From the NCBI RefSeq assembly GCF_000209165.1, contig NC_009045.1:62001-126000 (forward strand): DNA of 64,000 bases, given 5' to 3'. Under the pieces are notes generated by a model. The model did not search any database. It was not told where the DNA came from and saw only the letters and a list, made by a program, of their open reading frames with translations. Shown one piece after another: positions 1 through 64,000 of the stretch. The translations under genes and the position numbers were made by a program. The DNA is from Scheffersomyces stipitis CBS 6054. Lineage: Eukaryota; Ascomycota; Pichiomycetes; Serinales; Debaryomycetaceae. Within the stretch, counting starts at the first letter, position 1. Each line of letters begins with the position of its first letter.

Positions 1-185
1 TAACGAACTGGAAGGTCTTAAAAACTGCTTATGAGGAAGGTTAGAAAAAAAAGCTGTTCGTGGACAAGCAGCAAGATTATTTTTTAACAAAAGTTTTTAG
101 CAGGTACTATAACAATTTAGTCATTTCTATCAAAACTTAAAACCTATACTTCCGTTAAGACAAAAAGAAATGATTAGAATAATTT

Positions 186-2360
186 TCAATCTATCTTCTC
201 TAGAGTGTTCTGTAGTTGTAGTCTTGCCAAATTTCTAGCATCTCTACGTGCCTGTTCGGCATTCATTCTCTGATTTGCCCATTTCCGCAACCTCTCACCA
301 TACATCAAACAGAAAATCGGAAACGGCAAACCCAAGGCTAGACCTATTAGGGCACACACTGTATTGCCCCAACCGTAGTCTAGCCGATCATACATAGTAT
401 GGGCAAATAGTGGGAAGGCAAACCCAAAGAAGGAGCGATAAACGGCAGCGGCTGCAACCGAACTGGCTGCAAACCTATTATTCATATCTATCAAGTAATT
501 TTGAATCGTCTGGAATACGGCAATGAACGAAAATGAGAAAATAGCCATTCCGATCAGCGGCATTATCCAATGTAGCCTCTTTTCTACAGACCATCCGTAC
601 CATACCAACCCAGCAGGAATGCCAATTCCTGAAAAGCAAAGACACGGCAACCGATATTCAGGCTTCGGAACACCGCCATTTCTTTCTGTCAACTTGTTAT
701 ACACTTTGTCAATCATTATGGTCCAAAATATAGTTCCAATGATGTATCCAATACCCAATGGTAAGTACATTAAGCCTGAAATACTGATAGAGAAACCATA
801 CGAGCCGCGGAAAACCTGAGGAAATGTGACTATCATGAGGTACATGAACCCATAAACGAATGCCATAAAGGACCCCAAGCCAATCACCATAGGATGTGTA
901 CACAATAGTTTTACTGGTCTTTTAACAGTAACCATGATCCTTTCCCACTGAGTCTCACCATCAGCAATCTCGTATATAGTATGCAAATGCAGATTTCCAG
1001 TTTCAGTTCTTAAGAAATTAGCTTTCATTCTCAAGAGACGAGGTGAGTATGTTTCTCTAAAAAACAATGTCCCAAAAATGGCAACAGCGGCATTGAATAT
1101 AGCCAAAACATAGAACACCCAGTGCCATGATTTGTGAGAAATTATGAAACTGGAAATAATGGGAGATAGAACAGGTCCAAGTGTAGGGCAAATAGAGTAA
1201 GCTGCCATTGCTGCTTGTCTATCATTGTCGCTAAAGAGGTCTGCCAAAGTACCTGCTCCCACATTAAGGGCAGCACAACCTCCAAGGCCTCCCAAGAAAC
1301 GAAATATGCACAATTGAGTAGTGGACTTCGCAAAACCACAGGCTAGGTTGAAAACGAAGTTGATCCAAATTGAAATGTTTAACACTGGTCTTCTGCCTAC
1401 ACGGTCACTTTCAGATATTGGTGCTATCAACAAGGGCCCAATAGCCCATGCTAATACCATTATAGAAACAGAAAATGACTGAATGAACTGGTTATTCATG
1501 TGAAGATCTTTGGCAATTTCGTTCATGGCTGGAGAAAGCATTGAAGACGACATAGGAGAGATCAAGGTATAGAGAGAAACAATGAGCAATTGAAATAGCT
1601 TACGAGACCTGCTCCAGTTTCTGGGATAATCAGGGTCTTCCTCGCCATCCCATGTTACCAATTCAGGGTCTATGCCACTGAACTCACCTCCAAAATCCTT
1701 CGCAGGGACAGAAACATCGGGAATTTTCTCGTACTCCAATTTCTGAGAATTGCCATAGATATCAAGATTGGAGTTAGAGTCTGCTGGCTGATGCTGACTG
1801 TTAACTCTCTGTGAAAGAGAATGCAAAATTGTTGTTCTTGTGGCTGTTCTTCTGATAGAAATTTCGTTTGAGTCCATGTCTCCATAGATATCCTTTGCAG
1901 TATAAGTAGATGATAGCCTAGATAACTTATGCCCCAAAGGACCGTAACCAGTGCCTACAGACGAGGCTATAGATGTCGATCTCCTTATAGAGTTAATTGC
2001 ATTGCCAAGAGCTACAGAGCTGGAGTATGTTCTTTCTTTTTTGACCTTGTTGAAAGCAGCACTTGATCGTCTTCTGAATGTGCTTCCTATCTTATCTATG
2101 GGCTCATCAACTTCTTCTATAGCAATAGGATCAATTTCATGGCGACCGCCAGTTTCATTGTGAAGTTTACCAGGGGAATCAATTTCACCTTCAGAGCCCG
2201 AAATTGAACTCTGTAATGAAAAAGTCAGATCTTTCAGAAGTGATGGTTGTAGTTCATCTATGTGAGATGGAGAAGTTTCCTTATCAGTACCAGAAACCGA
2301 TTTGGAAATGGTCTCACTCGACGGGATCTTATCCTCTTCCATATGTTCTTTTGAGCTCAT
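186..2360 (-). CDS. DHA1-family MFS multidrug/polyamine-type exporter
   Basis: This is a 724-codon major facilitator. A Ser-rich hydrophilic N-terminal region of about 250 residues precedes roughly 12 hydrophobic segments. Just before the first membrane helix is the WDGEEDPDYPRNWS segment typical of fungal DHA1 drug/H+ antiporters. The loop between helices 2 and 3 carries the motif-A-like ESDRVGRRPVL near residue 318. It should sit in the plasma membrane and export drugs or small cations by proton antiport; the substrate cannot be read from sequence. It resembles the NAG3/NAG4/TMP and TPO/FLR1 group. The cytosolic N-terminus is longer than in most relatives and rich in Ser/Thr, so phosphoregulation is likely (inference). 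The ATG at 2358-2360 is the first in frame. Confidence 0.93.
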   Translation of the reverse strand: MSSKEHMEEDKIPSSETISKSVSGTDKETSPSHIDELQPSLLKDLTFSLQSSISGSEGEIDSPGKLHNETGGRHEIDPIAIEEVDEPIDKIGSTFRRRSSAAFNKVKKERTYSSSVALGNAINSIRRSTSIASSVGTGYGPLGHKLSRLSSTYTAKDIYGDMDSNEISIRRTATRTTILHSLSQRVNSQHQPADSNSNLDIYGNSQKLEYEKIPDVSVPAKDFGGEFSGIDPELVTWDGEEDPDYPRNWSRSRKLFQLLIVSLYTLISPMSSSMLSPAMNEIAKDLHMNNQFIQSFSVSIMVLAWAIGPLLIAPISESDRVGRRPVLNISIWINFVFNLACGFAKSTTQLCIFRFLGGLGGCAALNVGAGTLADLFSDNDRQAAMAAYSICPTLGPVLSPIISSFIISHKSWHWVFYVLAIFNAAVAIFGTLFFRETYSPRLLRMKANFLRTETGNLHLHTIYEIADGETQWERIMVTVKRPVKLLCTHPMVIGLGSFMAFVYGFMYLMIVTFPQVFRGSYGFSISISGLMYLPLGIGYIIGTIFWTIMIDKVYNKLTERNGGVPKPEYRLPCLCFSGIGIPAGLVWYGWSVEKRLHWIMPLIGMAIFSFSFIAVFQTIQNYLIDMNNRFAASSVAAAAVYRSFFGFAFPLFAHTMYDRLDYGWGNTVCALIGLALGLPFPIFCLMYGERLRKWANQRMNAEQARRDARNLARLQLQNTLEKID

Positions 2361-2625
2361 AACGGCACCTATGTATTGTTGATGGGATCTTTCTTAATGA
2401 CTGATTAAAGTGGTGTCAAGTTTTAAAATTTAAACCTGCCAAACCTACACTACTTTTCTGTTGCTATCAAGCGATCTTCAGAATTTATTTTCTGAAGCTT
2501 ATCTTTGCGCATCGCTAGTAATTATTTAGTGGAATAAAATACCATTAGGTGATAATAAATGAAGGTCAATGTTGTTACGAATCGGCTTACCTTGTTTACA
2601 TATATATATTCACAAATTGTAAATA

Positions 2626-4062
2626 CTATTTTTTGATGTAATTAAGCACCATTTCTTGAAACTTGTCTACGAAAATATCCATCACTTTCTTTTCATTTTC
2701 ATACAACTCTTCGTACTCTGGTAGACTTCCAAACACAATCTGAAGTCCTCCCTTTTCGGTTGTGCTCATGTTAAGGATGAAATGGTATACAACACCAGTA
2801 TTCAGACCAAAGTACATGTTCTCAATATCAAACTTCCCGTTCGTGGGTACTATTTTACCCAAGTTGGATATAGTGAGTGAAAATCGGCCCTCTCTCTTGT
2901 TCAATTTCAGGCTGAAAAAGTCCCAGAAGTTGTAGAACCTATACAATCCCACCAGCTTGAATGAAACTCTCGATTTGATATTCTCCATCATGCACTTATG
3001 AAAATACTTCATATAAGAGATCAAATCCGAAGATATAGGTGGTAAGACCACTGGATCACCACAAACCATAACACCGTAGAGGAAATCCTTGTATTGTGGA
3101 TAATATCTTCTTCCATTCACAGCAATTAAGTTAAGGGTAGAGAATTCAGTTCCAGGGTCCACACTCTTGAACACAGTCTCCTGCAAACATTTTGCAGCAA
3201 TCACGTTGAAATATGGCGTAACAGTCATGTCGTTAACTCTACAGAATTGTGAAACCTCGTCCACCTGTTGATTAGTGAAGTTCACAATCCTGAATTTTGT
3301 ATCAGTATCCTTCTTCACTATACCAGCTCGGAATATTGGGTTCACTCCAAAATCTGGCTTGAACAAGTTCTTTTCAAACAACTTTTTGAATCTCTCGAAG
3401 AAGTTCCAGAAAGTTGGAAGATATTTAGATAAGTAATACTTTGCAATATCAAGATACGAGAGCAGATACAAGTCTCTCACAGCTTCAATAGGAGGAGTGA
3501 TAACAGCTGGCAATACCTGCGACTCTCTAACGTAATCAAAAATGACCTCCTCGTATTGATCTTCGGCCTTCTCTAATTGGACAGCCAAATCTTTCATGAA
3601 TTGAACTCCAGACATACCATCGAAAATTGAATGGTCAAACAATCCACTCACATACTGGTGGCCTTCCCTGTCATCTAACACAATGATTTTCCATAGTGGT
3701 AAATTCTCCACATTCATGGGTATGAGGAAACTGTTCAAATAGCCTATTGTGGTGCCGTCAAAGACATCAATACTCTCGAATCTCACGACATCTTCGAAGA
3801 GGATCTTCTCAACGATCCTAATCTCGTGATTAAGACCGTTAACCAAAGCATTGTCTTGTTCATCCAATTTATAGAAATTGTGAGTCAACCAGGTGTTTTC
3901 AGACACCATGGCCCTCAAGGCACTTGAGAGAGTCAGAGGAGTTACTTTAGACCTGTACTGGACAGTGATATTGAAGTTGGAATAATACTTTTCCAGACCA
4001 CGGCACAAGTAGTACCTTTCCAAGACACTGGGTGGGCGTCTATGAACTTCCAGAACCACCAT
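2626..4062 (-). CDS. Alcohol O-acetyltransferase-like protein (ATF/AATase family)
   Basis: The 478-residue protein has the acyl-CoA-dependent acyltransferase signature HxxxDG as HSIFDGMSG, with His144 and Asp148. The general layout is that of yeast ATF1/ATF2 and related AATase-family enzymes. Family members move an acetyl group from acetyl-CoA to alcohols or sterols, giving acetate esters. Length is close to the 480-535 residues of yeast enzymes. No clear membrane segment is seen. I cannot say whether alcohols, steroids or another substrate is used. The start is the first ATG, 10 bp from a CCAAT-containing palindrome lying upstream (4098-4107 lies 36 bp from the start codon). Confidence 0.85.
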   Translation of the reverse strand: MVVLEVHRRPPSVLERYYLCRGLEKYYSNFNITVQYRSKVTPLTLSSALRAMVSENTWLTHNFYKLDEQDNALVNGLNHEIRIVEKILFEDVVRFESIDVFDGTTIGYLNSFLIPMNVENLPLWKIIVLDDREGHQYVSGLFDHSIFDGMSGVQFMKDLAVQLEKAEDQYEEVIFDYVRESQVLPAVITPPIEAVRDLYLLSYLDIAKYYLSKYLPTFWNFFERFKKLFEKNLFKPDFGVNPIFRAGIVKKDTDTKFRIVNFTNQQVDEVSQFCRVNDMTVTPYFNVIAAKCLQETVFKSVDPGTEFSTLNLIAVNGRRYYPQYKDFLYGVMVCGDPVVLPPISSDLISYMKYFHKCMMENIKSRVSFKLVGLYRFYNFWDFFSLKLNKREGRFSLTISNLGKIVPTNGKFDIENMYFGLNTGVVYHFILNMSTTEKGGLQIVFGSLPEYEELYENEKKVMDIFVDKFQEMVLNYIKK

Positions 4063-4657
4063 ACTACGACGAATCCTTACTTACTGGTTATATTGAAACC
4101 AATTGGTCTACTCTCTTTTGTTAATATTTCTGCTAGTTATATTTTTGAAGTTTGTGACTCATAGTCATTTTGAGGAGTGCTTAGCGCACAGAGTTGAGAA
4201 TCCCCCCAACTTCGGAACTCAGGCAAAGATGATAGATATCTACAGCTTCTTAACTACGAGCTAGTAACATTCTGACATGGAATGCCAATTCCTTCGGGGA
4301 TTATACGTAGATTTAGAAAGTAGTTTTTAGCCGGTTTATTTTTGGTGTATATACGGGAAAGTCATCCCGGCATTTCCTCTTAATATACTGAAAAGGGAAG
4401 CACGAACGGCCGATACGATAACCAGAATCATCGTTACTATAGCTTCCATACATAAGCATGGATTACAAATCTTTCCAGGATTAAGAAAGCGGATAGAAAT
4501 ACAAGTAAAAATATTCAGATAACTCAAATATTAGCGGATTGCTCAATTTAGTAGTCGCAGCCGTTAAATGAGGAAACTGGATTTAAAAAGGGAAGTGTCT
4601 TCTCTGCTTCTCGTGAATTTCCATTCTCATCAGATTTTGCATATCATAACTAGCATC
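4063..4657. promoter_or_regulatory. Divergent promoter region, ATF-like gene / GNAT gene
   Basis: There is no credible gene in this stretch. It holds a perfect 10-bp palindrome ACCAATTGGT at 4098-4107, a CCAAT box in both orientations close to the acetyltransferase start. It also has a run of six C around 4202. A 63-codon minus-strand frame here has no family resemblance and is taken as chance. Confidence 0.5.
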
Positions 4658-5122
4658 ATGTCAATAACTCTCAGACCAATCCAGGAAGGCGACAAGCCTG
4701 AGTGGTTGAACTTGTGGACCGGAAAGGGAGGATACATCGAGTTCTACAAGTCTTCACATAAGATTACACCGGAAATTTCAGACTCTACATTTGCCAGATT
4801 TCTTGATCCGAACGAGCCTGTCTATTCTGTTGTTGCCATTGATGACTCCACCGGAAAGATCATTGGCTTTGCCAACTATTTGACTCACAGAAACACCTGG
4901 ACCATTGAGAATGCGTTGTACTTAAACGACTTGTTTGTTAGCGAAGATGTTAGATTGAAGGGAACAGGAAGGAAGCTCATCGAGTACATTTACAGTGAAG
5001 CCGACAGATTGAAATGCAAGAAGTGCTATTGGTCTACACAATTCGAGAACCACAGAGCCCAATTGTTGTACACGAAGGTCGGAGTAAAGAGCGGATTCTT
5101 GCTTTACCGTAGGCCAGATTAG
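4658..5122 (+). CDS. GNAT-family N-acetyltransferase
   Basis: This is a 154-residue single-domain GNAT protein. The acetyl-CoA pyrophosphate loop is visible as RLKGTGRKL, preceded by the beta-strand LYLNDLFVSE. A C-terminal ENHRAQLLYTKVG segment is typical of motif B. It resembles the yeast HPA2/HPA3 group, which acetylates small polyamines, D-amino acids or histone tails; the acceptor is not predictable. The frame is open upstream to an earlier ATG at 4568. The ATG at 4658 (MSITLRPIQEGD) begins right at the domain's first strand, as in relatives, so I chose it. Confidence 0.85.
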   Translation: MSITLRPIQEGDKPEWLNLWTGKGGYIEFYKSSHKITPEISDSTFARFLDPNEPVYSVVAIDDSTGKIIGFANYLTHRNTWTIENALYLNDLFVSEDVRLKGTGRKLIEYIYSEADRLKCKKCYWSTQFENHRAQLLYTKVGVKSGFLLYRRPD

Positions 5123-5624
5123 ATATACGTGTCCAGAGATATGGTACGATTATGTAGAATATGGGCAATGTACGATAATGAACTACTGGAGAATTTACTG
5201 TAGCAGAATATGCGATCGAGATCGAAGATGGAGATTGTACAGGAATATAAGAATAAGGCACAAGAATTGTATACTAATAAGACTTCTCGTACAAGAAGTA
5301 TTTATGGTAGGTTTGCTATCAACATACTGAGTTGTAGGTCTATCTGCAACTTCTTTCATAGTTAATCGGGTCACCTGACTTCGCTACAAGCAATCAGTGA
5401 AATCAGAAATAAGCACCAAAGGAAGGCTTTATCTATATATTGCCACACCTGCACACAAAGGTGCGGTTCCATAGTTAACAACAGATACATATACAATAAG
5501 CAGATACTGTAGCAAACACAAGAAGAGCCTAGAGAATTACCAACATATTTGACGTTAAATGTTTACAATCTGAGCAATTAAAGAAATAGTAAATCCCTTT
5601 CTCCGCTACAAAGATCATAACCCC
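5123..5624. promoter_or_regulatory. Intergenic, promoter of the VID27-like gene
   Basis: I see no gene here. A TATA-like stretch (TATATATT) lies near 5432, about 190 bp before the VID27-like start codon. The rest is ordinary AT-rich spacer. Confidence 0.35.
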
Positions 5625-6953
5625 ATGAATTTCCTCCGCAAGTTCATTGGCGCCACTGCCACGGACGAAGTTGCGCTGATTCCCTCGGGAAAGCTCTTTC
5701 TCACGAGAGCACCGCTGCTGCCCAAGGGTGCGATGGAATGTTTATTTATCGATGCGTTTGCACTGATTAGACAGACGACGCGTCCGTTCTACTACCAGCT
5801 ATGTATCACACGGGTTTATCAAGAAGGAGAACTCGATGCCCATGGGCTGAGTGGGTTTGACGATTCAGATGACGACGACGATGAAGACAGAGAGAATGCC
5901 CATTCCATCACCGATTCCACATCGGGATCTAAGGACGAGTGGTCCTTCGCCATTGTAGAGGATTTGCAGATCCATTGGTATAATAAAGCAGATGGAACAC
6001 GTGCCATAGCATGGAAAGACTTGAACGGAGACTTTGGTGATAAGTTCGAGTTCAATGTCGATGAAGACGTCAAACTCAGCGATGTGGATGCATTTATGTT
6101 GGCACTTTACAAGTGTTTGTACGAAGTAAAGTACCACAAGAGTTCTCTTGGAATTCGCCATTCCAGCGAACTAGACGAATTTATATTTACGCCTAAACCA
6201 GATCTTCTTTCTATGGAGAATCTTAAAGGTACACGAATACTACAGTACGATTCTGAAGAAGAAGATGACGACGAAGACGAAGAAGATCCTGAAGGTGTTG
6301 ACCTGGACTCATCGAGCGATTTGCTTAAAGGTTCATCATCGGTGGTGACGACTGTGGTTGATACGGAGACGTTGTTGAGTCTCAAGACTCTAGAGCCAAA
6401 GGGACACATAATATACCGAAGTTCTGCTTTCACATTGCATCTATACGACTCTCAAGCAGGTTCATTTAAACGAAAAGCAGAAGTAGGTGAAGTAAGTCTC
6501 AAGATTATCGACTTGGACAACGACTGGCGATATTCTCTTTATATCACCAGTAAAGCAACTGATACGCCTATCAGCTTCAGCGCAGCCATCACCAAGAAAA
6601 TGAAACCTACTTTCAACTACGAACATCTATCGTTCATCTTCAACTATCTCACATTTGACCAGAAAGAAGATTCGGCGTTTTCCTGGTTGCTCAAGTTCAC
6701 CTCTATCAAAGACTTGCTGGTATTCCAGAATGCCTTTATGGTAGCACTCTGGGAGTCTTCGAACAAGAAAAAATACGCACGCTCCATCGAAACTGACCAG
6801 GTGGTGGATGCCTTTGCCAAACTCAATGTAGACGACAACAAGTGTGATAACAAGCCTAAGACAGAAACCAGTGATCTTGAGTATACCACTGCTCGTGAAG
6901 AGTATGATGGACCCATCGGTGGCACAACAGCTCCCAGAAGCTCTCGAAGATGA
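5625..6953 (+). CDS. VID27: VID27-like protein lacking the C-terminal half
   Basis: The 442-residue protein begins MNFLRKFIGATATDEVALIP and keeps the N-terminal VID27 layout. That comprises a first domain, an Asp-rich loop (about residues 78-90), a second acidic stretch near 210-225, then a PH-like domain (about 255-385, ending in KFTSIKDLLVFQNAFMVALW). Yeast VID27 is about 780 residues and its conserved second half is a WD-like propeller; that half is absent. The frame ends in a short polar tail (TTAPRSSRR, then TGA). No propeller-coding frame follows before the next gene at 7334. VID27 is tied to vacuole import and degradation of gluconeogenic enzymes. This could be a natural short form, a truncation, or an assembly/strain frameshift. 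Confidence 0.8.
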   Translation: MNFLRKFIGATATDEVALIPSGKLFLTRAPLLPKGAMECLFIDAFALIRQTTRPFYYQLCITRVYQEGELDAHGLSGFDDSDDDDDEDRENAHSITDSTSGSKDEWSFAIVEDLQIHWYNKADGTRAIAWKDLNGDFGDKFEFNVDEDVKLSDVDAFMLALYKCLYEVKYHKSSLGIRHSSELDEFIFTPKPDLLSMENLKGTRILQYDSEEEDDDEDEEDPEGVDLDSSSDLLKGSSSVVTTVVDTETLLSLKTLEPKGHIIYRSSAFTLHLYDSQAGSFKRKAEVGEVSLKIIDLDNDWRYSLYITSKATDTPISFSAAITKKMKPTFNYEHLSFIFNYLTFDQKEDSAFSWLLKFTSIKDLLVFQNAFMVALWESSNKKKYARSIETDQVVDAFAKLNVDDNKCDNKPKTETSDLEYTTAREEYDGPIGGTTAPRSSRR

Positions 6954-7333
6954 AATCATATAAATGGTATGACCTCAGCAAGTTATATAGAGCTAGGTTA
7001 TATTTCCACGAAAGAGCTGGTATTTTCGGTAACACAACATAGAAGCATTACCACTGTTAATTGAGTTTTCTTGAACTGCTTATTTATTGGACGGAGCCCA
7101 ACTCCGAGGCGACCCAAAGGTTGAAAGCAACCATACCTGATTTTCTAATATCACAAGATCAATATCTAATAGTACATTTGTCATAATTATATAGTATCAT
7201 AATAGCACATTTGCCATAATAATAGCACAATTATCATTTCGTGATTCTCATGATATTCCTTATCATCATAATCATTAACGTCGTTTATTAAAGTCTAATT
7301 TCCTGTTACTATATTATTGAATCTACATTAGGG
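6954..7333. repeat. AT-rich spacer with imperfect short repeats
   Basis: Between 7165 and 7235 a degenerate unit around AATAGYACATTTGYCATAAT recurs in part two or three times. No coding continuation of the VID27 frame was found. The region lies between convergent genes, so it probably supplies both 3' ends. Confidence 0.4.
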
Positions 7334-7585
7334 TTAGCTCCAGAAACGGAACGACCGCTTCATTTCATCGGCCCAGATAACACGGAATGCATTTACCTTA
7401 TGGAAAGTTGTAGGCTTGTAGCTGAGATAGTTCAACTTGATCTTGGGCTTGGTGTCTGGGTGGGGAGTATAGTCTATTCGGTTTATTCTCGCATGGATCT
7501 TCCGTACCCAGTTATGGAACGCTGGCGAATCCATCAACTTGCGGTAGAAGAACTCCTCAAGCGACCGTGGAGGAGGGCGTGACAT
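7334..7585 (-). CDS. Small MRX7-like mitochondrial protein
   Basis: This 83-codon frame starts MSRPPPRSLEEFFYRKL and is basic and aromatic-rich (FHNWVRKIHARINRI, FNAFR-like VNAFRVIWADEMKR). The pattern recalls the short fungal MRX7 family, found with the mitochondrial expressome (MIOREX). That match is from memory and is not certain. The frame extends 29 codons further upstream to another ATG (7672). The inner ATG at 7583-7585 was preferred because the upstream part is low-quality, Tyr/Ile-rich sequence. It is convergent with the VID27-like gene. Confidence 0.6.
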   Translation of the reverse strand: MSRPPPRSLEEFFYRKLMDSPAFHNWVRKIHARINRIDYTPHPDTKPKIKLNYLSYKPTTFHKVNAFRVIWADEMKRSFRFWS

Positions 7586-8493
7586 CGTAGCGTATACTGA
7601 ACTATATTTGCATTTGTAGCCGTAATCAAAAATGTGGATGTACAATGGAATGCTCCAATATTCTTGATTCAAATTATAATCTTAAAGAATACTATATACA
7701 GGAGACGGTTATGATGGTGTCTGAACAGTTAAAGCTATCAACTCTATTTCTGAATACAGCTGAGAGATATCAAACACAATGAGATGAATTGTATTTGGGT
7801 ATTCAGAGCAGGAGAAAGAACCAACAAGAGATCAGGCATTGTTCATGTTTTTGTTCTTTTCCTTACAAAGTTTGGATCTAGTTACTCTTTCTAAATTACA
7901 TGGTTCTTTCCAATAATTAGCAAAACCTTGTTCCGATATACGTTAAGAAAGAATTTTTCTTGATTGGCAAATGCTGTTTTCTTTCATTTGTTTTCGGAAT
8001 GGTCAAACCCTGAACCGTATTGCCGTTTCCTGATTTGGCATCGGTTCTGAGCCTATATTGTTGGTACCTTTTGGCACCCATAGCAAAAGATACGACCAAC
8101 TGCACCTGTATATAGTCTTGTTTCCGCTTCCGCATGCGGAAAGTTTGTAAACATCATTAGCCATTAGTGGAATAAATTTACAGACTTAGGCACAACAAAT
8201 GGTACGCCTAGTCTTAATAGGAGACGAGAAGAAGACGCCTACTGGTGCCAAAATTACTTTGAACAGCTCCGATTTGTATATATACAAGAAGAAGGTTGAC
8301 AAAAGACAAATATTTGTCTAGTTGTCCATTGTTGAATCTTTTCGCAATCGTTCAAGTATAGGCTCACTGGCTCTTGACATACTGAAAGGACTACATTTTG
8401 TCTTTGAAAATCTTTCCTTCAAGTACTTCTAACCTGTTTTCAAAATTTCCAACTTTCTTCCATTTCATATCTAATATCCAACATCATTTGCAA
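7586..8493. promoter_or_regulatory. Divergent intergenic region with a 14-bp palindrome
   Basis: No convincing gene is present; a 72-codon minus-strand frame at 7917-8135 has no protein-like pattern. The sequence holds a perfect 14-bp palindrome at 8128-8141 (TTCCGCATGCGGAA), containing CCG-N4-CGG as expected for a zinc-cluster factor dimer. A TATATATA stretch lies near 8276-8283, about 210 bp before the plus-strand start at 8494. Confidence 0.45.
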
Positions 8494-9813
8494 ATGGAAG
8501 TAGACTCCTCTCTTGATATAATATCTCCACATGATGAATTTCAGCTGGACGAGTACAAACTCGATTTGGCCGACTTCATTAGCGAAGAAGACTCCCCATT
8601 CATAGAGAACGAGCAAGAAGACATCAGAATCCACAGTCCAGTTAAGAAGCAAAAGACAAACGTATTTTCAACAGATTTCCTTCATCTTGGACCTTTACTA
8701 AACAACAGCCGAGTTCAGCTTCAACCAGATGTGAAAGAATCGCACGTCATAACCAATGAATTGTTCCAAGTGACCTCCAATTTGAGGAAGTCTGTCTCCA
8801 GAGAGAGTCAGGATATCTTCAAATTCGACGATGACTCAGACTTTTTCCCCAAAAAGAGATTGAATAACGACAAGGTTGAAAAGCTTGTTCATGACTTAGG
8901 CTCCACCAAAAGTAAATCGGGCGAACTCTTTGATTTCGAACTAGACGATCAATTGCGTACCCGTTTCTACAAAGGCAGATTCAACAAGGTCAACCAATTC
9001 AGTATAGAGCAGAACGATGACGTGGACTCGCAGATTCTGACTTATCTTGGAGGATCTTCGTCTTTTCTTCCCAAGAAGAACAACGACAACAAAGAGAACT
9101 TGTCTCCCTTCCCAGATCCTTTGAAGTCTGTCAATACCAAGGAGAACTTCTCCATCAAGAAGTCCAACAAGACATTTTTCAGACCACCCAGAAGAAATCA
9201 AGGCAGAGCGTCGATTCCAGTGCTCAAGCCTTTGTCAAACTTGGCTAATGTAGACTTCAAGAAGAGCGAATCACCCTTAGTTCTGAACATAAACTCCAAC
9301 AAACGCCTTTGTTCTCCTCACCATAGAAAAAACATTGCCATAAAACCCAGTCGCAAATTGACACAGACAAATCACAATATATTTGTGGTAGAGTCCCTGA
9401 CAGGGCTAGTCAACGATGCCACCAAATTCGGTACAGAACTTAATGCTTCCAGTTGTGAAGATTTCCCATTACCAGAATATGCCAACGAAATAGTCCAGAT
9501 TCCTACCAACGAAGACTCTCATAATAAAGTGCAGAAGATGGCCATAATAAAGTTGGTGCCAAATAGACTGTTTTCACAAACTACTGCTGCGGATTCCACG
9601 ACAGAACAGAGAGGATTTTACAACGCCGAGCAATACCGGAAGTATAAGGAAGATCTCTCCTTTGTTCAGGAAGATTCAGGAGTTGAAGTGATTGGCCAGA
9701 CTCTTAATAACGACTTCAACCAAAGCAGCAGCAGTAGCCACAAGTCTGCAACGCCCTCAAACAATACAAAAAAGACACGAGAAGTACATTGGCCCGATAC
9801 TTTAGAGTGGTAG
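8494..9813 (+). CDS. Unrecognised protein with two KEN boxes
   Basis: The 439-residue protein is hydrophilic and mostly disordered, and I do not recognise it. The N-terminus is acidic (MEVDSSLDIISPHDEF). A basic patch SPVKKQK around residue 50 could be a nuclear signal preceded by a Ser-Pro phosphosite. Two KEN motifs, the APC/C-Cdh1 degron core, occur at residues 200-202 and 216-218, the first followed by Ser-Pro. The C-terminus ends in a compact KKTREVHWPDTLEW. The pattern suggests a cell-cycle regulated nuclear protein (inference). The frame is open 96 bp upstream but without ATG, so the start is the ATG at 8494. Confidence 0.8.
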   Translation: MEVDSSLDIISPHDEFQLDEYKLDLADFISEEDSPFIENEQEDIRIHSPVKKQKTNVFSTDFLHLGPLLNNSRVQLQPDVKESHVITNELFQVTSNLRKSVSRESQDIFKFDDDSDFFPKKRLNNDKVEKLVHDLGSTKSKSGELFDFELDDQLRTRFYKGRFNKVNQFSIEQNDDVDSQILTYLGGSSSFLPKKNNDNKENLSPFPDPLKSVNTKENFSIKKSNKTFFRPPRRNQGRASIPVLKPLSNLANVDFKKSESPLVLNINSNKRLCSPHHRKNIAIKPSRKLTQTNHNIFVVESLTGLVNDATKFGTELNASSCEDFPLPEYANEIVQIPTNEDSHNKVQKMAIIKLVPNRLFSQTTAADSTTEQRGFYNAEQYRKYKEDLSFVQEDSGVEVIGQTLNNDFNQSSSSSHKSATPSNNTKKTREVHWPDTLEW

Positions 9814-10436
9814 AGTTGGCAGACAAACTTACGATTAACGCAGACTAATAGAGCAGACTACTACAAGTTATACCAAATGTAACAGTAGCAAGAGATGTTA
9901 TGGTATAAATAATGTACAACACTAATGAAGTAGAAATTAATGTAGACAATGCTAATGAGCAGTACGAATAGTAGTAGCAATGAACAGCACTACAACGTAG
10001 AACGATGCCATAGTCGATACTTCGTGGAATAGTAGAGTAGATTTGCGGCTGAGTTGATTTTCAGATTGCTAAAGAGTTCTGTTTCTACTTTGAGCTTTAT
10101 TTCCTGTTTCATATTAATACACAATTCCTCTCCACTGAGTCAACGACAGGAATTCAACATAAATTAGTGTTCTCATTATCTATTCGGTTCCAATCCTCAG
10201 TAGGTGCAAAATTCTAGTAAATAGGCTTTAATTGCAATACATAGCCTTTCGTAAAAAAAAAAAAAAAAGATATTTTTCGTCCATACAATTTGAGCGCGGC
10301 GGACAACTTTACATGTCAATAAATAGAACTATGTGAAATTCAGAGATCTCACCACCGCATCCGTTTCTTTATCACGCTTGGCGTTAAATTCTTTCTCCTT
10401 CGCATCTTCTGGCTCAACTATAGGACTTTGTTGACA
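9814..10436. promoter_or_regulatory. Promoter region of the GLTP gene with poly(dA) tract
   Basis: A run of 16 A at 10253-10268 lies about 170 bp before the GLTP start codon, as in nucleosome-depleted yeast promoters. Between 9910 and 9975 there is an imperfect two-copy repeat around AATGTA-ACAA-GCTAATGA. No gene was seen. Confidence 0.45.
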
Positions 10437-11030
10437 ATGTCTACTTTCTTCGACGAAATGAAAAAGTCCTTCGTGGACGTGTCTGTTACTGACAACAAGA
10501 TCGACACTGCTGGCTTCTTGGAAGCTTCTGAATCTTTGGTCAAGTTGTTTGACTTGTTGGGCTCCTCTGCCTTCTCTGTAGTCCAGAAGGATATGACTGG
10601 TAATATCACCAAGATCAGAGCCAAGTTGTTGGAAGACCCTGCCAATTCTTCTACTTTGCAAGACTTGGTGTTGTCCGAAGCTGGCACCAAGAACAAGAAG
10701 GCTACCCAAGGTTTGTTGTGGTTGAGTCGTGGTTTACAATTCACAGCCCAGGCCATGAGAGAAACGGTCGACTTGCCATCTGCCGAGTTAACGAAGACCT
10801 TCACTGACGCATACGGTAAGACATTGTCGCAATACCACGGCATTTTGATCAAGCCTATCTTCAAATTGGCCATGCAAGCATGTCCGTACAGAAAGGACTT
10901 TTTTGCCAAGTTGGGTGCTGACCAGGAAAAGGTTGGCCAACAATTATCTGCTTGGCTCGAAGCCTTGGAAGCCATCGTCAAGCTCATTATCGAGTTCTTC
11001 ACCTCTGGAAACTATGGCAAGGGTTTGTAG
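10437..11030 (+). CDS. Glycolipid transfer protein (GLTP domain, HET-C2-like)
   Basis: The 197-residue protein is a single GLTP fold. The sugar-headgroup residues of the family are recognisable: Asp-x3-Asn-x2-Lys in KDMTGNITKIR, Trp in LLWLSRGLQF, and His in SQYHGILIKPIF. GLTPs shuttle sphingolipids with a sugar head between membranes in the cytosol; fungal HET-C2 is the closest well-known relative. Length matches the family (about 200-210). The ATG at 10437 (MSTFFDEMKKSF) is the first in frame. Codon use is TTG-rich and biased, suggesting good expression. Confidence 0.93.
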   Translation: MSTFFDEMKKSFVDVSVTDNKIDTAGFLEASESLVKLFDLLGSSAFSVVQKDMTGNITKIRAKLLEDPANSSTLQDLVLSEAGTKNKKATQGLLWLSRGLQFTAQAMRETVDLPSAELTKTFTDAYGKTLSQYHGILIKPIFKLAMQACPYRKDFFAKLGADQEKVGQQLSAWLEALEAIVKLIIEFFTSGNYGKGL

Positions 11031-11296
11031 ACAGTTCATACTAGAATCAATATATAACGAGAATTGAAAGTTTTAAATCTACCGTATCTATTTTGCGTGC
11101 TTTATCAACTTTGCATCTATTCTTATCATATCCAATGACCAATACAATACCTTAGATCCGCTGTCGTATCACACATGAGTTCTACTATAGTTTCGTTCAC
11201 ATAAATTCAATGACATATATAGATCTTTGATATTCAAACAAAACCTATATATTCTATAATACTATTTACAATAAAATCATCACCATGATATTATCC

Positions 11297-11677
11297 CTAT
11301 AAACTCTCCTCATCCTGGCTTATTCCGATCTTCTTGGTCTCTTGCATCAACTCGTACAACTGGCCGATCTGTTCTGGAGACATTTTCTCCAAGTCCTGTT
11401 GCTTCATCTTTCCGTCCAACCAGGTTCCGCCATCGATCTCACGCAAGTAGTCCTGCCACTGTGTCAAGAACCCAACGATGTGCAACGGATTGTCGATCTT
11501 CTGGTGAGCCTTGAACTCTGCCTTTACATATTGATCTCCAAGAGGCCTAAGCTCAGTAGGCAATTTAGAAGCATGTGCTCTCAAAATCGCTCTGTACAAC
11601 TGCAAGGGAGGTAAAAGCGGAGCAGTATTACGAACTTGACGACGTGGTCTGACTGACCGCACTAAACTAGGTCTCAT
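11297..11677 (-). CDS. SDH7: Succinate dehydrogenase assembly factor 3 (ACN9/SDHAF3)
   Basis: The 126-residue LYR-motif protein has Leu27-Tyr28-Arg29. An Arg-rich, acid-free N-terminus ([17 protein letters not shown]) acts as mitochondrial presequence. The conserved ACN9 core [20 protein letters not shown] follows, and the C-terminus is acidic. SDH7 works in the matrix, protecting the iron-sulphur subunit of complex II while it is built; loss impairs growth on acetate in yeast. The frame runs upstream to 11824, but the ATG at 11675-11677 gives the presequence. A CACGTG site lies 91 bp upstream of the start. Confidence 0.93.
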
Positions 11678-12571
11678 AGCTGAAATCAGGTCGCTTTGCT
11701 GACAGAAATCAAGTTCTACATAGATTCTGTATGCTAAATGTACCCACAGAAAATTTTGATAGCAGATCACGTGCGCTTGACTATAGATTTGTGGTACACC
11801 TGCAACAGAACCATATAGATACAAAGTAAAATCCTGATAATAGACGATATTATAATGGTTATAATGGTTCCTACCAGAATTGGTAATCTTTCTTACTTAA
11901 CTCCTGCAACTTCACAAAGAAAGCCATTAAGAATCCATTTCAAAAAGTTCACATATAGTCTTCCAAATACTAAACTCTGTATCAGAAAACATCACAATGG
12001 TCTTAACAAGACTTTTGAAGAATCAATACATTAAAAAAGTACTCCACTTTTGTTTGAAGTAAACAACAACAACAACATATGACTTCAAGTTTCCATCTCA
12101 TTAGTTCGGTAGCGCAATGTCTCCAAGTGCCTTATTCTTGAATCGAGAAAGGCACGAGTCGATCCAAAACCAGAATTTAACACTACCAACGCAGAATTAA
12201 AAATAGATAGTACCCCCTCGTCAAATGCTACAGTGCTGGCATTCCGTGGAGAGACAATTGCTCTCTTAGAATCCAACACCAATTACCTAATTAGTGGAGT
12301 TGGAGATTAAGCTATCCTGCACAGTACAATTACACTCATGCATACTTTGCATAAGTGCAGCAGCCCTTTTGCCCAATGCGGTAATGGTTTAGATGCTGAA
12401 AAATTCCCAAAACTGAAGTCTATGTAGACTAACTAAAAAACACCCTACAGGGCAAATTACACCCATTTCGCTCGATTGGGGTTTGATGTTTAAAAGTAAA
12501 AGATTTCCCACCTTCTGGTGTTAGCATCACCAGAGACTCCGTTTTTCTCAAACGACATTATACCACCTAAG
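11678..12571. promoter_or_regulatory. Divergent intergenic region SDH7 / Ser-rich gene 1
   Basis: Apart from the E-box near SDH7, I see only weak features. There is a direct repeat GGTTATAAT-GGTTATAATGG around 11855-11870, several ACAACAAC copies near 12062, and AT-rich sequence. A 65-codon minus-strand frame at 12085-12282 is not protein-like. Confidence 0.35.
11768..11773. promoter_or_regulatory. CACGTG E-box upstream of SDH7
   Basis: TCACGTGC lies 91 bp before the SDH7 start codon. CACGTG is the core site of Cbf1 and of other yeast bHLH factors. In CTG-clade yeasts Cbf1 is linked to respiratory and sulphur genes, which would suit a complex II assembly factor. Use of the site is inferred from the motif only. 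Confidence 0.4.
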
Positions 12572-14980
12572 ATGAGATTTGGAGTAGTAATAACTGCTTT
12601 CGCAGCCATATCCTCACTTGTGAGTGCCGCTCCCACCAAGGGGGCATTGAAAGAAGTTTCCTCTGAAAAGTTCGACTTCGATCTCGATTCGATAATAGCA
12701 AAACTCGAGACTTTAAACCCTACGAAACGGGATATCAGGAAGAGAGACTCCAGCCAATTTGTAAACTCATTATTGGAGCTGTTGCAAGGCTCCAACTTGA
12801 TTGATGAACTTTTCAAACAGATTGTCAACAGTACTGAAAATGAAGAAACATTATCTCAATCAGTTGTTTCAGCTATATCCAGAAATAAAGTGAACCCAGA
12901 CACAATCTATGATGCCATGGATGATTCCGACTTATTTCCTCAATTTTACAACTACGTTTTGAGTGACAAGGAATTGAAACCTACTGCTGTTGAATATGCC
13001 AAAAACTTGTATCAGAATGGTAAACTTACTCTTTCTGAGTTCAAGGAAGTGACAGAATCAGAGGTTAAGAGAGAACTTGCAGTGCAACATTCTAAGTTGT
13101 CCAAGAAGGATTTGGACTACGTCACCAAAATCTATCAATCGTTAGCAAGCTCCAACTTGCTCAGCAGTGTGACAGACTCCATTTTCGACAACGAAAATTT
13201 AAAAGAATCAAGCAGTTCTTTCATTAAAACCAGCATAATGAATACTCCTTGTGACAAGAGCTTTGAAGTTATCAAGAGATCTGGTCAAGCATCTGACTTA
13301 ATCGCAAGATCCTTGAAATCTTCAGAATTACAAAACAAGTTCGCCAGAGAAATTTCCAACAAGGTTATTGACGGATCTCTTTCGAAGAGAGCAATTGTCG
13401 GTTCTGTTGGAGCCAGTGCCGCTATTGGCGAAGAACCTGTGTCAGCTGCTGCAATTGACGCTTCTGTTGCTGTTGACATTGGAGTTTCTGCCACTTCTGA
13501 GACTTCTGCCACTCCTGATATAGTCAAAACTTCTGAAACCACTGCTGGTACAGCTACCGCAGAGGGTCTCTTAGGTGACATTGACGGCTTGTTAGGTGGC
13601 GAAGAGAATTCTGCTACTATTGCATCTTCCGCTCTGGTTGCCACATCCAATACTGCTGCTACAACCAAATCCCCAGATTTATTGGGAGGTATTTTGGGTG
13701 ATATCTTGGGCGGGGATGATACTGATACTTCTGCAACCACAACATCAGCATCAACTTCTGCTACTGCTGCCACAACTTCTACTAAGGGGAACCTCATCGA
13801 TGATCTTTTCGGTGGCTTATTTGGAGACAGCAGTAACACTGCTACCAGCTCATCTTCTGCCCAAGCTACTGCCACCGCAACTGCTACTTCCTCTTCCGGT
13901 GGTTCTTTCTTTGACAGCATTCTCGGAATCTTTGGTCTTGGCGGAGATTCTTCAAGTCCAACTACAACAACTTCCTCTGCTCCAAAATCCACATCGACCG
14001 GCTCTCTTTTTGATGATATCATTGATGGGGTCGATGACTTATTAGGTGGTGGAGATACAGGCTCTACCAAGACTTCTTCATCTTCATCTTCAACCTCCAC
14101 CTCTGGGTCTTTGTTGGATGATATTTTCGATGAATTTTTTGGCAGCAGTAGCAGCTCAACCTCAACTCCTGCGTCCTCCTCCTCCTCGTCAAGTGGAGAT
14201 TGGTTGAGTGATCTTTTGGATTCGTTTTTTGGGCCATCTAATTCAACCAGCTCTCCTAAATCCACATCATCTGGATCATCTTCAAACCTTTTGGAAGATC
14301 TCATTAACGAACTTTTTCCAGAAGGAACTAATACAACTAGTTCCGGAAATGGAGAGAGTCTCCTAGATGTCATAATTGGAATTGGGGAAGATTTACTTGG
14401 TGACTTATTTGGAGGCTCTTCAGGAAGTTCCACTGGAGGCTCCAGTCTTTTGGCTGGTATCTTCGCAATTGCAGCAGATGTCGTTTCAGACTTGTTTGGC
14501 CTCCTTTCATCTGATGCTGGATCTCTTCTTTCATATGGAGAAAGCTTTATTGGCTCGCTTATCAAGGGCCTCTTCGGTCTGTTGTTTTCGTCTACGAGTT
14601 CTTCAAGCTCTTCCGGCAAAGGTTTAATAGAATCAATTCTTGACGCTATATTTGGAGGTGTTTCTGGTTCATCTTCAACATCTACTGGGAGCTTCTCATC
14701 TATATTTGGTTCTATCGTCAGCGAGATTCTTGATGCTATTTTTGGAGACTCTTCTTCTTCCTCAAGCAGCTCCTCTTCATCATCGGGTTCTTCCTTGTTT
14801 GGATCTACTCCAAAACAATGTTGCTGTCCAAGCATTGTCAAGAGAAACTTGGCTAAAAGAGAACTTAGAGTTCAAATTAGACAGAGCATCAGAAAGAGTA
14901 TTACAAGAGCAATAGAACAAAAAGCTCAGAAGCAAGCTTCGTCACAGTACATTGACTACATCGACTCCTTACAGAAGTAG
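12572..14980 (+). CDS. Secreted Ser-rich protein with hydrophobic modules and dibasic cleavage sites
   Basis: This is an 802-residue secretory protein I cannot assign. A signal peptide (MRFGVVITAFAAISSLVSA) is followed by Kex2-type Lys-Arg at 52-53 and 57-58. A helical, non-repetitive domain spans about 60-270 and ends near another Lys-Arg at about 272. From about 300 to 745, a dozen or more short Leu/Ile/Phe/Gly-Asp modules (for example LLDDIFDEFFGSSSS, NLIDDLFGGLFGDSS) alternate with Ser/Thr-rich linkers. Three adjacent Cys precede Lys-Arg at 757-758 and 762-763. A 39-residue basic tail closes the protein. There is no GPI signal, so it is probably secreted or wall-trapped. The frame is open upstream without ATG. 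The following gene shares the module design. Confidence 0.88.
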   Translation: MRFGVVITAFAAISSLVSAAPTKGALKEVSSEKFDFDLDSIIAKLETLNPTKRDIRKRDSSQFVNSLLELLQGSNLIDELFKQIVNSTENEETLSQSVVSAISRNKVNPDTIYDAMDDSDLFPQFYNYVLSDKELKPTAVEYAKNLYQNGKLTLSEFKEVTESEVKRELAVQHSKLSKKDLDYVTKIYQSLASSNLLSSVTDSIFDNENLKESSSSFIKTSIMNTPCDKSFEVIKRSGQASDLIARSLKSSELQNKFAREISNKVIDGSLSKRAIVGSVGASAAIGEEPVSAAAIDASVAVDIGVSATSETSATPDIVKTSETTAGTATAEGLLGDIDGLLGGEENSATIASSALVATSNTAATTKSPDLLGGILGDILGGDDTDTSATTTSASTSATAATTSTKGNLIDDLFGGLFGDSSNTATSSSSAQATATATATSSSGGSFFDSILGIFGLGGDSSSPTTTTSSAPKSTSTGSLFDDIIDGVDDLLGGGDTGSTKTSSSSSSTSTSGSLLDDIFDEFFGSSSSSTSTPASSSSSSSGDWLSDLLDSFFGPSNSTSSPKSTSSGSSSNLLEDLINELFPEGTNTTSSGNGESLLDVIIGIGEDLLGDLFGGSSGSSTGGSSLLAGIFAIAADVVSDLFGLLSSDAGSLLSYGESFIGSLIKGLFGLLFSSTSSSSSSGKGLIESILDAIFGGVSGSSSTSTGSFSSIFGSIVSEILDAIFGDSSSSSSSSSSSSGSSLFGSTPKQCCCPSIVKRNLAKRELRVQIRQSIRKSITRAIEQKAQKQASSQYIDYIDSLQK
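13386..14820 (+). repeat. Array of degenerate hydrophobic-module/Ser-linker repeats (Ser-rich gene 1)
   Basis: Within the gene, units of about 25-45 residues repeat in pattern rather than exact sequence. Each is a 10-20-residue hydrophobic stretch of L-L-x-D-I/L-x-x-x-F/L-F-G type, then a Ser/Thr/Gly-rich linker. Long TCT/TCA/TCC runs create a 518-codon open frame on the opposite strand, which is a by-product. Confidence 0.7.
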
Positions 14981-16186
14981 TAGTCTACAACCATACCATA
15001 GGCTAGTCCTAATTCATTTATTGTATACCTAGTTACCAAAAGCGTAAAATATTTAATGTCACGACTAATGTTGTTAATGATTTTCTGTATGATTGTATTT
15101 TACATACCTCTTAGAGCTAGACAGTGTTCTCAAAGTTCAGTAGTTTGTGGCAGTCTTCCGAGACGTTCCGCAAGTCAACGAGGAGGCTTCCAGCACTGCT
15201 TAAAATAGAACGAAACCAAACAGAGAGAATGTACTTACCAAAAGCTTCAAGGCAAATAAAGGAACGTACATTTCCTTATTTGGAACACTAAAGTAGTAGC
15301 TACCAACTAAATCTCGGAACCCCTCCAGGTCTCGCTTATCATGTGAATGAGGTTACCAACGGCATGAAGTTTAGGCTCTGGATTCTAAGCCAAGAGATAA
15401 ACACATTTAACCTCAACTGCCCAAGTGATGTGGGGACAAAAGCAAAACTTTAAATATTCCGAGTGGCACGGATAATTACCCAAAGAGGTTCACAATCAAT
15501 TCCCAATACTGCTTCTTCAATCAATTTATAGAACAGAATCCTATTTTGCGTGAGTTATTCATGAACAACCAATATCAACCCATTTTGCTTCGTGAACCAA
15601 AGGATTTACAGACTTCATGACAATGGACAGATATGCTCATTTGTAAAGGCAAGGTTTGGATTCGCTCTACTGGCCACAAAGTATGAGACAATAGTGAAAA
15701 AAAAACTTTTTCGCAACAATTCCATACTTTGGCCCAAACCGGAAAGACTCAAATGCTGAAGGGGAAAAAACAAATCTCTTTACCAAATTAGGCAATTGGT
15801 GCAACCCGCACCCGATTGAACGATTTTGCAATAATTTTCCTAATTCAGTTGAAGTAAGGTGGGCCACATGAGTCCCAGTTAACCAAATTAGTTCATACAA
15901 AATTACTTGTTTGGGTCCGAAAACTTCAGAAAAATCTACCCCAACTAGAGGGCGATCTTATATATCTCGGGCTACGACCCCTGTCTCTATTCCAACAACT
16001 TGTTGCTTGAAAGTTTTCCTTTTGCTTGTCTTCAAGGTATATTATTCCCTCGTTTCAACGTCACTTCCCACTGTATTTCTTCAGGCTCGTATTCAGTCAC
16101 CACAACGACCAATTTGCAACCTCAACCTTTTGAAGTTCTTCTGATGAAACAGTAATAAAAGTGGGATAGCAAAACTAAATTAAAGT
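14981..16186. promoter_or_regulatory. Long promoter of the GPI-anchored repeat gene
   Basis: These 1.2 kb contain no ATG-initiated frame that looks like protein. A TATA element (TTATATATC) lies around 15958-15966, about 220 bp before the start codon. A nine-base A run followed by CTTTTT is near 15700. AGGGG, the stress-response core, occurs at 15760-15764. Such long upstream regions are common for regulated cell-wall genes. Confidence 0.4.
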
Positions 16187-19100
16187 ATGAGAATAACAAC
16201 CGTGTTAAACACCATTGTGCTAGCCTCAGCAGTAGTATCAGCCGATGGAAAACCCAATAATAACGTCATCAACCAAAAAAGGGGGTTCTTCGACTCATTG
16301 CTAAGCGGCTTAACTGGCAGTTCATCCAGTCCAGCAGCAGCAGCTCCAATCTCTGCCTCCGTTCAAGCCGATACCCCGGTGGCAGATGCCAATGCAGATG
16401 CGGTGGTAGCAGCTCCAGCAGCCGCTCCAGCAGCAGCCGCTCCAGTGGCAGCAGCTCCACAATCTGTTCCAATCTTAGCATCATCCCCAGTAACTGCCGC
16501 AACAGTAGCTGCAGCAGAAGCCAACACATTAATTAATACCCTTGCAGATGCAGCTACCAGTTCATCCGGAGAAAGCAAATTCTTCGATCTCTTTGGTGTA
16601 GACTCATCTAGCTCTCTTTATAATTCAAGCTCTTCTGAGAGTTCCTCATCTTCAACCTCATCCTCATCCACCTTACTTACTACCACAACTCCAGGAACCA
16701 CAACTACTTCAACTGGCATTGATAACTTGGATGGTCTCTTTGGATCGAGCAATCCAACTAGATCTAGCCAAGCCATTAACACACTTCTCCCTACCTCATC
16801 TCCTATACAAAGTACAACTTCAACCGCTAAAGGGTTATTCGCCCTTCTTGGATTAGGGAACGCAGCAACAAAATCTTCGGAAGAATTATCAAGTTCAACT
16901 GGAGTTTCAAGTTCTACTGTGTCATCTAGTTCGTCTTCAGAAGACATTTTTGAACTTCTTGGCTTAAGCGAGTCAGTATCTAGTTCAAGCGAATCATCAA
17001 GCTCTGCATCCTCTGCGGACTTATTTGGCCTTCTTGGTCTTGAAGATTCTTCTGATGACTCTTCCTCTTCTGTGGTTTCTCCTTCTGCTTCTTCGTCGAT
17101 TGCAGCAGTCACTACAACCAACAGGTTTGCTGCACTCTTTGGATTGGGAGGTAGTTCCAGCTCATCGTCTGCCGTCATTGCCTTGCCAACTACTTCTTCA
17201 GCAAAACTTTTGGTTGCTTCTTCAACTGTCTCTTCAGTTTCTAGCAATTCACCCACTCCAAATGCATTGGCAAGATTGTTTGGATTAGGAACTCCTTCCT
17301 CCTCTGAATCCAGCTCATCTAGTGCTTCTGCTTCTGACATTTTTGATTTCTTAAATAATGACAACACAGTGAACACTAGTTCGACCTCAGCTGGTAAACT
17401 TGGTTTTGCTGCTGTAGCTGCTGTGTCGGATTCAGACTCACTCGAAGATTGTACTGATGATGACACTCCAACTACTAGTTACAGTATTCCGGACCTTTCA
17501 GATATCACAGATATTAGTCTCTCAACAGATTTTACAGATCTGGTCAGCTCTGATGAGGACGATTGTTCTGACGAAATCAGTAACACTGTTGTCCCAACCA
17601 GTTACAGTATTCCAGACATTTCTGACATAACAGGCGATGCTACTTCCGGTCCCGCTTCTACTGATATTGCTGCTTCTTCTGACGAAGACGATTGTTCTGA
17701 CGAAATCAGTAACACTGTTGTCCCAACCAGTTACAGTATTCCAGACATTTCTGACATAACAGGCGATGCTACTTCCGGTCCCGCTTCTACTGATATTGCT
17801 GCTTCTTCTGACGAAGACGATTGTTCTGACGAAATCAGTAATAGTGTTGTGCCAACCAGTTACAGTATTCCAGATATTTCTGACATAACTAGTGGTGTCA
17901 CTTCTGGTCCTTCTAGTGTTGCTTCATCTGACGACGCTATCTCTTCTGATGAAGACGATTGTTCTGATGAGATTAGTAACAGTGTTGATCCAACCAGTTA
18001 CAGTATTCCAGATATTTCTGACATAACTAGTGGTGTCACTTCCGATCCTTCTAGTGTTGCTTCATCTGACGTAGCAATCTCTTCTGATGAAGACGATTGT
18101 TCTGATGAGATTAGTAACAGTGTTGACCCAACCAGTTACAGCATTCCAGATATTTCTGACATAACTAGTGGTGTCACTTCCGATCCTTCTAGTGTTGCTT
18201 CATCTGACGTAGCAATCTCTTCTGATGAAGACGATTGTTCTGATGAGATTAGTAACAGTGTTGATCCAACCAGTTACAGTATTCCAGATATTTCTGACAT
18301 AACTAGTGGTGTCACTTCTGATCCTTCTAGTGTTGCTTCATCTGACGTAGCAATCTCTTCTGATGAAGACGATTGTTCTGATGAGATTAGTAACAGTGTT
18401 GACCCAACCAGTTACAGTATTCCAGATATTTCTGACATTACTAGTGGTGTCACTTCTGATCCTTCTAGTGTTGCTTCATCTGATGTCGCTATCTCTTCTG
18501 ACGAGGAAGATTGTTCTGATGAGATCAGCCAGAGTGTTGATCCAACCAGTTTCAGTATTCCAGACCTTTCTAGTGAAGTTACTGATCCAATCTCGTTTAC
18601 GGAATCATCAGATGATGACGATGAGACTGATTGCTCAGAAGAAACCAAACCTCCAATTGTATCCACTGAGGTTACAACTGTTACTACTACATCCCATGTA
18701 ACTATTGTCACTGGTGGTTCTACTATCGTTTCCGTTATCACCAACAAGGTTACATCTACCGTTGAAGAAGACGACGACGATGAATATGACTGTGAAAGTA
18801 CCGTTACTGAAGTTGTTACCAATGTCATTTCCAATAACGGAGTTGTAACTACTATCACCAACATTGTAACGAGGACTACTATTGTTCCTGGCGATGGTGA
18901 TTATGCTACTACCATTACCGATGATGACGATTACGAGACAGTGGAAGTCGACTGCGATGAAACTGTCTACGAGACTCACTACAGAACCACCACTGTCGTC
19001 AATAACGGTGTTGCTCAAACAACAGTTATCACGGTCACCAATACTTACACTTATGAAAACGAAGAAACTGGCTGGAGTGAAGAAGAAGAAGATTGCGATG

Positions 19101-20104
19101 AACCTACTACAACCGTTATCAATTATGTTACTGCTATCGCTGATTCTGGTTCCAGTGGATCCAGCGGTTCTGGATCTGTTGGTTCTGGATCTAGTGGTTC
19201 TGGATCTAGTGGTTCTGGATCTGGTGGATCCTGGTGGGGAAGTTTGGATGAATGCTACGACGATGCCGAAGATGAAGATGATGAAACTTGCGACCCAAGT
19301 TGCCCATGCCCGGAAGAAGAAGAAGAAGTCACTACAATCTATGGTACAGTCACTAAGGTATCTGCTGGCGTTACTCAAGCAGTTGCCGAAGCTGTCACTA
19401 CCAAGGTTGTTACCAAGGCTGCCCAAGTTACCAAGTCTATTGAAGCAGTTACCACAGTGGCCGAAGTTCACACCTCAACAATAACATCTATTTATACCAG
19501 CAAGGGTCAAACCTACGTTACAACAGTTATTTCTAAGGAAACTAGCATCGTCACATACTGCGTCGAAGAAGAAGATGTCGAGACTATCGAAGACGGTGAA
19601 ACCAAAGTAATCACCACAGCCAAGACCATAGCTAAGACTACCGCTAAGACTGCAGCTACCACAGAATCATTAGATTCAGAAGAGACGGATTGCATTGACG
19701 AAGATTGGGAAACGTCTACTGACATTCTCACCTCCTCAGAAACTTCTGCTGATGAATCATCTGAGGTCGCCACCCCAACCAACGAATCTTCTTCTGAGGA
19801 TGCCATCCCAACTGTTGAGTCTTCTGCCACCCATTCAGTGACTGAAACCAACACAGAAACCACTCTCCCAACTGTTTCGCAAGGTTCTTCTAGCCCCTCC
19901 TCAACTTTGATTACTACCACCCTGTCTAGTGCCTCGAATTCAACCTTCTTGGATAGCTTGTTCGAAAGAGCTGTTAGAGAAGCCACTGATTCTGAAAGTT
20001 CTTATGTTCCTGAAGCTACACAAGTTAATGGTGGCATCAGAAGCTTAGCTCCTACCGGAGTTATTTTGATGTTGGCCACTGTGTTGGCTACCATTGTCTT
20101 GTAA
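16187..20104 (+). CDS. GPI-anchored cell-wall/adhesin-like repeat protein
   Basis: The 1305-residue wall protein opens with a signal peptide (about 1-19) and a Lys-Arg at 31-32. About nine FxxLLGL-type hydrophobic modules on Ser-rich linkers fill roughly 33-400. A tandem array of 43- and 46-residue units spans about 454-769, each with one Cys in an EDDCSDE context. Thr/Val beta-rich stretches then alternate with acidic Cys-containing patches. A Gly-Ser linker (about 987-1015), a Cys-rich CDPSCPCP, a Ser/Thr stalk and a C-terminal hydrophobic GPI signal (ending VLATIVL) follow. The layout is that of yeast adhesins or GPI wall proteins. I do not recognise a named N-terminal adhesin domain. It probably shares ancestry with the gene before it. 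Confidence 0.92.
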   Translation: MRITTVLNTIVLASAVVSADGKPNNNVINQKRGFFDSLLSGLTGSSSSPAAAAPISASVQADTPVADANADAVVAAPAAAPAAAAPVAAAPQSVPILASSPVTAATVAAAEANTLINTLADAATSSSGESKFFDLFGVDSSSSLYNSSSSESSSSSTSSSSTLLTTTTPGTTTTSTGIDNLDGLFGSSNPTRSSQAINTLLPTSSPIQSTTSTAKGLFALLGLGNAATKSSEELSSSTGVSSSTVSSSSSSEDIFELLGLSESVSSSSESSSSASSADLFGLLGLEDSSDDSSSSVVSPSASSSIAAVTTTNRFAALFGLGGSSSSSSAVIALPTTSSAKLLVASSTVSSVSSNSPTPNALARLFGLGTPSSSESSSSSASASDIFDFLNNDNTVNTSSTSAGKLGFAAVAAVSDSDSLEDCTDDDTPTTSYSIPDLSDITDISLSTDFTDLVSSDEDDCSDEISNTVVPTSYSIPDISDITGDATSGPASTDIAASSDEDDCSDEISNTVVPTSYSIPDISDITGDATSGPASTDIAASSDEDDCSDEISNSVVPTSYSIPDISDITSGVTSGPSSVASSDDAISSDEDDCSDEISNSVDPTSYSIPDISDITSGVTSDPSSVASSDVAISSDEDDCSDEISNSVDPTSYSIPDISDITSGVTSDPSSVASSDVAISSDEDDCSDEISNSVDPTSYSIPDISDITSGVTSDPSSVASSDVAISSDEDDCSDEISNSVDPTSYSIPDISDITSGVTSDPSSVASSDVAISSDEEDCSDEISQSVDPTSFSIPDLSSEVTDPISFTESSDDDDETDCSEETKPPIVSTEVTTVTTTSHVTIVTGGSTIVSVITNKVTSTVEEDDDDEYDCESTVTEVVTNVISNNGVVTTITNIVTRTTIVPGDGDYATTITDDDDYETVEVDCDETVYETHYRTTTVVNNGVAQTTVITVTNTYTYENEETGWSEEEEDCDEPTTTVINYVTAIADSGSSGSSGSGSVGSGSSGSGSSGSGSGGSWWGSLDECYDDAEDEDDETCDPSCPCPEEEEEVTTIYGTVTKVSAGVTQAVAEAVTTKVVTKAAQVTKSIEAVTTVAEVHTSTITSIYTSKGQTYVTTVISKETSIVTYCVEEEDVETIEDGETKVITTAKTIAKTTAKTAATTESLDSEETDCIDEDWETSTDILTSSETSADESSEVATPTNESSSEDAIPTVESSATHSVTETNTETTLPTVSQGSSSPSSTLITTTLSSASNSTFLDSLFERAVREATDSESSYVPEATQVNGGIRSLAPTGVILMLATVLATIVL
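17546..18493 (+). repeat. Tandem coding repeat, seven units of 129 or 138 bp plus a decayed eighth
   Basis: Units start at 17546, 17675 (129 bp each, encoding 43 residues), then 17804, 17942, 18080, 18218 and 18356 (138 bp each, 46 residues). A diverged eighth begins at 18494. Each encodes SSDEDDCSDEISN, then PTSYSIPDISDIT and a Ser/Thr-rich spacer. Units 1 and 2 encode identical peptides, and units 4-7 are nearly identical even at DNA level. This points to recent unequal exchange, and copy number probably varies between strains. Confidence 0.95.
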
Positions 20105-20733
20105 GGTAACAGTAAAAGTTGCTGGACAATTATTTTGAACCAGGGCCGTATTTTTAAAAAGTTCTTCCTTCGATGAAGAAAGGATTCACAGTACAATATA
20201 TGAAAATGCATAAGTGCTTGCACTTCCCAACAGCCTAGAGAATGGAAAACTCCTCTTTGATGCCATGAAACCATGAAACCAAAAAGATTGATTTACGACT
20301 TGTTCTTCTTTGTTTGTTCCCAAAAGGACTTAATTTTTTGTTTTTTTAGATACGTTATACCTTTCAAAAGATTAATATATATTTATTAGTAAGATAACAT
20401 TACCGTAAGAGAAGATAAACATGGTAGCAAAGAAGAATATGTCCGAGGGTGTAACACAAGATTATAGGTTCTGGTTGCAAGAATGTCGCGTTTAAGAGGG
20501 TTGAATGCGACATTCACTTAACCTGACTATCCCGCGACATGATAGTTCTCAACTTATGGGGAACAGAGCCTACATACAACCCTTAATATGACTACAAAAT
20601 CATTTGTGATCTTCTTCTTTTCAAGCAAATCACTTTTAAAACGCAATTGATTTAATATATAACTTCAAATTGACGACATCAATATCAACAGTACCATAAT
20701 AGTTCCATTTCAACAACCAGCAGCACATCAAAA
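20105..20733. promoter_or_regulatory. Promoter of TUL1 with a 9-bp inverted repeat
   Basis: GAATGTCGC at 20481-20489 and GCGACATTC at 20507-20515 form a perfect inverted repeat with a 17-bp gap. GCGACAT recurs at 20534-20540. A TATATAA box lies at 20656-20662, 72 bp before the TUL1 start codon. No gene is present. Confidence 0.5.
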
Positions 20734-23145
20734 ATGGAGGTAGATCGACAGACATTGCTATATTTCATCATTATGCTCATATTTATTACACTTCCCAGTG
20801 GCAATGACCAGCCGCATTCCACACGGGAAAAGGAGACCTTGATCACATATCAGAAACACCTTCGACTGGAGCAAGAAGAATTAGCTAATAGCACCTACAC
20901 TTCGGGTTACGGGAATGTCACGGGATTTCATTTATCCTACCAGGACCTTGTAGATGGTCACAATGAGACAGAATGGCCCTTACATCGATTCAATGATAAA
21001 CATCATTGGCGAGAAGACGAAAAGTTCTCGCTCTTACCGAATTCCGTGAGCGACGTAATTAAGCTGTTTTGGGCTCAAGAACCAGTGCTAAGCGAGCGTG
21101 ACGACAAGGCCTATTTGCTTAATATTTCAGGACAGGCATTTGGAGAGTTCAAGATACATTCCGTTTCCGACTTGAAAAGATACAACTTCACTCTTCCTGA
21201 TTATCTCCAGAAGTACTATGATTCGTACGACCCTAATCAGAATGCTCCCGAGGATGGAGAGCAAGAATCTCCCCTTCCTCCAGACCCGATGATACTGAAG
21301 CCAATTCAGAAAACAGGGAATATGACCAAATCATCCGGAAAAATTTCCTTGCAAATAAGTGCATACGACTACAATTATCGAAACGCGGAGCTTTCGAAGT
21401 TTATCTTCAACGAAACTACAGACAGAATAAACGACACAGTAGTGGCGAGAGTGGCGATGAGCTTGAAAGACTACGACGAGATAGAATCTCACGACTTAGA
21501 GACTAGAGGAGTGTATTTCCAAGAAACTGGGGCATTGGTAACGATAACGAGATCAGCAAAGTTCTTGGGTACTCATGGATTGAGCCACATGACTTTGAAT
21601 GAGAAAAATTTCAATCGCGCAAAGGTACTATTGGGCCAGTACTTGAACTTTACTGACAACGAACGAGACTTGAACCTTGACAACATGAATAACAACATCT
21701 TAAGAAGTAGAGACAGCTGTGAGATGATTTCGTACTTCCAATTTGAAAAGACGGATTACACTAAACAAGAGCTTCAAAACATAGACGAAGAGTTGATTGC
21801 TCCAAGCGGTAGTCCCATCCCTAAAGACTTACCCGGTCTCAAAATCAAGGAATTCTTGTTGTATTCGCCTGACTGTGGATTGCTCTTTCAATCGAAGCCA
21901 GGGATAGAATTCATAGGTTTAAAGTCTGAAATTTACAACATTAGATTTCGACACGTATTAATTGGGCTCATGCTTTTGATAATTATCCAATTGATATTGT
22001 TCTTGAGACAGATTAAGGAAACAAGAACTCCTGGCCAATTGTCCACCATAGCAACAAACACATTATATATGATCGGTTTTCAAGATGCCTTGGTTGTGTT
22101 TCTGTTGATTTTGTTTTCATCGTTCTCGGAGGACTTATACCTTATTCTTGCCTGTGTTGCTGTTTTGGCATTTGTAATGAGTGGGATATTCGAAATGAGA
22201 TTTATAGTGAATGTAATGAGTACTCAGGTCAATGAGAGAGGAACCACATGGTGGCAAATATTGAGGGGAGGGACGGCTGAAACTACAATAACTGATCCTA
22301 CTCCTGAACCTCAATCTACTGAAAACACAAACGAACCTTTACTTCCTACAACGAATCCTCCAGCAAATGCCCCTACCACAGCAGCAACAACCACTAATAC
22401 AACTCCAGGAATGGAAGAGTCCAATATATGGAATAAAATATTTGGGCTTGGTGGATTTTTAACGATCGCATTCACATTTTTGATCTGGAATTCCACATTA
22501 TGGAGAGCAAGCTACAGAAAGATATTTGAATATGTTGGGTTGATTCTCGTGAACTCATTCTGGATTCCTCAGTTCTTGCGGAATACACTTAAAAATCGTA
22601 GAAAATCATTTTCGTGGGAGTTTGTCTTAGGCACCAGTCTTGTTAGGTTGGTACCTGTGATCTATATATGTCTTGAGGACAATATTGGCAGACACCGTTA
22701 CGACCCAGTTTTGGTTTCAGTGCTAACCAGTTGGCTTTCATTCCAAATTTTATTGTTGGTGCTACAGCTGTACATGGGACCTCGGTTCTGGGTCAATGAA
22801 AAGTGGCTTCCAAAGGCTTACGATTATCAGAAGATTTTGCATATTAAAGATCTCGAACATAATTTTTCAAGTGAGCTATTAGCAAATATTAAACCTAATG
22901 AAGGTGGAAACGAAGAGCAGGACAAGGGAATAATCGAGTGCAAGTGCACTTGCCCAATTTGTATGACCGACATCAGCTTGCCGATTTTGACTAAAGATGG
23001 CGACGAAAGCAGACGTAGGAAAATCAACAACAAGTTGTATATGATTACGCCTTGCTACCATATTTTTCATTCCGAGTGTCTTGAGAGCTGGATGAAATAC
23101 AAGTTGCAGTGTCCCGTTTGTAGAGAGAGTCTTCCACCAATATGA
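20734..23145 (+). CDS. TUL1: Golgi Dsc-complex RING ubiquitin ligase
   Basis: This is an 803-residue polytopic membrane protein. An N-terminal signal/anchor is followed by a long lumenal region with many N-glycosylation sequons (to about residue 405). About seven membrane segments follow, interrupted by a Thr/Pro-rich loop near 515-555. A C-terminal RING-H2 finger ends the protein (CTCPIC, MITPCYHIFHSEC, CPVC). This is the layout of yeast TUL1 and fission-yeast Dsc1. TUL1 ubiquitinates misrouted or orphan membrane proteins at Golgi, endosome and vacuole. In fission yeast the Dsc complex is needed to cleave the SREBP Sre1. The next gene here is an SREBP-type factor. Confidence 0.96.
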   Translation: MEVDRQTLLYFIIMLIFITLPSGNDQPHSTREKETLITYQKHLRLEQEELANSTYTSGYGNVTGFHLSYQDLVDGHNETEWPLHRFNDKHHWREDEKFSLLPNSVSDVIKLFWAQEPVLSERDDKAYLLNISGQAFGEFKIHSVSDLKRYNFTLPDYLQKYYDSYDPNQNAPEDGEQESPLPPDPMILKPIQKTGNMTKSSGKISLQISAYDYNYRNAELSKFIFNETTDRINDTVVARVAMSLKDYDEIESHDLETRGVYFQETGALVTITRSAKFLGTHGLSHMTLNEKNFNRAKVLLGQYLNFTDNERDLNLDNMNNNILRSRDSCEMISYFQFEKTDYTKQELQNIDEELIAPSGSPIPKDLPGLKIKEFLLYSPDCGLLFQSKPGIEFIGLKSEIYNIRFRHVLIGLMLLIIIQLILFLRQIKETRTPGQLSTIATNTLYMIGFQDALVVFLLILFSSFSEDLYLILACVAVLAFVMSGIFEMRFIVNVMSTQVNERGTTWWQILRGGTAETTITDPTPEPQSTENTNEPLLPTTNPPANAPTTAATTTNTTPGMEESNIWNKIFGLGGFLTIAFTFLIWNSTLWRASYRKIFEYVGLILVNSFWIPQFLRNTLKNRRKSFSWEFVLGTSLVRLVPVIYICLEDNIGRHRYDPVLVSVLTSWLSFQILLLVLQLYMGPRFWVNEKWLPKAYDYQKILHIKDLEHNFSSELLANIKPNEGGNEEQDKGIIECKCTCPICMTDISLPILTKDGDESRRRKINNKLYMITPCYHIFHSECLESWMKYKLQCPVCRESLPPI

Positions 23146-25136
23146 TGGTAGATTTTTGATAGATCTAGAGCAATACTTGCATTCACATATATTTCGATAC
23201 ATACTAATATCTACGCTACACTTGATGCCATCTACAAGTAGACGAGGAAGACATCACTGAAAAAATCGCAACACCAGCTGAAACGATGGCTTGATTATTC
23301 TACGAGATCTTGGTGGATCAGGGTTCAAGATCGACGGATCAGGGCTGCTGGATATTAGGCAATTTGTTCTCCCGTTACGGAAATGTGCTGGCTGGCGATA
23401 ACCAGCACTGAAATTTGTTTTTAATCATGAGCACGTAGTGCAGTTGATAAGCTTAGAGGGCAATCGAGATCCATTCAGGTGACAATAAGATGGAGATAAG
23501 CTGTACATGAAAATCAGGTCAAAAAACGTCGCTCGAGGTAGCGCGATGTATTGAGCCACATGGCTTAAAAAGGCGGGAATGTAGAGAGACCGAGAATAGT
23601 CTGAGACAGCCAGAAAAGATGGAGAGATATAGGCGAGCTTAGAATATCAAGAGAATATAGTGTAAGGTAAACCGAGGTATTAATTGTAGACTAGAGAAGA
23701 CTAACGTAGAAAGAGACAGTGAGAACCGGATGTACCTAGATTGGCCATAGGAGATAAATTGCAGACTTCTGAGCAACAGATTCGTTTGTGTCGGGCCTAC
23801 AGTTTCGGAGATATTATGATAGCCTAACTGATATTTGACAGTAATCTGAACTAGTCGGGGAGTTACGGCAACGGGGCTCACATGTACCGAGGAGGATGCG
23901 ACCAGATAGGAGAATGCAACGAGAATGCGACCAGAGTACGACATCAGAAAGGATGTGATGAGATGAGATGAGAATAGTCCAGGGACAGAAACAGAGGACA
24001 GAATCAGACCAGATCTGGAGAATCGAAAATAGCGCCAGATACTAAACTGGAGACAATAGAGCATACGATGATATACGGCTACTAGCGGTGTTCTTATAGC
24101 GAAGGTTCGGGTTCGAGTTTTCTAGTAAAACGCTCCTCCATTAAAGAAGGAACCTTCAAGTACAGGACAGAGGGAACTAAGAAGCAAATTAGTAAGTGTC
24201 AAAGTCAAAGTTGTTAATGCCTAGCTAGGAATTATTGGCAGAGCCCGCCAGGTGGACCCGGCAAACGGATGGGAGAATGTGCAACCTCAGTCATGCCGAT
24301 AATATTATTAAGGTTGGTGATGATATTTTCGAGCCTCCGGCCAGTGCACACTCTATCTACTTGGACGGAACCATTCTGGTTCGCTTCAGTATCGAACGGA
24401 ATGCGTGCAGAAGTGAGGCAGGCTCTTGGCAGGCTCCAGCATCCGAAAGCCTGACTGGAAAGCCAACAGCAAACTCACCGTCAGCGACTACCGAACAGAC
24501 TAAATTGACCCAGAACAAGACTGACAGAAACGGTGCAGCACTATAAACTCTGGATCAGCTGACTTGCATGTCTGGTAATGTTCGTGACATCTGGGTGCTG
24601 GAGCTACGGGGGAGATTGGCCATATCTCCACTCCTAGTTGGTTTGGGAATGCCTGCACAGGGAAAATGACCTGATTTTTCGGAACCCTCCATTTGTGCCG
24701 GTTCCTGGCGGAGCACACACTTTTCACTATTGGCACCATTGTATAATAACTGACTTGGTATTAAAATTAATATATTAAGCCTATCGTCTTAGAAAAAGAC
24801 TTCATTGACATCTGCATCTGTCGAGAGAGAGATTTTTTTTCGTAGTTGTCTTTTTTTGCTGCTCCGAACTCAACGATTGGGCCGTTTGTAATAAATCTAT
24901 ATACCTCCTTATACCACTGTTAATTTGGGCACGAGCAGATATTGATATCCGCAACAGATTCATCGTCCATACTGATACCTTTTCACCAGATCACTTATCA
25001 CCATAGCACCTGAGCCTTAGTCGTATTTTGACTCTGTAAATTGTTTCGCCTGTTAGTCCACGCCTCATTCCAACCAACGACCATACGTAAGTCAGAACCG
25101 TCTACTCCTCAAAGTTCAAGCAACATATCTTCCACA
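23146..25136. promoter_or_regulatory. 2-kb intergenic region upstream of the SREBP-type gene
   Basis: From about 23500 to 24060 the plus strand is purine-rich, with short imperfect repeats (GATGCGACCAGA and GAATGCGACCAGAG near 23893-23935; GATGAGATGAGATGAG near 23955). From about 24235 to 24700 the GC content is clearly higher than its surroundings. A 103-codon stop-free frame there has no ATG and no recognisable protein. The last 350 bp before the gene have T runs and a TATAC-rich stretch. Confidence 0.4.
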
Positions 25137-27860
25137 ATGACCGATTTCGACACAACTAGCTACTTCAACTTCGATACTGCCGATGACTTCTTGTACAGCG
25201 TCTCAGGCACGCTTGGAGGCGGCAACAACAACATGAATAACATCAGCCACAATATTAGTAACCTTAATGGCGATGTCAATAACAATATTAACGTCAACGA
25301 TATACAGATGAATCCCACGTTTTCTCCGATTTCATCAGGCGACGAGTCGTTCAAGTACAATAACAACTCCGACGCGAATCTGATCGAATGGAATGAGAAT
25401 ACAAACTCAGGCTTTGGCGGCCCCATCAATCAGGACTATCTGAACTCCATCGTCGCCAATAACAGTGCCATCACCACCGACAGCAATAGTAGTACCAACA
25501 CCATAACGCTAAATGACAATGAGGTATTCAACGATATCCTCCAGAAAAGTGACGAGTTCCAGACAAGCTCTGTTTCAACTACGTCGTACTCGCAAGGGGG
25601 CATAACTCCTGAGAGCCATCCTGCAATGAGCTCAACCCACACTTCGCCAGACGCTCCGCAAGTAAAGAAGGAAGCTCCATCGATGAACTTAAAGATGCAA
25701 AACGACGACGAGGACGAAGATGAAGACGACGAAGACGACAACGAGAGCGCTTCTGGAAGCGGTTCCAAGCGTCACGCTTCTTCCAACAAGAAACGCAACA
25801 AAGTCACTAAGCCAAGGGCCAAAGACAAGACTTCGCACAATATGATTGAAAAGAAGTACAGAACGAATATAAATTCCAAGATTTTGGCGCTTAGAGACGC
25901 CGTGCCTTCTTTGAGAATCGCAGCTGGAGGTAAGGACGTGTCCATCAACGACTTGGAAGGATTGACTCCAGCCTCCAAATTGAACAAAGCCAGTGTCTTA
26001 ACCAAAGCTACTGAGTATATTAAGCATTTGGAAAACAAGAACGAAATATTGAAGCTGCAGAACTTGCAGTTGCAGCGGTTAATCCAGGAAGCCAATCTTC
26101 GTCCTCCTGTCCAGCAATACCAGCCTCCTCCTCAACAACAGCAAGGATTTGGCTTCTTCCCTCCAGGAAACGAACGAAGATATACGGCTGTTCCAATCAA
26201 CCAGAGCTACAGTAATGAAAATGTGGACTTTATGTACAACCAACAGCAATACAACCAGATTCAGCAACAACAAGCGCAACAACAGGAACAACAAGCGCAA
26301 CAACAATCACAGCAACAACAGCAGCAACAACAACAACAACCAGCGAACAAGTTCTTATTTGGTGGTATGGCTGCAGTGATGGGAACGTCACTTTTCGCCG
26401 GTGGGGGTACTAATGACTTCAAGAGTTTGGGTGCCTTGCCGTTCGCACATTTGCTTCCATACGCAGTTACTCATCCTTCGCCGCTTGCCTTACAAATTTG
26501 GGGCTTGCTCAAGTTCTTGTTGGTAGTGGGAAGCTTGGCTACCTTAATAATACCTAAAATCAGAGAATACATGGACGACAAGGACAAGAAAGTGAAACAA
26601 CAACAAACTGAAGATGGCGTATGGAAGACTTGGCTCTTGGTTACTTTGGGTTTCCGTATGCCTACCACTTTGAACAAGAGGAGAAAGGAAGAAATCTTAC
26701 TGACAGTAATAGGCAGATCTGTGATCCGCGGAGCGTGGTCTAAATTATTCGAGGACTACTTAGTGTTATCTGCCAGTGAAGCCACATTTGAAAACTGTTT
26801 CTTGAATTTGTTGATCGGAAAGCTATTGATTTCTAAGTATCCGATCCTCGAAAAGGTTTTCAACCGCAACATGTGTATAAAGGGGTCCTTGATCTTGAAC
26901 TTAGACTATAAAGGTGACAATGAGTCATTGAAGAAGTTGAATACTTTAATAGGAAAGATTGATGGCTTGTCATTGCTAGGCTCTGAATCATTAATTGCTA
27001 GATTATCCAATTTGGTTGAACAAAATACCATTAACAATGGAGTTATAGACGGCCAGAATCTTGTGAAGTATGCCGAATTGTACCAAGATAATGCCGGAGA
27101 CTTCTACGGTATTGTTGTGAACTGGAGATTGTTGGAGATCATCCACCAGTTGGTTTTGAGCTACTTAACAAACCTCAATGATGACCAGTCGGAAATTTTC
27201 AAAGATTTAAAGATCATAGACAATTTGGTTGATAACCAAGACTCCAGAATTTACAATTACTTTACGTTGTTCAAAACTATTGTTAACTCAAACGATTCAG
27301 CAACTTTGTTGTTGTCGATGAGCAAGCAAGTTAAGAGGTATTTGCAAAATTTTAAATTCATTATTGAAGGACCAGAATTGACTGACCACGAATTGTACAA
27401 CACTTCTGATGAAGATGAAGATGAAACCGAAGAGAACGAGAGATCACTGAAGCCTATTGAAAGTACTGTTACGACTTTGAGATCGCAAAAATCATTGATA
27501 TCGTCCTTGGGCTTGGTCAACGAAGAGCAAGTGATTGTTCTTGCATCCAGTTTGACTTTATACTACTACAAGAATGAAGAACCTGAAAATGCTCTCAAGA
27601 TGTTGAATTACTTGAAGTTATCGTCAGATACTAATTTAACTATGTTAAGTTTTTCGTCCTTGATAACGTTGATCAACGAAGTTATCCCCGGTCCATTTGA
27701 AGACAATGATATTTTGGATAATTCAATTAGAATTGTAAGATCGTGGCTCAATGAAGCTAAATTCTTAGACCACAAGTTGAGATCCAAATTGAATGAAATT
27801 ATTGTTAACAAGGCTATGGTGCTAAACGGAATTGAAGGTAACGAATCCGAAGATGAATGA
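25137..27860 (+). CDS. Membrane-anchored SREBP-type bHLH transcription factor (CPH2/HMS1-like)
   Basis: The 907-residue factor has an Asn/Ser/Asp-rich activation-type N-terminus, then an acidic run near 187-205 and a basic patch. The bHLH begins HNMIEKKYRTNINSKI; Tyr241 takes the place of the Arg found in most bHLH proteins, the SREBP hallmark. The HLH loop is long (GGKDVSINDLEG). A Leu-rich helix (NEILKLQNLQLQRLIQEA), a poly-Gln region (about 325-402) and two hydrophobic segments (about 405-420 and 455-480) follow. The C-terminal domain is about 400 residues, as in fungal SREBPs. It resembles Candida CPH2 and yeast HMS1. Membrane anchoring suggests proteolytic release. The frame is open upstream, but the first ATG is 25137. 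Confidence 0.93.
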   Translation: MTDFDTTSYFNFDTADDFLYSVSGTLGGGNNNMNNISHNISNLNGDVNNNINVNDIQMNPTFSPISSGDESFKYNNNSDANLIEWNENTNSGFGGPINQDYLNSIVANNSAITTDSNSSTNTITLNDNEVFNDILQKSDEFQTSSVSTTSYSQGGITPESHPAMSSTHTSPDAPQVKKEAPSMNLKMQNDDEDEDEDDEDDNESASGSGSKRHASSNKKRNKVTKPRAKDKTSHNMIEKKYRTNINSKILALRDAVPSLRIAAGGKDVSINDLEGLTPASKLNKASVLTKATEYIKHLENKNEILKLQNLQLQRLIQEANLRPPVQQYQPPPQQQQGFGFFPPGNERRYTAVPINQSYSNENVDFMYNQQQYNQIQQQQAQQQEQQAQQQSQQQQQQQQQQPANKFLFGGMAAVMGTSLFAGGGTNDFKSLGALPFAHLLPYAVTHPSPLALQIWGLLKFLLVVGSLATLIIPKIREYMDDKDKKVKQQQTEDGVWKTWLLVTLGFRMPTTLNKRRKEEILLTVIGRSVIRGAWSKLFEDYLVLSASEATFENCFLNLLIGKLLISKYPILEKVFNRNMCIKGSLILNLDYKGDNESLKKLNTLIGKIDGLSLLGSESLIARLSNLVEQNTINNGVIDGQNLVKYAELYQDNAGDFYGIVVNWRLLEIIHQLVLSYLTNLNDDQSEIFKDLKIIDNLVDNQDSRIYNYFTLFKTIVNSNDSATLLLSMSKQVKRYLQNFKFIIEGPELTDHELYNTSDEDEDETEENERSLKPIESTVTTLRSQKSLISSLGLVNEEQVIVLASSLTLYYYKNEEPENALKMLNYLKLSSDTNLTMLSFSSLITLINEVIPGPFEDNDILDNSIRIVRSWLNEAKFLDHKLRSKLNEIIVNKAMVLNGIEGNESEDE
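26108..26341 (+). repeat. CAA/CAG-rich poly-glutamine coding tract
   Basis: Inside the bHLH gene, glutamine codons (mostly CAA with scattered CAG) dominate between the leucine helix and the first hydrophobic segment. The longest pure run lies near 26308-26340. Such tracts vary in length between strains and often tune activation strength. Confidence 0.8.
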
Positions 27861-30814
27861 GGTCAAGAAAAAAAAAACTTTCTTAGATTCCACATGCTTT
27901 ACGAAGATGTGTTATGAGGGGAGAAGTTTATGTATTGCGTTTGATTTTCTATATAGAATTTATTTATTCATTTGAACAATAAACATAATATTACAAATGA
28001 ACTTTAAAGCTAGAATTACATATTACAAATCAGATGTCAAATAGAGTTCGTCTCATATTAGTAAGAACGGCTGTGGAATAGTCTAGGCTGTAGTTACTAT
28101 AATTATAAGTAATAATTTCAGTTGCGGCAGCGAGCCTACACGACAGACCGAGGAATTGTCTATTTGTTCTCTCTACATGAATAATAACTTCAAAAATGTC
28201 CTTCTTGCATGGCATAGCAGCATATAAAATAGAGAAGGTAGACTTTTTTTTTGTATGGAAGTATGCATTTGAAAACAAAATGAAATTTACTGATATACTA
28301 CTTAGAGATGACTTGAAAAAATACACTGACGGCCTGCAGATCTATTTTTTTTCTTTTTTACTGACCTCATCACTTTCATCACTAAAATTCAAAAAGTGCA
28401 TGCGCACTGTAGTGATGAAATAACAATTAAGACTAGTCTGAAAATGCTAACAGCTGTCTGTCACATCCTCGAGGATTGCAAGGCCCTGCTTGAGATGCAA
28501 ATTTTGCTCTTCGAGATGAGCATACGGGCTCTTTTTTTGAAGTAGCTTATCATCGCAAAATATTCTCGTAAATCATATTGATACTTGGAACAATGTTTCA
28601 CTTTTCCGGTATCGTAACCTTAGTCAAGCTCTCGCCCAAAGCTTAATTATTTAGGTATTGATAAAGTGAAATATGGCAAACCAACAATTTTCTAGCTTAA
28701 CAAATAATAGCACTTTGTCGCGGTCGTAAGAATTTAATGTAGCATAAGATAGTTGTGCCGGGCTACAAATTCCTAATGTGGTATTTGTAGCCTTTTGGAG
28801 ATAAAAATAATTGAAATAAAAACGAGGATTGCCCATTCTCCTAAAAAAAGATGCTAGTAGTTGCACATTTGGATGTTTGACGAAGAGTCTGTAAGAATAT
28901 GCAAAACGAAAAAAAACTACCCATAAGTTAACAATCTAATTTTAACGACAGAAGCTGCCTGGATTTTCATCCCCAAGCATGGGAATTGTCAAAGAAGGCC
29001 AAAATGCTACATACATTCCTTGCACATGTTTGTTTCCTGAACAAGGGCGGATTCATACGAAGAACAAAGATTATTCGCACAGCTGAATGCCTTGGAAACA
29101 CATTGCCTTGTATTCAGACTGTTGCCCACGCAGACAAATTATAAGGAAAATGGCAAAGTACTGATGTAACATCATTACTGCCGGCGCAAACTCTTCTTTG
29201 ATTTTCCAAGCCAATACCGATTTGAGCTTCCAAGTCGGCAGTCAGAGGATCTGCCGCAATAATTCAGCAGTTACCAATCGTGCTTTGCATAAGTAGAGAA
29301 GGAATATGTGCCGCTCGGCACGGCAATTAGCAGGCACTAGACGAGACGTGCAAGGCAAGATGAGTGAAATTGACTGTGAGAAACCTTATGCAATGATTAT
29401 AATCACATTTATGATACATCGAAATTAAATCCTAGCCATGCAGCTAAACAACAAATCCTTAGGCATATGGAACTGCTTCGCGGATTTTTTAATCGATATT
29501 TTTTTTCGGTTTGCCAGCGGGTAGGTCTACTCTTCATTATTTTTTACAAGGAGATTGGGCCATCGATAATTAGAGACAAGTCTTAACATATTTTACCGGA
29601 TCTTTACACATGAATTCCGCCATTCAAATCATATGAAAACGATCGACAGTTGGTTTAGTTCTAAAATGATCTGAATTATTGTGTCGCGCAGCAGAGAACA
29701 TTCGAGAAATACCTGAGATTTCCAGGGTCGACTGAAATTGGTCTTTGCAGGCAAGGAAGGTGGAAACTCTTCTGTAGCCAACATGCTCCTGGAATGAACA
29801 ACAGGAGCCTTTGTCTTGCTAATATTCGGATAGTATTTTTTTTTAATTTCAATCTGAGCAATGCATACTGCATTACATAGAAACTTATCAAACAATGTTA
29901 TTTAGATTGCACGCTGTTCTGTACTCAGTAAAACATGACTTGCCGTCACAGCAGAAAAAAAGAAATGGAGAGTTGCTGGGGCCATGCATTAGTCCTAAAA
30001 TAATACTTATTTTTTACGCCTCGCAGATAGTCTTCGTTTTGTAGTTTTCAAATCATACAAAAGCTACATATCCCTATATCTATTTGTCATTAGACGTTTA
30101 TACTCTCATGATCCGCCAAGTATTTTTCTATTTCCGCTGTACGTAGTATATATACGTTGTCAAATCCGAGCCACTTTCTCACGCCAGTGTATGCTTATTT
30201 GGTGACGAAATTTCCTGTCGATCTTTACTTCTATTATTGATGCTCTTGCATCGTGAACTATTTTGACATACATCTACGGGGATATTCTGAACTATCGATT
30301 TTTATCTGCGCCAGGCTTTATGTCATATCACACTTTTTCTTCTTTTATTCAAGTTACAAACTGTTCATGTTTACCATCGAATATGCATTAAATCTTCGTG
30401 ACAGTATCATACGATCGTTCTCCTTGAAAGTGTCCCTCTCTACCATACCTACTTCGTAAACACTACATCACCACAGTTACAGCTTCGATTTTATACTTAC
30501 AAGACCCATACGTCAACCAATATACTGTGGGCCACAGTTTGACACGGCAGTGTACTTTCTTATCGGTGGCTGCTCCTCCTTTGATATCATACTGAACTCT
30601 TTGATCACCCCTGTTGGTCACGATTAATCATTACTTGTCAACCTTGCATAATTAATAGACCTTATACAAAATTATAAACGGACGAGTTGGCTTAATATAT
30701 AAACAGTGACACCCCTCAATTACAAACTCACTTGACCCCAACTCCACCCTAGATATTAATCAAAAATACCAATTGCAAACATAGTAACAACAAGAATTAT
30801 TTATACAATACGAT
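27861..30814. promoter_or_regulatory. 3-kb gene-free region upstream of the Crypton-like regulator
   Basis: No frame here looks like protein; frames of 60-98 codons are low-complexity Phe/Leu/Ile-rich. It holds T/A runs and a GTGCCG-CT-CGGCAC hairpin or dyad at 29308-29321. A locally GC-richer patch lies around 29180-29330. A TATATAAA box at 30696-30703 is 112 bp before the next start codon. It probably combines the 3' end of the SREBP-type gene with an unusually long promoter and leader. Confidence 0.4.
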
Positions 30815-32662
30815 ATGTCCGACTCGGAAGATAGTTCCATTGACATAAATGAATACTCGATCCGTGATTACTACAAATTGCTTCGCCCTCTATGGGCTGC
30901 AAAAAATATCAATGCCAGTTATTTAAATAACCATAAGTTACTCCGCACTTTAGTCGATTTCTCGTTAACACATTCATTATACCTCAAGAATCTTCAAAAG
31001 AGAGAATTAGAACTTGGTGATATAATTCCCACAAAAATTAATTATGTCGACGCTCTAGTAATCAAGACTCCCAACAATAACAGTTTAAATAACACAGAAC
31101 ACGCTTATCAATACTATGGATGTTTCAGAAATAAATTCGTGGAATTTTGTCCTCACTTGGCCATAGCAGTCTACTTGTTCAGTAGATTCCATATTCCAGA
31201 TGAGTACGGATCACTTGAATTCATGGTCTCGGACTACAAGAACAAACTCTCCCTAGAAGATGTCAAGCTATTGAAAGGAAACAATAAGCTATCCGCCATA
31301 TCTTATAGTCAACAACATAAATCGTCCATCAATGCCCTAAGCCTAAGTGGTTTAAACTATAAGGATATCAACCTTAATAAACTTTTAGTCACTCAAACTT
31401 TAGACATTCAAGAAAAGTTAGTTCTGTTGGACATTGACCATCTTCCTCATCTGGTCATGTTGAGCTTGGCCGGTTTCGAATCTTTCACTGACTACAATAT
31501 AGCAAGAAATTCAGTAGAACCTCCACAGGAATTGCTTGAACAAATCTTCCCTTTCATCAATAAGCCAAATCCAGAAGAGTCTTTGGCCATGACTAGAATC
31601 AGACAGTTATTGATGATGCTTAGAAGGACCTTGTGTCAAGATATGGTTATAATCAAGAAGAAATATCCATCTAATCCAGTTTCCAGAAATCCAATTTTCA
31701 GCTCGGAATTATTTACCAACTTCTGCAATGAAGTTGAAGCTGCTGGGATAATCGAGGGAACTCCTACATTCTTTCCACCAGAAGAGGAAGACTATGATAT
31801 GAATGGGGAAGTCGAGGAATATGATCAAAATAGCAGCGATAACAAGGTAGACCTTCAAAAAATTATCGAAATTCAAAATAGTAAAATTAAGAACTTGGAA
31901 GAGCAACTAGGCAATTATTACTCTGAACAGAGGGTTATATTTTCCAATCTCAGTGATTTCATCGAGCGTCAAAATGAAGTATTTCAGCGCCAGAGTGAAT
32001 ACATGCAAAAGATCCAAAATTCTACAAATGGTCTTCTTGTTCTCTTATCTACGAGGAACAAGAATATGATCCCTCTAGTTCAACAAAGTCTATCAGAAAC
32101 TAGTGAATTTATTTCGTCCATCAACAACACAAATATTAAACAAGGATTGAATAACAGCATTGAATTACTTGCAAAATTGAATAGCAACACACACAGCCAA
32201 CAGCAACACATAGTTTCCATCACAAACAACACACAATCGATAATCAACCAAAGTATAGTACAACCACCCAGCGAGCGGCCAAGCAGCACTCCTTTCCAGC
32301 CACCACCATTAACTCCAAAACAAATAGAACGTCAAACAGTTTTGAGGAGGCGTTTGTCCAGACAGGCTACTACCTTATTTGAAATGTGGGACGATTTTAA
32401 GGGTTTGGAACAAGAGTTGAAAGACCATGAAATTACCGTGACAGAATGGTTAAAGGTTCATGGAAGTTCTGAAAGACAATTTAGACACACTCGGTTAAAG
32501 ATTATCAAGTTTATTGAGGATGAGGCAGCAAGAAGGAATTGCCCAGTTGAATTTGTCAAGGAAAAACTCCATACAAAGATGAGAAATAGAGTGAGACCTT
32601 GGACTTTAGACGAAGTACAGAGAATGCTTACTTCAGGTAAGAGAATTGATTTGGACGACTAG
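30815..32662 (+). CDS. Crypton/NDC10-like regulator with GCR1-type C-terminal DNA-binding domain
   Basis: This is a 615-residue putative transcription factor. Residues about 98-126 (YGCFRNKFVEFCPHLAIAVY and following) and 217-250 (LAGFESF..Y..R....PPQELLEQIFPF) match the pattern of the NDC10 domain II / Crypton tyrosine-recombinase-derived family. An acidic linker and a coiled coil (about 345-420) follow, then an Asn/Gln/Ser-rich stretch. Residues about 515-575 (LFEMWDDFKGLEQE through ERQFRHTRLKIIKFIEDE) resemble the GCR1_C DNA-binding domain. Recombinase catalytic residues do not look intact, so a domesticated DNA-binding role is likely. The target genes are unknown. Domain calls are from pattern memory. 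Confidence 0.75.
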   Translation: MSDSEDSSIDINEYSIRDYYKLLRPLWAAKNINASYLNNHKLLRTLVDFSLTHSLYLKNLQKRELELGDIIPTKINYVDALVIKTPNNNSLNNTEHAYQYYGCFRNKFVEFCPHLAIAVYLFSRFHIPDEYGSLEFMVSDYKNKLSLEDVKLLKGNNKLSAISYSQQHKSSINALSLSGLNYKDINLNKLLVTQTLDIQEKLVLLDIDHLPHLVMLSLAGFESFTDYNIARNSVEPPQELLEQIFPFINKPNPEESLAMTRIRQLLMMLRRTLCQDMVIIKKKYPSNPVSRNPIFSSELFTNFCNEVEAAGIIEGTPTFFPPEEEDYDMNGEVEEYDQNSSDNKVDLQKIIEIQNSKIKNLEEQLGNYYSEQRVIFSNLSDFIERQNEVFQRQSEYMQKIQNSTNGLLVLLSTRNKNMIPLVQQSLSETSEFISSINNTNIKQGLNNSIELLAKLNSNTHSQQQHIVSITNNTQSIINQSIVQPPSERPSSTPFQPPPLTPKQIERQTVLRRRLSRQATTLFEMWDDFKGLEQELKDHEITVTEWLKVHGSSERQFRHTRLKIIKFIEDEAARRNCPVEFVKEKLHTKMRNRVRPWTLDEVQRMLTSGKRIDLDD

Positions 32663-33185
32663 ACGATAAGCGTAAGGCTCTGCATGGGCTTAAGTTGCAA
32701 CTAAAAAACCACAACACAAATGTACAGAAAAAGCATGCTTTGGGGCTCGATTATTTAACTTCATACAATGTATTATTAGCAGCAATGAACTTCCACGCGT
32801 ACTTGTAATCCCCTTTCGTAGGTATTTCCTTTTGAAGACTACCGTGGCTAGTTATTTTATTGGAAGACATGATAGTATTTCTCAAACTTTAATTGGGGAC
32901 CGCAAAATCTTGTTTTAAATCTCACAAAATATTCATGTACCCCGGTATCTTTTTTGGATTAAGGTGCGCATGGGAAGGAATTTTTCGGAATCAGATTAGT
33001 TTTTTTTTCCCGGAGCAGATATGTCAAAATCTTAAACTCAGCGATCGGATTTATTCACGACCAATAGGTGGATGACTCTTTCTGCTGGTTTTCGAAAACA
33101 GAAACTGCAGAGTCTTATAGTAGATCATTTTCTCGTGTAAATGGCCATCTTAATCCCAATTTAGAAACTAACAAGCTCACCCGAA
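32663..33185. promoter_or_regulatory. Promoter of the MCH-type transporter
   Basis: This stretch holds a run of ten T leading into CCCGGAGCAG (about 33000-33017) and several isolated CGG/CCG triplets. A 60-codon frame at 32893-33075 is not protein-like. I see no gene. Confidence 0.35.
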
Positions 33186-34499
33186 ATGACTTCTGACATC
33201 GAAATGTCGACGATGACTCAGCCAAAGGGGGTTTCTTCCATTAGTGATGATATACGGGAACAAAAGACTGTTCTTCAGAACATCAGAGAAAATAAGGATG
33301 GAATCCAAACAGTGTTGTCAGGGTTTGTCTGCAACTTTGTCGTTTTCGGTATAGGATTTTCCTATGGAGTTTTCCAGGAATTCTACGGGGCCAAGGATGG
33401 CCCTCTTTCCAAATACTCCGATTCTCAAATCGCTATTGTAGGTACCTTTGGTACTGCTCTAACATATACATGTGGCATATTCAACAAGACATTGATGTAC
33501 TACTTTAAGCCCAGAACTATCATGTTCATGGGAGCTACCTTGATGTCGCTAGGATTGATTCTTGCTGGGTTTGCTCACAATCTCTATCAATTTATTTTGA
33601 CACAAGGGTTGATATATGGAGTGGGATCTAGTCTCGTATATCTACCTCCTGTGGTTTGTGCTCCGGTTTATTTCAACCAACACAGAGCAATCGCTATGGG
33701 TATTCTATTCAGTGGCACAGGAGTTGGTGGTTTGGCCATTGCTCCATTAACCAGGTATCTCATCGTTCAAGTGGGCTATAAGTGGACACTTAGGACCTTG
33801 GGGTTCATGAACTTATTCTTGACGTATACCGCTAGTATGCTTGTCGTTGAACCTTCCAGCGCCAGCTTCAGGACGAACAACAGGTTGTTCAAAGTAGCAC
33901 AACTAGGCTCATGGAAAGTATGGCTACAGCTTATAGGCTCGATGCTCCAATCGGCAGGGTACTTGATTCCATTGATTTTTATGTCTTCCTACGCCCAGAG
34001 TTTGGGATTCACCAGAAGCCAAGGCGCCTTGTTTATTGGTATCAATAACGCAATTAATGCTGCGTTCAAGGTTGTCTTCGGATTTGGCGGGGATAAGATT
34101 GGCCGTCTCAATATGATTATCATTTGTAGTTTCCTTAGTGCTATTACGATTTTTGCATTATGGATGGTGGAAACGAGAGATACATTCCTAACGTTTATTG
34201 TATTATACGGTGTTTTTTCAGGTGCAATTATCAGTTTATTACCTACATGCTTGGTGGAGTTGTTTGGAGTTACCAATTATCAAGCTATGAGCGGATTAAT
34301 GTATTTCAGTAGAGGCATTGGCAATTTCTTAGGTTCGCCAATTGCTGGATTGATGATTGCTAACCATGGTTTGAAACCGAACGATTTTAAGAAACCCATG
34401 ATCTACAACGGTGTTCTACTCGTTGCAAGCACTATGTGCTTGGTTGCTTTGTGGGTCATAGCTTCAATCGAAAGAGAGAGCAGATCGTGGAAACTTTAA
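33186..34499 (+). CDS. MCH-type monocarboxylate-porter-like MFS transporter
   Basis: The 437-residue protein has about 12 hydrophobic segments. A cytosolic N-terminus of about 45 residues is followed by the MCT-family first helix segment GFVCNFVVFGIGFSYGVFQ. The helix-5 region TGVGGLAIAPLTRYLI and the mid-loop GFGGDKIGRLNM also fit MCT-type porters. Yeast MCH proteins belong here, though the proven substrate in one case is riboflavin (MCH5) and others have none. The substrate cannot be given. It converges with the V-ATPase gene, only 70 bp away. Confidence 0.88.
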   Translation: MTSDIEMSTMTQPKGVSSISDDIREQKTVLQNIRENKDGIQTVLSGFVCNFVVFGIGFSYGVFQEFYGAKDGPLSKYSDSQIAIVGTFGTALTYTCGIFNKTLMYYFKPRTIMFMGATLMSLGLILAGFAHNLYQFILTQGLIYGVGSSLVYLPPVVCAPVYFNQHRAIAMGILFSGTGVGGLAIAPLTRYLIVQVGYKWTLRTLGFMNLFLTYTASMLVVEPSSASFRTNNRLFKVAQLGSWKVWLQLIGSMLQSAGYLIPLIFMSSYAQSLGFTRSQGALFIGINNAINAAFKVVFGFGGDKIGRLNMIIICSFLSAITIFALWMVETRDTFLTFIVLYGVFSGAIISLLPTCLVELFGVTNYQAMSGLMYFSRGIGNFLGSPIAGLMIANHGLKPNDFKKPMIYNGVLLVASTMCLVALWVIASIERESRSWKL

Positions 34500-34569
34500 C
34501 ATATGAATCATTGTATATATTTGAAGACTGTTGGTCTTTTATATGCCATAACTTGAAATCTTTGAAATT

Positions 34570-37416
34570 CTATAAATCAATTGATTTGAATGTAAAGGGT
34601 TCGTACGCATAGCCTTCGCCCTCAAAGAACTTGGACATAGCCTCAACCCAATGTAATCTGAGCGAATGCAACATAGCCGATGTTCCTTCCATCAAAACTA
34701 AGATACACACCGTCAATATAAACCAAAGACCAAAGAGCGCAACAACCATTGCTATTCCTGCATTGCCTGTTGTATAAAATGCGTTTTGGATAGTCATTGT
34801 CCATAACACAGTTGAAAGTTGTGCATGAGCTAAAGATAAAGCCCACAATCTCAAGTAGGAAGCAGTATGACTGACACAATTCAAACAGAATTCAATTGTG
34901 TGAATTACTTGATGAATAACTATATCTCCAAAATTGAAATCGCTTCCGTCTTCGCCATGGGAGGTCGAATTATGATGCAAAGGCTCAATATCATTTGGGA
35001 AATGGAAATCATCGTCCAGAATCTCAAAATCATCATCATCGGGATCGTGATTCAAATCTTCTTCTAATTGCGTGGCTTCCATTTCTTCGTGTAGTTGAAT
35101 AGAATGGTTGGCTTGCGAGTGTAAGTCCTTGTAACCCAATTGAATTGCTCTATCATTTTGACGTTTTAATGTCAAAGGTTTGTACACCAAAATCCATGGA
35201 ACACAAACTAATGCGACAAGAACCAAGAATACCTGAATATACTTCTGACCTGGGTACAATTGTTCTTCAACTTTACCTGGAGCCAAAAACATATTGATTA
35301 ACATATTAAGTAAACCTGGAGGTTGCTTACCTTTTCCTAACCAGTCTACTGACCATTTGTAGACGATGGTCAAAGACAAATAACCAAATATACTCTGCAT
35401 GAATAAGAAACCAGGAATGAAGTTACCGATGATATCGACCCTAGACTTGAAATATCTATAGTTGACCAAACTAAAAAACAACGAGTAGTTCATATGGACA
35501 AAACCCATCAAAACAGAAAGTTTCATTTTGTATGAATTGGTGAACAACAAGTTGTTTTCAGCTCCGTGCCAGGCCCAATCGAGACCTATAGGATATGTGC
35601 GTGCGGCCTTCTCAGCAACCAATGTCACCGGACCGTCTTTGGTAAAATCGTAATCCTTAGGAAAATTCCATACCCAGCCAGATTTGAATAAGGTAATTGT
35701 TTTAGAGAAGATATCATTGTATAAAAATCCAGTGTACATGGAGAAAAGACCCATAAGCAAGATGATGTATCTACCATTGAAAGCCATTTCAAAAATTTCA
35801 TCCTTATTCCTCATGGCACCAAAGTGCACCTCATTTTTGATAAGGTACAAACTGATGAGCAAGACTATCAAACCATGTCCGATATCACCAAACATGATGG
35901 CGAACATAAAGGGAAATGTTACAATCGTGGCCAATCCTGGATTCACTTCTTGGTACGTGGCTATACCATAGGCGTCTATAATCAGCTGGAAAGCGGAAGT
36001 GAATTTGTTTACATTATGATAGGTAGGCGGGGTACGGTTAGTCGAAAGTTCATTGACAATAGCGATCAAAGAACCATATTCTTCGTCTTCCAACTCTGAA
36101 AAATCGTCTGTTGCATCATCAATGGCAAATAACGATGAATTACCACTACCAAGATTAGTATACGTCTGGCTCACGGGATTTGGAGATGACCCTTGTTGAG
36201 TTAAAGGAACCGATTCCTGAGAGTCACTTTCTCCGTCGCCACGACGAGTCTTTTCTCGTACGAGATGTCTCAATGTTTGACGAATAAGTCCAAAGTCAGA
36301 GGTGGGAATCCAACCTTCTCCTACCAAGCACCTTCTAGTGCTGTCTTCATCGAACTTGTTGAGTGTTTGGTAGATTAACTTGTCCCTTTGTACTATAAAG
36401 CAATAGTCTGGGTACGCCTCCTGAAAAATTAACAACTCGGCAATGAGATGGTTCTTGGTGGTCATAACAATATTGTTCAAATCCGTGATCTTCGCATTTA
36501 ATTCAGAAGAGGTAGCTGCCCTGGCAGATGCTCCCCCGTTGACATTGTCGAAGATGTTCCCATCAAGGGACTGGATGATTCTTCTCACTCGTGTTCTCAA
36601 CAAATCTCCATGTATATACACAATAAAGACGTTCTTGTTGACCAACTCCTCCTGGGTTGCATTATAGTCAAACAATTTCTCGTTATCTATTGGCACGTCA
36701 TGGAAATACAAGTTACCTCTCATGGTTCTCCATAAGATGTTTCTCAAAAGAGGTACTTTTTCTCTTACAATTGTCCCGGAAATGGCATCGAAACCTGACT
36801 CTTCAAGATTGATTGTTTCGGAACCCAATTCCATGCTGTTGTTTCTGTTATTCAAAAGTGCTACATTATCATCATCTGCACCATCAGAAAGAGAGAGAGA
36901 AATACGCGACTCGTTATATCCACCTATAAGACTGCTGCTGTGGAAGTCGGTTACAGCATTGAGCACATGTCTGTTTTCCACTACTGCCATCTTCTGTTCA
37001 TTTAGTACGTTGTACGAGTTATCCAAGTGCTTTATTCTGTCGTAAAACGTTGTGATTTTCTGTTTCATGTCGTCCATCTCTGACGTAGTAGGAAGCGGGT
37101 CCATATCCGCCTTCAAATTGACAAACACATCACTCTTGATCGTTTCATACTTAATCATAATGGAATTGAGGAATGCAAGCTGTGATTCCATGGTGTCAAT
37201 GTTACGCAATTCCAGCACAAATGTCCTCTGAAATGGTGTCAACTTGGAGTTTAAGTCTCGGAAATGGACATCGCCAAGATTCCCCAAAGTATAAACCATA
37301 TCTCTAGCCAACTCTATTGTCACATAGAACTGCACTAACGTCATAGGGGCTGACCGGAAAATCGCCTCCGGAGCAACAGAAGACAGATCATCAGATAGCT
37401 GAATAGGCTGCATCAC
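34570..37416 (-). CDS. STV1: V-type H+-ATPase V0 subunit a (STV1/VPH1 family)
   Basis: The 948-residue protein has an N-terminal cytosolic half beginning APEAIFRSAPMTLVQFYV and a C-terminal membrane half with about eight helices. The proton-path region HTIEFCLNCVSHTASYLRLW, carrying an essential Arg, is intact. So is the closing MLHSLRLHWVEAMSKFFEGEG. The subunit carries protons past the c-ring in vacuole or Golgi membranes. LWTMTIQ, CVSHTAS and LHSLRLHW are closer to my memory of yeast STV1 (Golgi/endosome form) than VPH1, so the paralogue choice is tentative. It is longer than either (840-890) because of polar inserts near 395-435 and an acidic loop before the last helices. It is divergent from HRD3. 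Confidence 0.95.
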   Translation of the reverse strand: MMQPIQLSDDLSSVAPEAIFRSAPMTLVQFYVTIELARDMVYTLGNLGDVHFRDLNSKLTPFQRTFVLELRNIDTMESQLAFLNSIMIKYETIKSDVFVNLKADMDPLPTTSEMDDMKQKITTFYDRIKHLDNSYNVLNEQKMAVVENRHVLNAVTDFHSSSLIGGYNESRISLSLSDGADDDNVALLNNRNNSMELGSETINLEESGFDAISGTIVREKVPLLRNILWRTMRGNLYFHDVPIDNEKLFDYNATQEELVNKNVFIVYIHGDLLRTRVRRIIQSLDGNIFDNVNGGASARAATSSELNAKITDLNNIVMTTKNHLIAELLIFQEAYPDYCFIVQRDKLIYQTLNKFDEDSTRRCLVGEGWIPTSDFGLIRQTLRHLVREKTRRGDGESDSQESVPLTQQGSSPNPVSQTYTNLGSGNSSLFAIDDATDDFSELEDEEYGSLIAIVNELSTNRTPPTYHNVNKFTSAFQLIIDAYGIATYQEVNPGLATIVTFPFMFAIMFGDIGHGLIVLLISLYLIKNEVHFGAMRNKDEIFEMAFNGRYIILLMGLFSMYTGFLYNDIFSKTITLFKSGWVWNFPKDYDFTKDGPVTLVAEKAARTYPIGLDWAWHGAENNLLFTNSYKMKLSVLMGFVHMNYSLFFSLVNYRYFKSRVDIIGNFIPGFLFMQSIFGYLSLTIVYKWSVDWLGKGKQPPGLLNMLINMFLAPGKVEEQLYPGQKYIQVFLVLVALVCVPWILVYKPLTLKRQNDRAIQLGYKDLHSQANHSIQLHEEMEATQLEEDLNHDPDDDDFEILDDDFHFPNDIEPLHHNSTSHGEDGSDFNFGDIVIHQVIHTIEFCLNCVSHTASYLRLWALSLAHAQLSTVLWTMTIQNAFYTTGNAGIAMVVALFGLWFILTVCILVLMEGTSAMLHSLRLHWVEAMSKFFEGEGYAYEPFTFKSIDL

Positions 37417-38350
37417 TGTGTGGGAGAAATCAGACGCTCTAACTGCGAAAAGAAAGCACTCAACTAGTATTTCAGTTCTCTTCTATCCGATCACTGATAG
37501 GAGCCCTTGTGTCACAAATCTGGAAATGGAAAGGAGCCAATTATACAACAATTTTAGTGAAAATGTTGAAAATAACGAATCGGTACTAAATACGCCTTTT
37601 GCCAGAATGCTACGAAAAAGGCGATGCTGGATTGATAGAAAAGTGCAACTGTTTTAAAGAAATGTAATAAGTGGAAAATTCGATCTGATAATGAACAACA
37701 GATCGGTATGGCAGTGCTGCGACATTGTGGGTGAGACGACATTACGTAGCCGAAACGACATCTTACTTGGCCCCCATAAATAGCATCAAGAAGTGAGTTA
37801 GAAATAACTGAATTTGTTCAAAATAGTCAAAACTGACCCTATTTAGTCTTTCTCTTGCTACTAGCACTTATTGTGAATATTATAACAATTGAACGTGAAA
37901 TACACGAAACGCCTCAGGATCATTACATTTCCAGAGTCTCCTATCGAATATATCACGTGACCATTAACTCCAGAATCGTTGCAACGTCACCAGTTCTGGA
38001 AGTATATTAGAGTAAGACTCTTCAGCTCTAATATCCAATAGTCATATATAATCAGAACAAGTGTCTGGATAATTTACACTTTGTCCTTTGTTGAATTGAT
38101 CCACTTGAGTTGATTTAACTGAAATCAGATTTAGAAATTCCAAAATCTGGAAGAAACAAATATCAAGACTCATTATTCATTACTCTGAAGCCATTGAGTA
38201 TTAAACGAAGACGCTAAGTTCTTTCTTGTCATCACACATTTCAAAATTATTCAGTAGTAGAGACATCAATTTCGTCATAATCTCCAAAATCGTCAATTGT
38301 AATCATTTGCTATCGAATCATTGCTATTTCACATAGATACTTTTTTCATC
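37417..38350. promoter_or_regulatory. Divergent promoter STV1-like / HRD3
   Basis: The shared 934-bp promoter has one clear motif, the palindrome TCACGTGA at 37953-37960. It lies 391 bp from the HRD3 start and about 540 bp from the V-ATPase gene start. Small frames near 37418-37742 are not credible genes. Confidence 0.4.
37953..37960. promoter_or_regulatory. TCACGTGA E-box palindrome
   Basis: This is a full 8-bp palindromic E-box, the preferred form for Cbf1 and other yeast bHLH factors. It sits between two endomembrane genes and could serve both. Binding is inferred. Confidence 0.45.
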
Positions 38351-40753
38351 ATGAAGATACACTATATTGCCCATATTTTCATACTATCTTTTGCAATAGC
38401 AACTCTGTTCGAGTCTGGTTACTACCGACAAGCTTTAAGATATCTAGCGGAAATTCCTGACGATTCATACCGAGGATCGCCGTTGTACAATAACGACAAT
38501 ATCGACGACAACTTATATATACCCAATTATAACTCCACACTCAAGGATTACGATGGCAGGCAAATACGGCACGTACCAGAGATTATTACCAAGAAAGTTT
38601 TGCCACTATTAGAGACTGCAGCTGCGGAAAATGACCAAATGGCCATGATAACATTGGCTGACATCTATACGTTTGGCAATTACTCTGTAACTGTAGATTA
38701 TCCCAAGGCATTGCAGTACTATCATAAGGCTGTAGAAAATACCGGAAACGGTCATGCGTATTTCATGCTTGGATTTATGTATTCAACGGGTATGTTCGGA
38801 GAAATAGATGCTGACGATTCTAAAGCTATAATGTACTATCAGTTTGGCATGGAAAACGGCGACCTGAACTCTATCATGGCTTTAGCGTATCGTCATTACT
38901 ACGGAATAGGGACTCCGGAGAATTGCGAACTTGCAATGCACTATTACTCGCGATTGGCTCATTTTGGCTATGATATGATACAGAAGAACATAGGTGATGT
39001 AGACAAAGGTTTGCGCTACAACATCAAGATCGTAGATTTCAACGGTGGGCTCTATGGGAACAAACTCAGCGAATCGGCCAATTCTATTTTCTCCCGGACG
39101 AGAAGGCACAATAAAGACAAGGAAGAGTTTCTTGAATTCTTCGATATCGACGATCACCAGTACATCAACTTCTATCAGAATGCTATAACCCATTACTCTG
39201 GTGATTATTTTCTTCCAAAAAACTATACAAGGGCATTCGAGTACATTCAAGACTGTGTAGGTTTGGGTGAACAGATGTACGGCTCCCTGAATTATCATAG
39301 AATAAATGAGATAGACAGCACCTTTCTCAGTCACTGTCAAGCTCTTTTGGGCCACATGTATCTAACTGGTGAAGGAGTACCGAAGAATTATGATAAAGCA
39401 ATGAAATGGTTACGTAATTCCATTGTAGTAGCACGAAACTCAGAAGCCTTGATTGACCTAGGCGAAGTGTACGAGAATGGATTAGGTAACGAATCTATCA
39501 ACACTTCCATGGCTTTGAGTATCTACCGGGAAGCAGGTGAAACTTCAGCATTAGGAAAATTAAAGCAGGCCAAGTTGCTAATGCTGATGAGTCCAGAAAA
39601 TGACCCTAGGAAAGGGAAGTTCGCCAAGGACATATACTCCAGTATCAAAAAGGCTACTTTCAGTGGAAGCACCGAAGGTTTATACTACTTCACCGAGTTC
39701 TTACAATCTGGACTAGCCTCGCAAATAGAACCTGAGAGAGCCGTCACTTGTCCAGGAACCACTATTTGCTATAAGGTCTTCGTTGAAAAATTGGAGCATA
39801 TATTCTTGCCTCAGTTATCTTATGCTTTCGAAGAGTTGATATATGGAAACTTTAAGAATGCCCTCCTCGGCTACCTGATGGCAGCTGAACAAGGATTGGA
39901 AAACGCACAAATATCAACTGCCTACTTGCTCTACCAATTACAACCAATTCTATCTACTCGAGCTGAAAAATCATTTGATCATGAAAGAGTTTCTGCTTCT
40001 GTCCGATACCTTGAAAGAGCTTCTCAACAAGATAACGTAGATGCTACCCTTCTCTTGGGGGATATGTTCTTGAACGGATTACACAACACGTTAGAGAAAG
40101 ATAATGATAGAGCTTTCAATTACTATATGAGGGCAGCTGTATCCTTAAAATCATCGTATGGTGCCTATAAAGTAGGTAATATGTATGAGTATGGATTGGG
40201 TCCAGTCAATGATTCGGTTGATTACTTCATGGCCAAACGTTACTACGACTTGAGTATTGATATTAAGAAGAATTTGGAAGATAAGACTAGCAAGCTGAGT
40301 AACAAGACCCCAATTAATTGGGCCCTCTTGAGATTGAGATTGAAGTATGTGTTTAACCGAAAGCAATTCAAGAATCAAGAGGAATCTTCTGGGTCTTCAG
40401 GTTGGTTCAATGCATTTAAGAAAATCAGCAATGCAGGTAAACAGGCAAATGAAGGTACTGATAGAGCGAGTGACCGAGCAAGAGCTCATCACGAAGGAGG
40501 TGATTTCTTGAGGGATGACGAATTTGAAGAGTACGATATTGGTGATTATCTTGTGATCTTCCTTACATTCATGTTCTTTGTCGTCTTCTTTATTCAGAAT
40601 GTTATCCGCCAGGCACGCAGAATGCGACAAGGAAACAATGTTCCAAATGAAGAGCAACAGAATCAAAATGGCTGGAACTTTCGATTCAATTTCAATGGAA
40701 TCGGTGCAGCAGCAAGGGCAGGAAACTTCGAATTTCACTTTTTTGCAATTTAG
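38351..40753 (+). CDS. HRD3: ERAD component HRD3 (SEL1L homologue)
   Basis: The 800-residue ER protein has a signal peptide (MKIHYIAHIFILSFAIATLF) and a lumenal domain of Sel1-like repeats. Examples are MITLADIYTFGNY, YFMLGFMYSTGMFG, IMALAYRHYYGIGTP and LGHMYLTGEGVPKNY. A single C-terminal membrane helix (DYLVIFLTFMFFVVFFIQNV) and a short cytosolic tail follow. HRD3 recruits misfolded lumenal and membrane proteins to the HRD1 ubiquitin ligase and stabilises HRD1. Length is close to the yeast protein (833). The ATG at 38351 is the first in frame and gives the signal peptide directly. It converges with DNA2, 64 bp apart. Confidence 0.95.
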   Translation: MKIHYIAHIFILSFAIATLFESGYYRQALRYLAEIPDDSYRGSPLYNNDNIDDNLYIPNYNSTLKDYDGRQIRHVPEIITKKVLPLLETAAAENDQMAMITLADIYTFGNYSVTVDYPKALQYYHKAVENTGNGHAYFMLGFMYSTGMFGEIDADDSKAIMYYQFGMENGDLNSIMALAYRHYYGIGTPENCELAMHYYSRLAHFGYDMIQKNIGDVDKGLRYNIKIVDFNGGLYGNKLSESANSIFSRTRRHNKDKEEFLEFFDIDDHQYINFYQNAITHYSGDYFLPKNYTRAFEYIQDCVGLGEQMYGSLNYHRINEIDSTFLSHCQALLGHMYLTGEGVPKNYDKAMKWLRNSIVVARNSEALIDLGEVYENGLGNESINTSMALSIYREAGETSALGKLKQAKLLMLMSPENDPRKGKFAKDIYSSIKKATFSGSTEGLYYFTEFLQSGLASQIEPERAVTCPGTTICYKVFVEKLEHIFLPQLSYAFEELIYGNFKNALLGYLMAAEQGLENAQISTAYLLYQLQPILSTRAEKSFDHERVSASVRYLERASQQDNVDATLLLGDMFLNGLHNTLEKDNDRAFNYYMRAAVSLKSSYGAYKVGNMYEYGLGPVNDSVDYFMAKRYYDLSIDIKKNLEDKTSKLSNKTPINWALLRLRLKYVFNRKQFKNQEESSGSSGWFNAFKKISNAGKQANEGTDRASDRARAHHEGGDFLRDDEFEEYDIGDYLVIFLTFMFFVVFFIQNVIRQARRMRQGNNVPNEEQQNQNGWNFRFNFNGIGAAARAGNFEFHFFAI

Positions 40754-40817
40754 GTCATCTATAGACATGTATTTATGAATATTCTAATGCTACATTTATG
40801 CAATTATGTTGTTTTCA

Positions 40818-43800
40818 TTACTCTATCATTTCCGTGATCATTTCCTTAATGAAGGGATGATTATTCAACATCTTGGAGTCAACAATGTTTGAAGATGAAT
40901 TCTGCGCTTGGGAACTACCAGTATTGGCAATGCTATACAATTCATGTGCAGAAGGAGGAAGCTCGTAAATCCATCCATTCTCAGAAAGAAGGTTCATGAA
41001 CGTTTGTATGGTGTCTGCATTAGATAATGTAGACTTTGAACCAAGGATTATCAACTTCGATCTTGCACGTGTAACAGCAACATTGATTCTTCTCCAGTCC
41101 CTAACTAAATCTCCCGTTATCTTTTTTGTGTTAGACCTCACTAAGGAAATAACAATACAATCCTTGTCTCTACCTTGGTACTGGTCGGCAGTGAGAATTT
41201 CAACATTCTCCCTATTATGTAGATGCTTCTTTAACAACCGAAGTTGTCCCCTATTAAATGCCATGACACCAATATTACCTTGCTGAACCCCACATCCAAT
41301 AAGAGTTTCAACCACCTGCCTAACCAACTCAGCTTCAACCTTGTTTGAGATCTGATCACCCAATACTGTTTCCAATGCCGGAAGGTTATCGTGATTCAAA
41401 AAGAGAACATTTCTGTTCTCTTCTATGACATTATGCAACCATTTTTGTTCCGAACTAAGAAAGCCTATTTGATAACTGTCTAAGACTTCAGGATTAGGAA
41501 TTCTTAACGTTTGATTTGCAACTTCTGCTGATCCACATTTCAATCTGTTTTCATAAATCAAGACGTTGCAGAGCTTCATTATTTCCTTGCACATTCTATA
41601 TTGGTAGGTGAGTTCTACAACACTTGATGGATGTGCATCAGCTAGCATCTTGAAGAGCGATTGTGAGAGTCCTTTTCTAACATCGGAGTCAAGATTCTGG
41701 ACAAGAGGTGGAAGTTGGAAGTGGTCTCCAACTAAGATGAACTTTTCGCAAAATCTCAATGGCCCAAGGCAGACTGGCATCGAAACCTGTGAAGCTTCGT
41801 CTATAATGCAATAATCAAACTTGTCCCTCAAGCTGAAGACCGGATCTTGAATTTTTAAACAGGTTGATGCTACTACTGGAGGATCAAGATAAGCTTTTAC
41901 GAAATCTTCCTTGGAAAGGATTCTTCTATCGTCACAATCAGGAAGAAATTGTTGAATATCCTTGTGGACCCTAGGGTAGTATCCAATTCGTAAAAAGGGA
42001 ACTTTAAAGTCCTTAATTTTAAGTAATATATTATCCACTGCCGAGTTGGTGAAAGACGCTAGGAGAACAGTCTTTTTGTTTGCCACAAGAAACCTAATAA
42101 GTTCAGATATCACTGTGGTTTTACCTGTTCCAGGCATTCCCAAAATAAGAGAGTAATCATCTGCCTTGAGAACTGTCTCAAACGCATTCAATTGATCAGG
42201 GTTGAAATTTCCATTAATTTTCGTTGACAGTAACTCAGTATTGTTAAATGTTGGTGGAGCAAAATCAACAATAAGCTTCCTACGTCTTACATCACCGTCT
42301 GGTAGAAATAGGTTAAGAACATTGAATTTGGCAAGTCCCATCCCATAGTACATTTCGTCTTTGTCAATTCGAAAGGTTTTTTCAGACAGTATTGAATCAT
42401 TTGATGAGTTGTGCAACACTCCCCGAACAACTTGGTTGTTTGTCCTATTGAAGCCGCCCTTTCTTACATCAGTTGTCAATATTCTCTTCACAGTGGTAAT
42501 TTCAATGGCAGAGTCTGAAATTGACTTGACCACTCCCCGGGCAATCGCAAATTGGCCAGACTCATCACTTATCAATATCTTGTCAAATTTAACCAATTGT
42601 GTATAATGTATACTTGGACTAGATGATCCCTGTTTTCTTACAAAGGTGTAATCGTAGTGATTCTGACGATCAATGGAATCTGCCTGTGCAGTTATAACTA
42701 GGTTGCCCAATGAAGTTCCACTTTTTTGTTCTCTCTGCTTAGCAGTATGTAACCAAAGGTACTTCACAGTACCATTCATGACTAATTCCTCTTGAACAAG
42801 TAAATTGTACCAATATTGATAAAACTCATTGTATTGTGGGTTTCCTCCTAAATGTTTCGTTGCAGTTTCGTATTCAACTATTGACATGCCACTGTCTTTT
42901 GCAGTCTCATTCTCCACTAACCTGTTCAAGGTTAAACATGCATCTTTGACATCACATCGGTCACAGTGTGTGCCTGGGGTGAGTTCAGGGTAAATTGTGG
43001 ATCCATCCTTGAAGAACTGAGAAAGTTTGTTACGATGATTCACGAGCGATTTTAAGTCCAGGTAATTGAAATCACATTTCTTTGTAGTATTATTTTTGGT
43101 ATAGACAAGCAAATATGACTTAATGTCCACGGCGTATCTATCTTTGATCAATAGGGAGTAGAGAATTGTTTGGGCATGATGAGTGGTGTACTCTCTTCCT
43201 GATTTGATTTCCATAGGAAGTAAATACATACCTTCATAAGTCTTATTCTTCAATTTTGCCTTCAAAGTAACGTCTATTTTACCCTTGAGGCCAAATGTGG
43301 GAGACCAGATATCTTCCTCGATATCCAATGCATCATCCACAGAAAATTGAACATTGCCAGCATCATAAGGTGCCTCTACAACATTGCCAGAAGTCAATTC
43401 TTTGGACTTGTAGTATTTATCGAACCAAGTTCGCAAGTAGGGTAATTGGCTGATAATCGTATCTTGTACAACCTCGACAGTTTCGTTAATGGAATAAATA
43501 GTTGTACGATAGTCATCGAGGTATTCGTTCATTTTCTCCTCCATGAATTGTCCATCCCAGTTTTCTGTTCTGAAACACTCCTGAAAAATCTGATGAATGA
43601 TTTCTCCTACAATGAGCGGGATAGACAGCAACCCTGGGAAGCTAAAACGGTTCAGAATCACTGACTTTCTTGGACAATTTAACTGCAGAGCCACCAAAGT
43701 TGAAGAAAGCAAAACATCAGGGTTCCAAATGAGAATATTGTGAGTGTTGTCCACCAATCTGGGACTATCCTTATGGGTTATTATAACATGAATGATATCG

Positions 43801-45362
43801 TCTACCTCTAAAGCCAATTCAGACGGGTCATCTTGTAATATTATTGTCAGTTTGGCTTGACCTGATTCAATTACGTCCAATATAAGCTGTCTTTTAGTTC
43901 GACAAGACGATTTGATACTGCCTTCCGTTATGCTCGTAATCTGATATCTCTTTAGATCGGGTCTACAGTAAGATATGTCGACGAGTTCTTCTTTCATTTT
44001 CAGTTTCAGACGAGAAACTTGCATCTGTTCAAACTTTTTCACGCCGTCTTGAAATGATCTAGAATATTTCAGCAGATCTGACAGAATCAGAGTCTTACCA
44101 CTTTTGGCATCCATAGCGTGTATTAGCTCAGAGTCATCATCTGAAAATGGGTCATCTGAATCGGTATTAATATCAATTAGATTTCCTACACAATTCGAAG
44201 TCGGCTTAGTGTTTTCATTGACCATAGGCCCGGATTCAATGGCCATTGTAAAGTTGGATTTCGCTGCCTCGGCATCAATCGCTAGTACAAGATCTTCGTC
44301 ATCATCAGAAAAAGGGTCTGTCGAAACGTCAAACTCGTCTGCCGAATTATCTATCTTTTGAACCTGCTTTGAAGGAGAAGGAGGAGACGAGGAGTGTGGA
44401 ATTCTATCAAAATTCCCTGGCGTGGATAAAGAGTCCTCTTGTATTGTGTCTGTTGTTTGAATACAGTCATGATTTGGCATGCTCATGTCAAACTTGTCTA
44501 TCCAACTATTCAATGCATTTGTAGCAGTGTTAGGTGCATTGGTTTCTGGCAATGCAACATCTTTTACTGGCTTAGATGGCATGGACCTGTTGGCTACTAA
44601 CGAATCTAGGCCCGTAGTCTTTGAGCGTGGTAATGATGGAGACTGCAAGAAAGGAGAAGTTGATACACTATTCGAATTAGAAGACGCGATATCTGAATGG
44701 GCCCTTTGCAAATTCGGAGATTGCGAAAGGATATTGTGGAAATCAGCACCATATTTCGAGAGGACAGAATTTGTTTGTTCGTTTATAGGTTCGATTTCTT
44801 CCTTTTGAATACTGATTGAATGTTTGAGAGGCGAAGAAGGAAGACGATCTTTTTGTTTATGATTATTGCTCATGTTGTTGCGAATACCGTTTCGTTTCGG
44901 AGTAGTTCTCCATTTGATACCTTCAAAACTGTCGTCAGAGCTCTGGAGATCTATGGTTATATGTGGCTGGTCCCTTCTGTTCTGTGTGTGAATGTCTACT
45001 TGGAGTTCTTGTGAATCATGTGAATCTTGACTCTTCTCCTGATGATCTTTCAGCTTATGGCTTTGCCTTCTAATGTGATTTTGGATTTCTTGTTCCACTT
45101 CTTCATTTTCTTTATTCTGGTGATTAAATTTGTCTGCATCGCTTGAAAACATTCCGTCAAAAGGCTTATCATCTTCACAACTTAAATCAGCTTCATTTCG
45201 TGAAGCATTGGCAACAGTTAGTCTATTTATGGGGCCAAAGAAGTACTTCGTCTTGGTTTTGTTTGCTAGTTTTATAGGCCGTATTTTCTCGGAGATGGGA
45301 ATTTCTGGTTTGGCCCTTTTCGCCGTGACATCCCTTTGTTCTGGGAGTTGCCGTTTCTCCAT
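40818..45362 (-). CDS. DNA2: Replication/repair nuclease-helicase DNA2
   Basis: The 1514-residue protein has a disordered N-terminal region (about 1-430) and a PD-(D/E)xK nuclease (GKIDVTL and MEIKSGREYTTHHAQ). The iron-sulphur cysteines are partly visible in CDRCDVKDACL. A superfamily 1 helicase follows, with motif I GMPGTGKTT, II DEASQVSMP, III GDHFQLPPLV, V ADQYQGRDKDCIVISLVRS and VI VAVTRARSKLIILGS. DNA2 trims long Okazaki flaps and resects double-strand breaks together with Sgs1 and RPA. All catalytic motifs look intact. Length matches yeast (1522). Two copies of DPFSDDD-type acidic motifs lie at residues 349 and 404. Confidence 0.97.
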   Translation of the reverse strand: MEKRQLPEQRDVTAKRAKPEIPISEKIRPIKLANKTKTKYFFGPINRLTVANASRNEADLSCEDDKPFDGMFSSDADKFNHQNKENEEVEQEIQNHIRRQSHKLKDHQEKSQDSHDSQELQVDIHTQNRRDQPHITIDLQSSDDSFEGIKWRTTPKRNGIRNNMSNNHKQKDRLPSSPLKHSISIQKEEIEPINEQTNSVLSKYGADFHNILSQSPNLQRAHSDIASSNSNSVSTSPFLQSPSLPRSKTTGLDSLVANRSMPSKPVKDVALPETNAPNTATNALNSWIDKFDMSMPNHDCIQTTDTIQEDSLSTPGNFDRIPHSSSPPSPSKQVQKIDNSADEFDVSTDPFSDDDEDLVLAIDAEAAKSNFTMAIESGPMVNENTKPTSNCVGNLIDINTDSDDPFSDDDSELIHAMDAKSGKTLILSDLLKYSRSFQDGVKKFEQMQVSRLKLKMKEELVDISYCRPDLKRYQITSITEGSIKSSCRTKRQLILDVIESGQAKLTIILQDDPSELALEVDDIIHVIITHKDSPRLVDNTHNILIWNPDVLLSSTLVALQLNCPRKSVILNRFSFPGLLSIPLIVGEIIHQIFQECFRTENWDGQFMEEKMNEYLDDYRTTIYSINETVEVVQDTIISQLPYLRTWFDKYYKSKELTSGNVVEAPYDAGNVQFSVDDALDIEEDIWSPTFGLKGKIDVTLKAKLKNKTYEGMYLLPMEIKSGREYTTHHAQTILYSLLIKDRYAVDIKSYLLVYTKNNTTKKCDFNYLDLKSLVNHRNKLSQFFKDGSTIYPELTPGTHCDRCDVKDACLTLNRLVENETAKDSGMSIVEYETATKHLGGNPQYNEFYQYWYNLLVQEELVMNGTVKYLWLHTAKQREQKSGTSLGNLVITAQADSIDRQNHYDYTFVRKQGSSSPSIHYTQLVKFDKILISDESGQFAIARGVVKSISDSAIEITTVKRILTTDVRKGGFNRTNNQVVRGVLHNSSNDSILSEKTFRIDKDEMYYGMGLAKFNVLNLFLPDGDVRRRKLIVDFAPPTFNNTELLSTKINGNFNPDQLNAFETVLKADDYSLILGMPGTGKTTVISELIRFLVANKKTVLLASFTNSAVDNILLKIKDFKVPFLRIGYYPRVHKDIQQFLPDCDDRRILSKEDFVKAYLDPPVVASTCLKIQDPVFSLRDKFDYCIIDEASQVSMPVCLGPLRFCEKFILVGDHFQLPPLVQNLDSDVRKGLSQSLFKMLADAHPSSVVELTYQYRMCKEIMKLCNVLIYENRLKCGSAEVANQTLRIPNPEVLDSYQIGFLSSEQKWLHNVIEENRNVLFLNHDNLPALETVLGDQISNKVEAELVRQVVETLIGCGVQQGNIGVMAFNRGQLRLLKKHLHNRENVEILTADQYQGRDKDCIVISLVRSNTKKITGDLVRDWRRINVAVTRARSKLIILGSKSTLSNADTIQTFMNLLSENGWIYELPPSAHELYSIANTGSSQAQNSSSNIVDSKMLNNHPFIKEMITEMIE

Positions 45363-45452
45363 TGTCTATGAATGCAACAGAAGTAGTGAAAGCTGTTGTT
45401 GAGAAGAGACAATCAACCGATATATGAAATCATCTGGTAAATAAAGCAACCG

Positions 45453-45457
45453 CGCGT
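45453..45457 (-). promoter_or_regulatory. MCB-like ACGCG core upstream of DNA2
   Basis: On the minus strand the sequence reads AAACGCGCGG about 91 bp before the DNA2 start codon. ACGCG is the core of the MluI cell-cycle box used by MBF to switch on DNA replication genes in late G1, which suits DNA2. The site is not a full ACGCGT, so confidence is limited. Confidence 0.4.
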
Positions 45458-46101
45458 TTGTGCGTAGAAAATAGCTGCGAAAATTTAGACAGAATATGGA
45501 AGCAAGAGAGAAGAATCAAGAGTATATGTGGAAAGTGAGAAAATAGGTCAACAAGAATGAGAACATAGTTATGAAGAAGAGGCACAGCATTAAACTGGCA
45601 AGAAAGACGATATCAGTATCTAACATACAAGATAGACAAGTCGATTTCATATAGTAGTGTAACTCATTCTTAGCATTCTCAGCTATGTCTAACTTGTATG
45701 TTTGCCACGTATTTCTCAATAATTCCTAGAACTCACTATGAAAGGAGTAAATCCAGTAGGTGGTTATATCCCTATCAATTTGGAATAGATATATGGGTTA
45801 AAAGTAGATTTATCTATCGCATGTATAGCTCAGATCAAGAAGATTTCAACTATACATAACGATCTGAACAGCAAAAAAAAAAACAAATCTTTATGTATAT
45901 TTCATTTCATTGCTTGATATCTCCAATAATGTAATTCAGTAGCAATTATGGATAATCTCCATCCCTGTCTTTATGACTGAATCTCTTATCCATTCACTTC
46001 TTTGTTGCAACCGGTCGGAAATCACTATCTTGTCTGCATCTTCATTTCCGACTATACTTTTCACCCCCGGTGCACTCTCTTCTCCCCGGAAGTTGAACCG
46101 G

Positions 46102-46122
46102 GAAAAATTTTAAACCTCATCG
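46102..46122 (+). promoter_or_regulatory. RRPE and PAC motifs upstream of NOP58
   Basis: GAAAAATTTT (46102-46111, the RRPE element) is followed by CCTCATCG (46115-46122), the reverse complement of the PAC core CGATGAG. This pair marks ribosome-biogenesis promoters in yeasts (Stb3 and Dot6/Tod6 sites). It lies about 245 bp before the NOP58 start, as expected for this regulon. Confidence 0.7.
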
Positions 46123-46366
46123 ACCAGAATTTTTCAGTCAAGCTGAATTTTATCTCATCTCAATTATTCATTTCTGTGAGAAAGCCAACTACTTTGTTCA
46201 TATATTGTTTGTAGCAACCGTTATTCGGAACTGAATCATCTGTTGTAAGAAGGTTCTATAAGAGGATCTCCCTAGCATCAACTAAGAAGAATCGATAAAA
46301 CAGGTATTTTCATTCCAGTAATTTTCCTACCTTGATACCATCTATATTTACCTACAACAGTACAAA

Positions 46367-47914
46367 ATGGCCTACGTATTGACCGAAACTGCTGCCGGAT
46401 ACGCCCTCTTGAAGGCTTCCGATAAGAAGATCCACAAGTCATCTTCTTTAATCGAAGATTTGAACACTGCCGACAAGGTTGCTGAGCAGTTCAAGATCCA
46501 CCGTTTTGAAAAGTTCCAATCAGCTGCTAATGCCTTAGAAGAGGCTAACGCTGTCATCGAGGGCCGTGTCTCTGACTCCTTGAAGAAGATGTTGGAAGAT
46601 GCCAAGTCCGACAAGAAGGCTACTTTGATCGTTTCTGAAGCCAAATTGGGTAATGCCATCAACAAGTTGGGCTTGAACTTCTCGGTTGTATCAGATGCTG
46701 CCTCGTTGGACTTGCACAGAGCAATCAGAGAATTCTTGCCTGAATTGTTGCCAGGCTTGGATGACTCCATGTTGAAGCAAATGTCATTGGGTTTGGCCCA
46801 TTCCATTGGCCGTCACAAGTTGAAATTCTCTGCCGACAAGGTCGACACTATGATTGTACAAGCCATTGCTTTGTTGGACGATTTAGACAAGGAATTGAAC
46901 ACCTACGCCATGAGATGTAAGGAATGGTATGGCTGGCACTTTCCAGAGTTGGCCAAGATGATTGTCGACTCCGTAGCTTATGCCAGAATCATCTTGACCA
47001 TGGGTGTTAGATCCAATGCCTCGGAAACTGATTTGTCGGAAATTCTTCCAGAGGAATTGGAAGAACAAGTCAAATCTGCCGCTGAAGTTTCTATGGGTAC
47101 TGAAATCACTGCAATTGATTTGGAAAACATCAGAGCTCTTGCCGAACAGATTGTTGACTTTGCTGCTTACAGAGAGCAATTGTCCAACTACTTGTCTTCG
47201 CGTATGAAGGCTATCGCACCAAACTTGACTGCCTTGGTTGGTGAGTTAGTCGGAGCCAGATTGATTGCCCACGCTGGTTCATTGACCTCTTTGGCTAAGG
47301 CTCCAGCTTCGACCATCCAAATCTTGGGTGCTGAAAAGGCTTTGTTCAGAGCCTTGAAGACCAAGCACGACACACCAAAGTACGGTTTGTTGTACCATGC
47401 CTCATTGGTTGGTCAAGCATCCGGTAAGAACAAGGGTAAGATTGCCAGAGTGTTGGCTGCTAAGGCTGCCGTGGCCTTGAGATACGACTCTCTTGCTGAA
47501 GAAAGAGACGACTCCGGTGACTTTGGTTTGGAAGTCAGAGCCAAGGTAGAATCTAGATTGAGTGCTCTCGAAGGCCGTGACTTGAGAACCACCTCGAAGG
47601 TTGTCAGAGAACAACCAAAGGTTGACATAACGGAAGCCCGTGCATACAACGCTGACGCCGACGCTCCAACTGCTGAAGTTGACTCGGACGACGAATCGGA
47701 CACCGAAGAAATCGACACCAAGAAGGAAAAGAAGGAAAAGAAAGAAAAGAAAGAAAAGAAGGACAAGAAGAGAAAGAGAGAAGATGACGACGAAGAAGAA
47801 GAAGACAAGAAGTCCAAGAAGGAGAAGAAGGAGAAGAAGGAAAAGAAGGAGAAGAAGGAAAAGAAGGAAAAGAAAGATAAGAAAGATAAGAAGTCCAAGA
47901 AAGAAAAGAAGTAG
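46367..47914 (+). CDS. NOP58: Box C/D snoRNP core protein NOP58
   Basis: The 515-residue protein opens [21 protein letters not shown] (first 20 residues diagnostic), then the NOP5-type N-terminal domain and coiled coil. The Nop RNA-binding domain (about 280-400) carries [30 protein letters not shown]. The C-terminal tail is Lys/Glu/Asp-rich (KKEKKEKK type, about 440-515). NOP58 pairs with NOP56 on box C/D snoRNAs in the nucleolus for rRNA 2'-O-methylation and cleavage. Codon bias is strong: by eye no Leu is encoded by CTG. Upstream PAC/RRPE motifs agree with the function. Confidence 0.98.
47715..47911 (+). repeat. Purine-only lysine/glutamate coding repeat
   Basis: AAGAAGGAAAAG-type units encode the KKE/KKD tail of NOP58. 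The tract is almost entirely A and G on the plus strand, and it produces long Ser/Phe open frames on the other strand, which are spurious. Confidence 0.85.
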
Positions 47915-48203
47915 ACAGCATCACCAGTACGCTTTCTTCTGTAACTTTTACTTTACTTTTTGCATTTACTACATTCATGACTTTGATTCTCAAGTTCACC
48001 AACCAACCATCTTAGAAGTTTACTTGCCTTGGAGCCCATGACTTCTTATTTTGTTCTATAGTACGATGTTGTCACCCAGCATTTTTGTGTTTCATTAATA
48101 TATATATACATATATCAGGAAGAGAGGCAATTGTAGTTGTTAGTCCTTGTCAGAATAAGCATCTAGGGTAATCATTTAACATCAGTCATCCGCCAAAATT
48201 TTT

Positions 48204-50492
48204 CTAGTCTAAATCATCCGGCATATCTATGTCTTCGTCAGTAGGAGATTGACTTGGTTGATTGGCTCGCGTGGCAGGAGTTCCAGAGGTGTTTCCGCTT
48301 CTATCACGAGTTAAAACTTGTCCAACACGATGTGCAGCTTGTGCGGCCGACTGTGCTGCTCGTGCTGCTCTCTGCGCTGCTGAAACACTCGGGTGCTGTA
48401 ATACAGAAGCAGGCGGTGATTGTTCTTGTGTGAATGTCGAAATTACGGTTCCAAGTCCCTGTATGACATCCCTGAACATGTTTTCTGGAGTGCCAGATGT
48501 ATGCATTGTGTAAGCTCTAACAGAAGGACTCGGTGCTCGGTCCCCTGTTTGTGGCAGCTCTTGTGTTGGTCTACTGTGTTCATTATCGTCTTCCATGTAT
48601 GCGCCAAAATTGTTAAAGAAGTCACGCACTGGCGGAAACTGTGCTGATGCAAAATTGTTGGTAGTAGAAATTCTACCATCAGGAGTTGTTATGACAGTGT
48701 TCACTGCAGGGTTTGCACTAGGTCTTGCTCCAGAACTAGCACCAGTAGCACCGGATGTTGTAGCATTATTTACAACTGCACTAGCATTGGTTCTCAATGT
48801 TTGGGGCATTGGTCTTCTAGGTGTTACAGTTGGTATAGCTCCTGCTGCCGCGGCTGCTGCGGCCGCTACGGCAGCCAGTTGAGCAGCATCATTGCTAACA
48901 GCTCGACCTTCCACAGTTTCTCTAGGTATTTGAACAGTTTCTACACCTGTACTAGACATCATGTTCTGGGCCACTTCTGGACTCAAGATATTGGGACGAG
49001 CACGGTTGGCTCTATCAGCCATGTTCCGCAAATTGGAGTCTCGCAAGTTGGGGAAATACGCAAAGTAATCACGGTCCTCTTCAGAACATTCTGCGCGCAA
49101 GAGAGCGAGAGTTTTACGTACTTCGCTAGCAGTTTGTCTTATCTGAGCTGATGACTCGTACAGTTGGTAAGCTCTCTTTTCTGTTAACGCGATTGATTGA
49201 CAGAGCCTCAGGACAAATTGAGGAAGTACTGCCTTGATTTTGGAAGCGCGATAAGCAGTTCTCAATTCTGCGTTATTCGCTGGGAAATCCACAGGCAATA
49301 TTTCTCCAGCCGTACATTTCAAAGCGAGAAGATAGCATTTCAACGCTGTTAGTCCACTACCCATATAGAGGTGGCAATATCCCAATTGAGTCCATGCTGG
49401 GGTGAACGTTCTGTCGAAACAAACGGCTCGGTTCAAGTCCTCGATGGCTTCAATGAAGCAATACAAACCAATATATGCTATGGCTCTATTGGTGAGTAAC
49501 TGAGGAATTGATTCGTGAGATGATAGACGAGCTACATCCAAGGCATTGGTGTACACTTTGATGGCCTGGGCAAAGGCCAGATTCGACATCAAGTTATTAC
49601 CTTGTTCACGAAGCTTGTTTGTCAACTCCGTGTTCGATACTGTAGCTGACGAATCAGTAACGACGTAGTTGATTGTGTAATGAAGCAATCCCTTGAAGGC
49701 AGTATAGATAATACGAGGAGCAAGACCTTTCGAGTTGTCTTTTTCAAGAAACTGCTGCACTACTGTGATTTTCGATTCCATTTGTGATGAAAATGGAATT
49801 CCTGTGACAACAGGTGCCTCGCTGAGAAACTTACTAGCACAGTATGAGAGGAGTTGAGAATCGGGAAGAGAGCTAACATGAGGATCTGCCAACTTGACGG
49901 TCGATACAGCTTGACACAAGATGAGATACAACTTATTTTTGAGCTGGGAGGTTCGAGATGGTGAGATCTCGGATATGAATGGTGATTCGCTGACATTAGA
50001 GGCAATCCCTGACTCGGTGTTAGCAGAGCTACCGTTAGCTGAAGTACCAATTTCAAACGGTGCTGTGGTATTGGGTCTGCTCGTTTCAGAGCCAATTCCC
50101 TCGATACTGCTAATTATATCAATTGTTTCAGTTTTCCATGGTACATCGTAAGCGGCTTGTTCTGGGCCCAAGAGGTTCTTAGCGAGTTCGACTGAAATTC
50201 CAGAGGGGGACAGGCGGGCATAGTCAGCCATCGTAGCTGTGGCGTTCTGGGGGTATTTGGGATGTTTCTTCCAGTATAAGTAGTCATTGTACAAGCATAT
50301 CTTGGAAAGACTAGCTGTTCTAACCTGGTTGAGGTCGTTGGCCAAATCCTGGAACTGGATGGTTTCCTCTTCCGTCTGGCCAGCGGGAAAGCTCTGCGAT
50401 TTTAACGAAGTTTCTACCAATTCCAAGTGCTTGGAAAGAGCTGAGACAAATGCATGCTGAACCACGGGATCTGGAAGCTGTTGGTCAGACAT
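48204..50492 (-). CDS. TPR-domain protein, SGT/co-chaperone-like
   Basis: The 762-residue protein has a three-repeat TPR block at about 290-390 (LREQGNNLMSNLAFAQAIKV, LLTNRAIAYIGLYCFIEAIE, PAWTQLGYCHLYMGSGLTAL). The block resembles SGT2/STI1 co-chaperone TPRs that bind Hsp70/Hsp90 tails. The N-terminus is helical and the C-terminal half disordered, with poly-Ala (near 550) and Ser/Thr/Pro-rich stretches. The tail is acidic (TDEDIDMPDDLD). I cannot name an orthologue. The frame is open 63 codons further upstream, but that part is a poor hydrophobic translation of the promoter. The ATG at 50490-50492 (MSDQQLPDP) was chosen. Confidence 0.82.
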   Translation of the reverse strand: MSDQQLPDPVVQHAFVSALSKHLELVETSLKSQSFPAGQTEEETIQFQDLANDLNQVRTASLSKICLYNDYLYWKKHPKYPQNATATMADYARLSPSGISVELAKNLLGPEQAAYDVPWKTETIDIISSIEGIGSETSRPNTTAPFEIGTSANGSSANTESGIASNVSESPFISEISPSRTSQLKNKLYLILCQAVSTVKLADPHVSSLPDSQLLSYCASKFLSEAPVVTGIPFSSQMESKITVVQQFLEKDNSKGLAPRIIYTAFKGLLHYTINYVVTDSSATVSNTELTNKLREQGNNLMSNLAFAQAIKVYTNALDVARLSSHESIPQLLTNRAIAYIGLYCFIEAIEDLNRAVCFDRTFTPAWTQLGYCHLYMGSGLTALKCYLLALKCTAGEILPVDFPANNAELRTAYRASKIKAVLPQFVLRLCQSIALTEKRAYQLYESSAQIRQTASEVRKTLALLRAECSEEDRDYFAYFPNLRDSNLRNMADRANRARPNILSPEVAQNMMSSTGVETVQIPRETVEGRAVSNDAAQLAAVAAAAAAAAGAIPTVTPRRPMPQTLRTNASAVVNNATTSGATGASSGARPSANPAVNTVITTPDGRISTTNNFASAQFPPVRDFFNNFGAYMEDDNEHSRPTQELPQTGDRAPSPSVRAYTMHTSGTPENMFRDVIQGLGTVISTFTQEQSPPASVLQHPSVSAAQRAARAAQSAAQAAHRVGQVLTRDRSGNTSGTPATRANQPSQSPTDEDIDMPDDLD

Positions 50493-51102
50493 GATATCGT
50501 AAGTGTACAAGGAGAGAATGAGAATAAAAGAGAAAAGAATAGAAATAGAACAATGAACGTTAAAAGGAAACGGTTGCAGATCTGATAGAAAAATCGCGAT
50601 TAGCGGATATTTAGCGAGGGAAGAATGGCAGCTGAAAGTTCGTATGCAAGATTGCGGGACAGGGAGAAAATAGCGGGACAATATTTGGGAGTAAGATCAA
50701 GGGTATTTGAACTGTCTGTTCAGGGTGTTCTTTCTTTCTCAAAGTTAGCATTCAGCATCAACACGTATACAAGAATAAGTTGTGCAATTTATAGAGCAAT
50801 TGAGAAGCAAATGGCAGAGTACTCTGTGATATTTTTTTCCAAAGTAAGATTACAAAACAAAAGTTGGGGCTCGCAGTCTCACTGTCGGTAATTTCTATTA
50901 AGTCTTTTCTCTCGCTAATATTTTTCTTCTACGGGGAGCCTCATGGTCTTTTCAGAATTGCCACTACTAACATCTATTCAAGAATTTACTCTTTCTTCGC
51001 CACTCCTTCTTTTCCAATTCAACTTCTACGATATTGTCTTTTCACTTCCCCTTCCGATTCCTACGTACTACAGCCAAAGTGAATTACCTACTCAATACCC
51101 CA
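50493..51102. promoter_or_regulatory. Divergent promoter, TPR gene / MIX23
   Basis: The region holds C/T-rich and AT-rich promoter-like sequence. Frames overlapping it (50625-50891, 50864-51170) have no protein-like pattern. No clear motif was recognised. Confidence 0.3.
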
Positions 51103-51657
51103 ATGACAGCATCTCTTCTGTCGCAACTGCTAGTGCCACCATCCTTGCTAACTCCCCAGAATTGCCATGAATCATCGCGAATATCAGCATTTCTCCGTCT
51201 TTCTCGTCTAGCTTCAGATGACACTATCAGGCAACATCTCAATGAAGTCAAAACTCCAGCAGGTTGTGACGATTACTTCGCCTCTACGATCGTTCCCCAA
51301 TGGCAAGCCAGAGCCCAGTTGATCACCTTCTGTGAGAATTACGCTGCTGACTTCAGGAAAAAAACTGCCCTGGGAATCCACGTAAATCACGAAGAGCCTC
51401 AGGGCGGTGCGGCTCACGACAATTTGCTACCCCAGACTTTCAATTTGAGGTTGGATCCTTATGCTGAAAAGTCATACAACCAGAAGCTCGAGCAGCAGTA
51501 CGCTCAATGCGACTACATCGACAACTGGGTCAGCAACCAGAAGAATGTTGAATCCATCATCAGGGAGCAAACAAGTCACGTCCTTAACGATAAGTGCTAT
51601 TATAACGACTGGTTAGCTCAGTTCAAGAAGTTAGATTCTGTTATTAAACAACTGTAA
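51103..51657 (+). CDS. MIX23: Mitochondrial intermembrane-space protein MIX23 (CID2/CCDC58 family)
   Basis: The 184-residue protein has the family core ISAFLRLSRLASDDTIRQHL. Two conserved Cys 22 positions apart follow (CDDYFAST...LITFC), with a W/R-containing helix between them, then a coiled C-terminal helix (NQKNVESIIREQTSHVLNDK). MIX23 is imported through the Mia40 pathway and supports protein import across the inner membrane. The frame is open upstream without ATG; the ATG at 51103 is first. The N-terminal 25 residues contain CTG codons, so they would differ under the CTG-Ser code. It converges with the PKH gene. Confidence 0.8.
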   Translation: MTASLLSQLLVPPSLLTPQNCHESSRISAFLRLSRLASDDTIRQHLNEVKTPAGCDDYFASTIVPQWQARAQLITFCENYAADFRKKTALGIHVNHEEPQGGAAHDNLLPQTFNLRLDPYAEKSYNQKLEQQYAQCDYIDNWVSNQKNVESIIREQTSHVLNDKCYYNDWLAQFKKLDSVIKQL

Positions 51658-51822
51658 CTTAGCATCCTATTATACCTATGAAAGAATAGCAACCAATCCG
51701 ACAATATTAGTTGACAGTCGTATATAGCAATCGGTCTTTGGAACTCTCTCTTTCTCGCCCTGTAAATAATGCATTTCCACTTTTATTCTACAGTCTATAT
51801 ATCTATAGAAAATGTAAGAAAT

Positions 51823-54555
51823 CTATTTGTGAGCGGCTGCAGCAGCGGCATAGGCAAACTTGCTCATCGGTTTGGCAGCAGTCGGTTGTGCTATGATTGT
51901 CTTGTTAGTGGTGGTGCTACTGCTTCTGCCAGTATTAGTTTGTACTGTTGATTTCTTGGGCTTTTTTGGAACTGCAGTCGTCTTTGTAGGTTTCTTCTTA
52001 GATGCAGCAGTAGGGACTGAACTTGATTTGGAACTTAGAGATGGAGACAGTGTAGGAGTAGGAGACTTCTCCTTTCGGACGGCTGGCAGGCTTTTTTCTC
52101 GAGAAACCATGTCTTTGGCCATCAACAAACAGTCGATCCAACCATAGTTCTTGCCTAGCTTAACTTGATCCCCACTTCTATCCACAACTTTGACAGAATC
52201 TTCAAGCGATAATCTTTCGAAATCGCTGATTCTTTTCAAGAAGATCAAGTCTCCGCCTTTTCTAATCAATTCTAGAATCAAATAGCCGTAGACTTCCTCG
52301 CTGTCGTTGCCATCATCGTCAACAGCTAGACTCTCAAATTCATAATCATACATCAGATAGTCTCCGCCGTTATTTGCCTTGAGGTCTACGAGCATTACAC
52401 CCAAACTAGCTGTGACAAAGAAGACCCGTGCTAAATTGGTAATGACAGTGACTACAACTTCAGCGTTCTTCTCAAGTTGCCTCAGGTATTTTGTGATCAA
52501 ATCATCGATGAGGGAATCATCGAGCTGTTCAGCTGGTTGCCTCTTTAGGATCTTATTGCTCAACTCCAGCTTCAATATCGTGTCCATCTTCAAGATTTTT
52601 TCATTGGGGCTCAATAGATTCGAGATTTCCTTGAACTTTATAGTATTCTTGGCTTCTATAATTTTGGTTTTTGTTGTCTTCTGCTTCAAGTCTTCTTTAG
52701 ACTTGGTAGCAATTGCCAACTTCGCCAGCGGTAAAGTAGGAGCCAGTCTTTGCGCCTGCTTCATGCCACTCCCAGCAGCAGCGGCAGCAGCGGCACTTAC
52801 CAACAGATTTGGAATCGCAGGAGGCTGAGGCTGCGATTTGTGCTTAGAACTAGAGACATTTCTGGAACTGGAAGCGCTACCGGAACTAGAGCCGCTAGCT
52901 AGCTGACCATCAGAAGACTGGTTATTGCTATCGCTTGAAGATGTACTATTAGTCATGGCAAAGGCTGTATTGGTACGCAAGTTTGTATAGTGAGGGCTTT
53001 TTGAGGGAGAATCCAGAGCTTGTGGAGGTGGAGATATCTTTGGAGTGCTATCTACAGACAAGCTTGTATTCATTGCTATGTTTCTGCTATCTGCCAGACG
53101 AGATTGCTGTGGTTGCTGTTGCTGTTGACTTGGTGGAAGTGTCATGTTCGGTTGTTGGAGCATTTGGGCCCTGTAAGCATGCGCATGGTGTTGGTTTTGA
53201 GTTCTAGGAGGAGATGGTGCAGATACAAAAGCAGGATGAGTTGGTGAGATTGGAGGTACGAGTGGTGCTGGGGGTGGAGGTTGTTGCTGAGTTTGTTGTA
53301 ATATCTGTGCTGGTGGACCAAGCTGTTGTGGTGCAACGATATTCTTTTTGATACGAGTAGCTGGCTGGTACGATTTCTTGACACCAACAGAGGGAATGTA
53401 AGCAAAGTCTGAATGCTGGATTTGCGAATGCAATTGCTGGTACGAGTTAGACTTGTTCATATTTCTATTGGAGCCTGTTTTGAATGTCGACATTACTGGT
53501 GAAGGTGCATTGTTTGAGCCTGGGCCAAATGGCTCAAATCTGGGCACTTTTCTATGCCAGATGAAATTGAGGTCGTCCCAGGGAACGTCTTGGAACCAAC
53601 GGCTCTTTTGGATTTGAGGTATTGTAGACCGTTGTTGGGGATCGGCCAACAAGATTTTGTCTATTATCTCGATTACATCTGGAGGAAGTGGGTACTTCAG
53701 ACGGTACGAGTAATCGATATTGATAATTTTCTCGAACGTCAAGTACTCAGTGTTGCCCTTGAACGGTGGTACTCCGTGAAAAAACTGGTACAAAATACAT
53801 CCAAGAGCCCATACATCAGCTTCAAATCCACAAATGTTGTGTTTGAGAAGCTCTGGCGAAACGTACTCTGCCGTACCTACAAAGGAACCCTTACGATCTT
53901 CATCACTAACCTTAACCGGAACGTTCTGGGCTTCGTCTACGGAGTTGTAATCGATTTTCTCATCGTTGTCGTCAGAGTTTCCGAGAAGCTTGGCTGCACC
54001 AAAGTCGGTGATCTTTAGACTAAAATCGTGTGCTACAAGGATGTTTTCGGGTTTCAAGTCGCGATGGATCACACCCTTCAGATGAATGAATTTGACAGCG
54101 TCAACAATCTGACACATGTAGAACTTCAGCACAGCTTCTGATAACGAGCCGAACTTACGGATAATTGAAAGAAGCTCCCCGTATTCAGCAAAATCAAGCA
54201 CAAAGAAAAGACTCTTTTCGTCTTGAAATGTGTAGTACAACTGAACAATACCAGGATGCTGTTGACCAAGACGATGCAACGTTATCTTTTCGATGTTGAC
54301 ATACTTGATCTTGTCCTCCTTGACAATATGTCGTTTGGAAAGAACCTTGATAGCATATGTCTTTGAGTTGTGGATATCCATTGCAGAAAACACAGTGGAG
54401 TACGAACCTTCACCAATCCTTGTTCCAAACTGGTAATCCCGAGCCGTACGCTTCACGGGTGTGGGAGAGATTTGTTTTTGTTGAAGATGCAGTTGCAGCT
54501 GTTGCTGTGTTGGTAGTGGTGGACGTTGCATTTGTATGATGTTGTCTGAAGACAT
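51823..54555 (-). CDS. PKH1: PDK1-like AGC kinase (PKH family)
   Basis: The 910-residue kinase has a domain (about 40-320) with Gly-loop GEGSYSTVFSA, AIKVLSK, the catalytic HRDLKPEN, DFGAAK and an activation loop containing GSFVGTAEYVSPE. The PDK1-style GTAEYVSPELL marks the family. A long Pro/Gln/Ser-rich linker follows, then a PH-like domain (about 635-815) and a Lys/Ser/Thr/Ala-rich tail. PKH kinases sense long-chain sphingoid bases, act at eisosomes and activate Ypk1, Pkc1 and Sch9. Which PKH paralogue this is cannot be fixed from one locus. Confidence 0.93.
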   Translation of the reverse strand: MSSDNIIQMQRPPLPTQQQLQLHLQQKQISPTPVKRTARDYQFGTRIGEGSYSTVFSAMDIHNSKTYAIKVLSKRHIVKEDKIKYVNIEKITLHRLGQQHPGIVQLYYTFQDEKSLFFVLDFAEYGELLSIIRKFGSLSEAVLKFYMCQIVDAVKFIHLKGVIHRDLKPENILVAHDFSLKITDFGAAKLLGNSDDNDEKIDYNSVDEAQNVPVKVSDEDRKGSFVGTAEYVSPELLKHNICGFEADVWALGCILYQFFHGVPPFKGNTEYLTFEKIINIDYSYRLKYPLPPDVIEIIDKILLADPQQRSTIPQIQKSRWFQDVPWDDLNFIWHRKVPRFEPFGPGSNNAPSPVMSTFKTGSNRNMNKSNSYQQLHSQIQHSDFAYIPSVGVKKSYQPATRIKKNIVAPQQLGPPAQILQQTQQQPPPPAPLVPPISPTHPAFVSAPSPPRTQNQHHAHAYRAQMLQQPNMTLPPSQQQQQPQQSRLADSRNIAMNTSLSVDSTPKISPPPQALDSPSKSPHYTNLRTNTAFAMTNSTSSSDSNNQSSDGQLASGSSSGSASSSRNVSSSKHKSQPQPPAIPNLLVSAAAAAAAGSGMKQAQRLAPTLPLAKLAIATKSKEDLKQKTTKTKIIEAKNTIKFKEISNLLSPNEKILKMDTILKLELSNKILKRQPAEQLDDSLIDDLITKYLRQLEKNAEVVVTVITNLARVFFVTASLGVMLVDLKANNGGDYLMYDYEFESLAVDDDGNDSEEVYGYLILELIRKGGDLIFLKRISDFERLSLEDSVKVVDRSGDQVKLGKNYGWIDCLLMAKDMVSREKSLPAVRKEKSPTPTLSPSLSSKSSSVPTAASKKKPTKTTAVPKKPKKSTVQTNTGRSSSTTTNKTIIAQPTAAKPMSKFAYAAAAAAHK

Positions 54556-55157
54556 TATAATGTATATATGATGATATGACTTATGAAATAGTATGAAAGC
54601 AAGGACAATAGACGATTGATATCAAGGGCAGTTATAATGATGATGCTATATGAGACGACGTGAGTTATGTTTTATGGGGCTCGACTTGTATTCAGTAATG
54701 GGCACTAGATTTCCAAAATTTGAAAACTTCACAGTATTTACGGTTTCACTAATTCAATACTCAAACCAACCTTATGCCAATAATGCTATAGTTAAGAGGT
54801 GACTCCATAAAGTGGCGATATCAATGGACGCAATTCTGGTGCTGTCAATGGCGAAGATTCCAAAGACGAAGACAGCAATAATGAGCTGTTTCTAGACGGC
54901 AGGAAACAGCGATAGGGGAAGTCCAAGAAAAGGAAAATACACTAATGTTGTTGATATCGAAAACCGAGATCAAGACAGCTAACTACAGATCGGTGGGGAT
55001 GTCACGTGATCTGAATGTAAACAAATGAAAAAGTGGTGGATGGGCAGAATTTGGTTGTTCAGGGTGGTAGGACGAAGTGGGGGTGGAAGAAACTTGGGAG
55101 GTTGGTTATTGCGAATGGTTGAGTGGGGGGTTTACACAAGTTTTGTTAGAGTGTAGA
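54556..55157. promoter_or_regulatory. Upstream region of the PKH gene with an E-box
   Basis: The only strong motif is TCACGTGA at 55002-55009, about 450 bp upstream of the kinase start. The sequence between 55010 and 55140 is G-rich on the plus strand (GGGGTGG, GGGGGG). No gene is seen apart from the small frame that follows. Confidence 0.4.
55002..55009. promoter_or_regulatory. TCACGTGA E-box palindrome
   Basis: This is a full palindromic bHLH/Cbf1-type site between the kinase gene and the small minus-strand gene. It is about 447 bp from the kinase start codon. Function is inferred. Confidence 0.4.
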
Positions 55158-55355
55158 TTAAACTTCTGTAGTTTGTGGACCAGCTCCGTTTGGGAAGGTG
55201 GAAAATGAGCGAGCCGGCGAGGTGCGAAGAGGCAGACGATCGAATTGGGCAATGAGAAGCTGTCTTGGCTGAGCTTTGACTTTGCTGAGTTCGTAGAAGG
55301 TGGTCAATTGTGTTTTATCGGCGACATTGTATCTTCCAGAGGATTTATATTTCAC
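55158..55355 (-). CDS. Small unrecognised protein, 65 residues
   Basis: The frame begins MKYKSSGRYNVADKTQLTTF and is basic, with an Arg/Ser/Pro-rich second half (LPLRTSPARSFSTFP). Codon choice is gene-like (GTC, GCC, ACC, TTC and TAC frequent), unlike random AT-rich spacer. A CRE-type TTACGTCAT lies 17 bp upstream. I recognise no family. It may be a small mitochondrial or stress protein, but nothing proves that. Confidence 0.55.
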   Translation of the reverse strand: MKYKSSGRYNVADKTQLTTFYELSKVKAQPRQLLIAQFDRLPLRTSPARSFSTFPNGAGPQTTEV

Positions 55356-55791
55356 TCCTATTGTTGACGCCTTACGTCATAGAGATCCTGATTACAGTTT
55401 AGTATGCGCATATATTGTTCTTTATAAATAGTAGAGTAAGAAGTAGAAGTTGTAGAACCTGCAATAACAAGGCTAAATTTTCAAATAAGATAATGAAAAA
55501 TTGTGTTCAAAGAACTTCAATAGGTAGCTATAACTCCTTGCCGATTACCATGGACGTTTGGCCTATTTGCATCTATAAGTTTGTACCTCTCTCGTCATCT
55601 TATCTTTATCTTTATCTTCTGACTCTACTCTTGCTTCTCTATTCGCAGAAGAACTGTTTGCACACAGGAATGCTCCAGAATCTGTGAATTTTTATTCTAG
55701 CAGATGCGGGCTATTTTTCACTCACCTATTCTTGAGAAAACGCCTTTCCGTATCGCTAAGGATCCCAGGTATAGAGACAGCAGTGTTCACG
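55356..55791. promoter_or_regulatory. Divergent promoter, small gene / OCT1, with CRE-type site
   Basis: TTACGTCAT at 55372-55380 matches the ATF/CREB (Sko1-type) site and lies 17 bp from the small gene and about 410 bp from OCT1. Further on are TATCTTTATC repeats near 55600-55616. The 90-codon frame 55415-55687 is not gene-like. Confidence 0.45.
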
Positions 55792-58230
55792 ATGCGTCTT
55801 CTGCGCCAGCTTCTTCGAAGTACACCATTTCTCACGCGGGCAAAGCCCGTGTCTGGTAAGGTGTCACATTTCAGACTGCGCACCGATCTCAAGGGAGGCT
55901 CATCCAACTCCTCTAAGTCGCCAGATTCTGTTGGTGATGGTGCTTCGGCACATCTTCGTCACATTTTCGACGACCAGAAGTACTTCAACAGCTTCACCAA
56001 GTCTGCAGCAGAAACTTCGGGCAAGGTTTCGCTGCTTCCAGCCATCTTCTCCTTCCGCAGGTCTGGATTGTTCTGCAACGATAATCTTCTGACTCCCCAT
56101 GGATTGATAGACTTCTCGAAAAACTCCCTAAGAGAAGCTAAGTCGCTTGTAGAATCAATGCTCCACGATGTGAAGTCTGATCCAGCCGGCCGTTTGTCGT
56201 ATATCAACAAGTTGGATCAGTTGTCGGACATCTTGTGTAGAGTAATAGATGTAGCTGAGTTCATCAGAGTAGCCCACCCATCCCAAAAATGGGTCAATGC
56301 TGCGCAGCAAACCCACGAAATCATGTTCGAATACATGAACCAGTTGAATACAAACGTAGAGTTGTACCAGAATCTCCGGGACATTTTGAGCGATTCCTCT
56401 GTGACGGCCCAACTAACAGAAGAAGAAATTCAGGTTGGTGAGTACTTGAAACAGGACTTTGAAAGATCGGGAATCCACATGAACCCTTCTGCAAGGAATA
56501 ACTTTGTAGCCATCACCCAGGAGATCTCTTTACTTGGATCACGTTTTAACAACGAAATCCACAACTTGAAGTCATACTGGTGTGAAATCCCTAGATACGA
56601 GTTTGAACAACTCGAGGACTCAAACTTGAAAAAGGAGATTCTCGGCTACCAGTCCAAGGCCCCTCCTTCCAAGCATTCTTCCCAAACTATCAGCATCCCA
56701 TTAGTGGGCCACATTCCCTTCACGATCCTTACCACATGTTCGATAGAGCTGATCAGAAGGGAGATCTGGATTTCTTTGCATAATTCTTCAGATGAGCAGA
56801 TCGCTACTCTTAACAACTTCCTCAAATACAGAGCTACGTTGGCAAAAATGTTGGGCTACAAGTCTTTTTCACACTATCAATTGGAACATAAAATGGCCAA
56901 GAATCCCGAAAATGTAGTTACATTTTTGACTAACTTACAGAAGTCGTTGAGAGAAAAGGGTGTTACTGAAGAAATCAAAAAGTTGTACCAATACAGAGAT
57001 GATTCCACGATTTCACAGGTACAGAAGGCATCTACTGAAGATATTATTGATGGAGTTAAACCCTGGGATAGGGATTACCTCTTGGAAAAGCTCCAGAAAG
57101 CGTCTAACAAGAATTTGGAAGAGTTAGAAAACATCAACGAATACTTGTCTGTTGGCACTATTGTCGCGGGATTGAGTGAATTATTTAAGCTGATCTACAA
57201 TGTTGAGTTTGTGCCTGTGGCAACGCTCAAGGGAGAAACGTGGGATCAAAACCAAGTTCGTAAAGTTGCGGTAGTTGACGATTCTACAAAGAAGAAACTA
57301 GGGTTCCTCTATTTAGATTTCTGGTCCCCCAAAGTCTTACCATCTCATTTCACGATAGTTTGTCTGAGAAAGCTCAATTTAGATATTAAGAGCGAAACGA
57401 AAGACAAGATGAGACAATTGGTACAATTGGATGAGGACGAAACGTCACAACTCCCCGTGATTTCGTTGATTTGTAACTTTCAGAAATCAAATGATGGTCA
57501 CATAGGTAGATTTGCAGGCGTAGAGAACGAGAAGCCTACATTACTTTCGTTGAACCAAGTGGATACAGTTTTCCATGAAATGGGTCATGCCATGCATTCC
57601 ATGATTGGACGTACTGACTTGCATAACCTCTCTGGAACGAGGTGTGCCACTGACTTCGTAGAGTTGCCCTCGGTTCTAATGGAATCTTTCAGTAAGGACC
57701 CTCGAGTCTTGTGTAAAATTGCAAAGCACTACGAAACGGGCGAGCCATTATCTCCTAAACTATTGGCTCAGCACCAGACACAGAAAGTGATGTTAGACGA
57801 ATGTGAAACCTACATGCAATCAAAGATGGCCATGTTGGATCAAGTTCTACACAGCGAAGATGTCGTCAGGACTATTTCGGAAGACTTTGCTAACTTCGAC
57901 TCTACGCCTATATACCATAGTCTTGAGTCCAAGTTGAAGGTTTTTGCCGATACCTGGTCTACTTGGCATGGTAAGTTTCCCCACTTGTTCTCGTATGGTG
58001 CCGTTTATTACTCCTACTTGTTGGATCGGGCCATCGCAGAGAAGATTTGGAATGGGTTGTTTGCACACGATCCTTGGAGTAGAGAGGCGGGAGAGAAGTA
58101 CAAAAACAGCATATTGAAGTGGGGAGGCACCCGTGATCCTTGGGAATGCCTTGCAGATGCGTTGGAGAACGACGAGCTCAGCAAAGGAGACTCGCGAGCA
58201 ATGGAAATAATCGGCAAGGATTCCTTGTGA
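55792..58230 (+). CDS. OCT1: Mitochondrial intermediate peptidase (octapeptidyl aminopeptidase)
   Basis: This is an 812-residue M3-family metallopeptidase. The zinc site HEMGH is at His595-Glu596-His599 (FHEMGHAMHSMIGRT), with the downstream third-ligand region FVELPSVLMESFSKDPRVL. The N-terminus is Arg/Leu/Ser-rich without acids (MRLLRQLLRSTPFLTRAKP), a matrix presequence. OCT1 removes an octapeptide from imported precursors after MPP cleavage. Length is near yeast (772). The frame is open upstream, but the first ATG is 55792. Its stop codon lies within a TGACGTCA palindrome. Confidence 0.96.
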   Translation: MRLLRQLLRSTPFLTRAKPVSGKVSHFRLRTDLKGGSSNSSKSPDSVGDGASAHLRHIFDDQKYFNSFTKSAAETSGKVSLLPAIFSFRRSGLFCNDNLLTPHGLIDFSKNSLREAKSLVESMLHDVKSDPAGRLSYINKLDQLSDILCRVIDVAEFIRVAHPSQKWVNAAQQTHEIMFEYMNQLNTNVELYQNLRDILSDSSVTAQLTEEEIQVGEYLKQDFERSGIHMNPSARNNFVAITQEISLLGSRFNNEIHNLKSYWCEIPRYEFEQLEDSNLKKEILGYQSKAPPSKHSSQTISIPLVGHIPFTILTTCSIELIRREIWISLHNSSDEQIATLNNFLKYRATLAKMLGYKSFSHYQLEHKMAKNPENVVTFLTNLQKSLREKGVTEEIKKLYQYRDDSTISQVQKASTEDIIDGVKPWDRDYLLEKLQKASNKNLEELENINEYLSVGTIVAGLSELFKLIYNVEFVPVATLKGETWDQNQVRKVAVVDDSTKKKLGFLYLDFWSPKVLPSHFTIVCLRKLNLDIKSETKDKMRQLVQLDEDETSQLPVISLICNFQKSNDGHIGRFAGVENEKPTLLSLNQVDTVFHEMGHAMHSMIGRTDLHNLSGTRCATDFVELPSVLMESFSKDPRVLCKIAKHYETGEPLSPKLLAQHQTQKVMLDECETYMQSKMAMLDQVLHSEDVVRTISEDFANFDSTPIYHSLESKLKVFADTWSTWHGKFPHLFSYGAVYYSYLLDRAIAEKIWNGLFAHDPWSREAGEKYKNSILKWGGTRDPWECLADALENDELSKGDSRAMEIIGKDSL

Positions 58231-59738
58231 CGTCACAACAAAAGTAATTTTGGTTTTTAATGGCATTATGAAACTTGTACATAGAACTTCTACAATAGAT
58301 AAAATTACAGTATAATGATTTGCCGTAGGTTTGTTGTAATAAACTTCATTGACGTCGCCAAGATTAACTATACGAAGTCTTATCTACGTCAAACTAGATC
58401 AAATACAATTCGTTGCCATGGTACAACAATCTCATTTAGAATAATGACATCCACTATTGGATATCATGCCACCAAACACTATTCTCCCGGAGAATGTGGG
58501 GGGAGTGGGAGAACTCCTTTTCCGGGGAGCTCGTAGGCGAGTCGTGATTTCAAAGTGGTCAGGGGGTTTTGTGGTATTGAGTCACAGCCATCTCACTTTG
58601 TTAGCGAACATTATTCCAAAACCTCAAGGCATTTTGGAGGAAAGGTACAATTCAGCCTTACTATTTTATTCCACCACTTCGAAAACTACAAATTATTTCT
58701 CAATTCGACAGTGTCTATTCTACGTTCTTTGCTAGCAATTGGACCACTCCACTTGAGTAAGTTGATGTGTTCCTGAGTCATACTATAGCCGGAACAGACC
58801 ATATCTTGCCGGTTCCGGAACAACCTCTATGGTCTGCACACAATAAACGGAGGAGAGGACATTGCCTCAAGCAACGGACCTGTAAGCAGGGTGTTGGTAC
58901 TCCATACAGTCTGAGATGCTCAATGTAAGCGGCAAATGTACCAATGCCTTATAGTAGTGTCGCTTAGCTACGCCGTGAACTAACTAAAGCGGTTGTAACT
59001 GCGAAATGCCTATACCACCACCTCGAGTACAGGACCCGAAGAAATGTAGGTTTCAGGTGTGACCTCATTTCTTGTTGACAACCGTGTACGAGCTTATGCT
59101 ATCCAGGTCAATGTGAACTACTATTCTTCATAGTATTGTAAATAGAAATTTAACTGTCGGAAGTATACCCGCAATACGAACTTCCATACAGCTCCTGGAA
59201 AAAATTATGGAAAAACTGCCAGAAAATATCGCAAAAGAAAAAAGTTCTGTAATGCCTTGACAGCTGCCAAATACGGCAATTGCTGCTGAGCCGCAACCTC
59301 ACCATATACAAGTCTTTCTTTTTGCAATGCCCAGCGGATAGCCGGTCCGTCGTGGTATTGGCAGAAGTACCCCTCGATAAGGACCGACACGTACAGACAA
59401 TTATGGACTTTGACCGAAAAAAGAAACGTCCGCTGTGATGTCGTACTATTCGATTAGTCCCTTATACCTCCCCGAGCCTTCACACAGTACTTCTGTTGGT
59501 TATTCCTTCCGTTTTTGCAATTCTTGCTCTCAAAGCGCAAGTGCCAGTGACTCGAGTAGCGTCCCATATATAACTTTTAGGATCCGCTTAGAAATTTTTT
59601 CATCTATTCAAAGTGTACCATTTCTGATTGCCAGTTCATTTGTACTGTGAGTCGTTTTCCAACCCTGTCCATACCCGGTTCATAACTCATAGTGCAATTA
59701 CATCCTCTGCAAAAAGATAAGTCAGTTATATCGTTATC
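58231..59738. promoter_or_regulatory. 1.5-kb promoter of the amino-acid permease
   Basis: There is no credible gene. A nested dyad lies at 58795-58836: 9-bp arms CAGACCATA/TATGGTCTG flank the palindrome GTTCCGGAAC at 58812-58821, and CCGGAACA is repeated at 58789 and 58815. GATAAG sites occur at 59376-59381 and 59716-59721. A TATATAA box is at 59567-59573, 166 bp before the ATG. Frames such as 59435-59650 are chance. Confidence 0.55.
59376..59381 (+). promoter_or_regulatory. GATAAG site, nitrogen-regulation type
   Basis: GATAAG is the core for Gln3/Gat1-class GATA factors. It lies 358 bp upstream of the permease start, and another copy is at 59716-59721 in the leader. GAP1-type permeases are classic nitrogen-catabolite-repressed genes, so control by GATA factors is plausible. 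Confidence 0.5.
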
Positions 59739-61445
59739 ATGTCGTCAAAAGATTTAGAATGCAATGATGTCAAAGTTGACTCTGGCTTGTTTGACTCTGC
59801 CTCTAACATCCTGGCTCCACTCTCAGAAGAGCTGACTCGCTGGGGCAAGTTCAAGGATTCCTTCAAAAGACAACCCTACGATGAAACTGGTGCTGGTAAG
59901 CAGCTTGCCAAAGGTATCTCCAAGAGTCACTTGGTGTTGATGGCCTTGTGTACTGGTCTTGGTACTGGTTTATTGGTGGGTTCTGGTGGAGTCTTGAGCA
60001 AGGCTGGTCCATTATTCGTTCTTATCGGTTATGCCATTGTTGGTTCTTTCTTGTATCCTACCTTGCAAGCTGCTGGTGAAATGGCTGTCAACTATTCTGA
60101 TCTCTCTGGTGGTTACAACAACTACCCAAGAAAGTTTGTAGACGAGTCCTTGGCTTTTGCAATCACTTGGAATTACTGTATCCAGTGGCTTTCTGTCATT
60201 GCCATCGAGTTAGTGACTGCTGCTATGACCATTGAATACTGGAACACCTCCATCAACCCTGACGTGTGGGTTACTATTTGCTACGTTGTTGTCTTGTTCA
60301 TTAACTTTAACGGTGCCAAGGGTTACGGTCAAGGTGAATTCATCTTGGGTTCCTGTAAGATCCTCATGATTGTAGGTTTCATTATCATGGGTATAGTCGT
60401 TAACGTTGGTGGCGGACCAGAAAAGGAATTCATTGGAGGAAGATACTGGCACAACCCTGGTTTCTATACCAACTTCAAGGGTCTTTGTTCTGTTTTTGTC
60501 ACTGGTGCTTTCTCTTTGGGCCAGTCAGAATTCGTTGCTCTCTCAGCTGCTGAGCAGAAGAACCCAAGACAGTCCATTCCATCGGCTTGTAAGTTAATCT
60601 TCTGGAGAATCCTTGTTATCTTCTTGGGTTCTTTGACTATTGTCGGTTTGTTGGTTCCATACACCTCCGACAGACTCTTGGGTTCCCATGGTGGCGGTTC
60701 ACATGCTTCTCCATTCGTGTTGGCTGCCGCTTTGCATGGAGTCAAGGCAGTTCCTTCCATCATTAATGCTGTCATTTTGTTGTCGGTCACTTCTGTTGCT
60801 TCTTCTTCGTTGTACTCTGCCTCCAGAACTTTGCAATCTTTGGCTGAACAACGTTTTGCCCCAACTTGGTTCAACTACATTGACAGGTCTGGTAGACCAT
60901 TGAGAGCTTTGGTGGTATGTTCAATCATTGGTCTCTTCTCTTTCATCGCTGCCTACAAGAAACAAGAAACAGTGTTCAACTGGTTATTGGCTATTTCTGG
61001 TCTCTCTCAAATCTTCACTTGGTTCAGTATCTGTATTTCCCACGTCCGTTTCAGAGCTGCATTGAAGTACAACAACATTTCCCTTGACTCATTAGGTTAC
61101 GTTGCTTCTACTGGTGTTTGGGGTTCGTGGTATGCTATCATTTGGTATGTTCTTGTGTTGATTGCGCAATTCTGGATTGCTTTATACCCAGTTGGAGAAG
61201 GAAAGCCAGATGCCGAAAACTTTTTCCAGAACTACCTTGGAGCAATTGTTTTGATCTTGTTCTACTTTGGCCATAAGTTATACACAAAGAACTGGAAATT
61301 GTTTATCAGGGTAGAAAACATCGATATTTACAGCAGCAGAACCATTTTTGATGAAGAAGTATTGACATTGGAAAAGCAAGAAGAAGCAGAGAGGTTCAAA
61401 AATTCCAACATTTTCAAGAAGGCATTGAAGTTCATGTTCTACTAG
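59739..61445 (+). CDS. General amino-acid permease (GAP1-like, YAT family)
   Basis: The 568-residue permease has 12 predicted membrane helices. A conserved segment just before helix 1 (RWGKFKDSFKR) is followed by GTGLLVGSGGVLSKAGPL. Further on are GGGPEKEFIGGRYWHNPGFY and SALYSASRTLQSLAEQRFAP-type (seen as SSSLYSASRTLQSLAEQRFA). The closing segment is GHKLYTKNWKLFIRVENIDI. These match yeast GAP1 closely. It imports amino acids with protons at the plasma membrane. The exact paralogue and specificity cannot be told, since CTG yeasts carry several GAP genes. Two GATAAG sites upstream fit nitrogen control. CTG codons occur near the N-terminus. Confidence 0.94.
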   Translation: MSSKDLECNDVKVDSGLFDSASNILAPLSEELTRWGKFKDSFKRQPYDETGAGKQLAKGISKSHLVLMALCTGLGTGLLVGSGGVLSKAGPLFVLIGYAIVGSFLYPTLQAAGEMAVNYSDLSGGYNNYPRKFVDESLAFAITWNYCIQWLSVIAIELVTAAMTIEYWNTSINPDVWVTICYVVVLFINFNGAKGYGQGEFILGSCKILMIVGFIIMGIVVNVGGGPEKEFIGGRYWHNPGFYTNFKGLCSVFVTGAFSLGQSEFVALSAAEQKNPRQSIPSACKLIFWRILVIFLGSLTIVGLLVPYTSDRLLGSHGGGSHASPFVLAAALHGVKAVPSIINAVILLSVTSVASSSLYSASRTLQSLAEQRFAPTWFNYIDRSGRPLRALVVCSIIGLFSFIAAYKKQETVFNWLLAISGLSQIFTWFSICISHVRFRAALKYNNISLDSLGYVASTGVWGSWYAIIWYVLVLIAQFWIALYPVGEGKPDAENFFQNYLGAIVLILFYFGHKLYTKNWKLFIRVENIDIYSSRTIFDEEVLTLEKQEEAERFKNSNIFKKALKFMFY

Positions 61446-62454
61446 AAGGATCTTCTCTAATGACCATTTCATGACTTTTCACTTCATTTTAAATTATTTA
61501 TAGATTGTAATACTATGGTTTTATGAATTTAAATTGTAATTTTATGTAAATGTAGGCGTAATCTTTTTGAAATTTTTGTATTTTCGCAGCCTTTTTAGAC
61601 AATTTGCTTATCGTTGCGTTCAGAGATTTATAGCAAATAGCCAGTTGCAGCTATCATTTAGTTGGCAAATGTCGGTTTTCCAAGAAAACAACCTTTAGAT
61701 ATGCTTACATCCCTAGAAAAGTATTTTAATATCTCACTAAATTGTAGAAATGATCCTTTTTTAGCTTGGAAGCAAATTGGATAGTCCATTATGAACAGGT
61801 ACAAATTAAATTCATGTTCCTTCCCAGAGCTATGATTTATGATAGGATTCCTCAATGATAATCTGTTTTGTCAATTGAAATAATATTAGATCACATTCTT
61901 CTTTGATTCCTCGAATTTATGACCTTGACTCCTACAAAAACGTCGCTTTTGTTCTAATGAAAGGTGCCAGCATCTATCGCAAGGTGTCTATCGCAAGGCA
62001 TCCAGAAGTAAATCTGGCTGCAACATAAAGTGAATTAATTAGAACTTAAAAATCTTCACTCCATCTAAACAAACATTTTGTCCATGTTATTCTTCATACT
62101 TAATATAGTACAAATGAGTTGCCATGTACATGGTCTTTGTCAATGAATATCCCTGATAAGTAGATACTGAAAAATAGCTCAAGAAGAGAAATAGATGATA
62201 CAAGATACTATCAGTAACAGTGACGGTTTCAATTGAAGCAGCCAACAGAAAATCAGTCTGTTAATCGTAAGAGAATAAAATGTATCATATAAATTCCAGA
62301 TAGCACTCGGAAGCCTAACTGAATACTGTTGCAGATATAGGCTAACTTCGCACTTATTGCACAGAAAAAGAGCTCATAGTTAAGAATTTGAAGATTAAAA
62401 ATTCAATTTATTAGCAGTCTAATATTTGATGAACCCAGTTGTCTGCTGAGTCTA
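61446..62454. promoter_or_regulatory. Intergenic, 3' end of the permease and promoter of DIA4
   Basis: This is AT-rich spacer. A direct repeat (AAGGTGTCTATCGCAAGG region, with TATCGCAAGG twice at about 61975-61998) is the only visible structure. No gene was seen. Confidence 0.35.
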
Positions 62455-63852
62455 ATGTTCCTACAAGTCATACGAAGTAGAAATAGAACGGCTGGCATAT
62501 ATAGGAATGCTAGTCGACATGTGGGGACCAAAAATACGGAGATTTTGCTAAGACCTCAGTTGGATATCAATGGAGTCATAACGAACAAAGAAGAATATGA
62601 ACTGTCTATCCGAAGAAGAATGCTTTCAGAAGAATATTTGACCGGCCTCAATTACATCGTTGAGAACCGACCAAAGCAGCTTGAGTTATCACAGAAGATC
62701 AGCCTTTTGCGTGGAGAAAGGAACGTATTGGGAGAGCAAATGAAGAAAGGAAAATCTTCTTCGATTAAAGATAGGCTCACTTCCATCAAGGAAGAGTTGA
62801 AGCCTCTCGAAGTTGAAGCCAAAACGTTGACTGAAGAAATATACAGAAGGGCAGAGATGCTTCCAAACCTTCTAGATTCGACCGTGCCAAAAGACACCCT
62901 AGTAAACGACATTGTCGAGTTTATCCATTGTGACTCCGAAGAAGATGCTATGCGAAAGCTTCCCAAAACCGAATTTGACCACAAATTGATTGGTGAAAAG
63001 TTGAACATCATGGATTTTGAAACTGCTCTGAGAGTTTCGGGCTCATCGTGGTATTATTTGATCGGAGATGGTGCTCTATTGGAACAGGCTTTGGTGCAAT
63101 ATGGCTTGTCCAAGGCTCGTCGAAGAGGCTACAAGATGGTAATACCGCCTTCCATAGTAAGATCTGAGATCGTACATGCCTGCGGATTCAAACCTCAAGA
63201 TCAGAATAATGAGAAGCAGATCTATGAATTGATAGACGAAAATAGATCGTTGACAGGAACTGCTGAGATTCCATTGGGTGCCTTACATTCATCAACTGTA
63301 TTCGATACAAGTACTAATTTCCCTATCAAATATGCTGGTGTCTCAAGATCATATAGGGCAGAGGCTGGTGCAAGTGGAAAAGACACCAAGGGGCTCTACA
63401 GAGTTCACGAGTTCACAAAAGTTGAGCTTTTCCACTTTACAACTCCAGAAAACTCTTCACAGGAATTGGAAGAATTGAGACAATTACAAACTGAAATCAT
63501 CACCGAGTTGGGACTCAGTGCCAAAGTTTTGAATATGGCAACTTCTGATCTTGGATCTCCTGCCATAAAGAAATACGACATTGAAGCGTGGATGCCAGGA
63601 AGAGGCAACTGGGGTGAATTGACAAGTTCTTCCAATTGTGGAGATTATCAGTCTAGAAGATTGGGAATTCGTCAGAATAGAAAAGATCAGAAGGTAGCCC
63701 ACGTTCATACTCTAAATGGTACATGTATGGCAGTGCCTAGAGTCATAGTCGCAATCATTGAACAGAATTACGATCCTGAAACCGAGTCCATCAAGATACC
63801 ACACGTCTTACGACCATACATGGATGATAAGCTGGTTATAACCAAGAATTAA
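62455..63852 (+). CDS. DIA4: Mitochondrial seryl-tRNA synthetase
   Basis: This is a 465-residue class II synthetase. A basic N-terminus (MFLQVIRSRNRTAGIYRNAS) serves as presequence. A helical tRNA-binding arm (about 70-130) precedes the catalytic core. Motif 2 is visible as SRSYRAEAGASGKDTKGLYR and HEFTKVELF, and the motif 3 region as SNCGDYQSRRLGIR. It charges mitochondrial tRNA-Ser and is the orthologue of yeast DIA4 (446 residues). Catalytic motifs look intact. The ATG at 62455 is the first in frame. Confidence 0.94.
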   Translation: MFLQVIRSRNRTAGIYRNASRHVGTKNTEILLRPQLDINGVITNKEEYELSIRRRMLSEEYLTGLNYIVENRPKQLELSQKISLLRGERNVLGEQMKKGKSSSIKDRLTSIKEELKPLEVEAKTLTEEIYRRAEMLPNLLDSTVPKDTLVNDIVEFIHCDSEEDAMRKLPKTEFDHKLIGEKLNIMDFETALRVSGSSWYYLIGDGALLEQALVQYGLSKARRRGYKMVIPPSIVRSEIVHACGFKPQDQNNEKQIYELIDENRSLTGTAEIPLGALHSSTVFDTSTNFPIKYAGVSRSYRAEAGASGKDTKGLYRVHEFTKVELFHFTTPENSSQELEELRQLQTEIITELGLSAKVLNMATSDLGSPAIKKYDIEAWMPGRGNWGELTSSSNCGDYQSRRLGIRQNRKDQKVAHVHTLNGTCMAVPRVIVAIIEQNYDPETESIKIPHVLRPYMDDKLVITKN

Positions 63853-63888
63853 CATTGTAAATATTGTACATACTCCAAACTAAATACA

Positions 63889-63999
63889 TCAGAAACCTTC
63901 ATCATCTGAATTGTTGGTTATTTCCGTTTGCTCTGTAAGAGGTTCAAAGCTATTGAACCTACGGTCTTTCAATATGAGTGGCGAGCTTACGAATCTCCT
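63889..63999 (-). CDS. 3' end of a minus-strand gene, cut by the window edge
   Basis: Reading the minus strand from the right edge gives 36 open codons ending at TGA (63889-63891). The peptide ends SFEPLTEQTEITNNSDDEGF, an acidic polar tail typical of a real C-terminus. It starts beyond the window, and the product is unknown. It converges with DIA4, 36 bp apart, consistent with the compact convergent spacing seen elsewhere. Confidence 0.5.
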   Translation of the reverse strand, partial: RRFVSSPLILKDRRFNSFEPLTEQTEITNNSDDEGF

Positions 64000-64000
64000 G

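Follow-up and report, generated by a model that had tools for sequence, protein, structure and literature searches.

A predicted OP4-family protein of Scheffersomyces stipitis with thirteen hydrophobic segments on a serine-rich linker, and its wall-type neighbour

Two adjacent secretory genes

The window (the whole 64,000-nucleotide stretch of Scheffersomyces stipitis CBS 6054 DNA that we analysed) contains two adjacent genes on the same strand. All features below are on the + strand and are numbered from the first letter of the window. P1 (12572..14980) is an open reading frame of 802 aa for a putative OP4-family secreted protein, which is intact when CTG is read as Ser and needs no intron. 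P2 (16187..20104) encodes 1305 aa, is also intact under the CTG=Ser code, and is Ser/Thr/Asp-rich and of the GPI wall-protein type. An initial annotation had described the two as sharing one modular design of short hydrophobic units on Ser-rich linkers, and overall that interpretation is partly supported. Its statement that both proteins have a signal peptide and early Lys-Arg sites holds (residues 52-53 and 57-58 in P1, 31-32 in P2, with the signal peptides judged by inspection).

P1 and the OP4 family

We searched P1 with an HMM made from 49 OP4 proteins, one of which is a locus of the same genome (L004). The match covered residues 4-282 and scored 64.5 bits (E 4e-19), while the best of 700 shuffles reached 6.7 and the best of 61 other ORFs 3.2. 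Comparison of P1 with the family by hhalign gave a probability of 98 and an E of 1.8e-13, and both methods place the two-part helical OP4 region in P1. Seven P1-related loci in the S. stipitis genome match the HMM. These matches make a strong case that P1 belongs to the OP4 (opaque-phase-specific) family, so the earlier remark that no named family has this design does not apply to P1. According to PMC3569869, transcription of Op4 is believed to be specific to the opaque phase of Candida albicans; the link to that protein is through the database names of two relatives (P0001 and P0048) and not through sequence comparison.

The layout of P1 follows that of the family, which has a signal peptide, the OP4 helical region, inter-domain and early Lys-Arg sites and a Ser/Thr linker. 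The signal peptide of P1 is placed at residues 1-19 (12572..12628) by inspection and alignment to OP4 relatives, and the OP4-type region, bounded by the last N-terminal Lys-Arg, at residues 20-273 (12629..13390). Lys-Arg pairs occur at 52-53 (12725..12730, a Kex2-type site), 57-58 (12740..12745), 166-167 (13067..13072), 235-236 (13274..13279) and 272-273 (13385..13390), the last being the upstream bound of the array described below. Among the relatives, 45 of 49 have Lys-Arg at the inter-domain place and 29 of 49 have an early one; P1 has both, with 166-167 near the former place and 52-53 and 57-58 as the latter. One branch of the family also ends in Cys and a basic tail. The P1 tail (14819..14977) has CCC at 750-752, Lys-Arg at 757-758 and 762-763, and a 39-residue end that is basic and not amphipathic. 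Its position is comparable to that of the Cys and polybasic tail of 12 of the 49 relatives, although the P1 end is basic rather than polybasic. The only other Cys of the four in P1 is at 227.

What sets P1 apart is the linker, which has expanded to some 480 residues and holds 13 units. The 49 relatives from the database range from 163 to 407 aa, against 802 aa for P1, in a search that returned only proteins 0.55-1.75 times the query length. A relative in the same genome (L013, 576 aa) has two units resembling those of P1, and no relative among the protein matches listed has an expanded array of the P1 type. By its sequence, then, P1 is best described as a divergent, overgrown OP4 protein with 13 hydrophobic segments on a serine-rich linker.

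The hydrophobic array of P1

A mechanical block search found 13 hydrophobic units on Ser/Thr linkers in residues 333-724 (13568..14743). In order, these are LLGDIDGLL (13568..13594), LLGGILGDILG (13679..13711), LIDDLFGGLFG (13793..13825), FFDSILGIFGL (13907..13939), LFDDIIDGVDDLL (14006..14044), LLDDIFDEFFG (14111..14143), WLSDLLDSFFG (14201..14233), LLEDLINELFP (14288..14320), LLDVIIGIGEDLLGDLF (14360..14410), LLAGIFAIAADVVSDLFGLL (14447..14506), LLSYGESFIGSLIKGLFGSLF (14525..14587), LIESILDAIFGGV (14624..14662) and FSSIFGSIVSEILDAIF (14693..14743). The repeat had been described as a dozen or more copies of LLxD[IL]xxxFFG; the literal pattern occurs once and a loose version three times. The unit that fits best is the 11-mer PhiPhi-xx-PhiPhi-xx-PhiF-G, whose periodicity is that of an amphipathic helix, and we took eight exact 11-mers of the form PhiPhi..PhiPhi..Phi[LF][GP] from the 13 blocks.

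The number of blocks is ordinary (13, with a shuffle average of 14.6), and it is their arrangement that is not. In residues 322-755, hydrophobic-free runs of at least 10 take up 239 of the 434 residues, against a mean of 94 and a maximum of 152 in 1000 shuffles. The core [LIFVWM]..[LIFVM][LIF]G, which like all the core and unit patterns for both proteins was composed after inspecting the sequence, occurs 17 times in the same region; 2000 shuffles gave a mean of 0.72 and a maximum of 5. The same core (Phi-x-x-Phi-Phi-G) is found 26 times in the 12,703 aa of 20 other genes of the window. Averaged over the units, the helical moment stands at the 95th percentile of shuffles made within each unit, which bears out the earlier view that they are amphipathic and kept in pattern rather than in sequence, and in 11 of the 13 the strand moment is under the median of the shuffles. 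The moment readout covers the P1 units, the hydrophobic beads of P2 being too short for a helix or strand call. The array (274-756) has a net charge of -44 and is 37% Ser and Thr. Units are spaced 23-38 residues apart and the linker length is graded (rho -0.97), with linkers shortening and units lengthening toward the C-terminus.

We detected no DNA tandem repeats in P1. Eight of the units are 54% identical as DNA, so we conclude that the units are not recent duplications. Where two of these eight share a residue, which is so for 109 pairs, they also share the codon in 54, with 41 expected. They could still be passive relics, that is, a Ser-rich low-complexity expansion and copies of a helix which drift without function and are constrained only by secretion. 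Low-complexity regions of yeast wall proteins readily expand, the array is known from one genome with no array-bearing relative among the matches listed, and the layout of P2 is within chance. However, the DNA of the units is far diverged and yet their clumping is beyond all 1000 shuffles, and a graded linker is unexpected from drift. We regard this explanation as rather unlikely.

A matrix made from the P1 units pointed to a possible source for them. Run on the OP4 relatives, it had its best hit in one and the same OP4 core helix for 28 of the 49, with a median best score of 9.6 against 4.3 in shuffled sequences and 2.85 in 42 control pieces. A matrix that keeps only the hydrophobic/polar distinction also favours that helix (a mean of 20.6 of 49, and at least 28 in 30 of 300 permutations), and none of these 300 permutations reached the median score of the true matrix.

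Lys-Arg sites and processing of P1

There is no Lys-Arg within residues 274-756 of P1, and the sole Arg of 274-758 is that of the closing Lys-Arg. Kex2 would thus release the array as one chain and not as peptides, contrary to the earlier suggestion that the units might be freed. P1 resembles the KEX2-processed repeat proteins (KEPs), including Ece1, in having a signal peptide and several Lys-Arg sites. Unlike theirs, its units are not parted by Kex2 sites, and the zero Lys-Arg count in 274-756 rules against treating the array as a KEP.

The same count bears on a repellent-like precursor, whose units would be freed as peptides and assemble into surface-active, amyloid-like fibrils, as in Rep1 of Ustilago maydis. 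PMC4617103 describes twelve repeats in Rep1, imperfect and amphipathic and 34-55 aa long. P1 looks similar in its signal peptide, its several Lys-Arg sites and its amphipathic units 23-38 residues apart; both would be secreted Kex2 substrates (P1 by prediction) with about a dozen such repeats. As described in that text, however, the Rep1 repeats are separated by Kex2 sites and form amyloid-like fibrils, whereas P1 has no site between units and a helical periodicity. The helical rather than strand-type periodicity makes amyloid in P1, which the initial annotation had raised, less likely. We consider a repellent-like precursor very unlikely.

Another explanation puts the activity of P1 in its OP4 helical domains, which would bind lipid, sterol or a surface. 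The array would then act as a multivalent tether that keeps P1 in the wall or in a vesicle coat, and P2 would be a mere neighbour. Op4 was detected in a C. albicans secretome (PMC3569869), and a paper on extracellular vesicles (PMC7408413) tabulates Op4 proteins from C. parapsilosis and C. tropicalis; common ancestry of P1 and P2 is also undetected (see below). Against it, the Lys-Arg at 272-273, if cut, would separate the domains from the array, and a fold search with the OP4 domain gave no match indicating what the domain binds. We hold a tether to be possible, if doubtful.

The neighbouring gene P2

P2 has a signal-peptide-like N-terminus by inspection and a single Lys-Arg, at residues 31-32 (16277..16282). 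Bead 1, GFFDSLLSGLTG (16283..16318), follows this Lys-Arg directly, so it would be the mature N-terminus after Kex2, and it contains the one 11-mer of the P1 pattern in P2. The remaining beads are FFDLFGV (16580..16600), IDNLDGLF (16718..16741), LFALLGL (16835..16855), IFELLGL (16946..16966), LFGLLGL (17021..17041), FAALFGL (17126..17146), LARLFGL (17267..17287) and a weak one without the core, IFDFL (17339..17353).

These nine beads were chosen by eye; a mechanical search of residues 30-400 gives 14 blocks, against a shuffle average of 11.8. The repeat given earlier for P2, FxxLLGL, does not occur, while [FLI]..[LF][LF]G[LV] occurs six times and all five of the strings quoted for it are present. 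The core is found seven times in residues 30-400 (shuffle mean 0.14, maximum 2, n=2000). Clumping there is within chance, with 129 residues in hydrophobic-free runs of at least 10 and a shuffle mean of 97 and maximum of 158. The motif in P2 is real, but a clean layout of beads on linkers is not beyond chance. The observation of a modular repeat is thus partly confirmed, being good for P1 and weaker for P2.

Further along, P2 has tandem repeats of 129/138 bp (17549..18571, motif DCSDEIS..SYSIPDISDIT), which are recent to judge from their identity. The C-terminus (20027..20101) is of the GPI-attachment type by inspection, with NGG, a short spacer and a hydrophobic end. With its signal peptide and Ser/Thr-rich body, P2 is therefore like the GPI-anchored Ser/Thr-rich yeast wall proteins, from which it differs in its N-terminal hydrophobic beads and in matching no Pfam domain at E values up to 0.1. 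The OP4 HMM scored P2 at -1.1 bits, under the best shuffles, and the OP4 helical region is absent. No P2 relatives, other species included, were among the matches listed. From its sequence we place P2 outside the OP4 family, as a probable wall-type protein unrelated to P1.

Comparison of the two proteins

The initial annotation expected that a profile built from the units of one gene would find the other, and in both directions it did. With the P1 matrix, residues 30-400 of P2 scored higher than any of 300 plain or 300 mask-keeping shuffles, and with the P2 matrix the array of P1 exceeded both 500 shuffles and a set of 25 control pieces. Scores from the P1 matrix were higher for four OP4 relatives (37-48) and for an unrelated protein of the window (29.3) than for P2 (27.1), and another such protein is close at 26.1. 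BLASTP of P1 against P2 gave an E of 2.8, so common ancestry was not detected. The best unit in P1 is an 11-mer, and the beads of P2 are mostly 7-mers. Taken with the clumping of P2 and its absence from the OP4 family, these results go against one shared design.

They also bear on the idea that P1 and P2 evolved together and co-assemble through the common core. Adjacency on one strand, enrichment of the core in both proteins (17 and 7), the fit of P2 bead 1 to the P1 11-mer and the reciprocal matrix scores are all in its favour. Against it are the different unit lengths, the weak alignment and the ranking of an unrelated protein above P2, and the chance-level clumping of P2 makes it less likely still. 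We judge a co-evolved pair to be distinctly unlikely.

Proposed explanation

We think that one or both proteins may be built for self-sticking or surface coating. The explanation we prefer, which we rate at about an even chance, is that P1 is an OP4 protein whose linker has grown into an acidic multi-helix sticker polymer, with P2 perhaps docking. The Ser/Thr linker between the OP4 helical region and the Cys/basic tail would have expanded to its present length and would carry 13 acidic amphipathic helices. P1 would enter the secretory pathway, where its linkers are probably O-mannosylated and where Kex2 would cut after the Lys-Arg sites, and the array, bounded by 272-273 and 757-758, would exit as a single chain. 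Its beads could then self-associate or occupy interfaces through the hydrophobic faces of the helices, while the glycosylated, negatively charged linkers would keep them soluble and apart. Cutting at the single Lys-Arg of P2 would expose its first bead, and P2 could dock at the wall on an assembly of this kind; this is the weakest part of the explanation. Several points weigh against the explanation as a whole. The literature covered establishes no molecular mechanism for OP4 proteins, no relative among the matches listed has an expanded array, a matrix of the hydrophobic/polar distinction alone also favours the OP4 helix, the clumping of P2 is within chance, the basic end of P1 is not amphipathic, and single-sequence structure prediction of its N-terminal region was poor (pLDDT 42).

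A more specific version is that the OP4 core helix was copied 13 times into the adjoining linker, giving a graded sticker-and-spacer polymer, and that P2 independently gained or shares the same hydrophobic core; P1 would then be an uncleaved, helix-based counterpart in yeast of repellents and hydrophobins. We offer this version only tentatively.

Since a spacer seems to have turned into a regular chain of amphipathic helices, P1 gives a handle on what OP4 proteins do outside the cell, and it is an easily made test object for the extracellular role of the family. If the array does self-assemble, it would be a helix-based yeast surface coat distinct from hydrophobins, and it would differ from Kex2-cut amyloid repellents by staying uncut. 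Possible surface activity is what both proteins may have in common with hydrophobins. Neither is identified as one, as there is no Pfam hydrophobin match in P1 or P2 and three of the four Cys of P1 are adjacent. As for processing enzymes, the S. stipitis genome has a single P_proprotein match, taken as its one domain of a Kex2-type convertase, and PMT was matched five times.

P1 is a variant OP4-family protein

P1 (12572–14980, + strand, 802 aa) and its neighbour P2 (16187–20104, + strand, 1305 aa) were translated with the CTG=Ser code, and the genome that we searched comprised 15.44 Mb in 8 contigs. The first ~250 residues of P1 match small secreted proteins encoded elsewhere in the genome. 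One of these, L004, matches the database protein P0001 at 100% identity from end to end; P0001 is named "predicted protein [Scheffersomyces stipitis CBS 6054]" by NCBI and "Opaque-phase-specific protein OP4" by UniRef. With L004 as the database query we recovered at least 49 proteins, and these 49 were the input to an OP4 HMM. An organism is named for 11 of them, every one a yeast of the CTG clade; two carry an OP4-type name (P0001 and P0048, the latter name being incomplete).

The HMM, in which L004 itself is included, gave 390 bits for L004, 264 for L003, 233 for L002, 95 for L011, 79 for L013, 67 for L009, 64.5 for P1 and 51 for L012 (the L-numbers are relatives in the same genome). The best background scores were 6.7 in 500 shuffles of P1, 2.3 in 200 shuffles of P2 and 3.2 in 61 other ORFs. 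The match on P1 spans residues 4–282, and hhalign of P1 against the family returned a probability of 98. P2 scored -1.1 bits and is not a member by this HMM. We conclude that P1 is a variant form of an already known family, and that the variant is new.

Lys-Arg, a Kex2-type cleavage site, lies between the OP4 domains in 45 of the 49 relatives and early in 29, and 12 end in a Cys and a Lys/Arg run. The AlphaFold model of P0001 (49-row alignment, pLDDT 73.4) has two six-helix regions, 76–163 and 197–286, split by a low-confidence stretch (172–194) that is flanked by Lys-Arg at 171–172 and 196–197. A fold search with the OP4 region found no convincing match. Folded alone, the N-terminal region of P1 is all helix, with a pLDDT of 42.

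Among the relatives, L012 (C5:842131-842361) has a long Glu/Asp/Lys-rich low-complexity insert ahead of its helical part. L013 (C2:432937-434097, 576 aa) has two unit-like segments and, by inspection, a GPI-type C-terminus, and may be an OP4 protein anchored in the wall.

Hydrophobic units of P1

A mechanical search found 13 hydrophobic blocks in P1 residues 333–724, and we adjusted the unit edges manually. Block number carries little meaning, because shuffles of 322–755 yield as many (mean 14.6). What is striking is the clumping: 239 of these 434 residues fall in hydrophobic-free runs of at least 10 (1000 shuffles: mean 94, maximum 152), and the density of hydrophobic residues within blocks, 0.56, exceeds the highest shuffle value, 0.53. 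The initial annotation was right that such blocks are present, although its motif occurs literally only once. The best register is an 11-mer, hydrophobic at positions 1, 2, 5, 6, 9 and 10 and then Gly (Pro once); a matrix was built on eight copies, which score 12.3–24.2 bits when left out in turn. When each of the 13 units is ranked against shuffles of itself, the helical moment averages the 95th percentile; the strand moment falls below the median for 11 units, the exceptions being unit 1 (82nd percentile) and unit 10 (50th).

DNA identity among the eight units is 54%, a DNA tandem repeat search in P1 found none, and identical-residue pairs share a codon in 54 of 109 cases (41 expected given P1 codon use). 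Along the array the linkers shorten almost monotonically, from 28 to 6–12 residues (rho -0.97), and the units lengthen (rho 0.80). The successive linkers (13568–14743) measure 28, 27, 27, 22, 22, 19, 18, 13, 12, 6, 12 and 10 residues.

In 28 of the 49 OP4 relatives, the P1 matrix scores best at one shared column of the alignment. This column marks a core helix towards the end of the second OP4 region, which in P0038 reads dsgLVGSLFKEFFT. The median best score in the relatives is 9.6, compared with 4.3 in shuffles and 2.85 in 42 window-ORF pieces. As a control we permuted matrix columns within hydrophobic and within polar positions. The median score was lower in 300 of 300 trials; permuted matrices reached the same helix in a mean of 20.6 of 49 relatives, and in at least 28 in 30 of 300 trials, so the place alone is unremarkable. 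In L013, ILEAAIGKLFG is followed by a Ser run and VLAAVFGGLFG by a Ser/Thr/Pro stretch. We treat these results together as a lead, not proof, that the P1 units may be copies of an OP4 helix.

P2 carries a looser bead

The initial annotation had both genes share short hydrophobic units on Ser-rich linkers, such that the units of one should find the other. The core [LIFVWM]..[LIFVM][LIF]G is over-represented in P1 (17 times in 434 aa) and P2 (seven times in 371 aa) relative to 20 other window genes (26 times in 12,703 aa); [FLI]..[LF][LF]G[LV] matches P2 six times. The only P1-type 11-mer in P2 lies within GFFDSLLSGLTG (residues 33–44), just past the sole Lys-Arg (last residue 32), and the remaining beads are shorter. 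P2 linkers are impure (38 of 300 residues hydrophobic) and overall clumping is inside chance: hydrophobic-free runs cover 129 of the 371 residues, and in shuffles they cover 97 on average and 158 at most.

Cross-finding beats shuffles by a narrow margin. The P1 matrix gives a top-five sum of 27.1 on P2 30–400 (maximum 22.6 in 300 plain and 19.0 in 300 mask-keeping shuffles), but of the ORFs compared, two unrelated window proteins reach 29.3 and 26.1, and four OP4 relatives 37–48. The P2 matrix scores 76.3 on the P1 array (maximum 67.5 in 500 shuffles, 51.6 in 25 control pieces). With BLASTP of P1 against P2 at E 2.8, neither this nor the unit matrices support common ancestry. The initial observation stands for P1 and, for P2, in part. 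Judged by its sequence, P2 is best described as a separate wall-type protein in which the same bead recurs in a looser version.

Elsewhere P2 has acidic and Thr/Val-rich segments, a GPI-type end and a recent tandem array of 129/138 bp (17549–18571, + strand) with eight DCSDEIS places, whose length likely differs between strains. No Pfam match was found up to E 0.1, nor a further match in the genome among those listed. The sole database match among those listed is P0050. It comes from a 3190-bp ENA contig that carries this same sequence and is chimeric, with part of a RING-finger gene (20734–23145) fused to the P2 end. Over 546 residues P0050 and P2 differ once: at P2 residue 1246, a CTG codon, P0050 has L in place of S, as the standard code would predict. 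Odd residues at its joins resemble adapter sequence.

Possible processing and use

Lys-Arg pairs in P1 end at residues 53, 58, 167, 236, 273, 758 and 763, with none within the array (274–756; net charge -44, Ser+Thr 37%). P_proprotein, a domain of Kex2-type convertases, is matched once in the genome and PMT five times. If Kex2 cut wherever possible, the OP4 region, array and basic end would separate, and the array, having no internal Lys-Arg, would therefore exit whole, as a single chain of helices on glycosylated spacers. Its simplest use could be self-association or adsorption at interfaces.

According to one paper, Op4 loss in C. albicans gives greater caspofungin and tunicamycin sensitivity on lactate, and Op4 is listed with proteins whose loss shows phenotypes on Calcofluor White plates and with proteins influencing adherence (PMC3569869). 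Tables in an extracellular-vesicle paper include the C. parapsilosis and C. tropicalis Op4 proteins (PMC7408413). A review table describes Ustilago maydis Rep1 as having twelve amphipathic repeats, which Kex2 cleaves from one another; the resulting peptides assemble as amyloid-like fibrils (PMC4617103). P1 is likewise a chain of amphipathic repeats, but it lacks Kex2 sites between them and its periodicity is helical.

Two other ORFs in the window may be mentioned. That at 8494–9813 (439 aa) matched nothing in Pfam at E values up to 0.1, and that at 30815–32662 has an NDC10_II domain (4.3e-24), a CBF3/centromere-protein domain.
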